A stretch of 64,000 nucleotides of DNA from an uncultured Flavobacteriaceae bacterium (GTDB lineage Bacteria > Bacteroidota > Bacteroidia > Flavobacteriales > Flavobacteriaceae). The notes beneath the pieces are model-generated. The model was given only the letters and a program-made list of their open reading frames with translations, ran no database searches and was not told where the DNA came from. This document shows positions 1 to 64,000 of the stretch, in pieces. Position numbers and translations under genes: made by a program. Position 1 is the first letter of the stretch, and each line of letters begins with the position of its first letter. The DNA is taken from NCBI GenBank assembly GCA_947494695.1, contig CANLWB010000007.1:124001-188000 (forward strand). Direction: 5' to 3'.

Positions 1-130
1 ATTTACTATCTGGGTATTTATCAGGATTCCTACTGGTACCATAAACAGTATATTCTTTTTGAGTTAAAAACTCTCCAATGGATTTTCCTATTCCCGAGGA
101 TCCTCCGGTAATTAAAATAACTTTAGACAT
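1..130 (-). CDS. Short-chain dehydrogenase/reductase, N-terminal part only
   Basis: The ATG is at 130 and the reading frame runs off the left edge, so only the first 43 residues are seen. They begin MSKVILITGGSSGIGKSIGE. This is the Rossmann glycine motif TGxxxGIG of classical SDR oxidoreductases, which binds NAD(P)H. The start is secure because the motif begins eight residues after Met, as is usual in the family. Substrate cannot be told from this fragment. It lies downstream of the SRP RNA gene on the same strand. Confidence 0.85.
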   Translation of the reverse strand, partial: MSKVILITGGSSGIGKSIGEFLTQKEYTVYGTSRNPDKYPDSK

Positions 131-258
131 TTTTTAAACAATTGAAGTTCTAAAAATACAATTAAAATTAAACGATTCCCATCTTCACAGGGATGTATTA
201 AACAAAAAAATCCTGATTAGCTTATGCTTTCAAGATTTAAGTTTATTGTACAAAAAAA

Positions 259-352
259 GGCAAGCTACCTACATCACACCGCTACGACCATTTACCTTTG
301 CTTCGTTCCCGACCTGGAGGATTCAACAGGAGCTGGTTGTGTAGGACTTGCC
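259..352 (-). ncRNA. ffs: Signal recognition particle RNA (4.5S type)
   Basis: Read on the minus strand, a transcript of about 94 nt starts GGCAAGTCC and ends GGTAGCTTGCC, so its ends pair. The middle holds CCAGGTCGGGAACGAAGCA, the conserved apical SRP domain with a GGAA-type loop that binds Ffh. A run of seven T follows the closing stem and acts as terminator. A good promoter sits just upstream (358-387). The RNA is part of the co-translational membrane targeting particle. Confidence 0.88.
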
Positions 353-357
353 GGCTG

Positions 358-387
358 CAAAGATACAATCTTTTAAAATTTTAACAA
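358..387 (-). promoter_or_regulatory. Promoter of the SRP RNA gene
   Basis: On the minus strand TATCTTTG (358-365) matches the Bacteroidota -7 consensus TAnnTTTG exactly. A TTG at 385-387 lies 19 bp upstream, a suitable -33 element. Initiation 6 nt downstream of the -7 element falls at about 352, the predicted RNA 5' end. Confidence 0.7.
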
Positions 388-441
388 TGATTTTTTAAAC
401 TGATTTTAAATAAATATCTTGCTTAAAAATAAAATCTGGCA

Positions 442-1482
442 ATGAACATTCTTAAATATCTATCAATCATATTTTTAGGGTCATTAATTATTTCCTGTGG
501 TTCTAATTCTGGCAAAATTAAAAATGCTTTTGAGATAAAAACTAATGCTAAAAAGGGCAATATTTTTAATAATGAAGCTTTAAAATTGTCTTTGGAAAAC
601 AAAAAGGCGCATACTATCGATTCGGTATTTTATACACTTGATGGCACAAAGGTTAATGAGCATGTCGTATTAAACGATTTTAAATTGGGGAAACAGACTG
701 TTGAAGCCACTGTATATTTTAATAATACGGAAAAGCAAACTGTTAATACGGCTGTTACAATACTTAATAATGAACCTCCAAAGGTTTACGATTACAAAAT
801 TATAAATGAGTATCCTCATGATATCACTTCTTATACGCAGGGACTCGAGTTTTATAATGATACGCTTTATGAAAGTACCGGGCAATATAAAAAATCGAAA
901 CTTAGAAAAGTGGATTACAAAACAGGGGAAGTCGTTAAGAATATTGACCTGGCTAATGAATATTTTGGTGAAGGATTAACCATTTTTAATGATAAGATCT
1001 ATCAATTAACCTGGAAAGAAGGTACCGGACTTGTTTACGATGTGAATTCATTAAACAAAACGGGAAGTTTTAAATACGGAAATAGTAAAGAAGGTTGGGG
1101 ATTATGCCATAACGATAATGCTATTTACAAAAGCGATGGTACAGAGAAAATATGGCTTTTAAATCCTGACGCTTTAACTGAAGAATCCTATATTCAAGTA
1201 TTTACTAATAAAGGAAAGATCATTGGTATCAACGAAATGGAATGGATTAATGGTGAAATATACGCCAATCGTTACCAAAAGGACGGGGTAGCCATTATTA
1301 ATCCGAAAAATGGCGCCGTAATTGGCGTTATTAACTTTTCTCCACTTAAAAAGCTTGTAAAACAGCACGAAACCTTAGATGTACTTAATGGCATCGCCTA
1401 TAATCCAAAAACAAAGACCATTTTTGTGACAGGAAAACATTGGGATAAATTGTTTGAGGTCGAGATTATTGAGAAGCCATAG
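442..1482 (+). CDS. Glutaminyl-peptide cyclotransferase family lipoprotein
   Basis: The family converts N-terminal glutamine of peptides to pyroglutamate. The protein has 346 residues. A lipoprotein signal (residues 1-18, lipobox IISC, Cys19) anchors it, probably in the outer membrane. Residues about 25-110 look like an Ig-type beta domain, and residues about 115-346 form the beta-propeller domain of the plant/bacterial glutamine cyclotransferase family (PF05096). Diagnostic stretches are SYTQGLEF, FGEGLTIF, KIYQLTWKE and ETLDVLNGIAYNP. It is a single gene facing the nitrite block, with only 88 bp to the convergent kinase gene. Family assignment is firm; the in vivo substrate is unknown. Confidence 0.88.
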   Translation: MNILKYLSIIFLGSLIISCGSNSGKIKNAFEIKTNAKKGNIFNNEALKLSLENKKAHTIDSVFYTLDGTKVNEHVVLNDFKLGKQTVEATVYFNNTEKQTVNTAVTILNNEPPKVYDYKIINEYPHDITSYTQGLEFYNDTLYESTGQYKKSKLRKVDYKTGEVVKNIDLANEYFGEGLTIFNDKIYQLTWKEGTGLVYDVNSLNKTGSFKYGNSKEGWGLCHNDNAIYKSDGTEKIWLLNPDALTEESYIQVFTNKGKIIGINEMEWINGEIYANRYQKDGVAIINPKNGAVIGVINFSPLKKLVKQHETLDVLNGIAYNPKTKTIFVTGKHWDKLFEVEIIEKP

Positions 1483-1570
1483 AAAAACATAAATAGTCCT
1501 TCTTTTTTATTGGGAAAACGGAATGCAACGCGTTCCAGTCCTCAACATAAATAATAGAACGACCTCCCTG

Positions 1571-3388
1571 CTATGAGTCCAAAGGGATATTCAAAGTTAC
1601 TCTGGTTCCTTTTCCTTCTTTTGAATTGAGAAATAATCGTCCATTTATATACGTAATGCGCTCTTTCATGAAGGTCATTCCCATCCCTCCTTCTCCAGTC
1701 TTTACGTTCGTTATTTTATTAGGGTCAAATCCCTTTCCATCATCGTCTATAACAATACTTAAGATCTCTTTGCTATGAGATAGAGACACAATGATATGAC
1801 TAGAATCTGCATATTTTATAGCATTATTTATGGCTTCCTGTACAATGCGATAAACATTAATTTCGGCTAATGAATCTAGTCGCTGCGCAAAATCGGTCTT
1901 ATTATAAAGCACAATATCTTTTCCTGTGAGTTTGGATAGCTCCTGGGTTAATTTTGCAATAGCAGGCACAACACCATAATCTGCTAATTCCGGAGGGGTT
2001 AAATTAAAGGTAGCCGTTCGAACGCCTTTTATAATATTGGCCGTCAACTCCTTAAGGTATTCGACTTTTTCGGCTGTCTTATCAATATCTTCAATATCAA
2101 TACTTTCTAGATTATACTTCAACCCTGTAAGCATCTGCCCAATACCATCGTGTACATCTTTAGCGATTCGGTTTTGTTCTTTTTCCTGATTCTCGATAAT
2201 CTTACTGGAAATGGTTTTTTGTTGGCTCATGCGCTCTTCAAAACTCTCTTTGGTAAGCCTTTCAATTTCTAAGAGTCCTGCTTTTTTAGACGTGACATCT
2301 GATGCTATAATGAGTAATTCAGATTTATCATTTGTTGGACTAAAGGGAATAATAGACATCTCTAACCATACCTTTTCTCCATTTTTTGTAGTGGCACTCA
2401 CCTCGCCCTGCCAGCCTGTTTTTTTATGATTCGAAACGATATCTTCTATAAGTGTCTGCTCATGTTCATGAATAGAAAGTGCACGCCAAAAAAGAACATT
2501 AGTTTGAAGTTTGTTAAACTTAAACAATCGAGAAAACCTCTTTCCCATATGAGAAATCATTCCATTGGGCTCAATTCTTGCAAATAATAAAGTTTCATCG
2601 ACTGCCTGACTCAATGCCCTCAATTCTTTTATAGACTTCTCCTTTGCCTCACTAAGGGCATCTGCATTAAAAGCCATTGTTTTTGCCTTTTTCTCTGCTT
2701 CTAAAAGTTCAGAAAGGCTATTTTTAACCGTTTTAGCCGTTGGCCAGAATATAAAGAGAAACTCTCCCAATAGTAAAAGCAGCGTTACGGCCATAAGAAC
2801 CATTTCTAATTTACGCAACCAGGATACTTTTTCTTCTGCTTCTAAATCGAATTGATTTACAATTTGATCCATTAATTCTAAAAAAGCATGCTCATTTTCA
2901 CGAATAACATCAATTTCTTTTGAAAATGTAGAAGCCGGAACCAATGGTTTTTCTTCTATTTTTTTAATGATACTGGATGCTGCCTTATCTATCTGATTAA
3001 AATATACACTAACATCATTAAACATAGCCACTACAGCATCACTATTGTTTCCTGGTAATCTAAGACTATCGTTTCCCTTCTGAAGTGCATCATGTGAGAC
3101 TTGCCAAAGCTCCAACGTCGTTTTAAGTCCCGTTTTTAAATCAATTCGTGTATTGTAATTATCTTCTATTGAAATGGATAAAACCTCTTTGGTGAGCTTC
3201 TGACTTAACATACGTTGTCTTCCTGCTACATTAATGACCGTAGAATCACTTTGTTGGTCATTTAAATGTTTTCGAATGAGAATCTGACTAATAATAACTG
3301 AAACGGCAATGGTACTTAAAGCAATAATATACAAGCGACTCAACCGCTCGAAAGTACGTTGATCTAATGTACTGCCATTTTTAGTCAT
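1571..3388 (-). CDS. NarX-like membrane sensor histidine kinase
   Basis: A 605-residue sensor. TM1 is at about 18-38 and TM2 at about 195-215. The periplasmic part between them carries VINVAGRQRMLSQKL (about 51-65), the PilJ/NarX-type sensor signature found in nitrate/nitrite sensors. A PAS domain lies at about 265-370. The HisKA_3 dimerisation box RIAKDVHDGIGQ follows, with phospho-acceptor His near 413. The NarL-class HATPase domain has NNAIKYADSSH, DDDGKGFD and GEGGMGM. It is the last gene of the nirB-nirD-DUF4202 run, 10 bp after DUF4202, so a nitrate or nitrite signal is a reasonable inference. No partner response regulator lies in the window. Confidence 0.88.
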   Translation of the reverse strand: MTKNGSTLDQRTFERLSRLYIIALSTIAVSVIISQILIRKHLNDQQSDSTVINVAGRQRMLSQKLTKEVLSISIEDNYNTRIDLKTGLKTTLELWQVSHDALQKGNDSLRLPGNNSDAVVAMFNDVSVYFNQIDKAASSIIKKIEEKPLVPASTFSKEIDVIRENEHAFLELMDQIVNQFDLEAEEKVSWLRKLEMVLMAVTLLLLLGEFLFIFWPTAKTVKNSLSELLEAEKKAKTMAFNADALSEAKEKSIKELRALSQAVDETLLFARIEPNGMISHMGKRFSRLFKFNKLQTNVLFWRALSIHEHEQTLIEDIVSNHKKTGWQGEVSATTKNGEKVWLEMSIIPFSPTNDKSELLIIASDVTSKKAGLLEIERLTKESFEERMSQQKTISSKIIENQEKEQNRIAKDVHDGIGQMLTGLKYNLESIDIEDIDKTAEKVEYLKELTANIIKGVRTATFNLTPPELADYGVVPAIAKLTQELSKLTGKDIVLYNKTDFAQRLDSLAEINVYRIVQEAINNAIKYADSSHIIVSLSHSKEILSIVIDDDGKGFDPNKITNVKTGEGGMGMTFMKERITYINGRLFLNSKEGKGTRVTLNIPLDS

Positions 3389-3398
3389 GCATTATACC

Positions 3399-3983
3399 TT
3401 AAGCTAAGGCTTGTTTTATTAAAGACAAACTTTTTTCAGATAAGTTAAGTTTTAATGCGGCTTCGTGTCCGTTTTCAGACATTTTTGCCCATGTTTTTTT
3501 AAGAATATCAATGACCTTTTCATCATCGTGCTTAGCAGCAAACTCTTCAAAATAATAGTCTAAAAACACCAAACAAACTGTGTCCTCTAAAGTTTGGGAT
3601 TCCTCATTCTTCTTAATGCGTTTTTTATTTATAAGTGCTGTTATTCGATCTATAAATTCTGCATCATACCCTACTTGATTTAGAAGTTCTGCGGTTAGAC
3701 TGGCATGCATTTTTTTTAAGGTTTCACGCCATTTTAAATAACCAGTTCTATCCATTGGATACTCGTCTCTGGCTATTTTCCACCGACAAATATGCTGGGC
3801 TCTGGCTGCTATCTGTAATGCTTTAGAAGCATTGGGTTCAAACTGCAGAAGTTTTCTGGTCATGCGTTGCGAATACAGCAATTCTTTGGGGTAATCTATA
3901 CCAAAAACTTGGTAGGTATTTATGTCTTCTGAATTTTTTTCATCTATCAAGGCTATTGCTGCCTCAAATCTTGTTGGTTTCAT
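3399..3983 (-). CDS. DUF4202 domain-containing protein
   Basis: A 194-residue soluble protein with no signal peptide. Stretches such as MTRKLLQFEPNASKALQIAA, RAQHICRWKIARDEYPMDR and GYLKWRETLKKMHA match the DUF4202 family. The conserved His/Arg/Asp residues (AQHICRW, ARDEYP) hint at an HD-like alpha-helical fold, but this is only suggestive. DUF4202 genes commonly sit beside assimilatory nitrite or sulfite reductase genes. Here the gene is 18 bp downstream of nirD and 10 bp upstream of the kinase, so it is almost certainly co-transcribed. No enzymatic role is known to me. Confidence 0.85.
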   Translation of the reverse strand: MKPTRFEAAIALIDEKNSEDINTYQVFGIDYPKELLYSQRMTRKLLQFEPNASKALQIAARAQHICRWKIARDEYPMDRTGYLKWRETLKKMHASLTAELLNQVGYDAEFIDRITALINKKRIKKNEESQTLEDTVCLVFLDYYFEEFAAKHDDEKVIDILKKTWAKMSENGHEAALKLNLSEKSLSLIKQALA

Positions 3984-4001
3984 GTATTATACTGGTCATT
4001 A

Positions 4002-4379
4002 TTAGTCCGAAAAGCCAATATACACATTTCCATCCTCAATTTTAACAGGATATGTCGCAATTTTTAAATCTTCGTCTCCAAGACTTGTCCCATCTTTCAG
4101 AGAAAAATTCTTTTTATGCATTGGGCAGGCCACTTTTGGAATGTCATCTTTATCACCAATCATACCAAGAGATAATACCATTTCCATTTTATGCGGACAT
4201 AAATTTTGGGTAGCATACCATTTCGATGTTCTCGCAAAATTGTAAACTGCTATTTGCTTGCTTTTATATTTAATACAGGCGCCGCTGTTTTCTGGAAAAT
4301 CGGATACCACCCCTACATTAAACCATGTTTGTACATCTGCCTCTAAAACCGTTTCGTATTGACTCAGTATATCTTGCAT
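4002..4379 (-). CDS. nirD: Nitrite reductase (NAD(P)H) small subunit
   Basis: A 125-residue Rieske-type subunit of the cytoplasmic assimilatory nitrite reductase. The two cluster motifs are visible as CPHK (in QNLCPHKMEM) and CPMHKK, the CxH...CxxH pattern. Many NirD proteins lack functional cluster ligands. Here both Cys and both His appear to be present, so cluster binding is possible. It lies 87 bp downstream of nirB. The spacer contains a short direct repeat (AAATTCCAAACT twice) and no evident terminator. Confidence 0.92.
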   Translation of the reverse strand: MQDILSQYETVLEADVQTWFNVGVVSDFPENSGACIKYKSKQIAVYNFARTSKWYATQNLCPHKMEMVLSLGMIGDKDDIPKVACPMHKKNFSLKDGTSLGDEDLKIATYPVKIEDGNVYIGFSD

Positions 4380-4466
4380 TATTATATCGTTTATTCTATT
4401 TCTTTATTTATAAATTCCAAACTTTAAATTCCAAACTCTGAACTTAACAACTTCAACCTACCTGAA

Positions 4467-6980
4467 TTACCCCCAGGCTTTTGGCATTTTTTGATCACGC
4501 ATTGGCACAAATACCAAGTTATCGTCGGTGTCATCAGAGTTAACAAAATGTTTGAAACGTTTCATCATCTTTGGATCTTCAATGGCCTGCTTCCATTCAC
4601 ACTCATACTTATCCACCAGTCCTTGCATTTCTAATTCCAGATCTTCAGCTATACCTAAAGAATCTTCAATGACAACTTGCTTTAAATAGTCAATACCTCC
4701 TTCTAGTTTATCTAACCACGGTGCGGTTCTAACTAAAGGTCCCGCCGTACGAATGTAAAACATTAAGAATCTATCTAAATACTTAACAGCTGTTTCGTCG
4801 TCTAGTTGCTCGGCCAATAAAATGGCGTGTTTTGGTGTGGCTCCTCCATTTCCGCAAACATATAGATTCCATCCCCCCTCAACAGCAATAAGCCCAAAGT
4901 CTTTTCCTCTGGCCTCCGCACACTCACGAATACATCCAGACACCCCGCCTTTTAATTTGTGAGGTGAACGTAAACCTCTATATCGGTTTTCAATTTCTAT
5001 GGCAAACGTCACACTTTCATGCATACCGTAGCGACACCATGTAGATCCTACACAACTTTTAACAGTTCGTAGCGACTTACCATAGGCATGGCCACTCTCA
5101 AAGCCTGCATCAATGAGCTCTTTCCATATAAGTGGTAATTCGTGTAGTTGAGCACCAAATAAATCGATACGCTGTCCTCCGGTTACTTTGGTGTACAGGT
5201 CATATTTTTTTGCTACCTCACCAATAACAATAAGTTTATCTGGTGTTATTTCACCTCCCGGAATTCTTGGTACTACAGAATAGGTTCCGTTACGTTGAAT
5301 ATTTGCCAAAAACCTGTCGTTAGTATCTTGAATCCCTACTTGTCTATTGGGAGTCTCCATGTTGATACTGGCAAAAATTGATGCTATCAGGGGTTTACAA
5401 ACTTCGCATCCATGCCCCTCGCCAAATAGGTCCAGGGTTTCCTGATAATCTTTTACCTTATTAATTTTTATGAGATCGTAGAGCTCTTGTCTATTAAAAT
5501 CAAAGTGCTCACAAATCGTTTCTTTAACTTCTTTTCCTAACGATTTTAAGGTTTCATTAACCAAATCTGCTACCATAGGTTTACACCCACCGCAGCTTGT
5601 ACTTGCCTTAGTATGTTTAGCTACCGAGGCTAAATCTTCACAATCTCCTTCGGTAATTGCTCCACAAATCTGTCCTTTAGTCACATTTTCACAAGAACAT
5701 ATTTGTGCATCATCCGGTAAATCCATGGCGCTTCCAAATGAAGACCCACCTTCACTAGCTGGTAGAATTAATTGAGCCGGATCCTCCGGAATGTCCATAC
5801 CATTTAAATAGATTTGATGTAGCATATTATAGTCTGCAGCATCTCCTACTAGAATTCCTCCCAATAAGGACTTACCATCAAGACTAACGTTTATACGCTT
5901 ATATAAATGTTGTGTTTTATTTTCAAAAATAATAGAATGTCCCTTTGATGCTGGCATAAAAGGTTCTCCAAAACTGGCAACGTCAACCCCTATCAACTTC
6001 AATTTCGTTGACATATCGATTTCTTCTGGCATAACCACATCGGTACGCCCCAAAATTTGCTCAACCGCAATACCCGCCATGTCATAGCCGGGAGCGACTA
6101 AACCATAAATCATTTGATTATATAAAGCAATCTCTCCTATGGCATAAATACTTTCATCCGATGTCAACATTTTATTATCTACAACAATACCTCCGCGAAC
6201 ACCAACTTCTAATCCACAGCTTTTTCCTAACTCATCACGTGGGCGTATACCTGCAGAAACCACCAACATATCTACATCTAAAATGTCATCTTCTCCAAAC
6301 TCCATTCCTGTAATACGCTTGTCTCCTAAAATTTGGTTTGTTGCTTTGCTTAAATGAATATTTAATCCAATAGATTCTAATTTTAACTGTAATACCTGAC
6401 TACTTCTGGAATCTAATTGTCTGGGCATTAATTTAGGTGCAAATTCAACAATATGAGGTTCTAAGCCCATGTCCATAACAGCTTTACCTGCTTCTAAACC
6501 TAAAAGTCCTCCTCCAAGTACTGCTGCTCTTGCATTTGGATTTTTCTCTTTAAGTTTCGCCGCATAAGCCAACATGCCTTCTAAATCCTCTATGGTTCGA
6601 TATACAAAAACCCCTTCTTTCTCAACGCCTTTAATAGGAGGCACAAATGCTGAAGACCCCGTAGCCAGGACCAGGTAATCGTACGAAAAACTACGATCTT
6701 TCGCCGTTGTTATGGTTTTGTTTTTTCTATCAATATCTGAAACACGTTCGTCAATAATTAAATCGATCCCATGCTCTGCGTACCATTCTGCTGGAGCCAT
6801 TTCCAGGGCTTTAGCATCTTGATTATCAAAAAATTCGCTTAAGTGGACTCTATCGTATGCTGGTCTAGGTTCTTCTCCAAAGATTGTAACTTTAAAATCC
6901 TTTGAGTTCTCTTGGGCTACAAATTTCTCGCAAAACTTGTATCCAACCATACCATTACCAACTACAATGACTTTCTTCAT
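4467..6980 (-). CDS. nirB: Nitrite reductase (NAD(P)H) large subunit
   Basis: An 837-residue siroheme enzyme that reduces nitrite to ammonium with NAD(P)H. Order of parts: FAD/NAD(P) reductase domain (start VIVVGNGMVGYKF, second Rossmann AVLGGGLLGLEAG), two BFD-like [2Fe-2S] domains (CSCENVTKGQIC...CGGC and CEHF...GCEVCKP), then the nitrite/sulfite reductase core. The siroheme/4Fe-4S cysteines are in CVGSTWCRYGM and SGCIRECAEARGKDFG. Length is usual for NirB. It leads the nirB-nirD-DUF4202-kinase run and has a palindromic promoter directly upstream. No assimilatory nitrate reductase or nitrate transporter is recognisable in the window. Confidence 0.96.
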   Translation of the reverse strand: MKKVIVVGNGMVGYKFCEKFVAQENSKDFKVTIFGEEPRPAYDRVHLSEFFDNQDAKALEMAPAEWYAEHGIDLIIDERVSDIDRKNKTITTAKDRSFSYDYLVLATGSSAFVPPIKGVEKEGVFVYRTIEDLEGMLAYAAKLKEKNPNARAAVLGGGLLGLEAGKAVMDMGLEPHIVEFAPKLMPRQLDSRSSQVLQLKLESIGLNIHLSKATNQILGDKRITGMEFGEDDILDVDMLVVSAGIRPRDELGKSCGLEVGVRGGIVVDNKMLTSDESIYAIGEIALYNQMIYGLVAPGYDMAGIAVEQILGRTDVVMPEEIDMSTKLKLIGVDVASFGEPFMPASKGHSIIFENKTQHLYKRINVSLDGKSLLGGILVGDAADYNMLHQIYLNGMDIPEDPAQLILPASEGGSSFGSAMDLPDDAQICSCENVTKGQICGAITEGDCEDLASVAKHTKASTSCGGCKPMVADLVNETLKSLGKEVKETICEHFDFNRQELYDLIKINKVKDYQETLDLFGEGHGCEVCKPLIASIFASINMETPNRQVGIQDTNDRFLANIQRNGTYSVVPRIPGGEITPDKLIVIGEVAKKYDLYTKVTGGQRIDLFGAQLHELPLIWKELIDAGFESGHAYGKSLRTVKSCVGSTWCRYGMHESVTFAIEIENRYRGLRSPHKLKGGVSGCIRECAEARGKDFGLIAVEGGWNLYVCGNGGATPKHAILLAEQLDDETAVKYLDRFLMFYIRTAGPLVRTAPWLDKLEGGIDYLKQVVIEDSLGIAEDLELEMQGLVDKYECEWKQAIEDPKMMKRFKHFVNSDDTDDNLVFVPMRDQKMPKAWG

Positions 6981-6983
6981 ATC

Positions 6984-7020
6984 TACGTATTTTAATTACA
7001 AAACTAAGTAATTATACGTA
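6984..7020 (-). promoter_or_regulatory. nirB promoter inside an imperfect palindrome
   Basis: TACGTA occurs at both ends (6984-6989 and 7015-7020), and the inner arms GTAATT/AATTAC also pair, giving a dyad of about 37 bp. At its centre the minus strand reads TAGTTTTG (6999-7006), an exact TAnnTTTG -7 element. The predicted start of transcription would be only about 10-15 nt before the nirB ATG. A regulator binding the dyad would cover the promoter. Its identity is unknown. Confidence 0.5.
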
Positions 7021-7137
7021 ATTTAAATAGCTGTACGAAGTAAATTGTGCACGAATTGATAATTATTAAAGATTTCTCAAATTCGGAGCCTCATAATTAT
7101 TTATAAGACAAAAAATCGTAGTTTGAATTACACATTA

Positions 7138-9441
7138 CTATGTGCTTGGAACCACCGTAACAATAACACTTTTTGATGCTGGCGTCTTAGCTGTATGCGC
7201 ATAATTATCGATAGGAACTAGTACATTAGCCTCGGGAAAATATGTGGCACAGCACTGTTTTGGAATATCGTAAGCTACAACTTTAAAATTATTCGCTCTT
7301 CTGGTTTTTCCTTTAAATTCTGACTTTATATTTACCACCTGATGTTCTTCGAGATTTCTTGCTTTCATGTCTTCCCGATTCATTAGAATGACACGTCGTT
7401 CATTAAAAATACCCCGGTAACGATCGTCTAATCCATAAATCGTTGTGTTGAATTGATCATGACTGCGTATGGTCATCATAACCAGTTCTGATGCTTTGAG
7501 TTTCCATTCTGGAAGCTTGTTAACTGTGAAATTGGCCTTCCCGGTTTTTGTATTAAACTTGCGTACCCTGGGACCATTTGGAAGATAAAACCCGGATGGT
7601 TGACCTAGTCTTTTGTTATAATCCTGAAAGCCTTCGACAACCTCCTGAATGTCATCACGAACCAAACTATAATCATCTTTGTATGCAAGCCAATTAATCT
7701 TCGAGCGTCCTTCTAATGTGGCATTTGCAATATTGCAAACTACGGCAACTTCGCTTAGTAATTTATCTGAACACGGTTCTAAAATACCCTTTGTTGATGA
7801 CACCACACCCATTGAATTCTCTACACTTTGTACCTGTACACCAGTTCTTTGATAATCTTTTTCCGCACGTCCTAAACATGGTAATATTAGTGCTTCTTTA
7901 CCGGTTACCAGATGTGAACGATTTAGCTTGGTACTTACGTGTACCGTAAGGTTACAGTTCGCTAAAGCTTGGGCTGAATAATTTGTATCGGGAACGGCAG
8001 AGATAAAATTCCCTCCCAATCCAAAAAATACTTTGGCCTTTTTTTCATACATGGCTTTTATAGCGTCTATAACAGAATACCCATGCTTGGTTGTAGGCTT
8101 GAAGCCATACTTATTCTCAATTTTATCTAAAAATGCCTGGGGAGCCGCCTCCCATATCCCAACGGTTCTATCTCCCTGCACGTTGGAGTGACCTCGAACG
8201 GGACAGGTTCCTGCTCCTTCTTTTCCTATGCTGCCTTTCAATAATAGCATATTTACCAATTCACGAATATTATCTACGGCGTTCTCATGTTGCGTCAATC
8301 CCATGGCCCAGCACACAATAATTTTCTTTTTATTTAAAACCAATTCAAAAACAGCATCGAAAGTAGGTCTATCTACTCCAGATAACGCAAGACATTCATC
8401 GAAATTGAAACGTTTTAAGTCTTCAATAAAGGCATCGTAGCCATGTGTATGTGTTTCAATAAATGTGCTATCAAACACCCCGCCTTCCTGCTCTTCTTTT
8501 TCTAATAATTTAAGCAATATGGCTTTCATAAAAGCCACGTCCCCATTTATCATTATGGGCACAAATACATCGGCTAATTTAGTGCCTCCAGTTAACATTT
8601 TGATCGGACTTTGAGGGTTTGTAAACTTCATAAGTCCAGCCTCCGGTAACGGGTTTATAGCCACAATTTTACCGCCATTATTTTTACATTTTTCTAAAGC
8701 CGATAGCATTCTTGGATGATTTGTTGCTGGGTTCTGACCAATAACCATAACCAATTCTGCTTTATATAAATCATCGAGGGTCACAGAGCCCTTCCCTATT
8801 CCTAATGTTTGTGAGAGCGCACTACCACTTGCTTCATGACACATATTGGAACAATCTGGAAGATTAGCTGTTCCATACTCCCTAGCAAACAACTGGTATA
8901 AAAATGCAGCTTCGTTAGTGGTTCTTCCTGAGGTATAAAATACCGCTTCATCGGGATTATTAAGCGCGTTTAAATGGGCGCCAACTTTTTCGAAAGCAGC
9001 GTTCCATGATAAAGGTTCGTAATGCGTCGCACCTTCAGCCAAAAACATGGGCTCGGATAAACGTCCCGATTTACCAATCTCAAAATCTGATAGTTCAGAA
9101 AGTTCTTCAACCGAATGTTTCTTAAAAAAATCATGGCCTATGGTCGTTTTTTGCATTTCCTCAGACATGGCCTTCATTCCATTCTCGCAATACTCACCAA
9201 GAGATGATCGTTCATCATCGGGGTCGGGCCAGGCACAACCCGGACAATCGAAACCTCCTTTTTGATTTATTTTTGTTGAAATTTTAATGGCCTGTGAAGG
9301 CTTCATATATTTGGAAGCGTGGCTAAATGCCGACTTTAATGCATTAAAACCACCTGTGTTTGTTGCTGGTTTTGTTATTTTTAATGTCGTGAATTTTTCA
9401 GATGTGCTTGCTTTATCTGTTGAAGATCTACTCATTTTCAA
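7138..9441 (-). CDS. FdhF/YdeP family molybdopterin oxidoreductase
   Basis: A 767-residue member of the DMSO-reductase superfamily, most similar to the YdeP branch. Near residues 63-85 it has FDCPGCAWPDP and, further on, GEYCENG. This is the three-cysteine pattern typical of YdeP, not the four-cysteine cluster motif of true formate dehydrogenases. Mo-cofactor-binding stretches include FYTSGRTTNEAA, MVIGQNPATNHPRM and CPVRGHSNVQGDRT. The C-terminal cofactor lid starts at about residue 640 (MMTIRSHDQFNT). The physiological substrate of the family is unsettled. It lies 157 bp upstream of nirB on the same strand, but nirB has its own likely promoter. A link to nitrogen metabolism is possible but unproven. 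Confidence 0.88.
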   Translation of the reverse strand: MKMSRSSTDKASTSEKFTTLKITKPATNTGGFNALKSAFSHASKYMKPSQAIKISTKINQKGGFDCPGCAWPDPDDERSSLGEYCENGMKAMSEEMQKTTIGHDFFKKHSVEELSELSDFEIGKSGRLSEPMFLAEGATHYEPLSWNAAFEKVGAHLNALNNPDEAVFYTSGRTTNEAAFLYQLFAREYGTANLPDCSNMCHEASGSALSQTLGIGKGSVTLDDLYKAELVMVIGQNPATNHPRMLSALEKCKNNGGKIVAINPLPEAGLMKFTNPQSPIKMLTGGTKLADVFVPIMINGDVAFMKAILLKLLEKEEQEGGVFDSTFIETHTHGYDAFIEDLKRFNFDECLALSGVDRPTFDAVFELVLNKKKIIVCWAMGLTQHENAVDNIRELVNMLLLKGSIGKEGAGTCPVRGHSNVQGDRTVGIWEAAPQAFLDKIENKYGFKPTTKHGYSVIDAIKAMYEKKAKVFFGLGGNFISAVPDTNYSAQALANCNLTVHVSTKLNRSHLVTGKEALILPCLGRAEKDYQRTGVQVQSVENSMGVVSSTKGILEPCSDKLLSEVAVVCNIANATLEGRSKINWLAYKDDYSLVRDDIQEVVEGFQDYNKRLGQPSGFYLPNGPRVRKFNTKTGKANFTVNKLPEWKLKASELVMMTIRSHDQFNTTIYGLDDRYRGIFNERRVILMNREDMKARNLEEHQVVNIKSEFKGKTRRANNFKVVAYDIPKQCCATYFPEANVLVPIDNYAHTAKTPASKSVIVTVVPST

Positions 9442-9662
9442 TAATTGGACGTTGACTAACTAACGCGAAGATACTTCAATTTTAAAAGGAAATCGTTAAT
9501 TTTTAGTCAAACCGATGGAATCTCTTTAATTGGTATGGTTTTATGCTAAATCACAGAGTCCTAAAAACATACAGTATTAACGCTATATTTCTTTTAAATT
9601 TTAACAGTATGTCGCGTTAAAAATTTATGGTTTTAATCTAACTTTTATATATATTTGTTTTG

Positions 9663-9740
9663 GTTTTAGTTTATCACGTTTAACTTAAAATCATAAATAA
9701 ATCGGAAAGCGTTCTATGTGCTTTCTGATTTTTTTTTAAT
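9663..9740 (+). ncRNA. Candidate small RNA with terminator
   Basis: The gap 9442-9808 has no convincing coding frame. On the plus strand TATATTTG (9650-9657) fits the -7 consensus, but no clear -33 is seen. A strong intrinsic terminator follows at 9698-9740 although no plus-strand gene lies upstream. The simplest reading is a short transcript of about 78 nt. I cannot place it in a known family. The hairpin could instead only serve as a barrier. Confidence 0.25.
9698..9740 (+). terminator. Rho-independent terminator
   Basis: Stem AAATCGGAAAGC pairs with GCTTTCTGATTT (one G-T pair), with a 9-nt loop, followed by a run of T in the plus direction. On the minus strand the tail is ATTTATTTATG, a much weaker signal. 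Confidence 0.65.
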
Positions 9741-9808
9741 TTTTTCAGCTATTTCAAACTCTTCTATTATAGATATCTCTGAGCCCCAGTAAATAAAATG
9801 TATTAAGA

Positions 9809-10429
9809 CTAAGTTTTAAAATTCAACCTATACCATTTTTCATATTCTTCTCTATTATCGATATCGATATTTTCAAAATTGGGCATTATGGCCTTCACCA
9901 AAGTATTATACTTCTCAAGCACTATCTTCGCTCCTTTATCACTTGATAACATCGATAATTCTTTCATATATTTTTTATCAAAAATAACAGGCACGCCATG
10001 AAGGCCATCTTTATAAGAAGTTGCTATAATCTCATTTTTATTTGCTGTGAAATTTTGAAGCAAGGTATTTAGAAAGTTTGAGCTAATAAACGGTTGATCG
10101 GCCAAACAAATAAGAACACCGTCTACTTTAGAATCTATACCTAAAAGGTAATTCATAGCGCATGCAATAGACGTTCCTAAACCTAATTCCCAGGCTTTAT
10201 TTTCAATTATAGTAACTGGAAATTTACTTGCTTCCTTTTTAATAATTGGGAAGTTTGCTCCTAATACCACATAAACATCATTGTCTTCAAGCTTTAGTGC
10301 CATTTCCATACTATGTCCCAAAAGCGTATGGTTTCCCCATGGAAGTAACTGCTTGGCAGTTCCCATGCGTTCTGAAGCTCCTGCGGCTAGAATTACTATG
10401 GGAATATTTAAAGTATGCTTAGATACCAT
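9809..10429 (-). CDS. MobA-like nucleotidyltransferase (Mo-cofactor cytidylyl-/guanylyltransferase)
   Basis: A 206-residue MobA/MocA-type NTP transferase. The nucleotide-binding motif LAAGASERMGTAKQLLPW (about 14-31) is the LAxGxSxRMGxxK signature. The metal and substrate loops LICLADQPFIS and GVPVIFDKKYM are also present. It is the last gene of the four-gene hydroxylase operon, 11 bp after xdhC. It therefore probably attaches CMP to molybdopterin for the xanthine-dehydrogenase-like enzyme, as MocA does. CTP versus GTP specificity cannot be read from the sequence. Confidence 0.85.
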   Translation of the reverse strand: MVSKHTLNIPIVILAAGASERMGTAKQLLPWGNHTLLGHSMEMALKLEDNDVYVVLGANFPIIKKEASKFPVTIIENKAWELGLGTSIACAMNYLLGIDSKVDGVLICLADQPFISSNFLNTLLQNFTANKNEIIATSYKDGLHGVPVIFDKKYMKELSMLSSDKGAKIVLEKYNTLVKAIMPNFENIDIDNREEYEKWYRLNFKT

Positions 10430-10440
10430 AAAATCGAATC

Positions 10441-11454
10441 TTACGAGTGTATCTTACCCGTTTTTTTACTCAGAGAGATCGGTTCTTTTTTCCTTGATAT
10501 TGTTAATATTTCTGAAACTATTGAAACTGCGATTTCTTGTGGTGTTTCCGACCCTATATTTAAACCGGCTGGTCCATGAATACAGTCTAAAAAAGCATGA
10601 TCAATATCGGGGCAATACTCTGTAAACTGCATTAACAAATCGTCCCGCCGCTTTACTGGTCCGAGAAGTCCAATATAGATTGGATTGGTATCTTTTAATT
10701 GCACCAAATATCTCAAATCACTTGCAAAATTATGCGTCATAAGAACTACTGCTGTTTGATCGTCAATAGCCGATACTTCCATATCCTCTGGGGAAACGGC
10801 ATGAAAACTCAAAGCTCCAGGGAAATTTGTGATTGACTTAGAATCTGATGGTCCAGAAACAATACCAACCTCCCACCCCGTTAAACTAGCATACTTACAC
10901 AATTGTACGGCATCATGTTCTGCTCCTATGATAACTAATTTAAAACACGGTGACATATGTTGTTTAAATACTAACGGGGCATTATTAGTCTCATGCTTAC
11001 GGTCTTGCAGCGAAAAAAAAGTCTCACCAATTTTCACACTAGACCCTAGTCCTGGAATGCTTCCAACCTGTTTATCGTAGTACGACCAAATATCGAAAGA
11101 TTGCCGAGTTTCAAGGCATTTCGAAAATGCGTCTTGAAACCCAGGCTCCGGCTCAAATAGTTCTATTAAAATATATAAAACACCTTCACAGCCCAATCGA
11201 TATCGACCATCGTAGGTCATTATTTTTGATGTTCCCGTTTTAAAAACGGATTCAGATTGTAGTAAAATTTCTTTTTCAACACAACCTCCACTAACGGCTC
11301 CAACCATGCTTCCATCTTCCTGAATAAGCATACGAACGCCAGGCTTCCTATAGGACGAACCATCTAGTGCCACAACCGATGCCAACACAGATTTTAGCCC
11401 TTTTTCTCTGGCCTTATCTGCCTGATAGACGATGTCTTTAAATTCGTGAGTCAT
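10441..11454 (-). CDS. XdhC/CoxI family Mo-hydroxylase maturation protein
   Basis: A 337-residue chaperone. The N-terminal XdhC_CoxI domain has SSYRKPGVRMLI and VSGGCVEKEIL (about 33-70). The C-terminal Rossmann-like XdhC_C domain starts at about 170 (FKLVIIGAEHDAVQLCKYA) and ends with GLLGPVKRRDDLL and GLNIGSETPQEIAVSI. XdhC proteins deliver the sulfurated cofactor to xanthine-dehydrogenase-type enzymes. It sits 9 bp downstream of the Mo subunit gene and 11 bp upstream of the MobA-like gene, which supports one dedicated maturation operon. Confidence 0.9.
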   Translation of the reverse strand: MTHEFKDIVYQADKAREKGLKSVLASVVALDGSSYRKPGVRMLIQEDGSMVGAVSGGCVEKEILLQSESVFKTGTSKIMTYDGRYRLGCEGVLYILIELFEPEPGFQDAFSKCLETRQSFDIWSYYDKQVGSIPGLGSSVKIGETFFSLQDRKHETNNAPLVFKQHMSPCFKLVIIGAEHDAVQLCKYASLTGWEVGIVSGPSDSKSITNFPGALSFHAVSPEDMEVSAIDDQTAVVLMTHNFASDLRYLVQLKDTNPIYIGLLGPVKRRDDLLMQFTEYCPDIDHAFLDCIHGPAGLNIGSETPQEIAVSIVSEILTISRKKEPISLSKKTGKIHS

Positions 11455-11463
11455 AAACCTTAA

Positions 11464-13626
11464 TTAGCCAATAACCTTCTCTACATCCATATTGCTTAAA
11501 TATGGCTGTTTGGTCAATCGCTTTCCTGTAGCTTTATAAATAGCATTAGCAACCGCACCTCCTATTGGAGGTAATGTAGGCTCTCCCAAGCCTGTTGGAG
11601 CGAGATTATTTTCTATAAAATGAACATCTACCTCTGGTGGTGTTTGTCCCATTCTAATTAATTGATAGGTATTAAAATTATTTGATTGCGGTTTGCCATC
11701 CTGAAATGTTAATTCTCCATACAACGCATGGCCAATACCATCAATAATTCCTCCTTTTATCTGGTTTAATGCTCCTAGCGGATTGACTACAATTCCACAA
11801 TCTACAACACAGGTTACTTTTTTAACCACTGGGTTGCCATTTTCCATAACGATATCGGCAACTTCTGCTACGTGAGTATTATGGCAATAATAAACGGCAA
11901 GTCCTTGATATACGTCTGCTTCTGTTTTTCCCCAATTTGATTTATCTACAACCTTTTTTAAAACCCCTTGTAAACGTTCCGGGCTATATTCGACATTAGG
12001 CTCTGGATTATTCTTTACATTTTCCAATAAATCTAAATGTAATTGCACACGATCTACTTCCAAAACTTCTGCCAATTCATCAAAAAAGCTCTGTTCTGCA
12101 CTAGCCAAAAAATTGGTATACGGTGCTCTCCAGGCTCCTGTTGTTATATTACTTTTGTAATTGGCGGTATCTACCTGATAATTTTCTACAGCACCTGCGG
12201 GAAAGAAATGCGGAATCAAACCATACATATTATCATTAATACATGCCTCTTTTAAGTGGTATCCCGTGACCTTTTTGTCTTTAATTGAAGCTGCAATTTT
12301 ATATTTTATGGCTGGTCTGTAAGTTCCCGCTGTCATATCATCTTCTCTGGAAAACACAACTTTCACCGGTTTTTTTGCCAAACTTGAAATTTCGGCAGCT
12401 TCCAGAACAAAATCTCCATATAGCCTTCTACCAAAGCCACCTCCCATTCTCGTCATTTCTAAAAGCACATCTTTTTCGTCTCTTTCTAAAAGATTTGCCA
12501 CCCGACCTGCCGTACCTGCCGGAGTTTGAATTGGTCCTACCAAATGAATTTTTTCGCTAGTAACATCCGCATAGAAATTCATGGGTTCCATACAATTATG
12601 AGGTAAAAATGGTGATTCGTAAACACGTTCTAAAACCTTATCGGCTTCAGCAAAGGCTTTCTTTACATTACCATCTTTTCTACGTGTATCAAACTTATTA
12701 CCATTTAGTATTTTAAATAGTTCGGCATCGTGCAACGCTGTACTTTCTGGTTTAGAATCCTGCTTCCACTCTGCTTTTAAAGCTTTTTTCCCTTTCATTG
12801 CCGTCCAGGTATTTACTGCTAAAACGGCTATTTTATTTCCAAACTTAACCACATCAACAACTCCTCCAACAGCTCTTGTTTCTGTATCATCAAACGATTC
12901 CAAAACCTGTCCAAATACGGGTGGCCTTAAAACCGAGGCATATACCATACCTTCTGCCTTATAGTCCAGACCAAACAGTGGTTTTCCTGTGATAATTTTA
13001 TCGATATCAACATTGCTGATATTTTTACCAATAATGGTAAAATCTTTTGGGTCCTTAAGTTTAACTTCTTCAGGGACTTCTAACAAAGCGGCTTCCTTTA
13101 CAACATCTCCATAGCCTAACTTTTCTCCTTGTGAGTTTGTAATAACGCCTTGTGAAGCCGTACATTCTGATGCCGAAACACCCCATTTGGCAGCTGCCGC
13201 ATTTATGAGCATTTGTTTAGCCGTTGCACCGGTTTGACGTAATGGCTCCCAGCCAAAACGAACGGACTGACTACCTCCGGCAACCTGGCGTGTATAGTTT
13301 TTGGTGTCAAGTTTTCCTTGTTCTACATAAACATCTTCCCAGGAAACATCCAATTCTTCTGCAATAAGCATGGGCATAGACGTTTTTACGCCTTGTCCAA
13401 TTTCCGGGTTTGGTGAAAATATAGTAACCTTACCTTCATCTGAAATTTTAATAAATGCGTTAAAATCATTGAAGTTTAACTGACTAATATCTACTGGTGG
13501 CTTTATATCGGATTTACATGCTGTAAACAGATTAAAGCTAATAAGCATTCCCCCACTGGCTAAAGCCGAAGTTTTTAAGAATGATCTTCTACTAAATGAT
13601 TGTTTTTGGTTATTTGAAAGATTCAT
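11464..13626 (-). CDS. Xanthine dehydrogenase family Mo-binding subunit (isoquinoline 1-oxidoreductase beta type)
   Basis: A 720-residue periplasmic hydroxylase subunit. The Tat signal SRRSFLKTSALASGG (about 13-27) fits export of a folded cofactor enzyme. Mo-pterin motifs are PFLPHNCMEPMNF, RMGGGFGRRLYGDF and TGAWRAPYTN. GLGEPTLPPIGGAVANA near residue 680 carries the catalytic Glu. The lack of a FAD subunit and the single 2Fe-2S partner point to the IorAB/aldehyde dehydrogenase class, which passes electrons to a cytochrome or quinone. The substrate is unknown. It is 18 bp downstream of its iron-sulfur partner. Confidence 0.9.
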   Translation of the reverse strand: MNLSNNQKQSFSRRSFLKTSALASGGMLISFNLFTACKSDIKPPVDISQLNFNDFNAFIKISDEGKVTIFSPNPEIGQGVKTSMPMLIAEELDVSWEDVYVEQGKLDTKNYTRQVAGGSQSVRFGWEPLRQTGATAKQMLINAAAAKWGVSASECTASQGVITNSQGEKLGYGDVVKEAALLEVPEEVKLKDPKDFTIIGKNISNVDIDKIITGKPLFGLDYKAEGMVYASVLRPPVFGQVLESFDDTETRAVGGVVDVVKFGNKIAVLAVNTWTAMKGKKALKAEWKQDSKPESTALHDAELFKILNGNKFDTRRKDGNVKKAFAEADKVLERVYESPFLPHNCMEPMNFYADVTSEKIHLVGPIQTPAGTAGRVANLLERDEKDVLLEMTRMGGGFGRRLYGDFVLEAAEISSLAKKPVKVVFSREDDMTAGTYRPAIKYKIAASIKDKKVTGYHLKEACINDNMYGLIPHFFPAGAVENYQVDTANYKSNITTGAWRAPYTNFLASAEQSFFDELAEVLEVDRVQLHLDLLENVKNNPEPNVEYSPERLQGVLKKVVDKSNWGKTEADVYQGLAVYYCHNTHVAEVADIVMENGNPVVKKVTCVVDCGIVVNPLGALNQIKGGIIDGIGHALYGELTFQDGKPQSNNFNTYQLIRMGQTPPEVDVHFIENNLAPTGLGEPTLPPIGGAVANAIYKATGKRLTKQPYLSNMDVEKVIG

Positions 13627-13644
13627 TTTCTGTTAATATTGAGG

Positions 13645-14106
13645 TTATCTTATTTTTTCTGCTGCTACTTTCACGGCCTTTTCTATACTGTTATAGGATG
13701 CACAACGACATATATTACCATGCATAGCATCTCTAATTTCTGTATTGCTTGGATTTGAATTCTGATCCAAAAATGCCGAAGCTGTCATAATTTGCCCTGA
13801 CTGACAATAGCCACACTGCGGCACATCAATTTCCTTCCAGGCTTCCTGTACAGGGTGTGAGCCATCTTCAGAGAGGCCTTCAATGGTTGTAATTTGCTTT
13901 CCTTCTGCCTGCGAAACCGGAAGTAAACAACTTCTCATCGCCGTTCCATCAAGGTGCACAGTACAAGCTCCGCACATACCTACACCACAACCAAATTTAG
14001 TGCCAACTAAATCGATTTGATCTCTTAAAACCCAAAGTAAGGGCGTATCTGCATCTGCATCTACTGTGTGTGTTTTTTTATTAATTTCTAAACTAAAAGT
14101 TGCCAT
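13645..14106 (-). CDS. (2Fe-2S)-binding subunit of Mo-hydroxylase (IorA type)
   Basis: A 153-residue electron-transfer subunit with two [2Fe-2S] clusters. The plant-ferredoxin-type motif is [15 protein letters not shown] with a fourth Cys in MRSCLLP. The second cluster is in CGYCQSG and NICRCASY. Size and motif order are standard for IorA/CoxS-type subunits. It has no signal peptide of its own and probably travels with the Tat-exported large subunit. It is the first gene of the operon, which runs on through the Mo subunit, XdhC and the MobA-like gene. Confidence 0.93.
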
Positions 14107-14315
14107 ATATAAAGAGTGAATTTAGTGAGTCATCCTAAAAGTACAAAAAAAGCAAAATTCGTTAAACTATTACTTCTTGATTTAACATTGTTTTAATAAT
14201 TCAAGATATTTATTGTAAGAAGTATCAGCTTTTTAACTGTTTAGCTTTTAGATTATAAATATATCATATTAATTTATAAAAATTCGCCAACATATAATTA
14301 AGAATTAATTTTTTT

Positions 14316-14323
14316 TAGATTTG
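14316..14323 (+). promoter_or_regulatory. -7 element of the antiporter gene
   Basis: TAGATTTG is an exact TAnnTTTG match 19 bp before the ATG at 14343. The -33 region is not clear. Confidence 0.45.
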
Positions 14324-14342
14324 CCAAATACAATAACTACTT

Positions 14343-15482
14343 ATGGCTATAATTTCTTCCCTTGGACTTATTTTAATGACCTGTATCATTATTTGGCGTG
14401 CCTGTGACGGATTTGAAATGGCTTCAAATTATCTAGGTCGAAATATGAAAGAAGGTATCAAGGGAGCAACGATAAACGCCATTGGGAGTAGCTTACCGGA
14501 ACTATTTACTACACTTTTTTTCTTATTTGTATTAAAGGACAAGGATGGATTCTCTGGAGGTATTGGTACCACTGCAGGAAGTGCCGTTTTTAATGCCATG
14601 ATTATTCCAGCGGTTGTTATCTTAGTTGTTATTGGAAAAGGTATTTCTTCTAAAATTGAAATTTCCAGAAAGGTGATATTACGAGATGGTATCTCGTTAA
14701 TTCTGGCAGAATTAGCTTTAATCTTTGTAATCACCGGACCATCTCTAGACTGGATTCATGGTCTTATATTAATGGTTTTATACATCATTTACGTGGTTTA
14801 TATGCTGAAAAGTCAGGGCGCAGGAGATGTTGAACATGATTATGAAGATTCGGCAGATGGAGGTAATCGTGCAATCGCTTTATTTAAAGGGGATTTGTCC
14901 ACTGTTATTTTAGGTGATTCTAAAATCAATAAACTCAAGGCTATTTTGTTGTTAATACTTTCGGTTTTCTTTATTGGGGTTGCCTGTTTTTGGCTGGTTG
15001 AAGCCTGTGAGAAATTTGGAACTGCTATTGGAATGCCTATTTATTTTGTTTCGGTTGTATTGGCCTCTGCCGCGACCAGTGTTCCCGATACCATTATCTC
15101 CTATAAAGACGCCATGAAAGGCAACTACGATGATGCTGTGGCCAATGCTCTGGGAAGTAATATTTTTGATGTGTGTTTCGCCCTTGGATTTCCTTTATTT
15201 CTTTTTACGCTTATTTATGGTCCAATTGAAATGAGCCATGAAACTATTGAAAATGTGGGGCAACTGCGTGTTTTGCTTTTAATTTCAACAATTTTGGTCT
15301 TCCTGATTTTCGTATTTGCGAAAAAGGGAATTAAACGCATTCATGCCAAACTACTACTTCTATTATATATTCTCTTTGTTAGCTACTCTATTGGAAAAGG
15401 CATTAGCAGTGATCTTCCTGTAATTAAGGACATATCGGATGCACTACTCGCAATGTCCAATTGGTTTACTTCTTTTTACTAA
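14343..15482 (+). CDS. CaCA family sodium/calcium antiporter-like protein
   Basis: A 379-residue inner-membrane protein with about 10-11 hydrophobic segments in two homologous halves. The alpha-repeat motifs are visible: NAIGSSLPELFTTLF (about 43-57) with GTTAGSAVFNAM, and ASAATSVPDTIISYKDA with ANALGSNIFDVCFALG in the second half. The first half has the usual Glu after the proline, and the second has Asp (SVPD), a mild departure. The family exchanges Ca2+ or other cations for Na+ or H+. The gene is divergent from the hydroxylase operon and appears monocistronic. Confidence 0.88.
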   Translation: MAIISSLGLILMTCIIIWRACDGFEMASNYLGRNMKEGIKGATINAIGSSLPELFTTLFFLFVLKDKDGFSGGIGTTAGSAVFNAMIIPAVVILVVIGKGISSKIEISRKVILRDGISLILAELALIFVITGPSLDWIHGLILMVLYIIYVVYMLKSQGAGDVEHDYEDSADGGNRAIALFKGDLSTVILGDSKINKLKAILLLILSVFFIGVACFWLVEACEKFGTAIGMPIYFVSVVLASAATSVPDTIISYKDAMKGNYDDAVANALGSNIFDVCFALGFPLFLFTLIYGPIEMSHETIENVGQLRVLLLISTILVFLIFVFAKKGIKRIHAKLLLLLYILFVSYSIGKGISSDLPVIKDISDALLAMSNWFTSFY

Positions 15483-15529
15483 CTCGTGTTTTGGGTTTGA
15501 GCTGCTCATCCTGAAATTCATAATTTAAT

Positions 15530-15640
15530 CCGAGTTCGATATAAGAAAATCTCGTCAGTTTGAATATTCAGAACTTGATTCGGAATGTATCAAGAACAGC
15601 TGCTTGCTGATGAAAAATCGATTCTTGATATGTTTTGTTT
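15530..15640 (+). repeat. Dispersed intergenic repeat, copy 1
   Basis: The segment containing GTCAGTTTGAATATTC and CGGAATGTATCAAGAAC (about 15553-15605) closely resembles the reverse complement of 50998-51053. The rest of the 15483-15757 gap shows no gene or clear signal. Confidence 0.5.
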
Positions 15641-15757
15641 TACTCCAAAAAATCACTCGAATTGACGATTTTTGATCATCTGTATCCCTATATCTAATTT
15701 AGGCCTATGCTTTTCAGGTGATCGTCTAACATTTGATGCCCCAGTAGATGCCTCTTT

Positions 15758-17695
15758 TTAAAGTTCATCCTCACTCAAAACCACCAGAAAATCATTTTCT
15801 TTTAAGTCAATGGTCATGTTTTTGTCCGGATTTAGTTTTATTCCAAAATTATCGTCTAAGGATTTGCTTAAATCTCCCTGTCTTATACCAAGGCATATTT
15901 CATCACGTTGATGTGCACAAAAAATAGCATCGGCAAAGGTTATTTTTTGTGGGAATGTATCGAAATACAAGGTTGCAGGTTTCACATAGATTTCACTGCC
16001 ATCTTCCGAGAAAATGTCGTCATAAAAACGCTTCATTAAGGTCTCTTCACTCAATTGTGCGAGAATCATGGTTATTAGCTTATTACTAATAATGAAATCA
16101 TCTACATTGGTTTGTGTTATAATTTCTTGATTTTCAGAATTTAAAACCTGTGTTATAATGTGTAATCCGCTATTTTCTTTCAATATCTTTCTTAGAAGTA
16201 ACAAGATAATCAATGTATCGGAATCAATCTTATCTGCCGACTGCTCTTCCATACTTTGAGATAGTATCACCACAGTATTGTAGCTTTCTGGATTCACCTT
16301 TTGCAGGTTTTCTATATCTAAAGGGCTTGAATTATGCAGTGTTATATTGAAACTTTCATAATCCGATTTCATATTCTCAATAATACCTTCTAATTCTTCT
16401 GTAGGTGAATCGAACAAGATATCGAAATCTGATCCTTCTAGTAAATAATCGGTAGCTTCATCTATAAAAACTTCGGCCACTTTGTGCCATCCCAAAATAA
16501 GAATACGTTTTCTTTCCTGTTTTAAACGATTATCGATAATGGTTTTGGAGGTATCAGGGAAGACATATTGCTTATTATCAAAAGCAATTGTTGAGTCATC
16601 TTCTGCCAGGACAACCACAGTATCTCCATTTTTAAGAACCGTATCGGTTGGTGGTCGCAGTACCAAACCTTTCTCTTCTGTATGAATTCCCAAAGGAATC
16701 CCATCTTTCATATAATACCCTAATTCGTAAAATTTGGTATTATTCCAATCGTCCTCATAAAAATAGATTTCACATCCATCGAAGGATAAAATTTCTTTGT
16801 ACACCGTATCTAACCCACTTGTTAATGAGGTCTGAATAAGCAGTTTCCCCATAATATCCCAGCTGTCTATAGCAATAATATTATCATCTTCAAAGAAGCC
16901 TATAATATCGCGTTTTTCTTTTGTGAAAATTTCAGCTATAATTGGTAATTTATTTTTACCATCCTGGCATGCTGCAATAGCCAATATAGATTTAACAGAT
17001 TGTACATCACTGGCTATTTTTTTATCTGTGGTCGCACTTTCAGAACAATTTGCCAATATAATTATAGAGCGCACAGATTCCAGGTTGACGCGTTTTAATT
17101 CGTTAATATTTGCATAATCCCCCTGGGTTGTAATTACTTCTGTGGTCAAGGTATCTAAAAGACGTTTTGTAATCAAATTATCCATAACCTCCTTATCTTC
17201 CCGAGATAATATAACGACCGAAGCTTTAGCCTCACTTTCATTGGCTAAAATAAGCTCTCTTATAACATCGACTACACGTTCATTCCATCCTAAGATTAGG
17301 GTATGATTCTCTTCCATAACCTTTCCTCTACCTTTCCTAAAATCGTAGAGCATCGTGTCTAAAGCCGTGGTAATAAAACCAATAAGCATAGATAATAAGA
17401 TCACTCCTGTTAAACCAGAAAGTATGGTTAAAACTTTAAGGAATGTTGGTGCTTTATTATCCTGGTTCATATTTCCAGGATCGGTCATTTCTAAGAAGGT
17501 TATCCAAATGTCTTTAAAAATATTTCCGGTATAATCTAAACTCGGAAATAATTTTACAAGTAGCACTCGCAAGGCTATTAACACAATAAAAACGGCTATA
17601 AATAAGACTAAAAGACTTTTGAATATAGAGGCGCCTCCCTTACTTAAAAAGCGTTCTGCTTTATAGTTTAGGCGCTCCTTGAAAGCATATTTCAT
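15758..17695 (-). CDS. CASTOR/POLLUX-related ion channel with RCK-like domains
   Basis: A 645-residue protein. Two transmembrane helices (about 25-50 and 85-110) flank a short pore-like segment. Two long cytosolic halves follow, each with a TrkA-N/RCK-like Rossmann fold: VMEENHTLILGWNERVVDVI at about 125-145, and KRILILGWHKVAEVFIDEA at about 395-415. This architecture matches the CASTOR/POLLUX family, whose plant members are nuclear envelope cation channels. Bacterial members are presumed cation channels gated by ligand binding. It is followed by a TerB-like gene on the same strand with a 57-bp gap. Confidence 0.85.
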   Translation of the reverse strand: MKYAFKERLNYKAERFLSKGGASIFKSLLVLFIAVFIVLIALRVLLVKLFPSLDYTGNIFKDIWITFLEMTDPGNMNQDNKAPTFLKVLTILSGLTGVILLSMLIGFITTALDTMLYDFRKGRGKVMEENHTLILGWNERVVDVIRELILANESEAKASVVILSREDKEVMDNLITKRLLDTLTTEVITTQGDYANINELKRVNLESVRSIIILANCSESATTDKKIASDVQSVKSILAIAACQDGKNKLPIIAEIFTKEKRDIIGFFEDDNIIAIDSWDIMGKLLIQTSLTSGLDTVYKEILSFDGCEIYFYEDDWNNTKFYELGYYMKDGIPLGIHTEEKGLVLRPPTDTVLKNGDTVVVLAEDDSTIAFDNKQYVFPDTSKTIIDNRLKQERKRILILGWHKVAEVFIDEATDYLLEGSDFDILFDSPTEELEGIIENMKSDYESFNITLHNSSPLDIENLQKVNPESYNTVVILSQSMEEQSADKIDSDTLIILLLLRKILKENSGLHIITQVLNSENQEIITQTNVDDFIISNKLITMILAQLSEETLMKRFYDDIFSEDGSEIYVKPATLYFDTFPQKITFADAIFCAHQRDEICLGIRQGDLSKSLDDNFGIKLNPDKNMTIDLKENDFLVVLSEDEL

Positions 17696-17752
17696 GAAAC
17701 AATAAGTTATGTGTGGTTAGGAATTTTTTAAGGTATTGCTATGAAGAAACTT

Positions 17753-18379
17753 TTAATTAAGGTGCTCCACAAATTCAGCTATAATACCTTTAATATGTGC
17801 AGATGACATTTCCATGATGACTCCCATTTCAAAAATCAATGTACGTTCCGATTCATCGAAGTGCCCATCGGCATATGCAACATCAAGTGCACATTTTATT
17901 AAAAGCTCTTTACCGTGCTCATTTAAAGCTGGGCCTACACCTTTTAAATACGTTGAGATATCGCCAGAATCTGCCTGTACATCTTTAATATAATCCTCTA
18001 ACTGAGAGGACGTCATATCGTTATGACCATATTTATTAATGATCTCTAAAACTTTCACCTTTTCGTTATCATCAATAACACCATCTGCCAACATGATTTT
18101 AACCATGACATGGCGTATGGCCTGCTCATACATCGCCATAAACTGTCCTTTATCATTGGATGTCTCGTTGTTTATAACTTTGGTAATAAACGTACCTTTA
18201 CAGTGATCGCATTCAATGTACTCCCCTTTACTTCCTAAGGGAATTAATGGAATAAAATATAAGGTAAAAAATCGAGTTACTTTTCGGTGTCTGTAGCCTC
18301 TGTTGGCTTCACATTGGGGGCAATCGAACGTTCCGGTTGCTTTCGTAGACCGGACGCCTCGGGTTCCAAAAATAATCAT
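17753..18379 (-). CDS. Zinc-ribbon and TerB domain protein
   Basis: A 208-residue protein. The N-terminal part has two CxxC pairs, FDCPQCEANRG and ECDHCKGTF, forming a zinc ribbon around a hydrophobic segment (FFTLYFIPLIPLG). The C-terminal half (about 85-205) is a TerB/DjlA-type helical domain with the acidic motifs LADGVIDDNEK and YADGHFDESER. TerB domains bind metal and often act at membranes. The specific role is unknown. It is upstream of the CASTOR/POLLUX-like gene and probably co-transcribed. Confidence 0.8.
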   Translation of the reverse strand: MIIFGTRGVRSTKATGTFDCPQCEANRGYRHRKVTRFFTLYFIPLIPLGSKGEYIECDHCKGTFITKVINNETSNDKGQFMAMYEQAIRHVMVKIMLADGVIDDNEKVKVLEIINKYGHNDMTSSQLEDYIKDVQADSGDISTYLKGVGPALNEHGKELLIKCALDVAYADGHFDESERTLIFEMGVIMEMSSAHIKGIIAEFVEHLN

Positions 18380-18597
18380 AATTGTTAGAGAGGGTTAAGT
18401 TAAAAATTTTGCTTAAATATAGTAATCTTAACTTAAAATTCTAAAATTTAGATGTTTAATACATGTTAAATTTCTTAATCTCCTTTTATTTTGTGAATAT
18501 ATGCACTACTAAAAAGTTACTTATTTATATACACGGCAAACAATACCTTTGTTAAGATTACCTAATTCAGCATATTACTTTTGGAATGTTAAAACAC

Positions 18598-18633
18598 AAA
18601 AAACCTTACCAATTATAAATCGGTAAGGTTTTT
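18598..18633 (-). terminator. Terminator after the first BspA-like gene
   Basis: AAAACCTTACC pairs with GGTAAGGTTTT across a short loop, followed on the minus strand by T residues. It lies about 190 bp beyond the stop codon of the gene at 18819. Confidence 0.7.
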
Positions 18634-18657
18634 AATATGCTTTAACCTAAATGAAGT

Positions 18658-18808
18658 TTAAGCATTCAAAATGTCTTTTCGAGTACCATGTCTTTTAGTG
18701 TGATGCCAGCTTGCATGCAGATTTTCGATACGATCCCAATAAAAACAGGTATGACTCAAACTGACATAAATCTTCTTATCCAGTATTCTTGTTACTTTTA
18801 ATTGTACT
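18658..18808 (-). pseudogene. Unidentified short open frame, possible gene remnant
   Basis: About 50 codons without a start codon run from after a TAA near 18809 to TAA at 18658. They include VSLSHTCFYWDRIENLHASW and HHTKRHGTRKDILNA. The composition, rich in Trp and His, looks protein-like, but I recognise no family. It lies between the first BspA-like gene and its terminator. The remaining part of the gap 18380-18597 shows nothing I can name. Confidence 0.2.
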
Positions 18809-18818
18809 GTTTAAATGT

Positions 18819-19889
18819 TTAGTTCTTTAACACTTTTTTGGTGATTACACCTTGATCTGTTTTTACCTTCAGTGTATAGAGTCCTTTACTTAAATTGGAA
18901 ATATCCATTGTATTTTCCGTACTCTTCTTAACTTCATTTGAGTTGAAATCAAATAATGTAGCTTCCTCTAATTTAGCAGCTCCATGTTCTTTAATGTTTA
19001 ATCTGTCATTTGCAGGAAGAGGAAATACGGTGATAATACCATCTTCGGGATCTTCTATTTTAGAGGCTACAATAGGGTTTGCTGTTACAATATTAAAATC
19101 TTTCCAAACTCCTGCCTCTCCATAAGCCAACTCACTACCTGCTGGAACATGTAAATCTACCTCTGCTAGATTTATATTACCAAAAACAGTTTCATAAATA
19201 AAAATGGGTGTCGGTCGTTTTAAAGTCACCGAAGCTAAATTTTCACAAAGAGAAAATGCAGAGTGATCTAGAATGGACACCGAATTACCCAAAGTAACTG
19301 ATGTTAACGCTTCACATTTACGAAAAGCAGTTGGTCCAATGTAGTAAACAGAATCCGGGATATCCAGGGAAACTAATGACTCGCAACCATTAAATGCACT
19401 CTTTGCTATAACTACTAAAGATTCTCCTAAGGCAACAGAAGTTAAACCGTCGCAACCAACAAATGCATTTTCGCTAATGGTTTTTAATGAATTGGGAAGC
19501 TCTACAGATGTTAAACTTTCACAACCTGAAAATGCACTTTCTCCTATAGATATTACAGCATCTGAAAAATCTACCGAAGTCAATCCTGAACAATTAAGAA
19601 AAGCTCCTGTTTCAATACTGGTTATTGATGAAGAAAGGCTTACAGATGTTAAGTCTGAACACCCTCTAAATGCTAAAAAGCCAACACTAGTTACGGTATA
19701 GGTTGACGCATTATAGGTGACCGTTTCTGGTATGGTTACTGCACCAGTATAACAACCTGATTTACTGTCAACTTCAACGTTTGTTGTTCCAGGAATCACA
19801 TGGTATGCGATATCATCGGTTACAAAGTCCTGAGCTGAAACAATACTTAGGCTTAACAAAGCCATTACAAAAAATAAATTTTTTTTCAT
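18819..19889 (-). CDS. BspA-like LRR surface protein with T9SS sorting domain (array gene A)
   Basis: 356 residues. Sec signal peptide ends SIVSAQ (about 1-19). A conserved N-terminal module follows (YHVIPGTTNVEV, TGAVTIPETVTYN). Then come about seven LRR_5 (PF13306) repeats of 23 residues with the pattern AFxxCxxLTSVxLPxSLxxI (about 60-240). A capping segment follows (VPAGSELAYGEAGVWKDFNI), then the type A T9SS tail (TVFPLPANDRLNI...GLYTLKVKTDQGVITKKV). BspA-type proteins are surface adhesins in other Bacteroidota; a role here is inference. It is monocistronic, with the phased-box promoter upstream. Confidence 0.9.
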   Translation of the reverse strand: MKKNLFFVMALLSLSIVSAQDFVTDDIAYHVIPGTTNVEVDSKSGCYTGAVTIPETVTYNASTYTVTSVGFLAFRGCSDLTSVSLSSSITSIETGAFLNCSGLTSVDFSDAVISIGESAFSGCESLTSVELPNSLKTISENAFVGCDGLTSVALGESLVVIAKSAFNGCESLVSLDIPDSVYYIGPTAFRKCEALTSVTLGNSVSILDHSAFSLCENLASVTLKRPTPIFIYETVFGNINLAEVDLHVPAGSELAYGEAGVWKDFNIVTANPIVASKIEDPEDGIITVFPLPANDRLNIKEHGAAKLEEATLFDFNSNEVKKSTENTMDISNLSKGLYTLKVKTDQGVITKKVLKN

Positions 19890-19913
19890 GAGATAATTTT
19901 TAAAAGTTTAGGC

Positions 19914-19998
19914 CAAACTACAGAGGCTAAGAAGCAATACCCAATTAACTTGGTGAGCTTCTTAGAATATTTGGTGACTGTTTCTAAATAGATGGTAA
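19914..19998 (-). promoter_or_regulatory. Promoter and phased boxes of array gene A
   Basis: Boxes on the plus strand: TTGGTGA at 19950 and 19971, and a weaker ATGGTAA at 19992. These starts are 21 bp apart. The -7 element TAGTTTGG (minus strand) ends at 19920, 30 bp from the start of the first box. The ATG follows 24 nt downstream of the -7 element. Confidence 0.6.
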
Positions 19999-20051
19999 TT
20001 ATCAAAAACTACAGATAAATCATTAAAAAAAGGTATTTAGCATTGAAGCAA

Positions 20052-20212
20052 AAACCCCACCGATGTCCAATCGATAGGGTTTCGTTTCTTTTGTAGGTTT
20101 ATTTTTTAAACCTTTATTTCTTGTAAACCAAACGACATCTATTAAGAAGCAATACACAATTAATTTAGTGAGTTTCTTAGAATAGTTGGGACTGCATCTA
20201 AACTTAAGGTGA
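20052..20212 (-). pseudogene. Relic BspA unit (R4): terminator and stub of gene end joined to its promoter
   Basis: Reading plus coordinates upward there is the array-type hairpin (20052-20082), then a sequence nearly identical to the 3' end of array gene D, finishing in the codons K-K-stop. It joins directly to a promoter copy like that of gene A, with TTAGTGA at 20165, TTGGGAC at 20186 (1-nt deletion) and AAGGTGA at 20206. The whole coding body, about 1 kb, is missing. The gap to gene A holds nothing else I can recognise. Confidence 0.6.
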
Positions 20213-20273
20213 ATGTCTAAAAAGAGCGATTTTTAAATCACCTTTTTTAAATAAGAAATACAATACAAATACA

Positions 20274-20304
20274 AAAACCCTATCGATTTGACATCAATAG
20301 GGTT
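20274..20304 (-). terminator. Terminator of array gene B
   Basis: AAACCCTAT/ATAGGGTTT stem with a TCGAT-containing loop 35 bp after the stop codon, the same hairpin design as after other array genes. Confidence 0.6.
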
Positions 20305-20339
20305 TAAAATAACTTGATTGTTTTATTCCTTTAAAAGGT

Positions 20340-21473
20340 TTATTGCTTTATCACTTTTTTAGTGATAACGCCTTGGCTTGTATTTAATCTTAAAATGTAC
20401 ATCCCACTTTGTAAATTCGATATATTTACATCACTTTCTGTGGTGGTTTTCACTACTTTTCCTTGTAAATTTAATACACTAACATCTTGTAAGTCCATAG
20501 AGTTTTTTAGTGATATATTCAAGGTGTTTTTAGCAGGCATAGGATATATGGTAATATCATCATCTTTCAAAGTGTTTTTATCAATAGCACTTAATGTTCC
20601 GTTAATAGGATTAAAATCTTGCCATACACGGGCTGCTCTGTAAGCTGATTCACTAGCAACTGGTACATTTAAAGCGACTAGCCTCAAATCTATTATATCA
20701 AAAACGCTTTCGCTTATAGCTATTGGTGTTACCACATCTATGGTTACAGAACTTAAATTACTACAGCTATTAAATGCATCATCTCCAATAGAGGTCACTC
20801 CACGTCCAATATCTATTGTTTTTAGTACAAAACATAAGGCAAATGCCTCTTCTTCTATAGTTGTCACAGAATCGGGAAGACTTATAGATTTAAGTTCTAT
20901 ACATCTCTTAAATGCGTTTTCTCCTATAACCATTAGTGAATTTCCAAAATTTACAGTTTCTAAATCAAAACAAGCTCTAAAAGCATTTGCGCCTATTGAA
21001 ATTAATGAATTTGGCAGGGTTATAGTTTTTAATTTTAAACACGTATCAAACGCAGATGACTCAAGAGACGTTAATGAATCTGGTAAGTCTACTGTTTCCA
21101 AGCTTGCACAGTTAGAAAATGTAGCTCTTTCAATAGTCGTTATTGAATTTGGAATACTTACTGTACGCAAGCCTGTAGCATAAAATGCCTGATAGCCAAT
21201 AGAGCGTATTGAATTTGGTATTGTTACGGCTGTTAAATCAGTACTTGACAAAAATGCTCTTGCTTCAATAGCGGTTACATTATAAGTTGTTGCACCATTA
21301 GTCACGGTTTCCGGTACAGTTACAGATCCGCTATAATACCCTGCTTTGTTCGTTACAGCGACATTGGATGTTCCTGATACAATGTTATAGGCAATGTTAT
21401 CTACTATAAAATCTTGTGCTGTGGAAATACTAAGGCTTAATAAAGCCATAATTAAAAAAATATGTTTTTTCAT
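20340..21473 (-). CDS. BspA-like LRR surface protein with T9SS sorting domain (array gene B)
   Basis: 377 residues. Signal peptide ends SISTAQ. The N-terminal module is IVDNIAYNIVSGTSNVAV. About eight 23-residue LRR_5 repeats follow (AFRACFDLETVNFGNSLMVI and similar), then a cap (VPVASESAYRAARVWQDFNP). The tail is distinct from gene A: IYPMPAKNTLNISLKN, KVVKTTTESDVNISNLQSGM, ending VITKKVIKQ. The same tail type is found on the frameshifted gene at 27298. The protein should be exported by Sec and then T9SS and displayed on the cell surface. A single-gene unit. Confidence 0.9.
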   Translation of the reverse strand: MKKHIFLIMALLSLSISTAQDFIVDNIAYNIVSGTSNVAVTNKAGYYSGSVTVPETVTNGATTYNVTAIEARAFLSSTDLTAVTIPNSIRSIGYQAFYATGLRTVSIPNSITTIERATFSNCASLETVDLPDSLTSLESSAFDTCLKLKTITLPNSLISIGANAFRACFDLETVNFGNSLMVIGENAFKRCIELKSISLPDSVTTIEEEAFALCFVLKTIDIGRGVTSIGDDAFNSCSNLSSVTIDVVTPIAISESVFDIIDLRLVALNVPVASESAYRAARVWQDFNPINGTLSAIDKNTLKDDDITIYPMPAKNTLNISLKNSMDLQDVSVLNLQGKVVKTTTESDVNISNLQSGMYILRLNTSQGVITKKVIKQ

Positions 21474-21501
21474 GTTTGTGGGGGTTTATTCATGTCTTTG
21501 G

Positions 21502-21587
21502 CGAATCTATATTCTTTGCTATTCGCTATCAAATTTATTTGGCGAACGTGCTCATATTAATGGTCAATGAAACAAAAAACAAGGTGA
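21502..21587 (-). promoter_or_regulatory. Promoter and phased boxes of array gene B
   Basis: Boxes: TTGGCGA at 21539, ATGGTCA at 21560, AAGGTGA at 21581, exactly 21 bp apart. The -7 element TAGATTCG (minus strand, 21502-21509) is again 30 bp from the first box. The rest of the gap to gene C (21588-21753) contains a weak stem ACTAAGTTT/AAACTTAGT at about 21666-21693. Confidence 0.55.
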
Positions 21588-21753
21588 ATAAATACCGAAC
21601 GGTATATGTTTAATTGAATTCAAATTCTAACCCAAAATGAATCCACAAATCACCTAATCACAACTAAGTTTTTTATCCAATAAAGAAACTTAGTAATTAA
21701 CCTAATTGGTAAGTTACATGCTTCTTTTTAAATTTAAACAATCGTATTATCGT

Positions 21754-22890
21754 TTATTTTATTACCACTTTTTTAGTAACAACTCCGCGATCTGTATTAA
21801 GTTTTAAAGTATAAATACCTCCAGCCAAATTTGAGATATCTATAGTATTCCCTGTAGTTGTTTTAACAATATCACCATTCAGGTTTAATAACGTAGCTTC
21901 TTCTAAAATAACAGATTTCTTTTGCTCTATGTGCAATACATTATTTGCAGGTATAGGATATAACTTTACATCTTCCTTCGTCAAGGAGCTTTCTAAATCA
22001 CTTATTTCTCTACTCGTAATCGGGTTAAAATTTTTCCAGAATCTAGCTGCTCTATATGCAACCTCACTACCTCTTGGAACATATAACGTTATTGACGATA
22101 AATCTAAGTTAAAAAATACGCTTTCAGTTATTCGTACTGGTGTTGCATGTTTTACCGTTACAGCAGTTAAATCTTTACATTTTCTAAAAGCACCTTGACC
22201 AATAGACGTTACCGAGCTTCCTATACGTATTGTTTTCGCTCCTTTACAGTTCATAAACGCTTGTTCTCCCAGGGTGATTACAGAATCTGGAATATCTATT
22301 GTGCTCAGAGACTTACATCCTTTAAATGCAATTTCTCCTATGGAAGTTAATGAACTTCCCAGGTTAACCTCACTTAAGCTTTCACAATAATAAAATGCTT
22401 GTCTTTCTATGGCGACTACAGAATCTGGAATATTGATAGTTGTTAAATTCTCGCATTCTCCAAATGCGGCAACTCCTATAAAGGTTAATGAATCTGGCAA
22501 GTCTACCGTTTCTAAATTAACACAGGAGGCAAAGGTAGCTTGCTCGATAGATGTTACGCCGTTTGGAATGGCCACTGAAGTCAATCCTGCACAACCTACA
22601 AATGCTAATTTTCCTATAGAAACTACCGAATCTGGAATAGCTATTGAAGTTAACCCGGTACAACTACGAAATGCTCCTATGCCAATGGTAGTAACATCAT
22701 AGTTTTCAGTATTATAGGTTACCGTTTCTGGTATGGTTACTGCACCAGTATAACAGTCTGCTTTCTTAACGACTTCAACGTTTGTCGTTCCAGGAATCAC
22801 ATGGTAAGCAATATTATTGCTTACAAAGTCCTGTGCTGAGGCAATACTTAGGCTTAACAAAGCCATTACAAAAAATAGATTTTTTTTCAT
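21754..22890 (-). CDS. BspA-like LRR surface protein with T9SS sorting domain (array gene C)
   Basis: 378 residues from the ATG at 22890. The frame stays open 40 codons further upstream, but that extension crosses the promoter and would bury the signal peptide, so it is rejected. Signal peptide ends SIASAQ. The N-terminal module is YHVIPGTTNVEV. LRR_5 repeats include VTSIEQATFASC, TFIGVAAFGECENLTTINIP and SLTSIGEIAFKGCKSL. Cap: VPRGSEVAYRAARFWKNFNP. Tail: LYPIPANNVLHIEQKKS...GIYTLKLNTDRGVVTKKVVIK. Its repeat region is the closest match to that of the frameshifted gene at 27298. Confidence 0.9.
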   Translation of the reverse strand: MKKNLFFVMALLSLSIASAQDFVSNNIAYHVIPGTTNVEVVKKADCYTGAVTIPETVTYNTENYDVTTIGIGAFRSCTGLTSIAIPDSVVSIGKLAFVGCAGLTSVAIPNGVTSIEQATFASCVNLETVDLPDSLTFIGVAAFGECENLTTINIPDSVVAIERQAFYYCESLSEVNLGSSLTSIGEIAFKGCKSLSTIDIPDSVITLGEQAFMNCKGAKTIRIGSSVTSIGQGAFRKCKDLTAVTVKHATPVRITESVFFNLDLSSITLYVPRGSEVAYRAARFWKNFNPITSREISDLESSLTKEDVKLYPIPANNVLHIEQKKSVILEEATLLNLNGDIVKTTTGNTIDISNLAGGIYTLKLNTDRGVVTKKVVIK

Positions 22891-22914
22891 GGGGTAAATT
22901 TTAAAAGTTTTGAC

Positions 22915-22957
22915 CAAACTACATCTGTTAAGAAGCAATGCACAATTAATTTGGTGA
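22915..22957 (-). promoter_or_regulatory. Promoter of array gene C, only the proximal box kept
   Basis: TTGGTGA at 22951 sits 30 bp from the -7 element TAGTTTGG (ending 22921). Where the second box should start (22972) the sequence reads GCCATGT. The similarity to the gene D promoter stops at about 22970, so the distal boxes were lost at a junction. Confidence 0.55.
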
Positions 22958-22970
22958 GTTTTTAGGAATT

Positions 22971-23220
22971 TGCCATGTACAAATAGCCCGCTAAGCCTAT
23001 TCACTTCCACCCTGTAAGCTTCATGCTACTAATAACAATAAGTATTTACTAAAAAACATGCTTCCACTATGTAAAGGCTGAGCCGTCTATTGAGCTAACG
23101 GCATTTGGAATACATACAAAAGTTAATCTTTATACAAGAAAAAACAGGTACGCCATGTCATGCATTTATTGAGTAGATTTAGGACATAACTGGTATAATA
23201 TTTAATTTAATTTTCTTTGT
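22971..23220 (-). pseudogene. Decayed array spacer with LRR scrap (R3)
   Basis: The stretch 23088-23140 (TATTGAGCTAACGGCATTTG and on) resembles an LRR-coding segment of the array genes (compare 22614-22665), but it has no open frame. The whole spacer also aligns with 24760-24945 upstream of gene E's terminator, including GACATAACTGGTA. It looks like an old, degenerate array copy. Confidence 0.4.
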
Positions 23221-23222
23221 TA

Positions 23223-23253
23223 AAAACCCTACCGATAAGAAATCGCTAGGGTT
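23223..23253 (-). terminator. Terminator of array gene D
   Basis: AAACCCTA/TAGGGTTT stem with CCGAT/ATCG extension, 33 bp after the stop codon. Confidence 0.6.
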
Positions 23254-23285
23254 TCGTTGCTTTTGTAGGTTTATTTTTTAAACCT

Positions 23286-24359
23286 TTATTTCTTGATTAC
23301 TTTTTTGGTAATCACACCTTCTGTTGTCTCTAGTTTTAAGGTATAAAGTCCCTTGTTTAAACTTGAAACATCCATACTTTGTGCTTTACTTGTTTTAACA
23401 ATGTCGCCATTAAAGTCTAAAAGTGTGGCCTGCTCTAATTTAGCGGTACCATGTTCTTTAATGTTTAATCTGTTGTTCGCCGGAAGAGGAAATACAGTGA
23501 TGCTCCCTTCTTCTGAAGAATCTTCCATTCTAAAAGCTGCAATCGGGTTTGCTCCTACAATATTGAAATCTTTCCAAACGTCAGCGTCTTTATAAGCTAG
23601 TTCGCTACCTGCCGGAACATATAAATCTATTTCTGAAAGATCTATAAAACCAAAGGCGAATTCAAAAATTGAAAATGGTACAGATTGCTTCACAGTTATT
23701 GAATCTAAATTCGGGCAAAAGTTAAACAAAAGCTGCCCTATAATTACTACAGAGTTTCCTAGAGTCGCTGAAGTTAAAGCGCCACAATCGGAAAAGGCAG
23801 AATCTCCGATGTAATAAACAGAATCGGGAATACTTATTGAAGTTAACGAAGAACAGTTCTCAAATGACTTATCTCCTAAAACAACTAATGATTCTCCTAA
23901 AGAAACAGACGTTAAACCATTACAATTACGAAATGCGTTATCATTAATTGAAGTTACCGAATTTGGAATTTCCAAAGATGTTAAACCTGTACATCCTAGA
24001 AATGAACTAAATCCAATGCTTGTTAATGCGTCTGGTAGTTCTATTGCAGTCAACCCCGTACAGCCACTAAAAGCCAAGGTCTTGATAGCAACTACTGAAT
24101 TAGGAAGACTTACAGCGGTTACTGCTGAACACCCGGCAAAAGCCGACTTCCCAACATAAGCTACTGTATAATCCGTAGCATTATTGGTCACTGTTTCTGG
24201 AATAACGACAGATCCGTTATAGCATCCGTCTTTTTTCGCAACCTCTACCGTTGTTGTTCCTGGTATGATCTTATAGGCAATATGATCTGCTATAAAATCT
24301 TGAGCGGTTGCGATACTTAGGCTTAATAAAGCCATTACAAAAAATAGATTTTTTTTCAT
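23286..24359 (-). CDS. BspA-like LRR surface protein with T9SS sorting domain (array gene D)
   Basis: 357 residues from the ATG at 24359. An in-frame upstream extension of 39 codons lies over the promoter boxes and is rejected. Signal peptide ends SIATAQ. The N-terminal module is YKIIPGTTTVEV. The LRR_5 repeats include FLGCTGLTSLEIPNSVTSI and AFSDCGALTSATLGNSVVII. Cap: VPAGSELAYKDADVWKDFNI. The tail is of the A/E type: TVFPLPANNRLNIKEHG, DFNGDIVKTSKAQSMDVSSL, ending ITKKVIKK. Predicted to be displayed on the surface through T9SS. Confidence 0.9.
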   Translation of the reverse strand: MKKNLFFVMALLSLSIATAQDFIADHIAYKIIPGTTTVEVAKKDGCYNGSVVIPETVTNNATDYTVAYVGKSAFAGCSAVTAVSLPNSVVAIKTLAFSGCTGLTAIELPDALTSIGFSSFLGCTGLTSLEIPNSVTSINDNAFRNCNGLTSVSLGESLVVLGDKSFENCSSLTSISIPDSVYYIGDSAFSDCGALTSATLGNSVVIIGQLLFNFCPNLDSITVKQSVPFSIFEFAFGFIDLSEIDLYVPAGSELAYKDADVWKDFNIVGANPIAAFRMEDSSEEGSITVFPLPANNRLNIKEHGTAKLEQATLLDFNGDIVKTSKAQSMDVSSLNKGLYTLKLETTEGVITKKVIKK

Positions 24360-24382
24360 GGGGTAAATTTTAAAAGTTTTGG

Positions 24383-24468
24383 CCAAACTACATCTGTTAG
24401 GAAGCAATGCACAATTAATTTGGTGAGTTTTTAGGAATACTTGGTGACTGTTTCTAAACTTAGGGTGA
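24383..24468 (-). promoter_or_regulatory. Promoter and three phased boxes of array gene D
   Basis: TTGGTGA at 24420 and 24441, AGGGTGA at 24462: 21-bp steps. -7 element TAGTTTGG on the minus strand ends at 24390, 30 bp from box 1. Confidence 0.6.
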
Positions 24469-24499
24469 GTGGCCAAAAAGGGTTATTTTAAAAACACCC

Positions 24500-24945
24500 T
24501 TTTTAAGTAGGAAATATAATACTAAAACAAAATCAATATCGATTTTAAAATGGATAGTATGGTGTTCCCTCCTATAGTTTTTAGCACATTTTCGTGTAAG
24601 TGTTATGTGCTAACACATTTGTAAGTTTACAGTGTTTTTAGTAATACATTCAAGATGTTTTTATCATTAACAGTTCAATATCCTGTTAATAAGGTATAAT
24701 ATTGCCATGCACTGGTAGCCTCTTAAACCAATTTATTTGCGACTTGTATACGTAAGTAAAGCGATTAATGACAATACTACTAACTAAAAACCATTCTTTC
24801 ACCATCTAAAGACGTCATCACTTATAGAGCTCACTACATTTCAATAAAATGTAACGTTTTGCACCATGTATCATCACAAAAGCCATCATTTTAGTTTTGG
24901 AAAATTTAGAACATAACTGGTAAATATGTAACGTGAGTTTTCTAA
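24500..24945 (-). pseudogene. Decayed BspA-like gene copy (R2)
   Basis: Positions about 24588-24740 align with the 3' coding part of gene B (about 20450-20650): shared stretches include GTTTTTAGTAATACATTCAA versus the matching part of gene B, and CTTGCCAT versus ATTGCCATGCACTGG. The frame is destroyed. Positions 24760-24945 match spacer R3. No intact start, signal peptide or boxes are seen. Confidence 0.5.
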
Positions 24946-24948
24946 GAC

Positions 24949-24981
24949 AAAAACCCTACCGATAATAAATCGATAGGGTTT
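24949..24981 (-). terminator. Terminator of array gene E
   Basis: AAACCCTACCGAT pairs with ATCGATAGGGTTT, 32 bp after the stop codon; nearly the same hairpin as after gene D. Confidence 0.65.
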
Positions 24982-25012
24982 CGTTGAATTTGTAGATTTA
25001 ATTTCTAAATCT

Positions 25013-26089
25013 TTATTTCTTGATTACTTTTTTGGTAATCACACCTTCTGTTGTCTCAATTTTTAAGGTGTAAAGTCCTTGATTTAAACTTGATACATCA
25101 ATACTATGGGCATTACTCGTTTTAACAACTTCTCCATTAATGCTGAAAAGTGTGGCCTGCTCTAATTTAGCTGTACTATGTTCTTTAAGGTTTAACCTAT
25201 TGTTTGCAGGAATTGGGAATACTGTAATTATACCATCTTCTGGTTCTACAATTTTAGAACTTGAAAGGGGAGATGACGCTACAATATTAAAATCTTTCCA
25301 AACTCTTGCTTCTCCATAATCTAACTCGCTATCTACGGGAACATGTAAATCTATTTCTGCTAAACTTGTACCACCAAAATCAAAAACAGTCTCAAAAATA
25401 AAAATTGGTGTTGATCGTTTTAAAGTCACCGAAGCTAAATTATCACAACCTGAAAATGCAGAGTGATCTATAGTGTCCACCGAATTACCCAAAGTAACTG
25501 ATGTTAATGCTCTACATTGACGAAAAGCATTATCTCCAATGTAGTAAACAGAATCCGGGATATCTATAGAAACTAATGACTCGCACCCACTAAATGCATT
25601 ATCTGCTATAGCTACTAAAGATTCTCCTAAGGAAACAGAAGTTAAACTCTTGCAACTAGCAAATCCACTTCGACTAATGGTTTTTAATGAATTGGGAAAC
25701 TCTACAGATGTTAAACTTTCACAACCTTCAAATGCACTAACTCCTACAAATGTCAAAGCATCTGAAAAATCTACTGAAGTCAACCCTGAACAATTAGTAA
25801 AAGCCCCTACCTTAATACGGGTTATTGAGTTAGAAAGACTTACAGACGTTAACTCTGAACAATCTTCGAATGCTAAATAGCCTATACGAGATACAGTATA
25901 GGTTGATGCATTGTAAGTCACTGTTTCTGGTATGGCTACCGCACCAGTATAACAGTCTGTTTTCTTAGCGACTTCAACATTTGTTGTTCCAGGAATCACA
26001 TGGTAAGCAATATCATCTACTACAAAGTCCTGTGCTGTGGCAATACTTAGGCTTAAGAAAGCCGTAATTAAAAACATACTTTTTTTCAT
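25013..26089 (-). CDS. BspA-like LRR surface protein with T9SS sorting domain (array gene E)
   Basis: 358 residues. Signal peptide ends SIATAQ. The mature protein is very close to gene A throughout: FSDALTFVGVSAFEGCESL, SLKTISRSGFASCKSLTSV, IPDSVYYIGDNAFRQCRAL. About seven LRR_5 repeats, cap VPVDSELDYGEARVWKDFNI, and an A/D-type tail (TVFPIPANNRLNLKEHS...GLYTLKIETTEGVITKKVIKK). Its promoter DNA, however, is of another sequence type, shared with relic R1. This suggests the body and promoter have been reshuffled. Confidence 0.9.
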   Translation of the reverse strand: MKKSMFLITAFLSLSIATAQDFVVDDIAYHVIPGTTNVEVAKKTDCYTGAVAIPETVTYNASTYTVSRIGYLAFEDCSELTSVSLSNSITRIKVGAFTNCSGLTSVDFSDALTFVGVSAFEGCESLTSVEFPNSLKTISRSGFASCKSLTSVSLGESLVAIADNAFSGCESLVSIDIPDSVYYIGDNAFRQCRALTSVTLGNSVDTIDHSAFSGCDNLASVTLKRSTPIFIFETVFDFGGTSLAEIDLHVPVDSELDYGEARVWKDFNIVASSPLSSSKIVEPEDGIITVFPIPANNRLNLKEHSTAKLEQATLFSINGEVVKTSNAHSIDVSSLNQGLYTLKIETTEGVITKKVIKK

Positions 26090-26124
26090 TGGTATTTTAT
26101 TTTGGGTTTAAATTATTAATACCT

Positions 26125-26189
26125 CAAAATTATAATGTTTAATAGCCCTCCTAAAATTAATATGGTGAGCCTACCTATTTACATGGTGA
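26125..26189 (-). promoter_or_regulatory. Promoter and phased boxes of array gene E
   Basis: ATGGTGA at 26162 and 26183 (21 bp apart). -7 element TAATTTTG (minus strand, 26125-26132) is an exact TAnnTTTG, 30 bp from box 1. No third box is seen. Confidence 0.6.
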
Positions 26190-26565
26190 ACTAAAAAAAT
26201 ATGTTCTTTCAAATAGGGTATAAAAACGACAACGAATACTTAAAACCTGGACTCAAAAGCATAAAACCAGATTTCCTAATTTCTTTTTTTAACAACGTGG
26301 TAATTTTAAACCATTTCAATTCCGTTTTGTATTACAAATACGTGCTTTGTGTCATTCCGAACGGCATTTACAAATATTATGACACTAATATTAAACAGTT
26401 TAAACCTAAAATTTGAAACACCTTCAGATTGACAAAATTCTATTATGAAAAATTACGGACAATTAGTTTAAATTATAAAAATTACACCTAAACCAAAGCT
26501 ACTCCAGACCAATCATTGCATGTATGAATAACTCATATTAGATCCAAGTTTCAAGAACTCTTAAT

Positions 26566-26606
26566 ACCTAAAAAAAGGTATAGGTTCTAATACCTCTTTT
26601 TAGGTA
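26566..26606 (-). terminator. Long hairpin downstream of relic R1
   Basis: ATACCTAAAAA-type arms at both ends (26565-26575 and 26596-26607) can pair. It stands where the terminator of the deleted R1 gene would be. Confidence 0.4.
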
Positions 26607-26704
26607 TTTTTACTACGAACAACATGAAATTAGTATGCTTTTCTTATGGTTTTACTTTTGCTTGCCTGTCCAAATCAAAAAAAGGAGGTTTTTTACTTAC
26701 ACAC

Positions 26705-26910
26705 TCGCTTTTTATCACTTTTTTAATGATAAAGCCTTGAAAACGCAAATGATTCAATAGACCTCATTAAGACTTAAGAAAGTCATAATTATAGGCATAG
26801 TTTCTTTTATTGGTTTTTGAGGTTTACTGTTATAAAGAACCCAAAAATATAATGTTTAACAGCACTCTAAAAATTAATATGGCGAGTCTACTCATTTAGG
26901 TGGTCAAGTA
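26705..26910 (-). pseudogene. Relic BspA gene (R1), body deleted
   Basis: On the minus strand a promoter with ATGGCGA at 26879, GTGGTCA at 26900 and an exact -7 TATTTTTG (26842-26849) leads to a signal-peptide sequence like that of gene E. Its ATG has become ATA. After about 20 codons it joins directly to the last codons of a gene B-type tail (compare GGCTTTATCATTAAAAAAGT with the end of gene B). About 1 kb of coding DNA is gone. Confidence 0.6.
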
Positions 26911-27180
26911 AAAAAACGTTCTTTTTACAAGGTATCTAAACGATAACCAACACCTAAAGCAAGAACTCAAAAATTTAAAACAGAGCTTATCAGCTTCTTT
27001 TTCAAAATATCGTAATAATTAAGGGATAAACACATTACACTTAGAAAAAGGTTATTCTAGACCAATCATTGCATGTATTAATCTCGAATATTAACCAAAG
27101 TTTCAATAACCCCATATCTCCTAAAAAAAGGGATACATCGCTACACCTATTTTAGGTGATTTTCACTCTAAATAGCATAG
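26830..27180 (-). repeat. Tandem duplication, copy 2
   Basis: Partner of 26090-26630. It carries the R1 promoter and the upstream DNA, up to a second CCTAAAAAAAGGG element at about 27120. Confidence 0.45.
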
Positions 27181-27229
27181 AATTAATATTCTTTTCTTAG
27201 AGGTTACTTTTGCTTATTTGTACAAATAA

Positions 27230-27263
27230 AAAAACCTTGTCAATTTTAATCAACAAGGTTTTA
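27230..27263 (-). terminator. Terminator of the frameshifted array gene F
   Basis: AAACCTTGT pairs with ACAAGGTTT around a short AT loop, with T residues after it on the minus strand. Confidence 0.65.
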
Positions 27264-27297
27264 TTTAATAAAAGAAAGAGATTCTCTTACTTACATA

Positions 27298-28434
27298 TTA
27301 ACTTTTTATCACTTTTTTAGTGATAACACCTTGGCTTGTATTTAATTTTAAAATATACATCCCACTTTGTAAGTCGGATATGTTTACAGTACTTTCTGTG
27401 GTGGTTTTCACCACTTTTCCCTGTAAATTTAATATGCTAACAGTTTGCAAGTTCACAGAGGTTTTTAGTGCTATATTTAAGGTGTTTTGAGCTGGTATTG
27501 GATATATGGTAAGATCGTTATCCTTCAAAGCATTTTTATTGTCAATACTTAATGTACCATTAATAGGGTTAAAATTTTGCCAAAATCTAGCAGCTCTGTA
27601 TGCGGCCTCACTACCACTTGGAACATATAACGCTATTGACGATAAATCTAAGTTAAAAAATACACTTTCAGTTATTCGTACTGGAGTTGTATGTTTCACC
27701 CTTACAGCAGTTAAGCTTTCACATCCCCTAAAGGCACCATTACCAACAGAAGTCACTGAACTTTCAATACTTATTGTACTTACATCTGCACAATTCATAA
27801 ACGCTTGTTCTCCTATAGTAATTACAGAATCTGGAATAGCTATTGAGCTTAGAGACTTACATCCTTTAAATGCAATTTCACCTGTAGATGTTAATGAACT
27901 TCCAAGGTTTACATCGCTTAAGCTTTCACAACCAAAAAATGCTTGTCTTTCTATGGTCACTACAGAATCTGGAATGTCGATGGTTGTTAAATTTGTAGAT
28001 TCTCCAAATGCTGCTACTCCTATAAAGGTTAAAGAATCTGGTAAATCTACTGTTGTTAAATTAGTACAGGTAGCAAACGTAGCCTGTTCGATAGAGGTTA
28101 CTCCATTTGGAATGGCTACCGAAGTTAATCCGCTACAACTTGAAAATGCTAATCTCCCCATAGACACTATAGAGTCTGGAATAGCTATTGAAGTTAATCC
28201 GGTACAATTAAGGAACGCCTCTTCGGCAATAGTAGTAACATTATAATCTACAGCATTATAGTTTACTGTTTCGGGTATCGTTATGGCTCCACTATAACAG
28301 TCTGTTTTTTTTGGTAACTTCAACTGTGGTGGTTCCCGATATGATATTATAGGCAATATCATCTACCTCAAAATCTTGTGCAGAGGCCATACTCAGGCTT
28401 AATAAAGCCATAATAAAAAAATAGGTCTTTTCAT
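27298..28434 (-). pseudogene. BspA-like LRR T9SS protein with two frameshifts (array gene F)
   Basis: The proper start at 28434 gives MKRPIFL and then a stop: one A is missing compared with gene B in the signal-peptide region. The frame that continues the signal peptide (MALLSLSMASAQDFEVDDIA) is broken again at an eight-A tract (28306-28313 as T on the plus strand) where seven would keep frame. From there 340 residues are intact. The LRR block is closest to gene C (VTSIEQATFATC, ITESVFFNLDLSSI), while the tail is of gene B type (NPINGTLS, KVVKTTTESTVNISDLQSGM). So this is both a mosaic and either broken or switchable. Assembly error in homopolymers cannot be excluded. Confidence 0.75.
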
Positions 28435-28462
28435 GTTTGTGGGTTTCATTTATTATCTTGAG

Positions 28463-28548
28463 CGAAAATATATGCCTTGCTACCCCCTATCAAATTTATT
28501 TGGTGAGCTTATTCATATTTATGGTGAATGAAACGAAAACCAAGGTAA
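28463..28548 (-). promoter_or_regulatory. Promoter and three phased boxes of gene F
   Basis: TTGGTGA at 28500, ATGGTGA at 28521, AAGGTAA at 28542 (21-bp steps). -7 TATTTTCG on the minus strand (28463-28470), 30 bp from box 1. The leader is closely related to that of gene B. Nothing further was recognised in 28549-28735. Confidence 0.6.
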
Positions 28549-28737
28549 AACATACTAATTGGTATGTTTTTATTTTTTAAAAACTAATTCTTCCAGAAGT
28601 TTTGTCGGAACATTTTCCAGAAGCCTCATCGGTGTTTTGAAGTATACGTGTTCCAACAGATCTCAAGCAACACATAACTACTTAAAAATAAGATGATAAC
28701 ACAACTTAAGTCAAATAACAACTTAACATTTAAACAT

Positions 28738-28775
28738 AAAAAAAGCCTTATCGATTAATACATCGATAAGGCTTA
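28738..28775 (-). terminator. Terminator of array gene G
   Basis: AAAGCCTTATCGAT pairs with ATCGATAAGGCTT, followed by T-rich DNA on the minus strand. Confidence 0.7.
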
Positions 28776-28804
28776 AGCATAGTAGAGTTTGCTCTTTTTA
28801 ACGT

Positions 28805-29881
28805 TTAATTTTTTACTACCTTTTTAGTAATAACTCCTTGATCTGTATCAATTTTTAAAGTATATAATCCTTGGTTTAATTTTGATATGTTTACGGTATT
28901 ACTTTTACTCTCACCAACAATTTCTCCCTTAAAGTTTAACAACGTTGCTTGCTCTAATTTAGCAGATGTTTTTTGACTTATGTTTAAAGTACTATTTGCT
29001 GGAACAGGATACACCACAATATCGTCTTCACTTAAAGTTTTGCTTAATGTTTTGCTTAAAGGGTTTGAAACGCTTGTAATAGGATTAAAGTCTTGCCAAA
29101 ACCTGGTTGCCTCGTATGCAGACTCACTACCAAATGGAACATATAAGGTTACTGACGATAAATCCAAGAAGAGGAAAATAGTGCTGTTTATTATTAAGGG
29201 CGTTTCTTGCTTTACCGTTACAGATGTTAAACCAGTACATCCAAAAAATGCAAGGTTGCCTATTTGATTCACAGATTTCCCAATAACGATCGTACTTAAT
29301 GATGTACATTGAGCAAAAGAATTTTCACCAATAGAAGTTACTGAATCGGGAATGTCTAATGAAGTTAGGGACGTACAACCTCTAAATGCAATATTTCCAA
29401 TTGAATTCACAGTGTTTCCCATAGATACAGAGCTTAAATTATTACAAAACATAAAAGCTCCTAATTCAATAGAAACAACTGAATCTGGTATACTTATTGA
29501 ATTTAAATTCTGGCATCTACTAAATGCCCCTATTCCAATTGTGATCAATGAATCAGGCAAATCTACTGCTGTCAAACCATTACATCCAGCAAAAGCTATT
29601 TTATTAATAGAGGTCACCGAATTTGGAATATTTACACCTGTTAAATCAGTACACATATTGAACGCTGCTTCTCCAATAGTCGTTACGGCATAATCTGTAG
29701 AATTGTAATTCACTGTGCTTGGTATGATTACAGATCCACTATAACATTCTGTCTTTTTCGTAACTTCTACGTTCGTTGTTCCTGATATGATATTATAGCC
29801 AATATTATCTACTATAAAATCTTGTGCAGTCACAATACTAAGGCTTAACAAAGCCATAACTAAAAATAAATTGTTTTTCAT
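28805..29881 (-). CDS. BspA-like LRR surface protein with T9SS sorting domain (array gene G)
   Basis: 358 residues, the first unit of the array in transcription order. Signal peptide ends SIVTAQ. The N-terminal module is YNIISGTTNVEV. About seven LRR_5 repeats follow (FNMCTDLTGVNIPNSVTSI, FRGCTSLTSLDIPDSVTSI and similar), then cap VPFGSESAYEATRFWQDFNP. The linker carries a tandem SKTLSKTLSEDD duplication. Tail: VYPVPANSTLNISQKTS...GLYTLKIDTDQGVITKKVVKN. Sec plus T9SS export to the cell surface is predicted. Confidence 0.9.
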   Translation of the reverse strand: MKNNLFLVMALLSLSIVTAQDFIVDNIGYNIISGTTNVEVTKKTECYSGSVIIPSTVNYNSTDYAVTTIGEAAFNMCTDLTGVNIPNSVTSINKIAFAGCNGLTAVDLPDSLITIGIGAFSRCQNLNSISIPDSVVSIELGAFMFCNNLSSVSMGNTVNSIGNIAFRGCTSLTSLDIPDSVTSIGENSFAQCTSLSTIVIGKSVNQIGNLAFFGCTGLTSVTVKQETPLIINSTIFLFLDLSSVTLYVPFGSESAYEATRFWQDFNPITSVSNPLSKTLSKTLSEDDIVVYPVPANSTLNISQKTSAKLEQATLLNFKGEIVGESKSNTVNISKLNQGLYTLKIDTDQGVITKKVVKN

Positions 29882-29904
29882 GGGAATAATTTTTAAAATT
29901 TACC

Positions 29905-29991
29905 CTAAACTATATTTTTAGAATCTCTGGCCATAATTAATTTGGTGAATCTATTCGTTTACTTGGTGACTGCTACGAAATTCATCGGTGA
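29905..29991 (-). promoter_or_regulatory. Promoter and three phased boxes of gene G
   Basis: TTGGTGA at 29942 and 29963 (21 bp), TCGGTGA at 29985 (22 bp). The -7 element TAGTTTAG (29905-29912, minus strand) is 30 bp from box 1. The rest of the gap to kbl holds only the kbl terminator. Confidence 0.6.
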
Positions 29992-30138
29992 AGCGTAAAT
30001 AATATCGCTCAAAAACAAACAAAACCTAATTTGAGATGTTGTCTTTGATTAAGATTATAAAATGAACAAAAACCTTAAAACGCGAGGGCCACAATACTAA
30101 AACTGCTCATCCTTTTAGCAAAATCAAATTACAAAACA

Positions 30139-30177
30139 CAAAAAACCTTACCGATTCATAATCGCAAGGTTTTTTTA
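30139..30177 (-). terminator. Terminator of kbl
   Basis: AAAAACCTTACCGAT pairs with ATCGCAAGGTTTTTT (one mismatch), T-run on both strands; 44 bp after the kbl stop codon. Confidence 0.65.
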
Positions 30178-30220
30178 GATACTTATTTTTAAACGTTTTT
30201 AGTATGGAGAAGGAGTTAAC

Positions 30221-31426
30221 TCAAATAGCATTAACTCTATTAATGACCTTCAATTCCTTACCTATTTTAGAAAAAGCCTCAATAGCTTTGTCCAGATGAT
30301 GACGCTCATGTCCGGCAGATATTTGCACCCGAATTCTTGCTTTTCCTTTAGGAACTACCGGGTAGAAAAACCCTATAACGTAAATACCTTCTTCCAACAA
30401 TTTCGATGCAAATTCCTGGGCCAATGTCGCTTCGTATAACATCACAGGTACTATAGGATGGTCTCCTGGAACGATATCAAAACCTGCTGCTGTCATTTCT
30501 TTTCTAAAGTATTTGGTATTCTCTTCTAATTTATCGCGAAGTGCTGTTGAATCACTTAATATATCCAAAACTTTTATGGAAGCTCCAACAATGGAAGGCG
30601 CTACCGTATTGGAAAACAAATACGGTCTTGAACGCTGTCTTAAGAGTTCAACAATTTCTGTTCTGGCTGCTGTGAACCCTCCGGAAGCTCCTCCTAAAGC
30701 TTTACCATAGGTTCCGGTTATAATATCTACGCGGCCCATAACATCTCTGTATTCGTGCGTTCCACGACCAGTCTTCCCTATAAAACCAGTAGAATGACAC
30801 TCATCTACCATGACCATAGCTCCGTATTTTTCAGCCAGATCGCAGATCTTATCCAACTGGGCAATAGTACCATCCATAGAGAAAGAGCCATCGGTGACGA
30901 TTAACTTTCTTCGTGCATCCTGGGCCTGGATAAGTTGAGTTTCCAAATCGGTCATATCATTATGGGCATATCTAAAGCGTTTGGCTTTGCACAAACGAAT
31001 CCCGTCAATAATAGAGGCATGATTTAGCGCATCTGAAATGATGGCATCTTCCGCAGTTAAAATAGGTTCGAATACTCCGCCATTAGCATCAAAGGCTGCT
31101 GCATACAAAATACAGTCCTCCATACCTAAAAACTTAGCGGTCTTTCTCTCTAATTCTTTATGAATATCCTGTGTTCCGCAAATAAAACGTACAGAAGATA
31201 AGCCATATCCATGCGAATCGATGGCCTTTTTACCTGCCTCAATAACATCTGGATGAGATGATAAACCCAAATAGTTGTTTGCGCAAAAATTCAATACTTC
31301 TGGTGAGGCTGTTGTTTTTATTTCCGAGCCTTGAGGGGTTGTAATAATCCTTTCAGACTTATACAATCCAGCGGCTTTTATATCTTCAATTTCATTTTGA
31401 AGGTCATGCTTTATATTAGAGTACAT
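30221..31426 (-). CDS. kbl: Glycine C-acetyltransferase (2-amino-3-ketobutyrate CoA ligase)
   Basis: 401 residues, the PLP enzyme that cleaves 2-amino-3-oxobutyrate with CoA to glycine and acetyl-CoA, the second step of threonine degradation. Alpha-oxoamine synthase motifs: [34 protein letters not shown], and the PLP lysine in [13 protein letters not shown]. Full length for the family (about 395-400). It lies 25 bp downstream of the threonine dehydrogenase gene, forming a two-gene operon, and ends at a good terminator. Confidence 0.95.
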
Positions 31427-31451
31427 AATCTTATTTTTTACTATTAAACTT

Positions 31452-32402
31452 TTAAATAGTTAGTTCGTATTGTTTTTTTAATTTATTTACCATGGTTTCT
31501 GTGATGGACCATAGGTCATATTTAGGTTTCCAGCTCCAATCCATGCGAGCTTCAGAGTCATCAATAGATTTTGGCCAATTCTCGGCAATATCTTGTCTAA
31601 AATCGGGTTTATAATTTACTTTAAATTCCGGATATAATTCACGAATTTCTGCAACTATTTCACCAGGAGAAAAACTTATGCCTCCAAGATTATAGGAGGT
31701 TCTTACTTTTATGTTTTCCGCAGGGGCTTCCATAACCTCTATCGTAGCACGTATAGCGTCATCTATAAAAATCATTGGCAAGGCAGCATCCTCCTTTAAA
31801 AAACAAGTGAACGTTTCGTTTAAAACTGCTTTGTGATAGATATCTACAGCATAATCCGTTGTCCCCCCCCCTGGTAACGACTGGTAGCCAATAATTCCGG
31901 GATAACGAATAGACCTAACATCCACCCCATATTTTAAGTAATAATACTGTGCCCAGTTTTCCCCATCTACCTTACTAATTCCATATACCGTTGATGGATC
32001 TAAATACGCATCGTTAGGGGTGTTATTCTTAGAAGCTCCTCTTCCAAATACGGCTATAGAGCTTGGGTAAAAGACTTTTTTCACCTGCTCTGTTCTGGCA
32101 ACTTCCAGAACATTCAACCAGGTTTTCACATTAATATTCCAGGTTTTTAGCGGGTTTTCTTCTCCCCTTGCAGATAATATAGCTGCCAAATGATAGATTT
32201 GAGTGATTCGATGTTTTACAACCACCTCTTTAATTCTATCTATATTCATGGCATCGACCACTTCAAAAACGCCTTCTGAATCTTCTCCCTTTTGTAAATC
32301 GGAAGCAATAATGTTTTCTATCCCATACCTATCCTGTAGTGCTTTGGTTAGTACACGTCCTACCTGTCCGTTAGCTCCTATCACTAAAATTTTTGTCTCC
32401 AT
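31452..32402 (-). CDS. tdh: L-threonine 3-dehydrogenase (NAD epimerase-like type)
   Basis: 316 residues of the short-chain, epimerase-like Tdh found in Bacteroidota, oxidising L-threonine to 2-amino-3-ketobutyrate. The NAD motif is VIGANGQVG (about 6-14). YGISKVDGE carries the catalytic Tyr-x-x-x-Lys. [12 protein letters not shown] and [10 protein letters not shown] are family hallmarks. The start at METK is preferred over one four codons upstream: the predicted -7 element would leave only a few nucleotides before the earlier ATG. A long run of C residues at 31863-31871 lies within the gene and is in frame. Operon with kbl. Confidence 0.93.
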
Positions 32403-32424
32403 AATAAAAAGCATTAATTACTAA

Positions 32425-32456
32425 CAAAATTAACAAATACCATGTTTAAAAAACAA
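32425..32456 (-). promoter_or_regulatory. Promoter of tdh-kbl
   Basis: TAATTTTG on the minus strand (32425-32432) is an exact TAnnTTTG, and a TTG lies about 21 bp upstream. It lies in the 164-bp divergent region shared with the Lrp-type gene, so that regulator may bind here. Confidence 0.45.
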
Positions 32457-32566
32457 AAACACAATAAACTAAGTAATAATTACTATTTATTTGCAAAAAA
32501 ACCACTATATTCACTTTTTAAATAGCGAATAATTACGATTTGCAACAATTTTTATTTCACTTGATT

Positions 32567-33028
32567 ATGGAAAATCTGGATCAGACTGATATTAAAATAC
32601 TTAGAATGTTACAAAAGGATTCTAAAAAGACGGCAAAAGAGATTGCTAAAATCCTGAATCTGACACCTTCCCCTGTTTACGAACGTATTCGAAGGCTTGA
32701 AAAACAAGGTTTTATAAAGAAATATGTCGCTATACTAGACAAAAAATTATTGGACAGACCGGTTACAACCATATGCCAGGTATCCATGCGTTACCACAGC
32801 GAAGCTTTTATAGAAAATTTTGAGGAACAAATTCAAAATTTAGATGAGGTTCAGGAATGTTACCATATGGCAGGACAGGTCGATTTTATATTAAAAATTA
32901 ACACGAAAGGCCTGGAAGATTATCATAATTTTGTGAAATACAAGCTTTCTAAAATTGAAAATATTGGGGTTCTTAACAGTACATTTGTTTTAAAGGATAT
33001 TAAGAATTCTTCGGAGTTTTATATTTGA
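32567..33028 (+). CDS. Lrp/AsnC family transcriptional regulator
   Basis: 153 residues from the ATG at 32567; the frame is open to a TTG nine codons earlier, but MENLDQTDIKILRML is the normal family start. The N-terminal winged helix has TAKEIAKILNLTPSPVYERI (about 22-41). The C-terminal RAM domain has YHMAGQVDFILKI. It is divergent from tdh-kbl, which Lrp-type proteins commonly control. Control of threonine degradation here, perhaps in response to an amino acid, is inference from position. Confidence 0.92.
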   Translation: MENLDQTDIKILRMLQKDSKKTAKEIAKILNLTPSPVYERIRRLEKQGFIKKYVAILDKKLLDRPVTTICQVSMRYHSEAFIENFEEQIQNLDEVQECYHMAGQVDFILKINTKGLEDYHNFVKYKLSKIENIGVLNSTFVLKDIKNSSEFYI

Positions 33029-33046
33029 CACCAAATTTAGAGTTGC

Positions 33047-33274
33047 TTATAGCCATTCTGCCTTTATCCCTTTAATTTGAAACTCGGATAATATGGAGTC
33101 ATGCTCGTCATAATAAAAAAAATTAAAAATAAGAAAGTGGCTTGGTCCATACATCGAATAATGGATGCTCCAAGATAATCCGGCTAATTTACTTAATCGC
33201 ATTCCGTTAAGGGGATGAATTTGTACAACACGGCAAATGAACTTTGAGATGTCATTACCTCTGTAAAAGAGCAT
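33047..33274 (-). CDS. Small hypothetical protein
   Basis: 75 residues with no recognised family and no clear signal peptide. It contains aromatic-rich stretches SWSIHYSMYGPSHFLIFNFF and a Lys/Glu C-terminus. It starts 5 bp after the stop of the broken DUF2007 gene and could be a real co-transcribed gene or a chance frame. Coding use is not clearly different from the neighbours. Confidence 0.4.
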   Translation of the reverse strand: MLFYRGNDISKFICRVVQIHPLNGMRLSKLAGLSWSIHYSMYGPSHFLIFNFFYYDEHDSILSEFQIKGIKAEWL

Positions 33275-33279
33275 TTATT

Positions 33280-33642
33280 TCATCCAAATATATCCCAAAT
33301 AACCGTTATAAGAAAAACAAATGTTGCAATAACTAAAAAAAGTACACCTATTTTTATAATTTTAAATATAGACTTTTTAGAATTTTCCTCATTCTCACTG
33401 TCAAAATCTATAGAGATATGATTTTCAAATCCATTTTCAATAATTATTTTTTGAGCCAACTCAAATTGTTTTTGAGGCACTTCTAGCTTAATTCCTCCTA
33501 TTGCATTAGAGTAGAAGTTATGAACTTGAACCGTTAGCTCATCACGAACAAAACATGCTACCCCATTGGCTTAAAGTAAAGATTTGACTATCGCTAATTC
33601 TCCTGGGTAAGTAAACCTTGCTATTGTAAAATAATCTTTCAT
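33280..33642 (-). pseudogene. DUF2007 family protein with in-frame stop codon
   Basis: Read from the ATG at 33642 the frame gives MKDYFTIARFTYPGELAIVK, then SLL, a TAA stop at 33571-33573, and continues in the same frame as ANGVACFVRDELTVQVHNFY. After that come a membrane helix (ILFLVIATFVFLITVIW-like) and the end at 33280. The pattern ARFxYPxELAIxKSLLEANGI is the DUF2007 (putative signal-transducing protein) N-terminus, where this codon is usually Glu. One base change (GAA to TAA) explains it. A shorter product could start at the Met of MPQKQFELAQ (33480). Confidence 0.7.
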
Positions 33643-33665
33643 TAAAATTTATACTTTTTATAGAC

Positions 33666-34841
33666 CTAATCCTCAATTGTCAATTCATTCCAAAGCTCTA
33701 ATCCAGCACCTGTAGGTTGTTTTCTTATAAGATCTGTAATTAGCTCTTCGTTTTCTTTACTGGAAACATATTCTTTTATTAAGTTTTTTACAACTTTAGA
33801 GTTTGGGGCATACCTCCCAAAGTAGCGACCATGAAATGTAGGCTTGTGATTACTCTCCTCCAGGCTTATACCAATTTTCAAATTTTCAGAAAAATAAGGA
33901 TTCAATTTTGTGTCTTTTTTCAGATTAATCACAACCTTGGTCATTATTATTGATACCATTAAATATCCTATATCGCTCACTGTTTGGTCATCCTCATCAA
34001 ATGGCAAGTCATCAATATAAAAATCTATAGCGAGTTCTTCTTTATCTAAATCATTACCCCAATCATCTGTATCTTGTAAAGACAGTCCTTCCTTTTCTTT
34101 GTAATCACACCAACACGAAAACATATCTTGATAAAAATAAAGAATCAATCCATGTACCTTATTTGCTTTAGTCATTATAAAATCCTTGCATCTATCATTA
34201 AGCTTATGCTCCATTAACTCCATCCAACCCATATTGGACAAATCCATTTTATTGGATTCTAACATCCCTAATTTCTCCAATAACATCTCACCTTGTTTTG
34301 CATAGGCATGTGCATCTGATTTAGAAAGTCTTGTTGCCCATTTTACAATAGGATGGCTTTTGGGGAGGTTAGGTTTAAAATCATTATGGTTTAATAACCA
34401 ATTCGTGATTTTAGTATAGTCATCCAAATAATAAGTCTCTTCCGAATCATCAATATATCTATTAGCATCTGGAGCTAACAAGTCTCCTTCATAGCTCGTC
34501 CAATAATTGATAAATGGTTTAATAGCGATGTCATTATAAGCTACAACGTGATCGATCTCAATATTGTATTCATTAAGTACGACGAGATGCTGTGTTTTTT
34601 TACTTAATTTTTTAAACCCTTCGTATTCATAAAGTTCACTAGCAAAAGAAGAAACTTCGAAATATAGATATGTATCTGTCTTATTTTTAATAATGTCTAC
34701 AAAATCTTTCTCAGAACAGTCTTCTCCCAATGCTATATCTAAAAAAGAAACACCCTCAAATGGATTACCTTCTGGGTCATCTCTAAATCTATATTTACCC
34801 TTCTGCTCAAACATTTGTAGACACTTTTTTACCTTACTCAT
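33666..34841 (-). CDS. Hypothetical protein
   Basis: 391 residues, soluble, no signal peptide, acidic, with many Asp/Glu/Lys. I recognise no family. Features: FRDDPEGNPFEGVSFLDIA near the start, a hydrophilic middle rich in Asp (DDWGNDLDKEELAIDFYIDD), and FHGRYFGRYAPNS near the C-terminus. It is separated from neighbours by AT-rich gaps on both sides. The gap 34842-35094 shows nothing clear. Gene status is likely because of the length and an intact frame; function is unknown. Confidence 0.7.
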   Translation of the reverse strand: MSKVKKCLQMFEQKGKYRFRDDPEGNPFEGVSFLDIALGEDCSEKDFVDIIKNKTDTYLYFEVSSFASELYEYEGFKKLSKKTQHLVVLNEYNIEIDHVVAYNDIAIKPFINYWTSYEGDLLAPDANRYIDDSEETYYLDDYTKITNWLLNHNDFKPNLPKSHPIVKWATRLSKSDAHAYAKQGEMLLEKLGMLESNKMDLSNMGWMELMEHKLNDRCKDFIMTKANKVHGLILYFYQDMFSCWCDYKEKEGLSLQDTDDWGNDLDKEELAIDFYIDDLPFDEDDQTVSDIGYLMVSIIMTKVVINLKKDTKLNPYFSENLKIGISLEESNHKPTFHGRYFGRYAPNSKVVKNLIKEYVSSKENEELITDLIRKQPTGAGLELWNELTIED

Positions 34842-35094
34842 AAACTTTATGTTGTTTTTAATTATAGCAAATACAAATTTGACTTACTATGCAAAAGTAC
34901 ACACTACGTTCTATGGTTTACCCCCTGTTTTCAGGTAAAATGAGTATTTGACGTCTTTAAGATATATAATAATAAAAACCTAAGACCCCGTCGTTTTTTA
35001 GATAGTTTGCTTGTTATTTCTAACCGTTATAGTATACCGATGTCTAAATGTGTTGAATATATTTGTGACATACAATGTCTCCTAAAAGATAGGA

Positions 35095-36063
35095 TTACTG
35101 TGCTCCTACATCTTTAACAAACTCCAAAGCACGTTTTTCATTATAATAAATATTTTTTTTATCTACGAAACCCACATGCCCTCCATATTTAGGCATTTCT
35201 AAGAAAAGATTCGAATGCACTTTTGCTGCTTTCACCGGGTAACATTCTGGGGATAAAAACGAATCGTTTAAGGCATTGATTATTAAAGTTGGAATGGTAA
35301 TGTTTGGAAGAAACTGTAAACAACTGCATTGTTCATAATAATCTAATGCATCTTTAAAACCATGTGCTTTCGACGTATAAATTGTATCAAAATCCAGTAA
35401 GGTTTTAATAGACTTGATGTCTTCTAAACTCAAATCGTCCTGAAATGTTTGTTGTTTGATTTTTAATCGGTCTACCAGGTATTTCAAAAATCTATCATGA
35501 TAAAGTTTGTTCTTAAAGGTATGTAGTGCTTTAGCCGAACCGTGTAAATAACAAGGCACCGATGCCGTAGCAGCAGCCTTTATTTGCTTGGGTACATCAT
35601 GTCGTTCTCCCAAATATTTTAAAATCATATTAGCGCCCAGACTAATACCACTCAAGTAAATTTCCGTATAATGTTTTTCTGAAATAATATGATCTATAAC
35701 AGCCTCCAAGTCCTCGGTTGCTCCTGAATGATAACTGCGAAACTTCAAGTTATCCTCGCCACTGCATCCTCTAAAATTCACGCAAACCGCATCGATACCA
35801 TTCGAATTGAAAAGCTTTGCTGGAGCCGTCATATAGGGGCGTTGTCCGTTTCCCTCAAGCCCATGCAACAGGATGATAAGTTTATTGGTTTTTGAATTCG
35901 AAAAACTCCAATCCAAATCTATAAAATCACCATCAAATAAGGTTATGCGCTCGCGTTCCTGCTCGATACCATGAACGCGTCTTGCCAAACCGGAATATAC
36001 GGTTGAAACAAATCCATTTCTAAAAACAAAAGTTGGCTCGTATTTGGAGTCTATAATAGGCAT
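35095..36063 (-). CDS. YheT-type alpha/beta hydrolase
   Basis: 322 residues from MPIIDSKYEPTFVFRNGF. An upstream in-frame ATG 41 codons earlier would add a segment rich in Lys, Gln and Asn that is not seen in the family. Alpha/beta hydrolase features: oxyanion loop HGLEGNGQRPYM, VNFRGCSGE, nucleophile elbow LSGISLGANMILKYLG (Ser), acid in NALNDSFLS and His in KYGGHVGF. The YheT/ABHD1-3 class acts on lipid or ester substrates; substrate here unknown. It may be co-transcribed after adenine deaminase. Confidence 0.87.
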   Translation of the reverse strand: MPIIDSKYEPTFVFRNGFVSTVYSGLARRVHGIEQERERITLFDGDFIDLDWSFSNSKTNKLIILLHGLEGNGQRPYMTAPAKLFNSNGIDAVCVNFRGCSGEDNLKFRSYHSGATEDLEAVIDHIISEKHYTEIYLSGISLGANMILKYLGERHDVPKQIKAAATASVPCYLHGSAKALHTFKNKLYHDRFLKYLVDRLKIKQQTFQDDLSLEDIKSIKTLLDFDTIYTSKAHGFKDALDYYEQCSCLQFLPNITIPTLIINALNDSFLSPECYPVKAAKVHSNLFLEMPKYGGHVGFVDKKNIYYNEKRALEFVKDVGAQ

Positions 36064-36209
36064 ATTTTGGTGCTTGTTATTCGTTGTTTCGTATTCAGTG
36101 TTCAGTAACCAGTGTTCAATTGCAGTGTTAACATATCCCTTTGCGTCTTTTTGTCTTTGCGAGCAACCTTCTATTTTCAATCGCAATGTTCTGTGTTCAT
36201 AAAATTTAA

Positions 36210-37832
36210 CTAACTAACCTCCAAAGGCGTAAACTTAAATTCTGTACCATCAAACAAGCCTTTATCACTTAATTTTAGTGATGGAATCACCAATAAGGCC
36301 ATAAAAGACAAGGTCATATAAGGTGCATAAAGCTGACTTCCCAAATCTTTTGCCATTTGGTCTAATTCGGCATAGGCCTTTCCAATGGTTTCTCCATCCT
36401 GATCACTCATAATGCCAGCTACTGGTAACGGTACGACCCGCTCCTTAGAACCTGAAATGGCACAAATTCCCCCCTTATGTTCTATAAGCAAATTAACAGC
36501 TCTGCATAGTGCTTCGTCGTTAACACCAACCGCTATAATATTATGAGAGTCATGGCCTACAGACGACGCTATAGCACCTTCTTTAAGTCCGAAATTCTTA
36601 ATAAAAGCAAGGGCTGGCTTTTGATTTTGATACCTGTTAACCACCGTCATTTTAAGAATATCTGCCTCTATATTGGATACTAAATTCCCGTGTTCGATGC
36701 AACTTTCTTCTATAAGCGCGTTGGTCACTAATTGTCCTTCTAACGCTTCTATAACACGAATATGTTTTGATGATGATTCAAATCTAAAATCTGAGGTCTT
36801 CTTTTTATCACAATGGAAATTATTTAGATTTTTAAAAGCTACGGACTTAATAAGCGAAATCCCTTTATCGAAAATCAAAGTTCCATCAATATATGTTTGA
36901 AGTGTTTTAAAATGAACGAGGTCTTCCACAACAATAAAATCGGCCGCATCACCTGCTTTAAGTACCCCAACATCTAAATTATAGTGTTCTATAGGATTGA
37001 TACATGCCGCTTTTAGTACTTTAAAGAGATCCATACCTTTTGCGATGGCTCTGGCGCACAGCGCATTAATATGATGTAGTAGCAAGTCATCGGGATGTTT
37101 ATCATCACTACAAAACATGATATTTTCATAATGATCGGGAAGCAAATCGATTAAGGCTTCAAAATTCTTGGCAGCACTTCCTTCTCTAATCAATATTTTC
37201 ATGCCTTTTTCTAACTTCTCCAGGGCTTCATTGTAGGTAAAACACTCATGATCGGTAGAAATCCCGGCTTCTATGTATGCCGTAACGTCGTCTCCCCTTA
37301 AGCCCGGAGCATGACCATCTACGGGTTTGTTATAATGCCTCGCCCAGGCTAATTTTTTAAGAACCTCCTCATCTTTAAACAAGACCCCAGGGTAATTCAT
37401 CATTTCGGCCAAATATTTAATATCCGGACGTTCTAAAAGGCTTTTAATATCTTCTGAATCTATAACTGCACCAGCCGATTCAAAGTGCGTGGCAGGGACA
37501 CAGGACGGTGCTCCAAAATTGAATTTAAATGGCACCTGCTTACCATTGTTAATCATAAATTCAACACCTTCCACCCCCAGTACATTGGCTATTTCATGGG
37601 GATCGGAAACCGTTGCAACCGTTCCATGTTTAACCGCTAGTTTCGCAAATTCACTAGGAACCAGCATGGAACTTTCAATATGGATATGAGCATCTATAAA
37701 TCCAGGAAGAATATAGGAGGTATTGCTATGCTCCTTTTCCAGAACAGAAACAATCCTGCCTTCAGAAACCGTAACTTCCCCTTTGTAAATACGTTGGTTT
37801 ATAATGTCTACTACGTTACCTTGTATGGTCAT
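36210..37832 (-). CDS. ade: Adenine deaminase
   Basis: 540 residues of the amidohydrolase-type adenine deaminase (adenine to hypoxanthine and ammonia), part of purine salvage. Metal ligand motif [14 protein letters not shown] (about 45-58), then [24 protein letters not shown], and [13 protein letters not shown]. The C-terminal Ade domain has [14 protein letters not shown] and [19 protein letters not shown]. Usual length is 540-600. It lies 32 bp downstream of tilS on the same strand. Confidence 0.95.
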
Positions 37833-37864
37833 ATAATTCTAAAATAATTTGAAAAAGGATAGGC

Positions 37865-39196
37865 TTAACGCCATTCTATTTTTAGTATTTGTTTTGTTTT
37901 TTCGGTGACTTTAAAGCGGTTATCAGCGCGCCTGCCTATAACCCAAACAATCTGGTTATTGGAACACAAAAGTTGTACGTGTTCTTTTTGGAATAAAGAC
38001 AATTTCTCATCTTTAAAATACTTGCTCAGTTTCTTTTTACCCACCATTCCTAAAGGGTAAAAAACATCACCTTCTTCGCGTGTTCTTATGGTTAATGGAT
38101 ATTCCAATACGTCTGCATCTACATAAATAATCGATGTATTGGTTTCCTGGATTTGATCTACCTTAGCAAAGGAAAGCGTCCCCGAATCTGTTTTAACTTC
38201 TAAGTCATTTTTAGAAATTATAGATTGCCCCCTATCTTCTTCAGCATGAATTTCAACCAGTAAAAGATGCTTCCTATCTTTAATTAGGCGGTGGGTCGAG
38301 GAATACAACTGTTTTCCAGATTGGGCATTGAGGAGATTCGCTACATCCTTCCATGCCGTAAAGCCATACCCCTTAAATATTTCGTACAAATAGGCTTTGG
38401 GGTTCTCTAATTTTTCAAATTCGGAAATATCATATATAATCTGATGTTCTTCAACCTTTTGAGCATATTTTAACACGTCCTGAACGCTTTCTTTAATAAT
38501 ACCTTGTGAATCGTTTAAATGTCCCAGCGTCTTTTTAAAATTCTGTAATAATTGCGGATTAATCTCCTTTAAAACAGGAATAACATCATGCCTTAGCTTA
38601 TTCCTTAAATATTTGGTCGATGCATTGCTACTATCTTCACGCCAATCCATATTATGCTCCCTGGCATACTGCTCTAAAGTGTCTCGGGAATAGGGCAATA
38701 ATGGTCTTACAACCTTATCATTAACCTGGGGAATTCCCATTAGTCCTTCTAGCCCCGTACCTCTTGATAAATTAATTAAAAAGGTTTCCAGATTATCATC
38801 GGCATGATGCGCCGTTAAAATGTAGTCAAATTTTAATTGGGTAGCTAATGTCTCAAACCAGTTATAGCGCAGTTCCCGAGCAGCCATTTGAATAGACATA
38901 TTATAGCGTTCGGCATGGTTTCGTGTATCAAAACTTTCAATAAAAACCTCCAGATTTAAATGTTCTGCCAGTTGTGATACGAAATCTTTATCGGCATCAC
39001 TTTCCTCACCACGCAACTTAAAATTACAATGTGCCAGAGTTATATTCAAGTGTAACCGATGGCACAAATGCGTTAAAACCACACTGTCTAAACCTCCCGA
39101 AATAGCAATAAGAAGCCTACTTTCTTTTAAAAAAGGTAAATTCTGGAAAATATGATTTTTAAAATGGTCTATGTTCTTAAATTTTAAGTTTATCAA
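37865..39196 (-). CDS. tilS: tRNA(Ile)-lysidine synthase
   Basis: 443 residues. The enzyme modifies C34 of tRNA-Ile(CAU) to lysidine with ATP and is essential in most bacteria. The PP-loop ATP motif SGGLDSVVLTHL is at about 34-45, followed by HCNFKLRGEESDAD, HHADDNLETFLINLSRG and GVDVRPLLPYSR-like VVRPLLPYSR. The C-terminal domain with RTREEGDVFYPLGMVGKKKLSKYFKDE is the TilS C-terminal substrate-recognition module. It overlaps the upstream lipoprotein gene by 20 bp. Confidence 0.95.
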   Translation of the reverse strand: MINLKFKNIDHFKNHIFQNLPFLKESRLLIAISGGLDSVVLTHLCHRLHLNITLAHCNFKLRGEESDADKDFVSQLAEHLNLEVFIESFDTRNHAERYNMSIQMAARELRYNWFETLATQLKFDYILTAHHADDNLETFLINLSRGTGLEGLMGIPQVNDKVVRPLLPYSRDTLEQYAREHNMDWREDSSNASTKYLRNKLRHDVIPVLKEINPQLLQNFKKTLGHLNDSQGIIKESVQDVLKYAQKVEEHQIIYDISEFEKLENPKAYLYEIFKGYGFTAWKDVANLLNAQSGKQLYSSTHRLIKDRKHLLLVEIHAEEDRGQSIISKNDLEVKTDSGTLSFAKVDQIQETNTSIIYVDADVLEYPLTIRTREEGDVFYPLGMVGKKKLSKYFKDEKLSLFQKEHVQLLCSNNQIVWVIGRRADNRFKVTEKTKQILKIEWR

Positions 39197-39815
39197 ACAT
39201 TTTATATACGGTTTCCTTATCCGCTTCTGTCGTATAAGACATAATAAATGAAATCGCGAACCCTCTCTTTACAGTCACGTAGTAATCTTGAGTAATGTCA
39301 TATCCGTAGCCCTTATTTTTCAGTTTTATAAACTCAAAATTTTGTGACCCTATTTTTACCTTATGCTTTTCCTCAACATACTCAATATCCATAGCGGTTT
39401 CATTAAGAATTTTTTTGGCCTCGATCAGGTATTTTTCAGGGGTATCCACTTCTGGAGCATCCTTCAGATTTTCGGCATTTATTAGGAGTGATGGATTAAA
39501 ATCGGTATTCGCTCCTGGTTTATATTTAAAGGCGCTAAAGAGCTTAGCCATGTTAATCGCCGATGCTTCTAAGGTCTTTTTTAGTGCTTCTTTATCTCCG
39601 GCCGCGACATCGTTCCCAACTTCATAAAGCTGATTGGCTTCTTCATTATTTAATACATACCAATCGGTATTTACAGGGAATTTAAATTTAAAAAATGTGT
39701 TATCATAAACACCATCCTTTATCGAACCATAATCAAAAGACAATGGAACGTTGGTTGCTTTTTTACAACTAAAAACCAGTAAACCAATCAATACAACACA
39801 GGCTATTTTTTTCAT
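39177..39815 (-). CDS. Hypothetical lipoprotein
   Basis: 212 residues from the ATG at 39815 (MKKIACVVLIGLLVFSCKK), with lipobox VFSC and Lys after Cys, typical of flavobacterial lipoproteins. An ATG five codons earlier is less likely. The body has FKFKFPVNTDWYVLNNEEAN and a C-terminal EKHKVKIGSQNFEFIKLKNK. It suggests a PsbP-like or lipid-binding beta fold, but this is only an impression. The end overlaps tilS, so it is co-transcribed. Confidence 0.75.
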   Translation of the reverse strand: MKKIACVVLIGLLVFSCKKATNVPLSFDYGSIKDGVYDNTFFKFKFPVNTDWYVLNNEEANQLYEVGNDVAAGDKEALKKTLEASAINMAKLFSAFKYKPGANTDFNPSLLINAENLKDAPEVDTPEKYLIEAKKILNETAMDIEYVEEKHKVKIGSQNFEFIKLKNKGYGYDITQDYYVTVKRGFAISFIMSYTTEADKETVYKMFDKLKI

Positions 39816-39929
39816 ACGTATGAACTTCAAATTTTTGCTACTTTATATCCTTTCTTTAACTTTAAAAATCATATAAATGCAAATGTTAAACATCTATCAA
39901 AAATAATGAACTCATTTAAACTTTTTTAA

Positions 39930-40160
39930 TCAAAAAGAATTCCTCGACGCTCTGCGTCGGGGTTTCCATTGAAATTGTCATTCCCGTGTGGTCAGTGAGC
40001 GTAGCCGAACTGAAAACGGGAATCTAAATACAAAATTTCGAATTTTGACCCCTTAAGGTCAAAATGAAACGGGCGAAATCCCCCTATGGCTCTGTCTCGG
40101 GGATAGTTCGTTTCAAGAAATTTTTTATTTGGCTAAAACCTGTCTGCCTGCCTGCCGGCA
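39930..40160. repeat. Intergenic hairpin repeats
   Basis: The 428-bp gap between the lipoprotein and pabB holds several short repeats. CCTCGACGC/GCGTCGGGG is at 39944-39964. GTCATTCCCG pairs with CGGGAATC around 39979-40024. A second CCCC...GGGG hairpin is at 40081-40103, and GCCTGCCTGCCGGC lies at 40145-40159. The ATTCCCG...CGGGAAT type is a common dispersed intergenic repeat in bacteria. No gene is seen. Confidence 0.55.
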
Positions 40161-40258
40161 AGTAGGAATTGTTGGTTTCAGCTCCTAAGCTATTAAAACG
40201 CAAAGCTAACCTCAATCACCATTCCACCGCCAATCGAGACTGAACACTAATCACTAAA

Positions 40259-41560
40259 TCACCCTTCTAAAACCGTGCGCATCGCCTTGGCCTTCACAAG
40301 ACATTCCTCATATTCCTTTAATGGGTCGCTCTTTGCGGTAATGGCCCCTCCCACCGAATAGGACACATATTTTTTAGTGTCGTTATACAGAATACTTCTA
40401 ATAACTACATTAAAATCGAAATCACCTTCGGGAGAAAAATAACCAACCGAGCCCGAATACAATCCCCGTTTTGTTTCTTCAAGGTTTTCAATGATTCTCA
40501 TGGCCGATATTTTAGGAGCACCAGTCATACTTCCCATTGGAAAGGTACTTTTTATAATATCCACAGGATGCGTATCTCTTTCAATAGTTGATGTCACTGT
40601 TGAAATCATTTGATGTACTTGATCGAAAGTATAAACCCTGGCCAACTCCTCAACCTTTACACTACCTTTAATAGCTGTTTTAGCCAGGTCGTTGCGAACT
40701 AAATCGACAATCATAATATTTTCACTACGCTCTTTTGTATCCAGAGATAAGGCTACCCTAAGCGCCTCATCTTCCAATACATTTTCAGATCGTTTTGCCG
40801 TTCCTTTAATAGGCTGTGACACCATGGTTTGTCCGTCTTTTTTTAAATAACGTTCTGGAGAAGAAGACAGTAAATACTTATCTCCAAATTTTAAAAATGT
40901 AGCAAACGGTGGTTTGGAGATACTATTAAGCTTCAAATAGCACTCCATCGGATCAATACTCGTATTTTCAGCATAAAACTCCTGACAAAAATTAGCCTCG
41001 TAAATATCCCCTCTATGGATATGGGCTAACATCTTTGTTACTTTTTTAAAATACTCATCCTTATGAATACGCAGTTTTATTTTGACCTGACTTTCTTCGT
41101 GTGAAGGACGGTCATACTGGCCCTTCTTAGTATCCTGTATAGCTTTTAGGTCGTCTTCAAACGCATCATTTACACAATTTAGATACTGTATTTCAACCTT
41201 ATCACCTTTAAACAAGAACAGTTTTTTAGGCTGAAAGAAGTATAAATCCGGAAACTGAAGACTATCAAAATTGTTGGATTGTAAATCCTCAATATCATTT
41301 TTTAGATCGTACGTCAAATACCCAAAGATCCAATCATTTACATTCGATTGATATTCTTTAAGCCTATCGAAACTCCCCTCAAAATTCGTTTGAATACTGG
41401 TAAAGGCATCTACTGCCAATACGGCATCATACCTTAAATGGTTTTGTTCATAGTTATTGGAATCTAACCATACGACATCATCAAACTGCTGACTCCAAAG
41501 TAATAATTGCCCCTTAAACCGTTCAGCATCTGCCAAACTGTGAATCTGTGTTGTCCTCAA
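40259..41560 (-). CDS. pabB: Aminodeoxychorismate synthase component I
   Basis: 433 residues of the chorismate-binding family. PIKGTAKRS has the lysine of PabB (anthranilate synthase has Ala at this place), so aminodeoxychorismate synthase for folate is preferred. Other motifs are YLLSSSPERYLKK, NIMIVDLVRNDLAK, FPMGSMTGAPKISAM and SVGGAITAKSDP. The start codon appears to be TTG (41558-41560), because no ATG or GTG lies near the expected N-terminus. The plus-strand gene at 41656 is divergent. Confidence 0.9.
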   Translation of the reverse strand: MRTTQIHSLADAERFKGQLLLWSQQFDDVVWLDSNNYEQNHLRYDAVLAVDAFTSIQTNFEGSFDRLKEYQSNVNDWIFGYLTYDLKNDIEDLQSNNFDSLQFPDLYFFQPKKLFLFKGDKVEIQYLNCVNDAFEDDLKAIQDTKKGQYDRPSHEESQVKIKLRIHKDEYFKKVTKMLAHIHRGDIYEANFCQEFYAENTSIDPMECYLKLNSISKPPFATFLKFGDKYLLSSSPERYLKKDGQTMVSQPIKGTAKRSENVLEDEALRVALSLDTKERSENIMIVDLVRNDLAKTAIKGSVKVEELARVYTFDQVHQMISTVTSTIERDTHPVDIIKSTFPMGSMTGAPKISAMRIIENLEETKRGLYSGSVGYFSPEGDFDFNVVIRSILYNDTKKYVSYSVGGAITAKSDPLKEYEECLVKAKAMRTVLEG

Positions 41561-41655
41561 TAATAAAATTTAATGTGTAAAGTTAGTTAGAATCCTTAAA
41601 AAATTATAAGTTTTGTGTATTCAAATCAGTTTATTAGTTAAAATATTCCTTTAGT

Positions 41656-42543
41656 ATGCTCACATTAGAAAACGAAAAATTAAAAATAGGTGTTAAACAA
41701 ACCGGAGCTGAATTATGTAAAATCACTTCAGTTACAAACCATATTGATTTTATTTGGGACGGTAACCCGGAAATATGGGGAAGTCATGCACCCAACCTCT
41801 TCCCTATTATAGGGGCATTAAAGGATAACAGCTACTATTTTGAAAATAAAAAATACGATCTAACTAAACATGGTTTCATTAGAAACAATGCGTCCCTGGT
41901 CGTTCAGAAACAGCATGATGATACATTAAGTTTTAAATTAGATTATGATGAGAATACGTTAAAAATGTATCCATTTAAATTTGAATTTTTAATCACTTAT
42001 AAGCTAAATGATAATATACTTACCATAACTCATACGATTAAAAACCTTGATGACAGAGTGATGTACTTTTCGCTTGGAGGCCATCCTGCCTTTAAATGTC
42101 CTGTTTATGATACCGACGCTTATAACGATTATTTTTTAGAGTTTGAACATGCAGAAAACTCCAGTACGCACCTTATAAACATGGAGAATGGTTTGATCTC
42201 AAACAAGACCAAACCTGTTTTTAACAACACAAACATTCTTAATCTCGAACATGATTTATTTAACGAAGATGCTCTGGTTTTTAAAGACTTAAAATCCCGA
42301 AGTGTAAGTTTAACCAGTAGGTCTCATGGCAAGATTCTAACCGTTCGTTATCAGGATTTTCCATATTTGGGCATTTGGGCCAAACCTGCAGGTGATTACG
42401 TTTGTATTGAGCCCTGGTTGGGTATCGCAGATCGCGAAGACACCAACCAGAAATTACAGGATAAAGAAGGTATTTTAAACCTGAAACCTTTGGAAACATT
42501 TGAAGCTGTTTATTGCATTGAAATACACCATAGTCATTTGTAA
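41656..42543 (+). CDS. Aldose 1-epimerase family protein (LacX-like)
   Basis: 295 residues of the galactose mutarotase-like superfamily. Motifs: FIWDGNPEIWGSHAPNLFPI, KHGFIRN (His of the active site), FSLGGHPAFKCP (second His), and GIWAKPAGDYVCIEPWLGIAD (Glu). This branch is closer to LacX/YeaD-like proteins than to GalM itself. It is followed after 36 bp by the helicase gene, perhaps an operon. Confidence 0.87.
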   Translation: MLTLENEKLKIGVKQTGAELCKITSVTNHIDFIWDGNPEIWGSHAPNLFPIIGALKDNSYYFENKKYDLTKHGFIRNNASLVVQKQHDDTLSFKLDYDENTLKMYPFKFEFLITYKLNDNILTITHTIKNLDDRVMYFSLGGHPAFKCPVYDTDAYNDYFLEFEHAENSSTHLINMENGLISNKTKPVFNNTNILNLEHDLFNEDALVFKDLKSRSVSLTSRSHGKILTVRYQDFPYLGIWAKPAGDYVCIEPWLGIADREDTNQKLQDKEGILNLKPLETFEAVYCIEIHHSHL

Positions 42544-42579
42544 TTTTAAATGTAACTTTGCTAGCTAAACCTGGTTATT

Positions 42580-43932
42580 TTGACTTTTGAAGATTTAAAT
42601 TTAAACACCCCACTTTACAACGCATTAAACGATTTGGGGTTTACCACACCAACTCCCATTCAAGAACAAGCATTTAATGTTGTTAGTTCCGGTAAAGATG
42701 TGGTAGGGATTGCTCAAACGGGAACGGGTAAGACTTTTGCCTATATGCTTCCTATTCTTAAAAATTTAAAACATTCAACCCAGGAAAACCCACGGGTTTT
42801 GGTTTTAGTGCCCACCCGAGAACTGGTGGTGCAGGTGGTTGAGGAAATTGAAAAACTCTCCAAATACATTAATAATCGGGTTTTAGGTGTTTATGGTGGC
42901 ACCAATATTAATACTCAAAAGCGAGCCGTAGCCGAAGGTTTAGACATTATAGTAGCAACGCCAGGCAGACTTTACGATTTGGCTCTAAGTCGAGTATTAC
43001 AACTTAAATCGATACAAAAATTGGTGATAGACGAGGTCGATGTGATGTTAGATTTAGGATTTAGACACCAGCTCATCAATATTTTTGACATCCTTCCAGA
43101 GCGCAGACAAAACATTATGTTTTCTGCAACCATGACAGAAGATGTCGATGCGTTAATTAATGATTTCTTTAAACGTCCTGAACGTGTGTCTATTGCTGTT
43201 TCGGGAACGCCTCTAGAAAATATTTCCCAAACACGTTACAACATTCCTAATTTTTATACCAAAGTTAACGTGTTAACGCATCTCCTGAAGGATAGAGAAA
43301 TATATAATAAGGTTTTAGTTTTTGTGGCTTACAAACGTATGGCAGATCGTTTGTTTGACAAATTAGATGAGATATTTCATGATGAACTCTGCGTAATTCA
43401 TTCCAATAAAACACAAAATTACAGACTACGGAGTATTGAGCAATTTCGAAATGGAGACAACCGTATTTTAATAGCCACCGATGTGATGGCACGTGGATTA
43501 GATATTGACAATGTATCGCATGTTATTAATTTCGATACGCCTATATACCCTGAAAACTATATGCACCGTATTGGTAGAACCGGACGTGCAGAGCGTGAAG
43601 GTAAATCGATCGTTTTTTCTACTGAAAAGGAACAAGACTCTATAGAACATATAGAAGCTTTAATGCGAATGGAGATTCCTTTGTTGGAACTTCCCGAAAC
43701 GATTGAAATTTCTAAAGAGTTAATTGAAGAAGAGCGTCCACAAATAAAAGAACGAAACAACCCCACAAAACGACATACTGAAGACGAACCCGGAGCAGCT
43801 TTTCACGAAAAGAAAGACAAAAACCAAAAGCAAAACTTAGGAGGTTCTTATAAATTTAAAATGGCTAAGAAGTACAAGAAACCTAAAACAAAAGGCGATA
43901 AGAATTACAATAAACGGAATAAACGGAAGTAG
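42580..43932 (+). CDS. DEAD-box RNA helicase, RhlE-like
   Basis: 450 residues. Q motif FTTPTPIQEQ, Walker A AQTGTGKTFA, PTRELVVQV, GG, TPGRLYDL, motif II as DEVD instead of DEAD, SATM, and motif VI HRIGRTGRAEREG. A basic low-complexity tail (about 390-450) with many Lys and Asn probably binds RNA. The start is TTG: MTFEDLNL is the usual family N-terminus and no ATG lies in frame nearby. Role likely in ribosome assembly or RNA turnover, perhaps at low temperature. Confidence 0.93.
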   Translation: MTFEDLNLNTPLYNALNDLGFTTPTPIQEQAFNVVSSGKDVVGIAQTGTGKTFAYMLPILKNLKHSTQENPRVLVLVPTRELVVQVVEEIEKLSKYINNRVLGVYGGTNINTQKRAVAEGLDIIVATPGRLYDLALSRVLQLKSIQKLVIDEVDVMLDLGFRHQLINIFDILPERRQNIMFSATMTEDVDALINDFFKRPERVSIAVSGTPLENISQTRYNIPNFYTKVNVLTHLLKDREIYNKVLVFVAYKRMADRLFDKLDEIFHDELCVIHSNKTQNYRLRSIEQFRNGDNRILIATDVMARGLDIDNVSHVINFDTPIYPENYMHRIGRTGRAEREGKSIVFSTEKEQDSIEHIEALMRMEIPLLELPETIEISKELIEEERPQIKERNNPTKRHTEDEPGAAFHEKKDKNQKQNLGGSYKFKMAKKYKKPKTKGDKNYNKRNKRK

Positions 43933-44032
43933 TGACAGTATTCGGTAACAGTTTGCGGTATGAAGTTCAAAATTCGTTGTTACGAAGGAATAACTGAACT
44001 TTCAACAAAACCTCGGACAAATTTTTTAAGAC

Positions 44033-44160
44033 CTATTCTACATTTTTAATTCGGTAAAATTCTTTTTCTATTTCAAAAAGTGTTTTATACTCCAATGAAG
44101 AATGTAATCTTTTTCTGTTGTACTATATTTCTATGTACTCAAATGTGATGTTGTAATTTT
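44033..44160 (-). pseudogene. 3' scrap of an IS3-family transposase
   Basis: On the minus strand the frame ends YNRKRLHSSLEYKTLFEIEK, then EFYRIKNVE and a TAG at 44033-44035. YNRKRxHSSLGYKTPxEIE is the conserved C-terminus of IS3/IS150 transposases (DDE orfB). A TAG interrupts the frame just before YNRKR where Trp is usual. Nothing of the rest of the transposase or the left end is present. The rest of the gap 43933-44284 holds only the terminator below. Confidence 0.7.
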
Positions 44161-44221
44161 TTTTAGTAAAAAAACAAAATCTCAATCTACCTTAAGGACG
44201 ACTAGCAACTAAAATGTAATT

Positions 44222-44256
44222 GAAAGCCTTTACTCTCCACAGGAGAATAAAGGCTT
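44222..44256 (-). terminator. Terminator of the ExbB-like gene
   Basis: AAGCCTTTACTCTCC pairs with GGAGAATAAAGGCTT (one mismatch) around ACA; 29 bp after the stop codon. Confidence 0.6.
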
Positions 44257-44284
44257 CACGTGCAAACAAACTAAATTACCAACT

Positions 44285-44698
44285 CTAATGTTTATGCAAG
44301 GCTCTTAAAACCAAAATCCCTATTCTCGCTACAACAAACGCAAACAAGCCAAATGTTGCAGTTAATAAAGAAACTTTAAGTCCACCTGCAAAAAGAACCG
44401 GACTCGGGTTCCCCGCGGCCTCAAAAGAATCGAAGGCCGAAATTAACCCAATTACAGAACCTAAAAATCCTAATACGAGCCCCAAAAGACTACTATCTAC
44501 TGTAAGTCGAAGCATCTTTTCTGAAAGAATATGATCCTTTTTAAGAATCAAAAAACCTCTGACTATAAAGAAAATCGATAGCAAAAAACATATAAGAATT
44601 AATGTCATAAAGAACGGACCGCCCTCATGAAACCTATTAACAAAAGGATTTAAAATAAATATTGATTTTAATGTAAGTGGTATTGATAATAAACACAT
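44285..44698 (-). CDS. MotA/TolQ/ExbB-like membrane protein
   Basis: 137 residues with three hydrophobic segments (about 30-50, 70-90 and 105-130). SSLLGLVLGFLGSVIGLISAFDSFEAAGN matches the TolQ/ExbB helix pair with its Gly-rich turn. FAGGLKVSLLTATFGLFAFVVARI matches the last helix. It is short for ExbB (about 200-240) and no exbD or tonB is beside it. Possibly a minimal stand-alone member; proton-channel activity is uncertain. Confidence 0.75.
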   Translation of the reverse strand: MCLLSIPLTLKSIFILNPFVNRFHEGGPFFMTLILICFLLSIFFIVRGFLILKKDHILSEKMLRLTVDSSLLGLVLGFLGSVIGLISAFDSFEAAGNPSPVLFAGGLKVSLLTATFGLFAFVVARIGILVLRALHKH

Positions 44699-44860
44699 AA
44701 CTAATCGTTTTTTAAATTAATATGCTTCAAACTTAGTTAAGATTTCCTCTAAAAAATTCAAATTACGATAAACGACAGGATTAGAATAGGATTTAACAAT
44801 TTGCAAAAACCCGCGTTAAATCAGTCATTCATCTACAAAATATTAATTCCCTATAAAAAT

Positions 44861-44881
44861 ATAGTATTATTGTAATACTAT
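44861..44881 (+). promoter_or_regulatory. Perfect 9-bp inverted repeat before the LytS-like gene
   Basis: ATAGTATTA at 44861-44869 and TAATACTAT at 44873-44881 are perfect inverted repeats with a 3-bp spacer. The first arm runs into TATTATTG, close to a -7 element. It ends 9 bp before the ATG. A repressor or autoregulator site is likely; a chance AT palindrome is possible. Confidence 0.45.
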
Positions 44882-44890
44882 TCACAAACC

Positions 44891-45946
44891 ATGTTGAAAA
44901 AGAAATTTATTTTAAAAAAATTAGGACAGTTTTTTCTACACCTTTTGTTTTGGTTCTTAGTCCTGCTATTTTTCACGTATTTCTTTGGTGCTGAAAGCAA
45001 TAACTATAGTGATACGCTTTCGTTTTCTTTATTTTTAATGCCTATTACTATAGCCATCACCTATGTTTCTATTTATAAATTGATACCTGATTACCTCATT
45101 ACTAAACGCTATTTCCTATTTATTGTCTACACGCTGTACACCTTTATTATATCTGTGTATTTAATCATGATATCTATCTTTTTCAGCCTTGTTTATCTAG
45201 CCGGGTTTCAATACGACGCGATGAACCCTGTAACCAAAAACATAATTTTAGTAGCATCGGGAGTATATCTTGTTACGATTGTTGTTAGTGCTTTTAAATT
45301 GATAAAACTCAACTTAAAGCATGTCGAACAAAAGAGTAAACTCGAAACCAAAATCCTAGAAACCCAGCTTAAACTAAAGGAACAGCAACTTAATTATTTA
45401 AAGATGCAAATTCACCCTCATTTTTTGTTTAACACACTAAATACCATGTATGGATTTGCTCTAAAGAAAGCAGATGAAGCACCAGAAATGATTTTAAAAC
45501 TTTCTAATTTATTGGACTACCTGCTTTATAAAGTTGACAAACCTTTTGTTTTACTTACAGACGATATCGACCATATAAAAGATTATATTGAATTAGAAAA
45601 AATGCGCTTTAATGAAACTTTAGACATTACTTTTATAATAGGATATATTCCAAAAGATATTCAGGTCGCTCCTATGCTATTACTGCCTTTCATTGAAAAT
45701 AGCTTTAAACACGGCTCTATAAAAAATGGTTTGTTATCAATTAAAATACACCTAACTTGTAAAGACAAAAACATCCATTTTAGTATTGAAAACACAAACA
45801 AACTATCTAAACCTCACAAAAACGGTATTGGATTAGAAAACATACAAAAGCGACTTGATTTATTATACAAAGATAATTACACACTAAACCTTATTAACAA
45901 AAATGCTTTTTTTAAAGTAAACCTTATATTAAACACAGTAGATTAA
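44891..45946 (+). CDS. LytS/YpdA-type sensor histidine kinase
   Basis: 351 residues. Four hydrophobic segments occupy about 10-140, a coiled-coil linker follows (about 145-175), then the His_kinase domain. QIHPHFLFNTLNTMYGFA holds the phospho-acceptor His. The ATPase part has PFIENSFKHGS and NGIGLENIQKRLDLLY. The family pairs with LytTR response regulators. The stop codon is followed at once by the start of the next gene, so the two form one operon. Input signal unknown. Confidence 0.92.
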   Translation: MLKKKFILKKLGQFFLHLLFWFLVLLFFTYFFGAESNNYSDTLSFSLFLMPITIAITYVSIYKLIPDYLITKRYFLFIVYTLYTFIISVYLIMISIFFSLVYLAGFQYDAMNPVTKNIILVASGVYLVTIVVSAFKLIKLNLKHVEQKSKLETKILETQLKLKEQQLNYLKMQIHPHFLFNTLNTMYGFALKKADEAPEMILKLSNLLDYLLYKVDKPFVLLTDDIDHIKDYIELEKMRFNETLDITFIIGYIPKDIQVAPMLLLPFIENSFKHGSIKNGLLSIKIHLTCKDKNIHFSIENTNKLSKPHKNGIGLENIQKRLDLLYKDNYTLNLINKNAFFKVNLILNTVD

Positions 45947-46663
45947 TTGTTGCAGAACAAAGACATATCATGCCTAATTGTAGATGATGAGCCTATCGCC
46001 AGAGAAGTTATAGAAACACATCTAAAAAGCATATCAAATATAAAAATAATTGGTAGCTGTCAGAGTGCCATTGAGGCATTTGGCTATATAAGAAACCACA
46101 GTATCGATTTAGTTTTTTTGGATATAAACATGCCCGAAATATCTGGAATCTCTTTTGCTAAATCCATTAACAAAAACATCAAAATTATTTTCACGACAGC
46201 ATACCGGGATTATGCTGTAGAAGGCTTTGAGTTGCAAGCGGTAGATTATTTATTAAAACCCATTTCTTTTGATCGTCTATTGAAAGCTATTAACAATTAC
46301 TATGATATATATAGTAAACAGAAAAATACACCCCTTGAAAAGTCAAACAGCAACGATTTTATGTTTGTTCGAGCAAACAGACGCATGATTAAAATAGATT
46401 TTGATGCTGTGATCTATATTGAAAGTTATAGTGATTACATAAAAATTCATTTAGAAAAACAAACTATTGTAACTCGAGAAACTATTAGTGCTGTAGAGGC
46501 TAAACTACCTGTTAAAAACTTCATGCGAATTCACAGATCGTACATCATTTCTATAAAAAACATCACCTCTTTCACCAACGAGGAGATTGTGATTAACAAC
46601 ACATCCTTACCTATAAGCAGAAGCTATAAACAGGAAGTCTTAAACATTTTGGAGAGGTTCTAA
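45947..46663 (+). CDS. LytTR family response regulator
   Basis: 238 residues starting at TTG directly after the kinase stop codon. The receiver domain (about 8-122) has DDEP, phospho-acceptor Asp in LVFLDINMPE, TTAYRDYAVEGF and Lys in YLLKPISF. The LytTR DNA-binding domain is at about 145-237 (ANRRMIKIDFDAVIYIESYS, MRIHRSYIISIKNI, LPISRSYKQEV). LytTR regulators bind direct repeats about 21 bp apart, the same phasing as the boxes in the BspA array. A link is conceivable, but such pairs are common in this family. Confidence 0.92.
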   Translation: MLQNKDISCLIVDDEPIAREVIETHLKSISNIKIIGSCQSAIEAFGYIRNHSIDLVFLDINMPEISGISFAKSINKNIKIIFTTAYRDYAVEGFELQAVDYLLKPISFDRLLKAINNYYDIYSKQKNTPLEKSNSNDFMFVRANRRMIKIDFDAVIYIESYSDYIKIHLEKQTIVTRETISAVEAKLPVKNFMRIHRSYIISIKNITSFTNEEIVINNTSLPISRSYKQEVLNILERF

Positions 46664-46671
46664 AAAAGACA

Positions 46672-46698
46672 CCCCTTTTCATTCCCAAATGAAAAGGG
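46672..46698. terminator. Hairpin between convergent genes
   Basis: CCCCTTTTCATT pairs with AATGAAAAGGGG (loop CCCA). It may stop transcription from both sides. T-runs are weak on the plus side and better on the minus side. Confidence 0.5.
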
Positions 46699-46762
46699 GC
46701 CATATAGAGAGTTGCTAAAAATTCGGAAAAGTAACCAACCAAAACTTTAACCCTAACTAAAG

Positions 46763-47590
46763 TTAATCCATTATTTTTACTTGGCTCTCTACGATATCTT
46801 TTATAGGTATAACAATTTTTCCTTCTGTAGTCTTTAACGTAACCGTTATACTATCTATTGCATCGACTTCTCCTTTAATATTGTTAAATTCGATAACCTG
46901 TCCGATTTCGTAGAGTTTTCTTGCGTAAAAAGCTTTTAAAACATCACCAACTACTTTTTGTGCTCCAAACCCAAAGGCCAGAGTAAAAGCCAATAGCAAT
47001 GCTGCTAAAATCATGGTTAAGTTACTGGTAATAATCTCGGTATTAACTCCTGCTTGATTTAAAGCTGTTATGGATGTAAAAATTAATATGATGAAGAACA
47101 CGACCTGGCTAATAATTTTTGCGCCAGATAAGTCCATAGACTCAAAAAAGCCTTTGATTCCTTTTTTAATAACATTTGCTAAAACTAATCCAACTGTAAA
47201 GATGACCAGAGCAGCAAACAACTGCGGTAAATAACCTAACAGGTTGTTAATCTGTTCTGAAATCATGGTTAAATTCATGATATCGGATATCACAATGATT
47301 AACATAATATACATGACCCATTTCCCAAAATTTGAAACAATCTTAATGGTATCAAAATTTAGATTTTTACCTTCTACAATTTCTATATCGTTTAAAAGGT
47401 TATCCAATTTGTTGGCCCTGGCAAGTTTTAAAGACTTCTTTATAATTTTAACGACTATTTTTGTGACTAACCATCCAACGAACAATACGATAAGCACCAC
47501 CAGTAAATTAAGAAGTATCTTAATGACTTCGGGCCACATATTGGCTAAAGATTCCCAAGCTTTATTTTTCCATTCTGCTACTCTTTCCAT
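46763..47590 (-). CDS. Small-conductance mechanosensitive channel-like protein
   Basis: 275 residues with about five hydrophobic segments: about 20-45, 80-105, 115-140, 150-175 and 185-210. The last contains LLLAFTLAFGFGAQKVVGDVLKA, related to the MscS pore helix and beta domain junction. The C-terminal beta domain is VIEFNNIKGEVDAIDSITVTLKTTEGKIVIPIKDI. It resembles the mechanosensitive ion channel family but lacks the long C-terminus of MscS, so channel function is probable but not proven. It is the last gene of the sigma-factor operon. Confidence 0.85.
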   Translation of the reverse strand: MERVAEWKNKAWESLANMWPEVIKILLNLLVVLIVLFVGWLVTKIVVKIIKKSLKLARANKLDNLLNDIEIVEGKNLNFDTIKIVSNFGKWVMYIMLIIVISDIMNLTMISEQINNLLGYLPQLFAALVIFTVGLVLANVIKKGIKGFFESMDLSGAKIISQVVFFIILIFTSITALNQAGVNTEIITSNLTMILAALLLAFTLAFGFGAQKVVGDVLKAFYARKLYEIGQVIEFNNIKGEVDAIDSITVTLKTTEGKIVIPIKDIVESQVKIMD

Positions 47591-47622
47591 TGTTATTATA
47601 TAAATTATAGTTGGTTTTTTAC

Positions 47623-47805
47623 TTATTTTTCATTCTTTCGTTGCTTGATCACAGATTCAATCAAGTCTCCAATATTGTATGAAAACAATGCAGCCAAATC
47701 CATAAGTAATTTAGCCATAGCAATATCACTCATAACCTTAGACTTAAGTTCTTTTGGTACTTCCTTAAGCGGTCTGTTTATGTCTTTAAAAGGATTATAC
47801 TCCAT
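47623..47805 (-). CDS. Small protein in the sigma-factor operon
   Basis: 60 residues: begins MEYNPFKDINRPLKEVPKEL and ends VIKQRKNEK, with a mildly hydrophobic middle (MAKLLMDLAALFSYNIGDLI). Its ATG overlaps the stop codon of the sigma factor (TAATG), a sign of translational coupling, and mscS-like follows 32 bp later. It could be a short regulator of the sigma factor, but this is only inferred from position. Confidence 0.72.
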   Translation of the reverse strand: MEYNPFKDINRPLKEVPKELKSKVMSDIAMAKLLMDLAALFSYNIGDLIESVIKQRKNEK

Positions 47806-48380
47806 TACTTAAGATTATCGTTATACACTGTTATCAACTTATCTTTAGCACGTTTAATTCGCATTTTAACCGCGCTTTCTCCAATTTCTAAAACACTTTC
47901 AATATCCTTAATACTAAGAAAATCCTGGTATTTTAGTAATAAAATCATTTTCTCATCGGGAGAAATTAGTTCCAAAGCTTCTTTGAGCTTATCAACCTTC
48001 ATATCGACGAAGCTATAATCATCATCGTCGACATCTGAAAGGTTTTCAATATCCTTATAATCTACAGATTGTTTTTCAAATTTCTTGGCCGTATTTCTGG
48101 TTACATAATTCACACAATGATTATATGTAAAAGCATATAACCAGGTCGAAAACTTAGATTTTTCCTTAAAACTTCCCAATTTAACAAAAAGCTTTAGGAA
48201 CACATCTTGGGTTAAGTCTTGGGCTTCATCTTCATCTTTTGAAAAACCAAAACACTTATTATACACCAACTTTGAATACCGATCATATAAAACCTCAAAA
48301 AGCAACGTGTTATTGTCCTTAACAATTGCTCTTACCAGATCTTCATCAGACAGATTATTAATTTCTTCGAGGGTTTTCAA
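47805..48380 (-). CDS. ECF-type RNA polymerase sigma factor
   Basis: 191 residues of sigma-70 family group 4. Region 2: LLFEVLYDRYSKLVYNKCFG and FSKDEDEAQDLTQDVFLKLF with WLYAFTYNHCVNYV. Region 4: LELISPDEKMILLLKYQDFL, SIKDIESVLEIGESAVKMRI, KRAKDKL. No recognisable anti-sigma factor gene is nearby; only the 60-residue protein is coupled to it. Regulation of the operon by its own sigma is possible but not visible. Confidence 0.92.
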   Translation of the reverse strand: MKTLEEINNLSDEDLVRAIVKDNNTLLFEVLYDRYSKLVYNKCFGFSKDEDEAQDLTQDVFLKLFVKLGSFKEKSKFSTWLYAFTYNHCVNYVTRNTAKKFEKQSVDYKDIENLSDVDDDDYSFVDMKVDKLKEALELISPDEKMILLLKYQDFLSIKDIESVLEIGESAVKMRIKRAKDKLITVYNDNLK

Positions 48381-49056
48381 GTGTAGCGCTTCGCTATTTT
48401 AGCTATTAACATATTAAATATAAATACATTAAAAACATAAGATTAATTAAATGACTCGTTTTATTCATGATTTTGCAATCTTTGTAATTACAAGTTGATT
48501 AAAGAGGTTATCTTCAAAATTATGAATATTTTTCTTACTATAAAATAGTATATGCGTCCAAAATTAAAAATTATAAGAACTTATTCCCTAAAAGGTAGCA
48601 AGAAAGATTTAGAAAAAACGATGCTTTCAATTTTCTGGTTGGCTCTATGACATGTGATCTGGAGTTTAAACTTTATGAGTTCGTTTAAGCAAAAAAACAC
48701 TTTAATACCTTTATTTGTTCATGCCGACATGTTTTATTTATTCACACTTCTACTTTAGACCATGCCTTGATTTGGATCATTTGTATTCATAACCTACAAT
48801 GCTCTACAAGAGTCCTCACTTACAAAAACCAGTTCATACAACACTGTAAATCATCAAATTAAACAAAAAAACAATGTATTTTATATATAAACATTCAAAA
48901 AGTTTAGTAATTTGTAAAACAACCATTTTTTTAAGACACAAAATTTCATAAAATGAAACTAACGATGATTAAAATGATTTCTAGTTACATTCTGAAAAGA
49001 TTACTTTAACCATCAAAGGTTATGTGTTACAATTAAGAATCAATACATACAAACTC
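48381..49056. other. Intergenic region, nothing recognised
   Basis: About 675 bp of AT-rich DNA between divergent genes. No RNA gene, repeat or coherent small frame was identified. The promoters of the sigma-factor operon and of the TPR gene must lie here. AGTAATTTG near 48904-48912 is only a weak -7 candidate. Confidence 0.5.
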
Positions 49057-50772
49057 ATGAAAAGAGGTATATTACTAATCATAGCCCTAAATTTATTTTT
49101 TTCTTGTAAAAAGCCCAATAAACAACCTAAAGAAGAAGAATTTATTGCAAAAACCACGGTATCATCCAAATATGCTTGTATTCCTCAGGTAACTGATGCT
49201 GCATGGTATGAAAAGGATAATATCGCACCGCTTTTAAAAGGATACGATGCGGTTAACTATCCCATTACAACTCAAAACACGCTGGTACAGCAATATTTTA
49301 ACCAAGGGATGACTTTGGCCTATGCCTTTAATCATGCCGAAGCTGCGCGTTCTTTTTATTATGCTACAAAATTAGATCCCAACTGTGCTATGGCCTTCTG
49401 GGGGTACGCCTATGTTTTAGGTCCAAACTATAATGCCGGCATGGAAAATGATAACTACGAGCGGGCATACGAAGCCATTCAAAAGGCCAAAATACTTTCT
49501 AAACATGCAACAGAAAAAGAGCAACGTTTTATAGATGCCATGGCATTACGCTATGCGGCTGAGCCTCCAGAGGATAGAATGCCATTAGACACGCAGTATG
49601 CTAAGGCCATGAAAGCTCTGTATGACCAGTATCCCGACGATACAGAAATTAGCGCTTTATATGCAGAATCTCTTATGAATCTACATCCCTGGGATTTAAA
49701 TGAAAAGGACGGCACAGAGAAACCATGGACGGTTGAACTTGTAGCTCTTTTAGAAAAACTCATAAGCCAAAATCCAAAACACCCGGGGGCACATCATTTT
49801 TATATTCACGCGGTTGAAGCTTCGAGCACGCCAGAGCGCTCTAATGGTTCGGCTAAGGTTTTCGATGAAGGCCTGGTTCCCGGCTCGGGACACCTGTTGC
49901 ATATGCCTTCTCATACGTATATAAGAACCGGGGAATACCATAAGGGAACACTATCGAACATCGCTGCTGTTAAGGCAGATAGTGTTTATGTAACCACATG
50001 TCATGCCCAGGGGGCTTATCCTCTTGCCTATTACCCTCATAATTATCATTTTTTGGCGGCTACTGCTACGTTAGAGGGAAACAGCTATTGGGCCATGATT
50101 GGAGCCCGTAAAGTGTCTGAGCATGTGCATCCTGAAATTATGAAAGAACCAGGTTGGGGTACGTTACAACATTACTACACCATTCCTTATTATGTCGCTG
50201 TAAAGTTTAAACAGTGGGATAGTATTCTAGCTATGAAATTAAACTTCTATAATTTAAAATACCCTAAAGCTATTAGGCACTATGCAGAAGGAATGGCACA
50301 CCTTGGAAAGCATAATGTGGATGGCGCTAAAGCCGAATTACAGAAGCTTCAAACTTTAGCAGAAGATCAAACTATCGCCGACATCACGGTTTGGGATATT
50401 AACTCCGTTTATGAGCTTGTTAAAATAGCCGAAAAGGTTCTAAAAGCTGAAATTTTGGCTCATGAAGGGCATCTCAAAAAGAGCATAAGTCTTTTAAAGG
50501 AAGCCATAGCCATGGAAGATGCTTTGAATTACAATGAACCACCAGATTGGTTTTTCTCAATTCGACATCATTTAGGCCCCGTTTATATTAAAAACAAGCA
50601 GGAAAAACAGGCTATAGCGCTGTATCTTGAAGATTTGAAACATTTGCCTAAAAACGGCTGGGCCTATCATGGACTAAAAACGGCATATGAAGCACTTGAT
50701 GATCAGGAAAAGATCAATCATTATGATGAATTATTCCGGAATAGCTGGAAACACGCCGATTTTGAATTGTAA
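49057..50772 (+). CDS. Tetratricopeptide repeat lipoprotein
   Basis: 571 residues from MKRGILLIIALNLFFSCKK (lipobox FFSC); a GTG 11 codons upstream is rejected because it would bury the signal. Helical repeats follow: YFNQGMTLAYAFNHAEAARS, TKLDPNCAMAFWGYAYVLGP, AKALYDQYPDDTEISALYAE. Conserved His motifs include PGAHHFYIHAVEAS and GSGHLLHMPSHTYI, typical of a TPR-like family common in Bacteroidota with unknown role. The many His residues could bind metal; this is speculation. Monocistronic. Confidence 0.85.
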   Translation: MKRGILLIIALNLFFSCKKPNKQPKEEEFIAKTTVSSKYACIPQVTDAAWYEKDNIAPLLKGYDAVNYPITTQNTLVQQYFNQGMTLAYAFNHAEAARSFYYATKLDPNCAMAFWGYAYVLGPNYNAGMENDNYERAYEAIQKAKILSKHATEKEQRFIDAMALRYAAEPPEDRMPLDTQYAKAMKALYDQYPDDTEISALYAESLMNLHPWDLNEKDGTEKPWTVELVALLEKLISQNPKHPGAHHFYIHAVEASSTPERSNGSAKVFDEGLVPGSGHLLHMPSHTYIRTGEYHKGTLSNIAAVKADSVYVTTCHAQGAYPLAYYPHNYHFLAATATLEGNSYWAMIGARKVSEHVHPEIMKEPGWGTLQHYYTIPYYVAVKFKQWDSILAMKLNFYNLKYPKAIRHYAEGMAHLGKHNVDGAKAELQKLQTLAEDQTIADITVWDINSVYELVKIAEKVLKAEILAHEGHLKKSISLLKEAIAMEDALNYNEPPDWFFSIRHHLGPVYIKNKQEKQAIALYLEDLKHLPKNGWAYHGLKTAYEALDDQEKINHYDELFRNSWKHADFEL

Positions 50773-50929
50773 TTGACGATCAAATACAAAAGGTCTAAAA
50801 AGGTGTCGTTAGAACGAAGTGAAGAATCTACCAGAAATCACATACTTATGTATTTAAGTTTTAAGATTTTTTGACTACCTGATCGTTCGGCAGACAGGCA
50901 CCAAAAATGACAATTCGATAACGCTTTAG

Positions 50930-51065
50930 ACGCCCTCTTTAGGCCAAACATTTAAAGTCAGGTCGAGTGCCACGTATGGCGTGACGTATCGAATTCCGAT
51001 TAGAACAGGGTTCTCGATACATTCCGATTTCAAGTTGGAATACTCGAACTGACAGAGGGTTGCTA
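50930..51065 (-). repeat. Dispersed intergenic repeat, copy 2
   Basis: This segment contains GTTCTCGATACATTCCGATT and TCAAGTTGGAATACTCGAAC (50998-51050). Its reverse complement aligns with 15553-15605. It lies between the convergent TPR and DUF4249 genes. The rest of the 311-bp gap is unremarkable, with a remnant CGGCAGACAGGCA at 50888-50900. Confidence 0.55.
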
Positions 51066-51083
51066 TTAATCTAACCCAAATAA

Positions 51084-51929
51084 TTATTGAAATGTATAGC
51101 TTATTTTTACAACCTGCGTTAACCTAAAATATCCAAATGGATAATTATTGGGAGTTGTCGTGTTTATACAGTTTCCCTTTAAAGGTACCGGTGTAGAACT
51201 AAAAAGACCTGCGCCTTCAGATTGTTCTATAAGAATTTGCATATATTTTGAATAAGCTTCAGAAATACCAAAAAGTGAAATGTCAACAATGTCTCCCGAT
51301 TTGAAAGGTTCCCTTGTTGCACTATCTTCATCATCTTCTTCTATCTCATACCAAAACGGAATTAGATTTCCATCTGTAAATTCATCATCAAAATCTATAA
51401 GTGTTGGCAATAAATCGCCTTGTCTTTGAATTTTAAGTAAATAATAATTTTCTTCTGTTTCCGGATCTGGAAAAAAGATATTTATTTCAAGTAAATCTTC
51501 ATCTTCTTTTTCTTTAGATTGATTAACTTCTGTTATATCGGTAACTGCCGTTAATGTTTCATTTGCGGTATAGGTTTCCCCCTCATGAATCACTTCTAAA
51601 GTATAAGATTGTCCTATTACGGGAACAAACCCGGTATTTGTATATGTACCATCGTTTTGATGTGTAAAAATAAACTCGGTATCATCATCATCTTTAACAA
51701 CCCTTACAGAAGCATTTGTAACAGCTGCATTAGTATTCTGATCAAAATAAGGTGTCGATTTACTTAATTTTATAGTTTGATCGCTACCCGAGGTTCCTTT
51801 TTCCCAGTCAATTGAAGCTTCAATAACTAGTCTGCTAGGCCCTTTTTGTACGTCTACATCTATAACATCATCACATGATGTTAGCGACATCGTTAAAAAA
51901 AGGATTGCCAGTTTAAAATATGTTTTCAT
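51084..51929 (-). CDS. DUF4249 family lipoprotein
   Basis: 281 residues from MKTYFKLAILFLTMSLTSCD (lipobox TSC). An ATG 20 codons earlier would place the signal peptide inside the protein and is rejected. Beta-rich domain with RLVIEASIDWEKGTSG, VPVIGQSYTLEVIHEGETYT and NNYPFGYFRLTQVVKISY at the end fits DUF4249. The family is found with TonB receptors and probably forms an extracellular partner or cap. It follows the TonB receptor on the same strand, 64 bp downstream. Confidence 0.87.
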   Translation of the reverse strand: MKTYFKLAILFLTMSLTSCDDVIDVDVQKGPSRLVIEASIDWEKGTSGSDQTIKLSKSTPYFDQNTNAAVTNASVRVVKDDDDTEFIFTHQNDGTYTNTGFVPVIGQSYTLEVIHEGETYTANETLTAVTDITEVNQSKEKEDEDLLEINIFFPDPETEENYYLLKIQRQGDLLPTLIDFDDEFTDGNLIPFWYEIEEDDEDSATREPFKSGDIVDISLFGISEAYSKYMQILIEQSEGAGLFSSTPVPLKGNCINTTTPNNYPFGYFRLTQVVKISYTFQ

Positions 51930-51993
51930 GTGTTTGTTTTTATTTATTTTTTCTGTAATAGTATATAACTCTATCATTAAGCTTTTCATTGTA

Positions 51994-54360
51994 TTAAAAT
52001 TTAAAGTTATACGCTACAGATGGTACCATGGGGAAAATGGCTGTTCTGGTGGCTTCGTTAATACCAGAACCTTCATTTTGTGCAAAAGAAATTGATGCGG
52101 CATTCTTTTTACTATAGACGTTATAGATACCAAAAACCCATTCGCCTTCCCATTTTGTATTTGGATTTCCTTTTGGCTTATAAGTTGCAGAGAGATCCAG
52201 TCGATGATAAGCAGGTAATCTATCTGAATTTCTAGCAGAATAACCAGCTATAGATTGACCTTCATATTGATATTGCCCGTTAGGATATGTGACCGGTCTT
52301 CCGGTTTGAAAAACAAAATTACCTCCAAAAGTCCATTTATCATTTAACGCATAGGCTCCCGTAATCGATATGTCATGTGTTCTGTCAAAAGAAGAATTAT
52401 ACCAATCTCCATTATTAATTCCAGGTCCTCCAGCAATTCCTCCCAGAGCACGTTGTTCTGCTTTAGATAATGTATAAGCAATCCACCCCGTTAATCTGCC
52501 TTCATTTTTGCGTATTAAAAGCTCTAAACCATACGCCCTGGCATCACCACTTAAAATTTCGGTTTCTATGGTATTCTGTCCAATGAGGTACGATCCATCA
52601 ATGTAATCTATCCTATCACTCGTTGTTTTATAATACCCTTCAACCTCTAATGAATATTTTTTATTGTTAAAATTTCTAAAATAGCCAATTGCATATTGAT
52701 CGGATACCTGTGGTTTAATATATTTCCCACTGGGAGTCCAAACATCTAAAGGTGTTACCGATGATGTATTGGATAATAAATGAATATACTGAGCAGACCT
52801 TGAATAGCCTGCTTTAATAGAAGATACTTCGTTTAACTGGTAGGCCAAAGAAGCTCTTGGCTCTAAATTACCATATGTTTTAATAGTTTCTCCTTCTTTG
52901 TAAGGGGTCTCCCCTATCTCTGTACCGCGCTCGTAAATATCTAAAGTGCTATTGTATACAACAGGTTGGTTGTTCGCATAATTTACCATCGCCTGTCCTC
53001 CTAATCGACTAAAACCACTATACCTCAGTCCATATTGCAAAGTTAACGCGTCTGTTATTTTATGTTCGGCGTTAGCATACAGAGCGCTTTCAAACGCTTT
53101 TTTTCTATCTAACGACAAAGGGTTTATAGCAGAGGTAGGTGACGTAGGCTTTACTTGTCCAGGATCAAAATCATAATAGATTCCGCTAATTCCAAAATCC
53201 AATTTAAAGGCATCATTAGCATAATATTTAAGATCGTACTTTACATTGTAATTGCTAATTGAAGAAATCCAATCAAATTCAGTGTCCAAAATTTCTAAAT
53301 CGTAGTCATACTTACTATAAATTAACGATAAGTTTGAGAATAAACGATCGTTAAAGATATGGTTCCATCTTAAATTCCCCGAGGCATTACCGTAGCTACT
53401 TTTAAAGCTATCTCCAAACTTAAATGAATCTCTACCAAAATACCCGGAAAGATATAATCTATTGCTCTCACTTAGCCTGTAATTCGTTTTAAGATTTAAA
53501 TCATAAAAGCCAAGCCTGTCCTTTTCGTTTGCTGCCTTTAGAAATAAATTAATATAGGAGCTTCTTCCTGCTACTAAAAAAGACCCTTTATCACTAAACA
53601 CAGGCCCCTCAACGGCAAGTCTGCTTGAAATTAGACCTACCCCTCCTGTAAAAGCGAGGTTTTTACTATTTCCATCTTTTTGACGTATGTCCAACACAGA
53701 CGATGTTCTACCTCCAAAACGCGCAGGAATTCCGCCTTTATACAATTTGATATCCTTAATGGCGTCTGCATTAAATACAGAAAAGAACCCTAACATATGT
53801 GACGTGTTATAAATAATGGCCTCATCTAACAATACTAAATTTTGATCTACAGAACCTCCCCTAACATGAAAACCTCCTGTTCCTTCTCCATTTTTGGTAA
53901 CTCCAGGAAGCATTTGTAAAGATTTTATAATATCTACCTCTCCAAGAACTACAGGCATTTGTTTCACCGTTTTTATATTTAATTTAGAAACACTCATCTC
54001 TGGTTTCTTAAGACTAACCCGCTCGGTTTCCTCGGCAATTACAACAACCTCATCCAACCGGGTTGACTCTTCTTTAATTTCAAAATTTACTTTTTGATTT
54101 TGATCTAAAGTTATTTCTTTAGTCATGTTTTCGAAGCCCATATAGGAAACAATCAAAGTATAGGTCCCTTTTGGTGCTGTAATAGAAAAGAATCCATACT
54201 CGTTTGTAATAGAACCAATCGAAGTTCCTTTTAAAAACACAGAGGCTCCAAAGGCGGTTTCTCCATTTTTCACTTCTTTAACTATACCACTAACAGTATA
54301 CTTTTCTTGTGCCGATAAAGCGGCAGTACATAACATAAGTACTAATAGTAATCTCTTCAT
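51994..54360 (-). CDS. TonB-dependent receptor
   Basis: 788 residues, outer-membrane beta barrel. Signal peptide ends ALSAQ. A CarboxypepD_reg-like domain (about 22-105: GTSIGSITNEYGFFSITAPK) is followed by the plug (about 120-235: LPGVTKNGEGTGGFHVRGGS, DEAIIYN) and a C-terminal barrel ending in aromatic VPSVAYNFKF. It probably takes up an unknown substrate with the DUF4249 partner. Its upstream region has a 22-bp site shared with the acyltransferase gene. Confidence 0.93.
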   Translation of the reverse strand: MKRLLLVLMLCTAALSAQEKYTVSGIVKEVKNGETAFGASVFLKGTSIGSITNEYGFFSITAPKGTYTLIVSYMGFENMTKEITLDQNQKVNFEIKEESTRLDEVVVIAEETERVSLKKPEMSVSKLNIKTVKQMPVVLGEVDIIKSLQMLPGVTKNGEGTGGFHVRGGSVDQNLVLLDEAIIYNTSHMLGFFSVFNADAIKDIKLYKGGIPARFGGRTSSVLDIRQKDGNSKNLAFTGGVGLISSRLAVEGPVFSDKGSFLVAGRSSYINLFLKAANEKDRLGFYDLNLKTNYRLSESNRLYLSGYFGRDSFKFGDSFKSSYGNASGNLRWNHIFNDRLFSNLSLIYSKYDYDLEILDTEFDWISSISNYNVKYDLKYYANDAFKLDFGISGIYYDFDPGQVKPTSPTSAINPLSLDRKKAFESALYANAEHKITDALTLQYGLRYSGFSRLGGQAMVNYANNQPVVYNSTLDIYERGTEIGETPYKEGETIKTYGNLEPRASLAYQLNEVSSIKAGYSRSAQYIHLLSNTSSVTPLDVWTPSGKYIKPQVSDQYAIGYFRNFNNKKYSLEVEGYYKTTSDRIDYIDGSYLIGQNTIETEILSGDARAYGLELLIRKNEGRLTGWIAYTLSKAEQRALGGIAGGPGINNGDWYNSSFDRTHDISITGAYALNDKWTFGGNFVFQTGRPVTYPNGQYQYEGQSIAGYSARNSDRLPAYHRLDLSATYKPKGNPNTKWEGEWVFGIYNVYSKKNAASISFAQNEGSGINEATRTAIFPMVPSVAYNFKF

Positions 54361-54405
54361 TTGTTTTGATTAATGATTTTTAAAATTTTGATTTGATGCA
54401 ATTCA

Positions 54406-54531
54406 TTAAATTAATTCCGGTTTAATCATCGTTTGTGACCACATTTTTAGTGGTACTCCGGCCAAACCCAAAAGAAGATTTAACGACTTTCCGGAACTTG
54501 TTTTGTTTTCATTTTTCATAATTAATTTCAT
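54406..54531 (-). CDS. Possible small protein before the TonB receptor
   Basis: 41 codons, start MKLIMKNENKTSSGKSLNLL, then LGLAGVPLKMWSQTMIKPELI and stop. A second ATG four codons later is also possible. It lies 45 bp upstream of the receptor gene on the same strand. It has a weakly hydrophobic middle and no clear signal peptide. It may be a leader peptide or an unannotated small protein, or only a chance frame. Confidence 0.35.
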   Translation of the reverse strand: MKLIMKNENKTSSGKSLNLLLGLAGVPLKMWSQTMIKPELI

Positions 54532-54770
54532 AATTAATGTTTGTTTTTTGATGATGACTTTATTTTTACGTGTTGAACTTCTACTATGGACATACTAAAA
54601 AACAAAAGGTTGCATCCTCTCCATTACTTTTGTGTTTTTTAACTTTATAATAACATATTTAGAATCTAATGCAGTCCCCTTCTATCACTATCATAAGTAT
54701 CACTTTTGGGCAAAGTTGAATCTTTTTCTCTAGATAGAGGTTTATGTTTTCAGGCGCTAAATTAAAAGAG

Positions 54771-54792
54771 GTGCGAGCTTATAGGGGCGCAC
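54771..54792 (-). promoter_or_regulatory. 22-bp inverted-repeat site upstream of the TonB receptor
   Basis: GTGCG...CGCAC with a 12-bp core containing TTATAGGG. Eighteen of 22 bases agree with the site at 57793-57814. It lies between the AraC-type gene and the TonB receptor operon. The remaining parts of the gap 54361-54885 hold the small frame above and no other signal I can name. Confidence 0.5.
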
Positions 54793-54885
54793 ACTTAATC
54801 CTAACAAAACGAAAGGTTTACACGTATGAGCTCATATAAAAATAAAGTGTGCATATTCAGGAATAAAAGTGGAACATTTCAAAAT

Positions 54886-56007
54886 TTAAACACGAAAATA
54901 TTCTGTTGGTGTCGTACCTGTGTATAATTTGAAATGTTTATTGAATGTGGATTTCGAACTGAAGCCACATTCGTAAGCCAAGGCTATCATTGTATATTTT
55001 TTATTTTCTGGTAATGAGGCTATTTCAATAAACTTTTCAATTCGGAATGCATTAATGTAATTATAAAAGTTCTTTCCTTCCATTTCATTAATAACCTGTG
55101 ATAAGTGATTAGGGTGGATCTGCAATTCCTTTGACAATTCTACAAGTGTTAGATTTTCGTTCTCATAAAAAGCCTTATCATTCATCACTTTATTTAAGTT
55201 TGCATAAATTTCTGAGGCTAGAGATTCATTTAAACCCGACTTGGCATACTTTTCACGTACAACACTCTTTTTTAAACTGTTGGAATTATCATTATTTGTT
55301 TTGGGGCTAACGCTTTTTGTTTTAATCGTTTCCGGTTTTAAATTGGAATTAAATATGTTTAATCGATTAATTCCAAATATGCCAATGCTTAAGACAAAAA
55401 CGGTAACAATCGAATAGATGATGTGATTATCAAAAAAGGCCGAAAACACCCAAATGGTTGCAAGTCCAAAAGACAATATCCAAAGCCATTGTAATTCTTT
55501 CCTATCTGTATTGGAAAAATTATCTCGAATTTCTATTCTGTATTTATTTATAAGGATAATAGACCAAATGGCATACCCTAAACCCGAAATGGCTATCGTA
55601 AGATTATTAATAACGACAAACCACTCATAACCTACCCCCTCATTCTCATAAACGCATACTTTTTCAACCCCAGAAAGCCCATAAAATGGAATGGCCTGAA
55701 TGTATATTAATATGGTTGGTAATGCATGTAAAGCTATTTCCCAAATATTATTTAACGGGGTTCCGGTAATCTCCCGTACATAAAAAAACAAAAAAACACC
55801 AATTAATATAGGCATTCCGAAATCTACTCCTAACCAATCCGGGTATTGGTAAGTGATCTTTTTAATATTTAAATAATTAAATATCTGACTTACAGATATT
55901 AGAATTAACCATAATATTAGAATTTTATCTGCACGAGATTTGTTCTTTTTAACGATTAAAAGAAGCGAAAGAAAAGCCGCGATAAGTATGCCAGGTATGA
56001 AAAACAC
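54886..56007 (-). CDS. Membrane-bound AraC family regulator
   Basis: 373 residues. The N-terminal half has seven to eight hydrophobic segments (about 1-230). The C-terminal helix-turn-helix (about 285-373) has LTLVELSKELQIHPNHLSQV, FYNYINAFRIEKFI, and AYECGFSSKSTFNKHFKLYT, the AraC pattern. The start codon is GTG at 56007; a TGA stop stands directly before it. It is upstream of the TonB receptor operon and probably controls it through the inverted-repeat site. Confidence 0.88.
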   Translation of the reverse strand: MFFIPGILIAAFLSLLLIVKKNKSRADKILILWLILISVSQIFNYLNIKKITYQYPDWLGVDFGMPILIGVFLFFYVREITGTPLNNIWEIALHALPTILIYIQAIPFYGLSGVEKVCVYENEGVGYEWFVVINNLTIAISGLGYAIWSIILINKYRIEIRDNFSNTDRKELQWLWILSFGLATIWVFSAFFDNHIIYSIVTVFVLSIGIFGINRLNIFNSNLKPETIKTKSVSPKTNNDNSNSLKKSVVREKYAKSGLNESLASEIYANLNKVMNDKAFYENENLTLVELSKELQIHPNHLSQVINEMEGKNFYNYINAFRIEKFIEIASLPENKKYTMIALAYECGFSSKSTFNKHFKLYTGTTPTEYFRV

Positions 56008-56531
56008 TCATTTAGTTTATGTCTAAACAAAGTAACAGAATATTTTCATTTTTATTATATTAAATCAATATTAACGCCTATTTTAGAAATAATTATAATA
56101 CCGAAACCATTTACATTTCTTTACACGTATTTAAACTATGTCCCTACATCCATTATACAAACATTATTTAAAACAAATCTTATCCTTTGGATTTTCTGCA
56201 ACACTAATAGTCGTTATTTATATATGGAAATGAATCATCGAAACCATTATTAGCGTAATCAATTTAAAATTCAAAGCACTCCAAAAGTTGTTACTTTTTC
56301 AATGTATTTAGCTGACTACAAACAACTAACAAAACAGCATTTAGATTTTCAAATGATTTATTCCTTTTCTGATTGTTCGTAATTTGTCATAATCAAATTT
56401 TGTCAATCTAAACTTGCTTCAGAATATAGACACAAACTACCGAGTACCATGATTATGAGATTCCTCACATTCGTTCTGAATGACACCAGGAATATATTTA
56501 TGATACAAAACAGACATTCAATTCCTTATAA
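56008..56531. other. Intergenic region with a possible 31-codon frame
   Basis: AT-rich region between two minus-strand genes. The only frame of note is on the plus strand, 56138-56233: MSLHPLYKHYLKQILSFGFS then a hydrophobic end (ATLIVVIYIWK). It may be a chance hydrophobic frame. No terminator or RNA was recognised. Confidence 0.35.
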
Positions 56532-57716
56532 TTATTTTCTTAGAACAAAAACTCTTTTAGTAATTCGATCTTTAGTGATTTCCTTTGGTTTCATTTTCAT
56601 TCCAAAAGCAATTCTTAGAATACTAAACCTTGTAATAATCATGTAGCAAACAATAATTAATAATAGTGAGAGTACTATGATCCAAAAAGCTTGCATAGCA
56701 TAGGATATTTCTTTTCTCAAAACAATGTAACCAACACAAATTAAAACCGGTTGATGCAATAAATAAAAAGGATATATGGCTTCGTTAAGTACTTTCCTGT
56801 ATTTGCGTTCTTTGTTAAAATACATTTTAAAGTAACCTATCACTGTTAACCCACATGACAATGAAATGATCATTTCTGTAATATTTCTGGAATCATTTTG
56901 AATTATTGGGAGTTTCTCAAAAATATGAGGCCGTGAGAATAAAAGTATTGTAAAAGTGATAGTTTGATACAAATACAGTCTCCTGTCTTTTGTTAAACGA
57001 TTAATGACCCTGTTACTTGTAAACAACATGAATCCGCTTAAAAAGAATAATAAGTAATAAGCAAAATATGCCCAATCGTTGTACAGTGCATGTGTGCTAT
57101 TTGGAAAATACTGTCTTAAAATTATTTGAGATAATAGAATACCTGGAAGTAATACATTTAGCCCCATTCTTATAGACATAATAGCTATTAATTTATCCCG
57201 AAGCATATTGTAATGCCTGGTTTTCGTATAATTTAAAAATGGCGCAATTAATAAAGAAATAATCAATAAATATAGGATAAACCAGAGGTGGTGCCATGTG
57301 ATATTGCCAACAGGATATGGCCCTCCCTCGAACATGTGAGGCATAAAGTCTAAAAGGGAACTATAATTGTCAATCCGTTCAATATACACCATTAAGGGTA
57401 CCAAAGTAAAAAAACCAAAAATAAACGGAATACAGAGCCTTCTTATACGTTCTTTTACATATTGTAAAGGTGTTCGGTGTCCAATCGCATAAAACGTACC
57501 AATACCAGATACTAAAAACAACAAAGGCATTCTCCATAAATGTAACCACCTCATAATAGGGTCTAAAAATTCGAAGGATTTCGCACTATTTACATGCCAT
57601 TGTTCTGGCCTAAAAATCATGCCTACATGAAAAAAAAACACACTTACAATAAGACCTATTCTTAACCAATCTATAAAATACTGCCTTTGTTTTGTTCCTT
57701 TTGGTTGCGTGCTCAT
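56532..57716 (-). CDS. Acyltransferase 3 family membrane protein (OpgC-like)
   Basis: 394 residues from MSTQPKGTKQRQYFIDWLRI; 17 extra codons upstream are unlikely. About ten transmembrane helices. QRQYFIDWLRIGLIVSVFFFH carries the family Arg/His near the first helix, followed by RMPLLFLVSGIGTFYAIG and WHHLWFILYLLIISLLIAPF. It belongs to the acyltransferase 3 family, closest in type to OpgC (glucan succinylation). Acceptor and donor unknown. It has the 22-bp site and a TACTTTTG -7 element upstream, next to an AraC gene. Confidence 0.85.
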   Translation of the reverse strand: MSTQPKGTKQRQYFIDWLRIGLIVSVFFFHVGMIFRPEQWHVNSAKSFEFLDPIMRWLHLWRMPLLFLVSGIGTFYAIGHRTPLQYVKERIRRLCIPFIFGFFTLVPLMVYIERIDNYSSLLDFMPHMFEGGPYPVGNITWHHLWFILYLLIISLLIAPFLNYTKTRHYNMLRDKLIAIMSIRMGLNVLLPGILLSQIILRQYFPNSTHALYNDWAYFAYYLLFFLSGFMLFTSNRVINRLTKDRRLYLYQTITFTILLFSRPHIFEKLPIIQNDSRNITEMIISLSCGLTVIGYFKMYFNKERKYRKVLNEAIYPFYLLHQPVLICVGYIVLRKEISYAMQAFWIIVLSLLLIIVCYMIITRFSILRIAFGMKMKPKEITKDRITKRVFVLRK

Positions 57717-57792
57717 AACTATTAGTTTTTTTGATTTGAGCCAAAAGTATAGACCGTCTATATACATTAACGAGTTTGCCTATAAGTAAGTA

Positions 57793-57814
57793 GTACGAAT
57801 TTATAGGGACGCAC
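57793..57814 (-). promoter_or_regulatory. 22-bp inverted-repeat site upstream of the acyltransferase
   Basis: GTACG...CGCAC with a 12-bp core containing TTATAGGG, 18 of 22 bases as in the site at 54771-54792. It ends about 77 bp before the acyltransferase ATG. An exact -7 element TACTTTTG (minus strand, about 57738-57745) lies between it and the gene. Confidence 0.5.
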
Positions 57815-57838
57815 AAATAAATACTCATAATGAGATAG

Positions 57839-58996
57839 TTACAAGTCCCTGAATTGCGAAGGAGTTAATGAGGTTATTTTTTTAAATGCCGAATTAAAAG
57901 CTGATTTCGAGTTATACCCCACTCGTTCTGAAACCTCTTCAATTGTTAGTTTTTTACCTAAATCGGTTTTTAAAATGGTCTTAGCCTCTTCAATTCTATA
58001 GGCTGCTAGCATTTCAAAAAACGATTGGTTCAATCGTTCATTTATAACCTGAGATACATGATGAGAACTTTCATTTATTGCTTTGGCCAAACCTGACAGA
58101 GATGCCGAACTGCTAACATAAAATTTCTCCTGTTTCATTTGGCTAATTATACGCTTTAATATTAAGTCTTTTTGAGACTCTATCAACGAAGACTTTTTGT
58201 ATTTTAAAACCGGGCCTTCTAAAAATGAAGACACTTCCATATAATAGGATGAGGTATTCATGATTTGAAAAGCTGTTAGAAAAATCATAAAAGAGATATA
58301 TAAAAAGATCAAGTAGTCGCCCACATCACTTTCAAAAGTCATCTTAACAAAAATCAAGATAACCGTAATTACCAGAAAGTGATAAAATGAATTCCTTAAA
58401 GATTTCAATGTCTTATCTGTCGTCTTAAAAATGGATTCTCCTCTTTCTTTTGTCGATCGCAACAAACGATAAGCAATAATGGTTATATAAATAAGGATAT
58501 GAATGATTGTTGCGAGATTAACATAGTTACGAATATCCAATGGATCTCCTTTAGAACTCCCCGTTATTACAGCCTCAGAAATATTCAATTGCATGACATT
58601 GATATTATCGTTGTATTTAACAACATCTTCCTGGAAAAAGAATAAGAGACAATAACCAAACCATAATACGAATGGAACAAAATGTAGCCAATCTTTCTTG
58701 CCTATTTTATCGCCTAATTGAGACGTCATAAATAAAAAAATAAGCGGAGCTATTACAAAATTTAAAGGTTCTGAAAAATTAGTTAGCCATAAGACTTTAA
58801 ATATGTAACTGGTATAGTTAAGCCATCCCTCCAACATTATAAGGGATAAGGCTAAAATTAGAATTCCCATATACATATTAGGCGATTTCCTTCTTATGGA
58901 TTTCCTTATTAAAAACCCTGAAATAAAAAAGCCAAAACAAATACCTACAAAGATTAGTAAGCCTATAATATTAACGTTTACGGGGATATCCTGCAT
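57839..58996 (-). CDS. Membrane-bound AraC family regulator
   Basis: 385 residues with seven to eight hydrophobic segments (about 10-250). The C-terminal AraC HTH (about 290-385) has LSGLAKAINESSHHVSQVIN, FFEMLAAYRIEEAKTILKTD, and VGYNSKSAFNSAFKKITSLT. Its architecture is like the protein at 54886-56007. It lies 72 bp before the acyltransferase gene's frame and could control it through the inverted-repeat site. Confidence 0.88.
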   Translation of the reverse strand: MQDIPVNVNIIGLLIFVGICFGFFISGFLIRKSIRRKSPNMYMGILILALSLIMLEGWLNYTSYIFKVLWLTNFSEPLNFVIAPLIFLFMTSQLGDKIGKKDWLHFVPFVLWFGYCLLFFFQEDVVKYNDNINVMQLNISEAVITGSSKGDPLDIRNYVNLATIIHILIYITIIAYRLLRSTKERGESIFKTTDKTLKSLRNSFYHFLVITVILIFVKMTFESDVGDYLIFLYISFMIFLTAFQIMNTSSYYMEVSSFLEGPVLKYKKSSLIESQKDLILKRIISQMKQEKFYVSSSASLSGLAKAINESSHHVSQVINERLNQSFFEMLAAYRIEEAKTILKTDLGKKLTIEEVSERVGYNSKSAFNSAFKKITSLTPSQFRDL

Positions 58997-59012
58997 ATAT
59001 CAAAAATAGCAA

Positions 59013-59042
59013 TAAAAAGCGAACTTTAAGAGCTCGCTTTTT
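59013..59042 (-). terminator. Terminator of the 98-residue protein gene
   Basis: AAAAAGCGA pairs with TCGCTTTTT, with T-runs on both strands; it lies between the AraC gene and the small gene at 59097. Confidence 0.65.
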
Positions 59043-59096
59043 AAACAGAAGAACCAGGAAGATTCTTTTAAAACGTTCTATGTTATTAATTGTAAG

Positions 59097-59393
59097 TTAT
59101 TCTGATTTGTATAAAAGAATCATACAATTTTTATCATAATATACCTCGGTTTTAAATATATACGGAGGCTCTGGCCCGAGAATGTTGATTGTACAAATCT
59201 CTGACCCTGAAAGCCTACACTCAACCTCCGGGGAATCAAGACAACCCAGTGCAAATTTACCATGATAGTAACCTTTAATAACCATATCCTCTTGGTTTAA
59301 ACGATCTTCGGAAGAGGAAAATGCTAAAGACGAGGTGATCGCCAATGTTAAAGCTAATAACGGAAAGATGATTCTTAATAAATTAATCTTCAT
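59097..59393 (-). CDS. Small secreted protein, DUF6520-like
   Basis: 98 residues. The signal peptide is MKINLLRIIFPLLALTLAIT to about SSLAFS. The mature part has four Cys (GCLDSPEVECR, SEICTI, DKNC) and resembles the flavobacterial DUF6520 family, short periplasmic Cys-containing proteins of unknown role. It stands alone between two terminators. Confidence 0.65.
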   Translation of the reverse strand: MKINLLRIIFPLLALTLAITSSLAFSSSEDRLNQEDMVIKGYYHGKFALGCLDSPEVECRLSGSEICTINILGPEPPYIFKTEVYYDKNCMILLYKSE

Positions 59394-59560
59394 AAACTTT
59401 TAGACTTTTAAAATTAATGGTCTACTCTTTTCTACAGGTTTTCAACCTTAGCCCTGACAGCGATAGTTACTATCGTTCCTTTTAAAATAGCCATTAAAAC
59501 ATTGTTGTAAAGGATAAACACCTTTATTAAAGGGATTATTTAACGTGAAAATGATTCATA

Positions 59561-59589
59561 AAAAAAGCGCCCGAAACAGGCGCTTTTTA
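59561..59589 (-). terminator. Terminator of lpd
   Basis: AAAAAGCGCC pairs with GGCGCTTTTT (loop CGAAACA), 20 bp after the lpd stop codon. Upstream of it, GATAGTTACTATC (59462-59474) is a separate small dyad. Confidence 0.75.
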
Positions 59590-59608
59590 AAATTTATTTT
59601 TTTTCAGG

Positions 59609-61009
59609 TTACGCGTGTAGCGCTCTATCGTCTGTCGCGGCTAAAGCAGCTTCTTTTATTGCTTCTGTAAATGTTGGATGCGCATGAGACATACGAGATA
59701 CATCTTCAGCAGATGCTCTGTACTCCATCGCTACAACGGCCTCTGCGATCATATCGGCAGCACGAGCACCAATCATATGAACCCCTAAAATTTCATCTGT
59801 ATTTTTATCGGCAAGAACTTTTACAAACCCGTCTAAATCCATACTAGCTCTACTTCTACCTAAAGCACGCATTGGGAATTGTCCTTTTTTATAATCGACA
59901 CCGGCTTCTTTAAGCTGTTCTTCGGTCTTACCTACAGCGGCAACTTCTGGCCAGGTGTAAACAACTCCCGGAATTAAGTTATAATCGATATGTGGTTTTT
60001 GTCCTGCTAAAGTTTCTGCAACAAGCACACCTTCTTCTTCTGCCTTGTGAGCAAGCATTGCACCTTGTACCACATCTCCTATCGCGTAAATATTAGAAGC
60101 ACTGGTTTGTAAATGCTCGTTCACTTCAACCTGTCCTCTTTCGTTAAGTTTTACACCTGCAGCTTCGGCATTTAAGCCCTCTGTATACGGACGACGTCCC
60201 ACAGATACTAAACAGTAATCGCCTTTAAACTCGACCTCTTCTCCTTTTTTATTGTCTGCTTTTACAATCACTTCATCTCCTACACGCTCCACAGACTTCA
60301 CTTTATGAGAGGCGTTAATTTTAAACTTCTGTTTCTTTAAAACTTTATTAAGTTCTTTAGACAAACCGGCGTCCATAGTTGGAATAATACGATCCATGTA
60401 CTCCACCACAGAAACTTCTGCTCCCAATCGCTTATACACCTGTCCCAATTCTAGACCTATAACACCACCTCCAATAACAATTAAATGTTTTGGCACTTCT
60501 TTAAGTTTTAAGGCTTCTGTAGATGTTATAATGCGCTCTTTATCAATATTTATAAATGGCAGACTTGAAGGTTTACTTCCAGTAGCTATAATGGTGTTTT
60601 TTGTTTCAATTTCAGTTGTTTCTTCTCCAACTATGGTGATATGAGTGGCATCTTTAAAGCTTCCCAGTCCCTGATAAACATCGATATTATTTTTCTTCAT
60701 CAAGAAATCAACTCCACCAATAGTTTGATCTACAACAGCCTGTTTACGGCCAATCATTTTTTCTAAATTCACTTTAATCTCACCAGGGATTTCAATACCA
60801 TGCTCTTCAAAATGCTTTACAGCATCCTCATAGTGATGAGAAGAGTCTAAAAGTGCTTTACTTGGTATACAACCAACGTTTAAGCACGTACCACCTAGTG
60901 TTGCGTATTTTTCAATAATGGCAGTTTTCATTCCTAATTGTGCACAACGTATTGCTGCAACGTATCCTCCGGGACCTGAACCGATAACGGCTACATCGTA
61001 TGAATTCAT
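59609..61009 (-). CDS. lpd: Dihydrolipoyl dehydrogenase
   Basis: 466 residues from MNSYDVAVIGSGPGGYVAAI; an earlier in-frame ATG would add 22 non-family residues. FAD motif GSGPGG, redox-active GGTCLNVGCIPSK, NAD motif VIGGGVIGLELG, and the C-terminal HAHPTFTEAIKEA with the active-site His-Glu. E3 component of pyruvate and 2-oxoglutarate dehydrogenase complexes, and possibly glycine cleavage. Monocistronic with a strong terminator. Confidence 0.96.
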   Translation of the reverse strand: MNSYDVAVIGSGPGGYVAAIRCAQLGMKTAIIEKYATLGGTCLNVGCIPSKALLDSSHHYEDAVKHFEEHGIEIPGEIKVNLEKMIGRKQAVVDQTIGGVDFLMKKNNIDVYQGLGSFKDATHITIVGEETTEIETKNTIIATGSKPSSLPFINIDKERIITSTEALKLKEVPKHLIVIGGGVIGLELGQVYKRLGAEVSVVEYMDRIIPTMDAGLSKELNKVLKKQKFKINASHKVKSVERVGDEVIVKADNKKGEEVEFKGDYCLVSVGRRPYTEGLNAEAAGVKLNERGQVEVNEHLQTSASNIYAIGDVVQGAMLAHKAEEEGVLVAETLAGQKPHIDYNLIPGVVYTWPEVAAVGKTEEQLKEAGVDYKKGQFPMRALGRSRASMDLDGFVKVLADKNTDEILGVHMIGARAADMIAEAVVAMEYRASAEDVSRMSHAHPTFTEAIKEAALAATDDRALHA

Positions 61010-61090
61010 AAAATTTATTTGCTTTTTTAATAAAATATCGAAACACAAAAATACAAATGTTTTACGGGAAGGCAATGAAAAATGCGACTC

Positions 61091-62692
61091 TTATCGCTTA
61101 TCCTCTATATCTTTTAAAACCCATTCTAACTCAGGGTCTTTTTTTACATTTCTATCAATAATTGTGGGTAAAATTTCAACATCTGGCATTACACCGTACC
61201 CGTCCGGATTCTGCTTTTGAGGAGCCTCAATTTGCATCATACCCATTCGTATTTTTAACTTGGTATTTGGCAGTTCATAAATTTTATAGATACCTGCCAC
61301 TGTACCATTATAGGCGCCTCCAGTTTCTTCTCCCACAAAGATGGCTCTTTTTGTGGCTTTAAGGTGTGTTGAAATGAGTGAAGATGCCGAAAACGAATTC
61401 CCATTAATAAGCACATAAATATCACCTCCAAAACGTAACGGTTTAGGAGCTTTAACCTTGGTATGCCTGAATCTGTAGTATAACTTTCCATCACGTTTTC
61501 TTGTCTGTATTAAATTTTGTGCAACAATAAACGGTGACAGCATACCAGACAATAATTTGAGACTATTAGGTGTGGTCTTACTCATTAAAAACTTTAAAAA
61601 GGGTATCCGGCTATTGACTTCGCTATCATTAATAAACTTAAACGGCTCTTTGGCCAAATAGGAATACAAATAATCTATTTCCGCAATTCGACCTCCACCG
61701 TTATCTCGTAAGTCCAAAATGAGGTATTTTGTTTTTGCCGAATCCAGTTTAGTAAAACTTTCTTTATAAAACCTCTTATATCGACCATTGGTAAAGCTTC
61801 TTAACTTCATATAGGCAACATCTTTATTGCCCTTCATGATATTAAAATTGCGCGTATATTCTCTTCTCCCCTTATTATAACCATGCGTTCTGTTATACTT
61901 TTTTCTTTTTTTAGCTGCTATACGCCGTGCTTTTTTCTGATCTGATGTTAACCTTTCCCGCTTTTTTACTTTTGTAGTATCTTTTTCTTTCTTTTTAGTG
62001 GCTTTCTTTTTAGTTATTTTTTTCTTCTGCGCTCTTCTAAAAATCTTAACAAACAAGGAATCTTTCTTTTTAAAGACCATCGTTAAACTATCCACATACC
62101 CTTTATCTTTATAATAAAAATTAGAAAATTGCTTTGCAACAAACCGATTATGTAATGTGGTATTATAACCATCTGAGGCAAAACGGGTTTTAAAGGTCTC
62201 CACCAGGCGGGATACGGAATCATTATCTATTTTAACGACTTCGGCACCAACCACACTGGAATCTTTACCTCGTGTTCTCTTAACCCAAAGTTTGCCATCC
62301 AAATGTTCAAAATCGAGTGCAAAAAATTCAAGTTTGCGCTTTCGTAATTGTTTGCGTTCTTTCTTTGTATACCAGAGATTAGCAGAACCCAAAGAAATAT
62401 GGCCTTGTCTAACCTGAGCGACCACTGGCGCCAATCTTCTGTAAAATTCACGAGAGTTAATAGGTGACGTAATAGAAGTCTTTAAACTGTCAAACTTAAA
62501 ATCCAGAACGGGCTTTGGTGTGTATTGGTATAATTTAGGGTGATGCCTTTTTAGCTGACCATATACTTTATTAATATCTTCATGTATATTGGATACACTA
62601 TGTAATTTGGTAATTTGTTCATTATGGGTTTTAATACTTTTACAAGACACTAAAACTCCAAAAACTAACAATAACAATATGGCTTTTTGCAT
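61091..62692 (-). CDS. S41 family peptidase, lipoprotein
   Basis: 533 residues from MQKAILLLLVFGVLVSCKS (lipobox LVSC); 17 more codons upstream are unlikely. It is related to C-terminal processing proteases: YLILDLRDNGGGRIAEIDYL (substrate strand), NGNSFSASSLISTHLKATKR (catalytic Ser), FVGEETGGAYNGTVAGIYKI. A Lys-rich low-complexity stretch (about 225-290, runs of KKK and KKATKKK) is inserted before the catalytic core. It may interact with nucleic acid or the cell wall, but this is unproven. Lies 81 bp after lpd's start on the same strand. Confidence 0.85.
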   Translation of the reverse strand: MQKAILLLLVFGVLVSCKSIKTHNEQITKLHSVSNIHEDINKVYGQLKRHHPKLYQYTPKPVLDFKFDSLKTSITSPINSREFYRRLAPVVAQVRQGHISLGSANLWYTKKERKQLRKRKLEFFALDFEHLDGKLWVKRTRGKDSSVVGAEVVKIDNDSVSRLVETFKTRFASDGYNTTLHNRFVAKQFSNFYYKDKGYVDSLTMVFKKKDSLFVKIFRRAQKKKITKKKATKKKEKDTTKVKKRERLTSDQKKARRIAAKKRKKYNRTHGYNKGRREYTRNFNIMKGNKDVAYMKLRSFTNGRYKRFYKESFTKLDSAKTKYLILDLRDNGGGRIAEIDYLYSYLAKEPFKFINDSEVNSRIPFLKFLMSKTTPNSLKLLSGMLSPFIVAQNLIQTRKRDGKLYYRFRHTKVKAPKPLRFGGDIYVLINGNSFSASSLISTHLKATKRAIFVGEETGGAYNGTVAGIYKIYELPNTKLKIRMGMMQIEAPQKQNPDGYGVMPDVEILPTIIDRNVKKDPELEWVLKDIEDKR

Positions 62693-62832
62693 ATTCCTGG
62701 GTAAATTGTATACGCTAAAATAGCTGTATTTAATTAATAGCATACGCTATTAGCAATTCTTTAACTAGTAAATTTGGTTTTCATTAAGTAGGTAAGTCAA
62801 TAAATTCACAAATTTATGTAGTTTTGTGCTCC

Positions 62833-63291
62833 ATGCAAAAAAACATAAACATACAAAATAAAAAGGCCCGCTTTCTATATGAGATTTTAGATAAGTATAC
62901 AGCTGGTATTGTGCTTACCGGAACAGAAATTAAATCCATACGCAGTAGTAAAGCCTCTATAGCCGAAAGTTTTTGTGAGTTTAACGATCGTGGAGAACTT
63001 TTTGTTATTAATATGACCATCGAGGAGTATGCCTTTGGAAACTATTATAACCATCGTCCAAAAGCAGAACGAAAACTTCTTTTAAACAAAAAGGAACTCA
63101 AAAAATTACTAAAAGACTCCCAAGACAAGGGACTTACCATTATCCCGCTTCGACTTTTTATTAACGATAAAGGCTATGCCAAATTAAATATCGCCTTAGC
63201 AAAAGGTAAAAAGCTATACGACAAGCGAGAGACCATCAAGGATCGTGACAATAAGCGTGATTTGGATCGGATTAAGAAAAACTTTAAATAG
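62833..63291 (+). CDS. smpB: SsrA-binding protein SmpB
   Basis: 152 residues from [20 protein letters not shown]; a TTG three codons upstream is not needed. Essential partner of tmRNA in ribosome rescue. Motifs: [77 protein letters not shown] -7 element TAGTTTTG at 62819-62826 would start transcription about at the ATG, so the mRNA may be leaderless. Confidence 0.97.
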
Positions 63292-63342
63292 TACCAATTA
63301 ATTAAGTGTAATACCTCCTTCTCTTTCTAAAAATGAAAAAAA

Positions 63343-63372
63343 AGGGATTAAATAATTAATTATTCAATCCCG
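63343..63372 (-). terminator. Terminator of the partial LRR gene
   Basis: GGGATT...AATCCC arms extended by AATAATT/AATTATT; on the minus strand seven T follow directly, so it serves the gene at 63442. It also faces smpB. Confidence 0.65.
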
Positions 63373-63441
63373 AAAATCAATGTATAGTCTTTCCTTTAAA
63401 TATGTTACATATTACCAGATGATTATTCAAAATGTAAACTC

Positions 63442-64000
63442 TTATTTTTTAATTATTTTTTCACAAATAAATTCGGTATCCGTATGTATAGATACATAGT
63501 ATACCCCCTGAGGTAGATGGGACGTATCGATCACATTGTTTCCATTTGTTAATTTACCTTTTTGTAATACCTGACCATTTACATGGGTTAATTGATAATC
63601 GGCTTTTCCATTAAATACAATAGTAAACCGATTCACAACGGGGTTAGGATACAAACTTAGATTAGATTTATTATAATCTTTGGTACTTAAGACACCACAA
63701 TCTTCTTGAAAGGTATGCGAAGGATCAATACTTCCTCTCCAGTTTCTTGCAGAATACCTAGGATCATCCACCTCGATACACGTTAGGTTCGGACAATTAG
63801 AGCTTGAAAACTCTGTAAAATTAGTGTTATTTCCATTTTTAACATTTAGACTGGTTAGTGGGTTACTACCACAAGATAAGTCTATTAAAGCGATGTTTTG
63901 ACTCGCATCCAGATTTGTTAATTGATTCTCCTCACATCGCAACTGTGTCAATGCTATATTTTGACTCACGTCTAGATTCATTAATTGATTCTCTCCACAT
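63442..64000 (-). CDS. LRR protein with T9SS sorting domain, C-terminal part
   Basis: The frame continues through the right edge, so the N-terminus is missing; an internal Met at 63981 is not the start, because CGENQL precedes it in frame. Visible: LRR repeats of the type LRCEENQLTNLDASQN (about 21 residues), a Cys-rich cap (NCPNLTCIEVDDPRY), then the T9SS tail (LSLYPNPVVNRFTI...LPQGVYYVSIHTDTEFICEK). This is a different repeat type from the BspA array, but the same export route. Predicted cell-surface or secreted. Confidence 0.87.
   Translation of the reverse strand, partial: CGENQLMNLDVSQNIALTQLRCEENQLTNLDASQNIALIDLSCGSNPLTSLNVKNGNNTNFTEFSSSNCPNLTCIEVDDPRYSARNWRGSIDPSHTFQEDCGVLSTKDYNKSNLSLYPNPVVNRFTIVFNGKADYQLTHVNGQVLQKGKLTNGNNVIDTSHLPQGVYYVSIHTDTEFICEKIIKK

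Follow-up and report, generated by a model that had tools for sequence, protein, structure and literature searches.

We identified a row of direct repeats, set in 21-bp steps of two helix turns each and fixed to the -7 element, in promoters of genes for exported proteins in the genome of an uncultured marine Flavobacteriaceae bacterium and in those of seven relatives. Among 12 genomes of the genus, the repeats are present in just those that also encode a LytTR response regulator at one conserved locus. Judged from sequence, these promoters probably form a cell-surface regulon activated through a three-site operator by this regulator (C7:214578-215312) together with a TPR/HisKA_2 kinase; we give this reading a probability of about 0.8. 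Part of the putative regulon lies in the 64,000-nucleotide stretch of DNA that was analysed (the window).

Promoters of the leucine-rich-repeat array

The window encodes an array of T9SS leucine-rich-repeat genes with seven promoters (g0 to g6) and two relic promoters (r1 and r2). The features, in window coordinates, are as follows.

18819-29881, minus strand: array of seven LRR_5 genes with a T9SS C-terminal sorting domain; the part of the putative regulon that lies in the window
19911-19999, minus strand: g0 promoter of the LRR_5-T9SS gene 18819-19889; boxes 19950-19956, 19971-19977 and 19992-19998; -7 element TAGTTTGG at 19913-19920
20126-20214, minus strand: relic promoter r2; box TTAGTGA at 20165, second box shifted by 1 nt, third one nt out of register; TCGTTTGG at the -7 place
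21500-21588, minus strand: g1 promoter of the LRR_5-T9SS gene 20340-21473; three boxes; -7 element TAGATTCG
22912-23000, minus strand: g2 promoter of an LRR_5-T9SS gene (ATG 22890); proximal box 22951-22957 only, the other two places empty; -7 element TAGTTTGG
24381-24469, minus strand: g3 promoter of an LRR_5-T9SS gene (ATG 24359); three boxes; -7 element TAGTTTGG
26123-26211, minus strand: g4 promoter of the LRR_5-T9SS gene 25013-26089; two boxes (26162, 26183); -7 element TAATTTTG
26840-26928, minus strand: relic promoter r1; two boxes (26879, 26900); -7 element TATTTTTG
28461-28549, minus strand: g5 promoter of an LRR_5-T9SS gene (ATG 28434; open frame 27298-28362); three boxes; -7 element TATTTTCG
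29903-29991, minus strand: g6 promoter of the LRR_5-T9SS gene 28805-29881; boxes 29942 and 29963, third shifted by 1 nt; -7 element TAGTTTAG
45947-46663, plus strand: LytTR response regulator, the candidate of the original prediction; His_kinase partner 44891-45946; unsupported as regulator of the boxes

The original prediction, made for 19914-29991, described the geometry correctly. Read on the plus strand, the proximal box (TTGGTGA, ATGGTGA, TTGGCGA, ATGGCGA or TTAGTGA; TCACCAW on the minus strand, that of the genes) starts exactly 30 bp from the TA of the -7 element in all nine promoters, array and relic alike; in r2 the TA is replaced by TC. A second box, 21 bp beyond the first, had been claimed for eight of the nine. 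It is in register in seven (with one or two changes in g1 and r1), shifted by 1 nt in r2, and absent from g2 (22951); a 1-nt deletion in the second box had been noted for one relic. Third boxes were located in six, as predicted: those of g0, g1, g3 and g5 are in register and those of g6 and r2 are displaced by 1 nt. Relic r2 has no gene of its own (the next ORF is that of g0), and no ORF of at least 90 aa was identified within 300 bp of r1. By eye, the array leaders fall into about four groups, g0, g2, g3 and r2 being much alike, as are g1 and g5. The nine promoters are not nine independent events, and the proof therefore rests on sites outside the array.

Occurrence across the genome

A profile built from 14 promoters, which align without gaps (alignment A1), was run over the whole genome and identified 24 promoters at E of at most 2e-5 (weakest 1.9e-5). 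Ten of these lie outside the training set, and seven of the ten were newly found. The next matches were sites on C17 (E 1.6e-4 to 1.5e-3), followed by one at 0.07. Pairs of exact TCACCA separated by 3-33 nt number 58 in the 5.49 Mb genome; 13 have a period of 21 bp, and the next commonest periods have 5 each. The 13 pairs occupy 10 places, of which five are promoters of the array, two lie at C7:216-220 kb and two are duplicated promoters on C17 that together hold five pairs; the tenth is in an ORF on C16. This last pair (C16:94878) and a one-mismatch pair at C9:94997 are inside long ORFs and were set aside as chance. Across loci preselected for box pairs, where the independent gain lies in the -7 and AT-tail parts, a weight matrix from the seven window promoters alone gave scores of 14.9 to 39.3 at 14 of the 17 outside promoters, missing L054:10764, C22:11485 and C6:2433 (not above 5). 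Markov resampling of the same 176.8 kb, done 20 times, gave a background maximum of 8.8. The 21-bp excess and the profile and matrix matches show that the motif is not random.

Conservation is concentrated in the boxes, which carry 0.99, 1.38 and 1.52 bits per column compared with 0.20 for the 19-nt spacer (20 of the 26 promoters in this genome; g2, r2, C22:11485, C6:2433 and two on C17 were left out). TAnnTT is in register in 19 of these 20 sites and in 16 of 18 gap-free sites of relatives, thus in 35 of 38, all of them matrix hits, a choice that itself favours register. From the first T of the proximal box to the TA of the -7 element is 36 nt, and 35 or 37 nt in four others. The C17 promoter pair is an exception to the register, with the -7 element one nt nearer and four to five boxes.

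Box promoters precede unrelated families of exported proteins (T9SS leucine-rich-repeat proteins, DUF285/PARCEL lipoproteins, a Vgb-like protein and uncharacterised lipoproteins). Wherever a promoter has its own gene (23 cases, in one of which the start is broken), the product is an exported-type protein, as judged by eye from export signals, 8 by lipobox pattern. Occurrence upstream of unrelated genes had been named as counting against a shared promoter code. Other gene families do indeed have the motif, but these all belong to one class, that of exported or surface proteins.

Relatives

Box spacing does not vary freely among relatives: in seven Flavivirga genomes, 18 of 21 promoters fit the register without gaps. 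The exceptions are the p387 promoter of G153, with 22 bp between two boxes (score 6.3), and the p440-like promoters of G153 and G154, in which the -7 element is one nt further and only two boxes are good. In the family outside the genus, 12 of 149 genomes had one marginal match each (E 1.7e-4 to 9.3e-4), and 11 of these matches lie in an open frame of at least 98 codons and were taken as chance. The match in G103 (L096, E 3.3e-4) is outside long frames, apparently with two poor boxes and a -7 element in register; no orthologue of the C7 regulator is among those listed for this genome. Within the genus, matches in G149 (E 0.007) and G155 (E 0.0095) have no row of boxes by eye and were rejected.

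Operator and proposed mechanism

The core (T/C)TCACCMT recurs with a period of 21 bp, and the boxes lie next to the core promoter. LytTR sites are described in the available part of PMC4847170 as repeats of 9-11 nt, 11-13 nt apart. Direct repeats of this period beside the core promoter support the proposal that a regulator of the LytTR class reads the boxes, and the proposal of a single regulator acting on one face of the helix is supported as well. Each promoter would be of the sigma-A type, with TAnnTTTG at -7 and often no clear -33; the register predicts 5' leaders of 15-41 nt. The predicted operator upstream comprises three direct repeats of the consensus (T/C)TCACCMT in 21-bp steps, its proximal box directly upstream of the -33 place. 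The C7 LytTR, paired with the neighbouring TPR/HisKA_2 sensor kinase and presumably phosphorylated in response to a signal, would occupy these sites in a row along one face of the helix and, once bound, activate transcription. The regulon would comprise lipoproteins encoded next to the kinase and regulator genes, DUF285/PARCEL lipoproteins and a Vgb-like T9SS protein, and in this strain probably also the expanded T9SS leucine-rich-repeat array.

The boxes may instead be a repressor operator of the same C7 LytTR, which we consider unlikely. A precedent is the LytTR repressor CoxC, whose three repeats overlap -35 (PMC11347149, available part), and TTG is found near -33 in 10 of the 20 sites of this genome. 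However, only 2 of 18 sites in relatives have this TTG. With the -7 element at -12 to -5, the span given in the available text of PMC9723704, the TCACCAW core has its end near -42, which is upstream of -33; most LytTR regulators, as far as the accessible part of PMC11347149 goes, bind upstream of -35 and activate.

The candidate regulator

The C7 regulator (G000:C7:214578-215312, equivalent to L054:8579-9313) is encoded 26 kb outside the window, adjoining the TPR/HisKA_2 kinase gene, and has a receiver domain (PF00072, 64.3 bits) and a LytTR domain (PF04397, 75.3 bits). Among the 12 genus genomes, its orthologue (at least 74% identity) was identified in all 8 with boxes (scored at E < 1e-3) and in none of the 4 without, an agreement that is partly built in because boxes usually adjoin the regulator. 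Box promoters stand beside the LytTR-kinase pair in all 8 genomes that encode it, and in 7 of these they are present on both sides; the genes at these loci were compared with an 18-protein reference set. The named relative Flavivirga amylovorans has one site at the locus. Of the 8 box-bearing genomes, 6 also have sites elsewhere. The absences fall in three places in a small tree and represent two to three events; the number is not fixed at three because the place of G152 is weak. Regulator-less G152 has kept a p387 gene (59% identical) and TATAAGTTTG and lacks the boxes (matrix score -12.5; seven p387 promoters of genomes with the regulator score 41.5 to 64.4). Box loss in G152 is compatible with either an activator or a repressor.

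Some observations count against activation by the C7 regulator. Vgb homologues (51-57% identity) in regulator-bearing G019 and G154 are without boxes, as is a second p387 copy in G154 (score -13.1), and the C17 promoter pair is 5 kb from a different LytTR gene (C17:27266-27955). This C17 LytTR, about 5 kb from a multi-box promoter, or a regulator of another class that likewise uses 21-bp direct repeats adjoining the -35 region could read the boxes, the C7 LytTR being merely a neighbour of regulated genes. An AraC-type activator would be one example, AraC half-sites also being direct repeats about two turns apart. We regard this as improbable, given that box promoters adjoin the C7 LytTR in all 8 genomes with it, that it agrees with box presence in 12 of 12, and that a row of three sites fits LytTR precedents. 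A search for triple 8-mer rows around the genome's 23 LytTR genes and at 17 distant LytTR loci gave nothing clear; scores of 20 of 24 were obtained at 21 bp for L032, L041, L225, L229 and L230, and at 18 bp too for L041 and L226.

The original prediction had pointed to the LytTR in the window, which with its LytS-type kinase has a fitting DNA-binding class and shares a contig with the array, at a distance of 16 kb. That it reads the boxes is very doubtful. The co-occurrence pattern was compared for this regulator and the C7 LytTR: the window LytTR has an orthologue (79-87%) in 10 of the 12 genus genomes, two of which (G149 and G155) have no boxes, so the boxes do not track its presence, and the genome-wide profile has no match near 45947-46663. 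The C7 LytTR is most likely the better candidate. Likeness among g0, g2, g3 and r2 and between g1 and g5 could reflect functionless spacing copied with the genes, but we give this almost no credence, since the boxes also precede unrelated gene families and recur in seven further genomes of the genus, the boxes being conserved and the spacers having diverged. Array duplication is not the whole explanation.

Possible extent of the program

It is reasonably likely, although less firmly held, that this is a genus-level surface program of Bacteroidota, in which one LytTR two-component system uses a standard three-site operator in place of a good -33. LRR_5-T9SS, PARCEL/DUF285 and p387 lipoprotein genes would be recruited via the same promoter cassette, gene and promoter expanding together as in the LRR array. 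This suggests that, when promoter and gene are duplicated together, an expanding surface-protein family may remain under a single switch. The analysis yields a precise operator, a named candidate regulator and about two dozen targets, and the four related genomes without regulator and boxes (two or three losses) offer a direct test.

Comparison with known systems

No report joining LytTR with Bacteroidetes or Flavobacter was found in a literature search, the Flavivirga titles listed included none on regulation, and searches of open-access literature yielded no described regulator for flavobacterial PARCEL lipoproteins or arrays of secreted leucine-rich-repeat proteins. Two-repeat LytTR operators (AgrA, YpdB and others) are similar in that repeats of about 9-11 nt, with 10-13 nt between them, precede the core promoter (available parts of PMC4847170, PMC4227749 and PMC11347149). 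Here, in contrast, three sites are the rule, at about two dozen promoters. The YpdB site is GGCATTTCAT, whereas that described here is TCACCMT, and the proximal repeats of AgrA are centred near -60, compared with about -45 here. RcoM1 and CoxC have operators of three direct repeats that a LytTR domain reads, with 12-13 bp between repeats in RcoM1 and repeats 18-21 bp apart, overlapping -35, in CoxC (PMC11347149, same part). Unlike the two-component regulator with surface-protein targets proposed here for Bacteroidota, these two regulate CO metabolism and have TTCNNGCA-type repeats.

In Flavobacterium psychrophilum, 17 tandem T9SS LRR genes are induced together under fish plasma; the available text of PMC9723704 names no operator or regulator, and the arrays are likened by description.

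The TPR-bearing sensor kinase also recalls FimS/FimR of Porphyromonas gingivalis, which has a role in fimbriae. The NF053520 match is to the TPR part (72 bits, compared with a cut-off of 600); the kinase part here is HisKA_2/PhyK-like and the regulator a LytTR protein, in which the two systems differ.

Promoter architecture and genome-wide sites

The promoters of the LRR_5 array turn out to belong to a putative regulon that spans the genus, probably Flavivirga. Along the gene strand, a complete promoter consists of box 3, box 2 and box 1 (TCACCAW, in steps of 21 bp), an AT-rich tail, about 20 nt, and the -7 element TAnnTTTG. The original prediction of a box code at fixed spacing in the array was right, and the code extends to 24 sites in the source genome (G000, 5.49 Mb; the window covers 124001-188000 of its contig C7) and to promoters of its relatives. 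The 30 bp given there correspond to 36 nt on the gene strand, counting from the leading T of TCACCAW up to the TA of the -7 element.

18819-29881, minus strand: seven genes encoding LRR_5 and a T9SS sorting domain (domain matches), here g0 to g6

The g2 promoter (22957-23000) keeps box 1 and the -7 element and lacks boxes 2 and 3; judged by eye, its sequence diverges from that of g3 shortly past box 1, as if a rearrangement endpoint lay there.

Across the whole G000 genome there are 58 exact TCACCA pairs with a gap of 3 to 33 nt; 13 of them fall at period 21, and each other period has at most five. The backward-read pattern yields 17 pairs (7 and 10), versus 58 (27 and 31) for TCACCA. A weight matrix built from the seven window promoters alone scored 14 of the 17 outside promoters between 14.9 and 39.3 bits (resample maximum 8.8, n=20) and overlooked the other three. 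Profile R1, trained on 14 promoters (seven window, seven outside), identified 24 sites at E <= 1.9e-5: nine in the array, five at C7:210-220 kb, four on contig C22, three on C5, two on C6 and one on C4. Ten of these lie outside the training set (seven new, and three previously known and omitted: g2, the relic promoter r2 and C5:218124).

Two more promoters, on C17, have four to five boxes each and match R1 more weakly (E 1.6e-4 to 1.5e-3). They (L055:8656-8725 and 10854-10923) precede two tandem p440 lipoprotein genes; the boxes are at 21 bp, the -7 element is shifted one nt nearer than at other sites, and a LytTR gene other than that of the candidate regulator (see below) is located some 5 kb off. 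On loci L058 (C22) and L061 (C6), box-preceded DUF285/PARCEL lipoprotein genes are close to contig ends and may be a single cluster divided by the assembly; in one of them (L058:4262-6019) the boxes are decayed (14.3 bits).

Genes behind the promoters

Among the 26 promoters examined (the 24 R1 sites and the two on C17), 23 precede a gene of their own, two lack a 90-aa ORF within 300 bp, and for one relic promoter the next ORF is g0.

Products of the 23 genes preceded by box promoters
Eight: LRR_5 with T9SS tail (in the one on C5, the tail scores under the cut-off)
Six: DUF285 (four combined with Big_2, one showing a weak PKD match, one DUF285 alone)
Four: p387/p398-type lipoproteins, no family (one short, 154 aa)
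Two: p440 lipoproteins
Two: small proteins whose signal was judged by eye
One: Vgb-like T9SS gene (49.9 bits for Vgb against a cut-off of 50)

Of the 23 genes, 22 start with a signal or a lipoprotein-like N-terminus (by eye; eight also by lipobox pattern), and the single DUF285 protein tested matched PARCEL-repeat surface proteins in NCBIfam. The exception, g5, starts out of frame. At g5 (28312-28434) a stop follows shortly after the ATG at 28434, the frame is open again from 28362, and homopolymer T runs have lengths unlike those in g1 and g6; its signal peptide may be broken, variable or mis-sequenced. The good three-box promoter at L054:13632-13720 has no ORF of at least 90 aa within 300 bp, and the nearest next gene (SBBP-T9SS) begins about 850 bp away; at its counterpart in G153 (L134:14040) about 350 bp separate promoter and SBBP gene.

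Conservation in relatives

Among 149 genomes drawn from the family, strong profile matches were confined to the genus, where eight of 12 genomes have boxes at E < 1e-3 (G000, G019, G150, G151, G153, G154, G157, G158). Outside it, a marginal match (L096, G103:C39:5386-5456) resembles two poor boxes and a -7 element in register.

We analyzed 21 relatives' promoters (20 at E < 1e-3, and the G150 p398 promoter at E 0.0012), of which 18 fit the matrix without gaps. All of these 18 have ACC at the three places, and 16 of them have TA at the -7 position; they are partly orthologous to each other, and matrix-based selection favours register. The remaining three (G153 p387, and p440-like in G153 and G154, the latter two with two good boxes each) are off by 1 nt. 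Of 20 gap-free sites of G000, 12 have ACC at every place; counted place by place, 16, 19 and 15 sites have it. Column information correlates at 0.81 between own and relatives' sites; in these two sets the 19-nt spacer holds 0.20 and 0.35 bits per column, versus 0.99-1.56 in the boxes.

No boxes were found at Vgb homologues (51-57% identity) in G019 and G154, which have the regulator; this indicates that genes are recruited into the predicted regulon one by one. Box-preceded LRR_5 genes were found in this strain only; none was recognised in 12 relatives' box loci (BLASTP with one LRR protein). In G154, a second p387 copy (L267) has a core promoter resembling that of the first and lacks boxes; by eye, the likeness stops inside the AT tail of box 1.

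Candidate regulator

The G000 genome has 23 LytTR matches. One, the response regulator at C7:214578-215312 (C7 LytTR), adjoins a kinase that combines TPRs with HisKA_2 and ATPase domains, and has five box promoters within 4.5 kb, on both sides. Its orthologues (74-79%) occur in exactly the seven other box-bearing genus genomes; among the matches listed, those in G149, G152, G155 and G156 do not exceed 32%, and none outside the genus is above 40% identity (397 family genomes, E <= 1e-45). The gene has PAP2 upstream and p387 downstream in all eight genomes, with p398 recognised nearby in six (not G151, G154) and an SBBP gene interposed in G000 and G153. Box promoters flank the locus on both sides in seven of eight genomes, counting the G153 p387 promoter with 22 bp between two boxes; G151 has them on the p387 side only.

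The presence/absence comparison covered two regulators, C7 LytTR and the one originally proposed, encoded at 45947-46663. A LytTR protein as regulator is probably right in class; that particular gene is probably wrong, and was rejected because its orthologues, present in 10 of 12 genus genomes, include those of box-less G149 and G155.

In a tree of four genes (3882 nt), G149 and G155 are placed beside G151 (support 100), G156 beside G158 (support 85), and G152 separately with weak support. Thus, if the common ancestor had both, regulator and boxes would have been lost jointly two or three times. G152 has a surviving p387 gene (59% identical) with TATAAGTTTG but without boxes, and its neighbours are genes other than those at the regulator locus.

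Proposed mechanism

LytTR sites are described as repeat pairs 11-13 nt apart (PMC4847170), and for RcoM1 and CoxC as three repeats, those of CoxC being at 18-21 bp and every one required (PMC11347149). The predicted operator is a further example of this known type. Given the flavobacterial -7 element reported at -12 to -5 (PMC9723704), the box cores would lie at about -48 to -42, -69 to -63 and -90 to -84. Ten of the 20 own sites and two of the 18 relatives' sites show a TTG near -33; since it is often missing, we infer that many box promoters may be activator-dependent. The predicted LytTR regulator would read the row of boxes upstream of the -33 place and activate transcription. Co-regulated LRR arrays have a precedent in Flavobacterium psychrophilum, in which fish plasma is reported to induce 17 tandem T9SS LRR genes together (PMC9723704).
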